Source: Chloroflexota bacterium (GTDB taxonomy: Bacteria; Chloroflexota; Anaerolineae; Promineifilales; Promineifilaceae). Taken from it: 6,876 bases of DNA. The notes under the pieces were generated by a model. That model made no database searches. It had not been told where the DNA came from and saw only the letters and a list, made by a program, of their open reading frames with translations. The position numbers and the translations under genes are program-made. Shown here in pieces: positions 1-6,876 of the stretch; positions within the stretch are counted from its first letter, which is position 1, and each line of letters starts with the position of its first letter. Where the stretch lies: the NCBI GenBank assembly GCA_024223125.1, contig JAAEOP010000863.1:1-6876 (forward strand), written 5' to 3'.

Positions 1-1
1 G

Positions 2-517
2 CGCGGTTCGTTGGCTGCCAATGTTACCAACGCGGCCGTGCGTACCTTAAGCAATATGCCTCTGGAAGACATGTTGGAAACCCGTCACATTATGAGCCGC
101 ACCGTCCGTGGAGAAGTCTCCCCCAAATCTGAGGAGTGGGGGTATAAGCTCGGCTCCGTTTACATCCGCAAAGTTCATTTTCGGGATGCGGAGATGATCC
201 GGCAAATTGAAGAAAAGGTAGTCAACCGGCTGCGCCAGGTCACATCCGCCATTCGCCAGGATGGGGCTAATCGAGTCAGTATTATCACCAGTTCGGCCGA
301 GCGTAAAGCGGCTATTGAGTTTGCCAAAGCAGATGCCATGCGGCCGAAAATTGTAGGCGAAGCTCTGAATAAAATTAGCAAAAACCCAGAAGTGGCTCAG
401 GCCATGTTTGAGATATTGGAAGTGGAAAACATCTTAAAAGAGGATACCCAGATTACCCTGCTGCCAGAGGGAAATGAACTGATGAAGCAGATATTGGGTG
501 CGGAATCAACACAATAA
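2..517 (+). CDS. SPFH/band-7 (stomatin/prohibitin-like) protein, 3' portion
   Basis: The reading frame is open to the left edge, so this is the C-terminal part of a longer protein; an internal TTG at 11 is not taken as the start. About 171 residues are visible. The stretch with 'LEDMLETRHIMSRTVRGEV' followed by 'WGYKLGSVYIRKVHF' is typical of the end of the SPFH domain, where the chain switches from strands to a long helix. The helical part that follows is charged and Ala/Glu-rich ('SSAERKAAIEFAKADAMRP'), as in stomatin-type proteins, and the tail contains 'TLLPEGNELMKQIL'. Members of this family are normally membrane-anchored at the N-terminus and oligomerise as scaffolds near proteases or membrane microdomains; the anchor itself lies outside the window. 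The gene ends at TAA 515-517 and is followed by a terminator-like hairpin at 598-630. The family call is good; which subfamily (stomatin, HflK/C, flotillin) cannot be decided from this piece. Confidence 0.8.
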   Translation, partial: RGSLAANVTNAAVRTLSNMPLEDMLETRHIMSRTVRGEVSPKSEEWGYKLGSVYIRKVHFRDAEMIRQIEEKVVNRLRQVTSAIRQDGANRVSIITSSAERKAAIEFAKADAMRPKIVGEALNKISKNPEVAQAMFEILEVENILKEDTQITLLPEGNELMKQILGAESTQ

Positions 518-597
518 GGAGCAGGTGTGTTTCATTTGATTTATGTATGGTAGGGGCGAGACGACACGAAGGCAAGGTTACTGGATAATTACTATCC

Positions 598-630
598 AAC
601 GGCCGTTCCCAGAAACGGCCGTTTTGTTTT
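598..630 (+). terminator. Intrinsic terminator-like hairpin made of two ACGGCCGT palindromes
   Basis: AACGGCCGTT at 598-607 pairs with the identical, self-complementary AACGGCCGTT at 614-623 around the six-base loop CCCAGA, giving a 10-bp stem. It is followed by a T-rich tail (TTGTTTT, 624-630). It lies 80 bases after the stop of the SPFH gene and before the next promoter candidate, which fits a Rho-independent terminator. Because each arm is itself a palindrome, the structure is nearly symmetrical; the T tail is only on the plus side. Confidence 0.7.
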
Positions 631-662
631 CATGGGGTGTGCGGACTTTTTGATGACAAGTG

Positions 663-711
663 CCCGGCACTTTCCAAAGTCCCCGGCACTTTCCAAAGTG
701 CCGGGGACTTT
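663..711. repeat. Compact repeat: 18-bp direct repeat overlapping a perfect 17-bp inverted repeat
   Basis: CCCGGCACTTTCCAAAGT occurs at 663-680 and again at 682-699. The second copy also belongs to a perfect inverted repeat: AAAGTCCCCGGCACTTT at 676-692 is the exact reverse complement of 695-711, with only CC between. A transcript could fold into a long GC-rich hairpin, or the first copy could compete for the same partner arm. It looks like a REP/MITE-type intergenic palindrome unit with a partial third arm. It is non-coding and sits between the terminator and the promoter region of the peptidase gene. Whether it is dispersed in the genome cannot be seen here. Confidence 0.75.
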
Positions 712-739
712 AACTGCTATCTAGATTTGTACTGATAAT
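710..739 (+). promoter_or_regulatory. Possible promoter of the C69 peptidase gene
   Basis: TTAACT (710-715) and GATAAT (734-739) are separated by 18 bases and resemble -35 and -10 elements (4/6 and 5/6 to the sigma-70 consensus). Transcription would start around 746, giving a leader of about 30 bases that includes the ribosome binding site AGGAG at 763-767. The -35 overlaps the end of the inverted repeat. The match is weak and the call is inference. Confidence 0.3.
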
Positions 740-775
740 ATTCGTTCCAGAAATTGATCAACAGGAGACTTTTCC

Positions 776-2158
776 ATGTGTGATAACATTGTTGCTCTCG
801 GTTCAGCAACGGCCGATGGTTCCGTTATGTTTGGTAAAAACAGCGACCGCGAACCGAACGAACCCCATTACGTAACCATGATCCCCCATGCAGTTCATGC
901 CAAAGGGAGTGTCCTCCACTGCACCTACATTGACATTCCTCAGGTCGAAGAGACCAACAAAGTGTTGCTTTGTAAACCTTCCTGGCTGTGGGGGGCAGAG
1001 ATGGGGGCGAATGAACACGGGCTGACGATTGGTAACACGGCTGTTTTTACCCGCGAAGTTTACGACACGCGCCCCGGTCTTATCGGCATGGACTTTCTTC
1101 GGTTGGGGCTAGAACGGGCCAACAGTGCCCCGGAAGCCTTAGATGTGATCGTTACGTTATTGGAAAAACATGGGCAAAGTGGCAGCAATGGCTTTGCCCA
1201 TGAATTCTATTACCACAACAGCTTCCTTATTGCCGACCCCCGTGAAGCGTGGGTGTTGGAAACCATCGGCTCCCGTTGGGTTGCCCAAAAAGCAAAAGAC
1301 ATCGCGGGCACATCCAATACCCTGACCATCACCACCGAATGGGACATGGCCTCTACAGATTTGATTGAATATGCTCGTAAAAAGGGGTGGGCCAATAAAA
1401 AGGGGGATTTCAATGTCAAAGAAAGCTATAGTGGCGCCGGTTTTTCCGCCAGTCACATTTATGATGTGTTCGGACATGGGGACGAACGACGCCAACGCCT
1501 TACCAGTTTGCTGGAGCGGCATAAAGGGCAAATCAGTCCAGAAATTATGATGCAGACTTTGCGCGATCATGGCACAGACGATCCCGATTACTCTCCGGCT
1601 AAAGGATTGAACCAAAACCCGCCTTGTATGCACGCCGGGGCTGGCCCTATTCGTGTCAGCCAGACAACTGGCTCGTTGGTCTCCCATTTAACGGCCGCTA
1701 AACAAACACATTGGGTGACTGCGACTGCCGCGCCCTGTATTTCCATCTTCAAACCAGTCTGGCTTGATGTGGATTTGCCGGACATGGGACAAGTTCCAAC
1801 CGGCCATTACAACCATGCCACACTCTGGTGGCGGCACGAACGGCTGCATCGGGGCACACTGCGCGATTATCCGACGATGACGGCCGTTTATCGGGATGAA
1901 CGAGATAGACTAGAAGCCCGTTTCCTGAATGACGCTCGTGAACTGGCTGGCAAATCGGCTGCTGAACGGGCTGGATTTGTAACGGCTGCTTTTGCTGAAG
2001 CGGAACAAGCTCTGGATTGTTGGGACAAGGCCGTAGCCGCGACAGAACCGCAAAAAAAAGTCCCTGGTCGTTATCGCAAAATCTGGCGTAAGTTGACCAA
2101 AGAATGCGGTTATAATTTCGGTTTTCGTAAAGATTTCAGTTCGGCGCCATCAGGATAA
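776..2158 (+). CDS. Secernin-like C69 family dipeptidase (Ntn-hydrolase)
   Basis: A 460-residue protein of the secernin/PepD (peptidase C69, formerly U34) family. These are N-terminal-nucleophile hydrolases that cleave dipeptides or related amides after the initiator Met is removed. The N-terminus MCDN supplies the expected Cys2 nucleophile, which also fixes the ATG at 776. AGGAG at 763-767, eight bases upstream, agrees with this start. Family landmarks follow in order: 'ATADGSVMFGKNSDREPNE' (11-29), the hallmark 'WGAEMGANEHGLTIGN' (72-87), 'CMHAGAG' (284-290), and 'TAAPCISIFKPV' (317-328). There is no signal peptide or membrane segment, so it should be cytoplasmic, and the length is near that of secernins. 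It appears monocistronic: a terminator lies upstream, and the next gene starts 61 bases downstream with its own promoter candidate. The true substrate is unknown; some secernin-like proteins have no demonstrated peptidase activity. Confidence 0.88.
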   Translation: MCDNIVALGSATADGSVMFGKNSDREPNEPHYVTMIPHAVHAKGSVLHCTYIDIPQVEETNKVLLCKPSWLWGAEMGANEHGLTIGNTAVFTREVYDTRPGLIGMDFLRLGLERANSAPEALDVIVTLLEKHGQSGSNGFAHEFYYHNSFLIADPREAWVLETIGSRWVAQKAKDIAGTSNTLTITTEWDMASTDLIEYARKKGWANKKGDFNVKESYSGAGFSASHIYDVFGHGDERRQRLTSLLERHKGQISPEIMMQTLRDHGTDDPDYSPAKGLNQNPPCMHAGAGPIRVSQTTGSLVSHLTAAKQTHWVTATAAPCISIFKPVWLDVDLPDMGQVPTGHYNHATLWWRHERLHRGTLRDYPTMTAVYRDERDRLEARFLNDARELAGKSAAERAGFVTAAFAEAEQALDCWDKAVAATEPQKKVPGRYRKIWRKLTKECGYNFGFRKDFSSAPSG

Positions 2159-2180
2159 GTGGTCGGCCACCAACTCCATA

Positions 2181-2210
2181 TTGCACTTCAACCAAAATCT
2201 ACTTTATACT
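2181..2210 (+). promoter_or_regulatory. Possible promoter giving a (nearly) leaderless mRNA for the Usp-DUF389 gene
   Basis: TATACT at 2205-2210 matches the -10 consensus at 5/6. TTGCAC at 2181-2186 lies 18 bases upstream as a weak -35 (first three bases match). The -10 ends only nine bases before the ATG at 2220, so transcription would start at or within about three bases of the start codon. No Shine-Dalgarno sequence precedes that ATG, which agrees with leaderless initiation. Confidence 0.4.
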
Positions 2211-2219
2211 TAAAGCCTC

Positions 2220-4523
2220 ATGAACATTATCGAAGGCCAGTTACCCAAAGAAAAAACTTGGCGTGCCTTAATTTTGCTTTCAACCGGGGAGGAATTGGGC
2301 AAGGCATGGCAGCTTGGCGTTGCTTTGGCTCGCGCCAATGGTGGGCATTTATTAGCGGCTGTTTTTTGCCCAGATATGAACCGTGACGCCGTCAACAAAG
2401 CACAAAAAGTGTTGGCTCACGTTCATGAAGTCATTAATGCCGAAGATAATCCCTTTATACGGCCGTTAATCATCATCGCTCCCAATATAGAATCAGGTCT
2501 AAAAGAGCTGGTTGCTGAAGCCGATGTAGACCTGGTGCTGGCCCATTTAGATGGTCCCATCTGGCACAATCTAAACCAAATATCTTGTGCCGTGGCCGCT
2601 GTACGTGGCGACCGTTCAGAAGTTGAAGGGGAAGCGGCCGCCTCCGGAACAGAAATTTTACAGCATATCATCATGCCCACATCTGCCGGCCCCAACACTG
2701 CCCACTCGCTGCGTTACCTGCTGCGGTTAACACCCAAAATCAAAATCACCGCCATCTACATTGCCCTCAGCTATCTGGGACCCAATGAAGAAGCATTGGG
2801 TCGGGCGCGTCTACGCCAACTGCTGCAATATGTAGATGCCGATGAACGTATCCAGAGTAAAATCGTTACGGCCGATTCTGTCAGCGAAGGCATCGTGTCA
2901 GCCACGCATGATTGTGATTTAGTCATCATCGGCGCCAGCCAAGAAAGTTCACTGGATAAAATGTTGTTTGGGGATATTCCGGCGGCTGTCGTCCGACAAA
3001 GCAAACGCCCCATAGCGATTGTACGCCAACCCCGCAACCGTATTGCCAATTGGTGGAATTGGGTTTCCTGGAAGTTGCAAAAACTGCTGCCATATATGGC
3101 GTTAGCCAAACGCACCGAAGCATATACCCGCATCCGCCGCAGCGCCCGGCCCGATATTGACTTTTATATGCTCATTTCGCTGGCTGCCATTATTGCCGCT
3201 TTAGGTCTTGTAACCAACAGTGGCGCGGTCGTCATTGGGGCTATGCTGGTGGCCCCGCTCATGTCCCCAATTGTCGGTTTGGGAATGGCCATTGTGCTGG
3301 GGGATGCCCGCTTTATGCGTCTTTCGGTGGCGGCCGTGTTAAAAGGTGTACTGCTGGCTATTATTGTAGGGATGTTGGTGGGTTTGCTGCTCGTCATTTT
3401 CAACCTGCCTTTGACAAATGAGATTTTAGCCCGCACACAACCATCGCTGCTCGATTTGGCAATTGCTCTTTTTTCTGGGTTGGCGGCCGCATACGCCCTC
3501 AGCCGTTCCGATGCCGCTGGTGCATTGCCAGGCGTAGCTATTGCCACCGCTTTGGTTCCTCCATTGGCGGCCGTCGGTATTACCTTTGCTTCTGGCTATT
3601 TCTTAGAATCGTTAGGCGCGCTGCTCCTCTTTACCACCAACCTCGTAGCCATCAGTTCCGCCACTGCCCTCATGTTTTTAGTCTTGGGTTTTCGGCCGTC
3701 CCGCGCCCAAAAAGCTCGCCGTCAGGTACAAATGCGAAGTGTGCGCGTGGCTTTATTTTCGCTGGTAGCCGTTTCTATCTTGCTGGTTCTGCTCACCTAC
3801 CGATTGACTCAGGAACAAGCCAAACAAACCCGCATCCAGGAAGTGGCCGCCCAAAAAGTTCAGGAAATCACTGGTGGGCAGTTGGCCGATTTAAGCTATG
3901 ATTTTGTAGAGGATGAAACCGGAAACGAAATTTTAGAAATGGGGTTGATTGTCCGTTCGTCCGGGCTGGTTAGTTTCTTCACTGTCGAGCAGCTTCAACA
4001 AGAGATCGGAACCACATTGCAAAACGAGGGAATTGTGGATCAAATTTCGCTGACAATGGAAGTTATCCGGGTCACAGAGCTGGATCCGCTCATTCCACCG
4101 ACCGCCACCCCCACTCCCACTATAACCTTCACCCCCACCCCTGGCCCCACGCCCACTTTTACGCCGACCCCTACCTTCACGCCGACTCCCACTCAAACGC
4201 CAACAAATACACCAACCTCGACCGCCACCTCCACCTCCACCAACACGCCTACAGCCACGCCCACTCATACAGCTACCCCCACAGCTACGCCCACGTTTGA
4301 CCCAACGCCTACACCGTTGCCAACGGCCGTCGTCGATTCCCCATTTGGTGTCAATCTACGAGCCGAACCAAGTTTAACGGCCGAAATCATCACTTTTTTG
4401 GAAGATGGCACGGCCGTCATTTTGCTTGATGGTTTGATAGAAGCGGAGGATCGTCTCTGGCAACAAGTAGAAGTCAACGGCCGCGAAGGCTGGCTGTCCA
4501 ACGAATTCCTGACCGTGCCATAA
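2220..4523 (+). CDS. Usp-Usp-DUF389 membrane protein with Pro/Thr stalk and C-terminal SH3b domain
   Basis: A 767-residue multidomain protein. Residues about 14-130 form a degenerate universal-stress-like domain. Residues about 146-269 form a second one ending '[37 protein letters not shown]', where the family ATP-loop pattern G-x2-G-x9-G-S appears as G238-x2-Q241-x9-G251-D252, so nucleotide binding may be weakened. Residues about 313-527 hold seven hydrophobic segments (near 313-333, 335-361, 371-394, 409-428, 435-458, 465-490, 508-527); '[17 protein letters not shown]' (337-353) is the DUF389 signature. A soluble region (530-625) precedes a Pro/Thr stalk (627-702) and an SH3b-like domain (703-767: 'VNLRAEPS', '[10 protein letters not shown]'). 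With the Usp part cytosolic, seven segments place the stalk and SH3b outside. The start is fixed by an in-frame TAA at 2211. DUF389 function is not established; a sensor or channel/transport role is inference. Confidence 0.88.
4098..4325 (+). repeat. Low-complexity Pro/Thr-encoding tract
   Basis: About 76 codons made almost only of ACN, CCN and a few Phe, Ser, Asn and Ala codons, encoding repeated [11 protein letters not shown] units (residues 627-702 of the DUF389 protein). Codon choice varies from unit to unit, so this is protein-level repetition with imperfect DNA repeats, not a clean microsatellite. Such stalks in exported proteins act as extended, often glycosylated spacers; here it would hold the SH3b domain away from the membrane. 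Confidence 0.85.
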
Positions 4524-4538
4524 TCAGCAAACCCTCGT

Positions 4539-5648
4539 TTACTCAAACTGCCGCCGAAGAGCAATTCCTCCTAGAGTTGCCAACAAAAGCAAAGCCACAA
4601 CCATAAGCAACCTGGTGGCGCTAGTGTCGTTCACGTGGATGGATTGCAGCTTGACGGCCGTTGGCGAACTCGCCGTCCCCCCCACCGTAAACTCAGACCC
4701 CAGATTGCTGGCATCAACCATAAACGTCAGTTGATCTCCGGATGCGACCCAACCGATCACCGACACATCTGTAAAATCATCATTACTCCCGGCCGCCCGT
4801 TTGAGTAAAAAATAGGTCCCGCTGGGGCTAAAATCAGCGACCCCTGCGTTGCCGCCAGCATCAGAAATATCGAAGGTCAGGGTTACGTTGCCGCCAGCCG
4901 TCCCAGAACCATCGTGGACATCCAGTTCCCAGATGCGCGCCCAGCGTTTGTCGGCCCCGCTGCTGCTCAAATTGGTTGTAACGCCACCCTGGAAAGCGAC
5001 GTTATTGTGCCCAAAGACAATGCAATCGCTGCTGTCGTTAAGGAAAGTGCTGTTGCCAATAATCAGGCCGCTGGAGGAGGACGGGCCAGGGCTGCGACTG
5101 GCAATGATGGCCGCCGTGTCAGTTTGATGGTAGGTCAGGTTGCCCATTGATGAGGCGGCAACGTTGTAGGCGTTGGGGCCGCCGCCGTCATCGTCCTTTA
5201 AATGCACCCAGCCAACGTTTTCGCTCCAGGCATAGCCGTCGAACTCACCGCTGACAGGGTCTATGGTGACGTTGCCGTTGAGATCGTCAAAGTCAATCCA
5301 ACCGACGTTAGTACCCCAAGCAGAGCCAGACAGGTTGCCACAGCCGTCGTTGTTGACGCCGTAGGTGTTGGCAGCGTCGTTGGCGTAGGTATGCGGAGTA
5401 CCGCCGGTTGTAGTTCCCATCCGAATCCAGCCGACGTTTTCGGCCCAAGCGTACCCTTCCAAATGATCGGCGTAAACGTCTACACTGCCGTTGGCGTCGT
5501 TAAAGTTGACCCAGCCGGCATTTGTACTCCAGGCCCATTTATTGGTGGGGTCAATGGTAGCCGCTTGCGCCACACTGAATAATACGAGTGCAAACAGAAC
5601 GGCTAACAAAGGGAATTTTATGTGGTTAATACCCTTTTTAATGATCAT
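4539..5648 (-). CDS. Exported surface protein with four W/Y-A-W-x-x-N-x-G-W repeats and C-terminal membrane anchor
   Basis: A 369-residue protein with no recognised named family. Residues 1-30 are a signal peptide (KK near the start, hydrophobic core, 'VAQAA' cleavage region). Four copies of an aromatic motif follow: WAWSTNAGWV (38-47), YAWAENVGWI (66-75), SAWGTNVGWI (109-118) and YAWSENVGWV (139-148), each in a Gly/Asp/Asn-rich segment, as in uncharacterised beta-rich surface proteins. Residues about 160-330 look beta-sandwich-like and contain 'RWARIWELDVHDGSG' and 'VTLTFDISDAGG'. The C-terminus is a hydrophobic helix (346-364) ending in RRQFE, a membrane-stop or sorting-type tail without LPXTG or a PEP motif. 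C103 and C209 are the only cysteines and could form a disulfide. A strong AAGGAG (complement of 5658-5663) lies nine bases from the ATG. It follows the DUF1566 gene by 40 bases, probably as one operon. Role unknown; adhesion or surface structure is inference. Confidence 0.8.
   Translation of the reverse strand: MIIKKGINHIKFPLLAVLFALVLFSVAQAATIDPTNKWAWSTNAGWVNFNDANGSVDVYADHLEGYAWAENVGWIRMGTTTGGTPHTYANDAANTYGVNNDGCGNLSGSAWGTNVGWIDFDDLNGNVTIDPVSGEFDGYAWSENVGWVHLKDDDGGGPNAYNVAASSMGNLTYHQTDTAAIIASRSPGPSSSSGLIIGNSTFLNDSSDCIVFGHNNVAFQGGVTTNLSSSGADKRWARIWELDVHDGSGTAGGNVTLTFDISDAGGNAGVADFSPSGTYFLLKRAAGSNDDFTDVSVIGWVASGDQLTFMVDASNLGSEFTVGGTASSPTAVKLQSIHVNDTSATRLLMVVALLLLATLGGIALRRQFE
5205..5537 (-). 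repeat. Four diverged repeats encoding the (W/Y/S)AWxxNxGW motif
   Basis: Copies lie at 5508-5537, 5424-5453, 5295-5324 and 5205-5234 on the minus strand (N- to C-terminal order). They share CCA(A/G)CC-(A/G)(A/G)C(A/G)TT-type blocks on the plus strand and encode the aromatic N-x-G-W motif. Spacing runs about 84, 129 and 90 bases, so the units have diverged in length around a conserved core, consistent with old internal duplication. Confidence 0.75.
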
Positions 5649-5661
5649 AATTTATTTCTCC

Positions 5662-5674
5662 TTGACAGTGTCAA
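5662..5674. promoter_or_regulatory. Palindrome TTGACAGTGTCAA overlapping the ribosome binding site
   Basis: A perfect 6+1+6 inverted repeat lies in the 40-base gap between the two minus-strand genes; its left end overlaps the AAGGAG of the downstream gene by two bases. In the mRNA it could partly sequester the Shine-Dalgarno, or in DNA act as an operator. Both roles are inference; a 6-bp palindrome can also occur by chance. Confidence 0.3.
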
Positions 5675-5688
5675 AGGCTCAAAGTATT

Positions 5689-6456
5689 TTATTGCCCGGC
5701 CCGAACAGGCCATGTGTAATAGCTGAAGGTTATATCGTCGTGGTTCACATGGCCATGGTTCAGGCCGACATGCCAAACGATGGTCGTACTAACGATCGCG
5801 TCATGCGTACTCGACCAATAGATGTTTGGCTGGACACTGGTAAAGGGATGACCACTGGGTATTGCGGGAGTATACTGCGAGAAATCTATCAGACTATACA
5901 ACTCATTCACATTCGGCAGCCGCCAGTCACTAGCAACAGAGCCGTCTGTTAATCCGCAGCTTCCGTCTGCCAACCCATTGGCGTTTGATAAGGCATTCGT
6001 CCAAATTAGCATCCCCCAGCAGTTGGCATTCTGAAGCCAGATCAGCCCGGTCAAGTTATCGGTCACGGTGCCATCGGCGTTGTCGGTAAAGCGTGGGCTG
6101 GGCCAGATTACACCCCGCTCCAGGTCGCCGTCGTCGCCAGTGGCGTAGTTGGTTGTCTGTCCGGTTTTGGACACCAACGCTCGCTCCCGTGTCAGGTTGT
6201 ATATGTCATTCAAAGTGTACATTGTGCCTGTTCCCGGCGCGACGCCAGGTTCGGTAAATGTGCTTTGTGTGCCGGCCGACCCATCGTTCAAACTGTTATA
6301 GATGTCCTCCAGCGTGTATGAGCTTGTGTTGGCTGGCGGATTGCTGGAATCAGTTGTGCCGGTTCCTGCCCAAACTGTATAGGCAAAGAACAGGGACAGC
6401 AAGGCTATGACTATAGAAATAACGGTTATGGTTTGCGGTTTAACTTTAATAGGCAT
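5689..6456 (-). CDS. Secreted DUF1566 domain protein
   Basis: A 255-residue exported protein. Residues 1-30 are a signal peptide with a hydrophobic core and 'VWA' cleavage site. Two short repeats, YTLEDIYN (47-54) and YTLNDIYN (80-87), are joined by a Gly/Thr-rich segment containing 'AGTQSTFTEPG', a pattern typical of the N-terminal part of such proteins. The DUF1566 domain covers about 121-253: 'RFTDNADGTVTDNLTGLIWL' (122-141), 'DWRLPNVNELYSLID' (177-191), 'SGHPFTSVQ' (201-209), 'YWSST' (213-217) and the ending 'WPVRAGQ'. C146 and C167 may form a disulfide. The domain has a C-type-lectin-like relationship and is found in surface and adhesin-like proteins; ligand unknown. The ATG is fixed by an excellent AAGGAGG (complement of 6464-6470) seven bases upstream. 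It is the first gene of a likely two-gene operon. The last 45 residues are rich in His, Asn, Asp, Tyr and Thr. Confidence 0.87.
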   Translation of the reverse strand: MPIKVKPQTITVISIVIALLSLFFAYTVWAGTGTTDSSNPPANTSSYTLEDIYNSLNDGSAGTQSTFTEPGVAPGTGTMYTLNDIYNLTRERALVSKTGQTTNYATGDDGDLERGVIWPSPRFTDNADGTVTDNLTGLIWLQNANCWGMLIWTNALSNANGLADGSCGLTDGSVASDWRLPNVNELYSLIDFSQYTPAIPSGHPFTSVQPNIYWSSTHDAIVSTTIVWHVGLNHGHVNHDDITFSYYTWPVRAGQ

Positions 6457-6557
6457 GTAAAAACCTCCTTTTTTGAATGGGAAAACTGATAAATAGAATT
6501 AGCGGATGCAGTATCTGTAATCCTCACATTCCGCACCTGAAAATCGACCTTTTGCGA

Positions 6558-6587
6558 ATAAAAAACGGGTCGTTTTAGAACAGTCAA
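6558..6587 (-). promoter_or_regulatory. Possible promoter of the DUF1566/W-repeat operon
   Basis: On the minus strand TTGACT (complement of 6582-6587, 5/6 to the -35 consensus) is followed after 18 bases by TTTTAT (complement of 6558-6563, 4/6 to the -10). Transcription would begin near 6551, giving a leader of about 95 bases. The spacer contains most of the inverted repeat AAAACG-GGT-CGTTTT (6562-6576), a plausible operator position. Weak evidence, inference only. Confidence 0.3.
6562..6576. repeat. Inverted repeat AAAACG-GGT-CGTTTT
   Basis: Perfect 6-bp arms around a three-base centre, lying inside the candidate minus-strand promoter. It could be an operator. Alternatively, read on the minus strand it is a short stem followed by TTATT, so it might be a weak terminator of a gene beyond the right edge. 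Confidence 0.4.
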
Positions 6588-6673
6588 AGGGGTATCAAAT
6601 AACAACTTTGTACCTCTAACCCCAGCAAGCGAAGAATCTTTAGCCTGACGGGTGAAAGATTTAGAATTTTACG

Positions 6674-6689
6674 AGCAACGATTGTTGCT
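6674..6689. repeat. Small hairpin AGCAAC-GATT-GTTGCT
   Basis: A perfect 6-bp inverted repeat with a four-base loop in the gene-free right-hand region. There is no T tract on either side, so a terminator is unlikely. It may be a protein-binding site or chance. Confidence 0.3.
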
Positions 6690-6876
6690 TCAGAACGATG
6701 TGCCCACGTTCAGCATTAACCGGTATAGCCATTAAACGACAGCTTATATTCATTACAGATTTCAGTAACTTGTAATTGCTATGCTCATTCATTGTCATTC
6801 ACTTCTACAGAAAAGATTTTGCTTTGATCAAATTACGCACGAAGCCAGATAATTCATAAGACTTTTCACAGTTTAC

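Follow-up and report, generated by a model that had tools for sequence, protein, structure and literature searches.

In the partial texts found to name DUF389, the family appears among the over-expressed genes of a pneumococcal study, among trait-associated genes, in a figure legend and in a list of neighbouring domains, and none of these passages gives it a function. Literature searches for TIGR00341, and for a universal stress protein (Usp) together with SH3b, membrane and Chloroflexi, found no mention. Among better described systems, aquaporins (MIP) carry two NPA motifs, formate-nitrite (FNT) channels have a core histidine and cation diffusion facilitators (CDFs) hold their C-terminal domain in the cytosol. 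Permease-Usp fusions have been described in Archaea (PMC12159084, whose main text does not use the term 'DUF'), and wall binding by SH3b domains is described, in the excerpts available, for lysostaphin and others.

Results

Domain order and gene neighbourhood

The window, i.e. the whole 6876-nucleotide stretch of DNA that was analysed, contains an open reading frame (ORF) that runs for 767 codons from an ATG without interruption and encodes the following modules.

2220..4523, + strand, whole gene, 767 aa: Usp-Usp-DUF389-ectodomain-stalk-SH3b
2253..2624, + strand, Usp fold 1, residues ~12-135; cytosolic by prediction; no Pfam score, recognised by fold
2658..3035, + strand, Usp fold 2, residues ~147-272
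3102..3143, + strand, helix in the positively charged stretch ahead of TM1, residues 295-308
3156..3683, + strand, DUF389 six-helix core, TM1-TM6, residues 313-488
3741..3797, + strand, TM7, hydrophobic part at about residues 508-526, inside a long helix (498-551)
3807..4085, + strand, predicted extracytoplasmic alpha/beta domain together with the last part of the long helix, residues ~530-622
4086..4316, + strand, Pro/Thr stalk, residues 623-699; modelled as largely disordered
4317..4520, + strand, SH3b domain, residues 700-767; by profile and fold

Pfam matches to Usp (194-269), DUF389 (342-478) and SH3_3 (710-764) each exceeded the curated cut-off, that of DUF389 (PF04087) with 126.3 bits against 23.9 (E 1.1e-36). 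Among NCBIfam models, the cut-off of TIGR00341 was just passed (96.2 versus 94.75 bits) and TIGR00271 scored under its own (110.6 versus 146.5 bits). The Usp fold occurs in tandem, as in the universal stress protein family, and the SH3b assignment (PF08239) has both a profile match and an SH3 fold. An AlphaFold2 model based on an alignment of 78 sequences had a pLDDT of 86.2, with values below 50 at residues 242-246, 248-250 and 635-696. Together with fold matches, these results confirmed the originally predicted order of Usp-Usp-DUF389-stalk-SH3b, including the SH3b domain expected at residues 703-767, and added a small folded alpha/beta domain between TM7 and the stalk that was absent from the earlier description. 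The accompanying remark that DUF389 proteins usually end soon after the membrane part did not hold, as 70 of 81 DUF389 ORFs extend at least 80 residues past it. Antisense ORFs across the gene were put down to chance, and Rfam found nothing at gathering score within the window.

No partner gene was conserved among the 24 loci compared. Just two neighbour clusters recurred in at least three of them, a methyltransferase (3 loci) and one that was not identified (5 ORFs, 4 loci), and gene neighbourhood was therefore rejected as a functional clue. Just upstream, 776-2158 (+) codes for a protein resembling C69-family peptidases (51.1 bits in Pfam), which had no relative among the neighbours of at least three of the 24 loci and no plasmid match. 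Downstream, a 369-residue product of 4539-5648 (-) has repeated 'GWV'/'GWI' stretches, no Pfam match and, at its C-terminus, a hydrophobic segment with basic residues after it; the Lcl_C-domain protein of 5689-6456 (-) has its hydrophobic segment at the N-terminus. A ten-pair terminator-like hairpin lies at 598-623 after a Band_7 gene fragment; terminator-like sites in the region showed no excess (6 found versus 8.5 in shuffles).

Predicted membrane topology and outer part

Seven transmembrane helices, an odd number, were predicted in the 767-aa protein. Across 78 sequences, Lys plus Arg averaged 6.90 before TM1, 2.12 between TM2 and TM3, 0.82 between TM4 and TM5 and 5.49 between TM6 and TM7 on the inside, against 0.00 (TM1-2), 1.35 (TM3-4) and 0.60 (TM5-6) on the outside; after TM7, the means were 2.65 for Lys plus Arg and 4.46 for Asp plus Glu. 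This charge bias and the seven predicted helices place the Usp end inside and the SH3b end, the C-terminus, outside, so that the earlier proposal of a cytosolic Usp pair and an extracytoplasmic SH3b domain stands as a prediction. The relatives concur, with permeases at the Usp end and LTD and PLD-like domains at the opposite end of one protein (L095).

The stalk had a mean length of 72.8 residues in 101 proteins, this one and 100 relatives (sd 2.7, range 68-82), with an even residue number in at least 93 of them, and spanned 54-137 residues in the 11 SH3b carriers of a genome census. This near-fixed, mostly even length looks as if it changed in two-residue steps under a length limit. Stalks were more alike than letter-shuffled ones (similarity 0.63 versus 0.40, from 60 of these 101 stalks and 10 shuffles), and the narrow length range may thus partly reflect common descent. 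A probable role of the SH3b end is to anchor the protein to the wall, and it would do so by binding peptidoglycan.

The DUF389 core

Conservation peaks in the membrane domain, where many of the best conserved residues belong to two core motifs, one around the TM2 break (339-348) and one within TM5 (438-448). Across 98 sequences, 14 core positions were invariant and E401, R405, D412 and N474 were 95-100% conserved. The modelled TM1-TM6 core may share the six-helix 3+3 arrangement of aquaporin/FNT channels, a likeness in which we have moderate confidence. The hhalign probability was 0.2% against 29 MIP proteins and 0.1% against 23 FNT proteins, and DUF389 was rejected as a sequence relative of either family. 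Pfam MIP gave no match at E up to 1, the NPA motif was absent from the whole 767-aa protein and residues 290-500 contain no His that could correspond to the FNT core histidine. An internal-repeat test of the core gave P 0.089 with insert columns kept; a version with query columns only, run afterwards and hence to be taken as a lead only, gave P 0.0014.

A PDB sequence search with the core returned 10 matches up to E 10, the best with E 0.0061 across 21 residues of a designed protein, and none was accepted as a relative. In BFVD, the core model was matched by a mimivirus DUF389 protein (A0A1X9VNW0, TM-score 0.76 by target length) and by an uncharacterised Heterosigma akashiwo virus protein (A0A1C9C572, TM-score 0.59).

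The Usp pair

The N-terminal part found its best fold matches in stand-alone tandem Usp proteins. Usp fold 2 carries a conserved G-A-S-x-E-S-S...F-G-(D/N)-I-P (238-254) where the ATP motif usually sits. The standard motif, G-2x-G-9x-G(S/T), occurred in none of the 78 aligned sequences, this protein among them, and a laxer pattern (8-10 residues) was found in 7 of 63 census ORFs, in some cases outside the Usp part. The nucleotide sensing suggested earlier is weakened by the absence of the standard motif, although a degenerate form may still bind ATP, as described in the accessible part of a report on TTHA0350 (PMC3673472).

Distribution and fusions

A protein search scored 7992 candidates, of which 2626 matched at E<=1e-10. 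Profiles built for this analysis detected DUF389 in all of the 120 homologues listed and SH3b in 100, and 99 of the 120 had all five modules in the same order, so that the architecture is not an assembly artefact. Within loci L001-L080, the SH3b-tailed ones were L001, L002, L003 and L007, all titled Chloroflexota or Chloroflexi. The 55 DUF389 ORFs in L027-L080 included 11 with a Usp match and none with an SH3b match by the same profiles. Single-protein scans of genome contigs and viral contigs found no relative.

In the genome census, which sampled 199 genomes of one class, 58 had a match at E<=1e-30. Examination of 63 of the 66 matched places showed an SH3b tail in 11 and no SH3b match in 52, some of these being cut by contig ends; 16 had a long N-terminal extension. 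Loci titled Planctomycetota, Lentisphaeria or Verrucomicrobiales encoded Usp-DUF389 proteins without the tail, and nine rows from such loci formed one clade in a tree of 89 rows. On this tree the long-N label changed 4 times and the SH3b label 14 times, at least 13 of which were forced by well-supported branches, with the caveats that some rows scored as lacking a tail come from cut contigs or may contain frame errors within the repetitive stalk, and that 21 P-set rows were assigned by length. A single origin of the tail without loss was rejected on these 14 changes, subject to the same caveats. The SH3b tail thus appears, cut contigs being the caveat, to have been gained or lost repeatedly while the Usp-DUF389 part persisted. 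The idea that the link from cytosol to wall is the main point of the protein is weakened by these changes of the tail, at least 13 in number.

Among 14 long proteins scanned with Pfam, an amino-acid permease scored above the cut-off in eight and below it in four, with none in two. Permease-Usp-Usp-DUF389 fusions of ~1050-1200 residues were observed at L005, L008, L016, L133, L139, L142, L149 and L153, and the Usp-Usp-DUF389 protein of L095 (L120) runs on into LTD and PLD-like domains and not into SH3b. The recurring core is Usp-Usp-DUF389-ectodomain, to which a permease is added at the Usp end in the recognised cases and SH3b or LTD-PLD at the far end.

Discussion

The fusion pattern and the channel-like core model are most economically read as a Usp-regulated pore or transporter with an optional tether. 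We tentatively favour, at a little short of an even chance, a pore or transporter for small solutes or ions that the cytosolic Usp pair would open or close and that the SH3b end would hold to the wall. The DUF389 core would conduct a small solute or ion, the Usp pair would gate it and the SH3b domain would bind peptidoglycan where present. The tail has the look of a dispensable add-on, so tethering would adjust where the protein sits or how it responds mechanically and would not be its core function. The original prediction is therefore partly supported: topology and recurrence hold, nucleotide sensing and the link as main point are weakened, and a 'gated channel or transporter' is supported in kind by the aquaporin/FNT-like core model, the permease fusions and the cotransporter-like Usp pair, with gating a conjecture. 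A bolder version, in which DUF389 proteins are aquaporin/FNT-fold pores gated from the cytosol by paired Usp and a near-fixed-length stalk moors the pore to the wall in this lineage, so that turgor, through the distance between membrane and wall, and the stress state of the cytosol would act on one gate, is improbable.

Domains inside and outside on a single chain, and the stand-alone tandem Usp proteins heading the N-terminal fold matches, would also suit an envelope-stress receptor without transport, in which SH3b and ectodomain sense the wall, the helices relay and the Usp pair signals inside. We regard such a receptor as unlikely, given that the SH3b tail is often absent with the rest kept, that some relatives fuse the core to permeases, that peak conservation at the TM2 break and TM5 fits a path better than an anchor and that no partner gene is conserved in the 24 loci. 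Conservation also bears on a membrane-wall scaffold with the membrane domain as a mere anchor: in seven other proteins of the same genomes, SH3b likewise follows a stalk that is preceded by a membrane segment (nine loci covered, two without a match; membrane segments judged by eye), but one or two helices suffice in most of them, and the invariant core positions and common tail-less relatives make a scaffold a rather remote explanation.

The ectodomain, predicted to fold like CDF-transporter C-terminal domains, raises a metal-cation transporter akin to CDFs. For the CDF membrane domain, Foldseek gave E 9e-05 with an rmsd of ~18; 11 CDF matches had TM-scores of 0.19-0.28 and rmsd of 17-24. Of the 50 VIA entries listed, one was a CDF protein, matched by the ectodomain only, and none was a CDF membrane domain; the VIA lists bear on the families that they include. 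The ectodomain is moreover predicted outside, as opposed to cytosolic in CDFs, and offers few metal-ligand candidates (means of 0.91 His and 0 Cys in 78 sequences), which leaves such a metal-cation transporter improbable.

For the favoured Usp-regulated pore or transporter, the permease fusions, the transporter-type Usp pair and the channel-like modelled core give the orphan DUF389 family a testable pore hypothesis. Domain order serves as a natural topology marker, a permease marking one end and SH3b or LTD-PLD the opposite one, and offers a genetic route to asking if a membrane pore is tuned by its attachment to the wall.

Compared with aquaporin and FNT channels, any likeness would lie in the predicted six-helix arrangement and a weak internal repeat, and the DUF389 protein adds TM7 and further domains. 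With cation-chloride cotransporters (SLC12, prokaryotic CCC), the resemblance is between their cytosolic domain and the Usp pair, which here precedes the membrane domain, whereas the matches listed fall in the C-terminal part of the cotransporter chains; the membrane domains showed no link among the matches listed. Some relatives extend the amino-acid permease-Usp fusions to permease-Usp-Usp-DUF389, while the present protein has no permease. Unlike in wall hydrolases such as lysostaphin, as described in the excerpts available, SH3b rides here on a seven-helix membrane protein, and in contrast to plain DUF389/TIGR00341 proteins, the membrane domain is preceded by a Usp pair and followed by stalk and SH3b.
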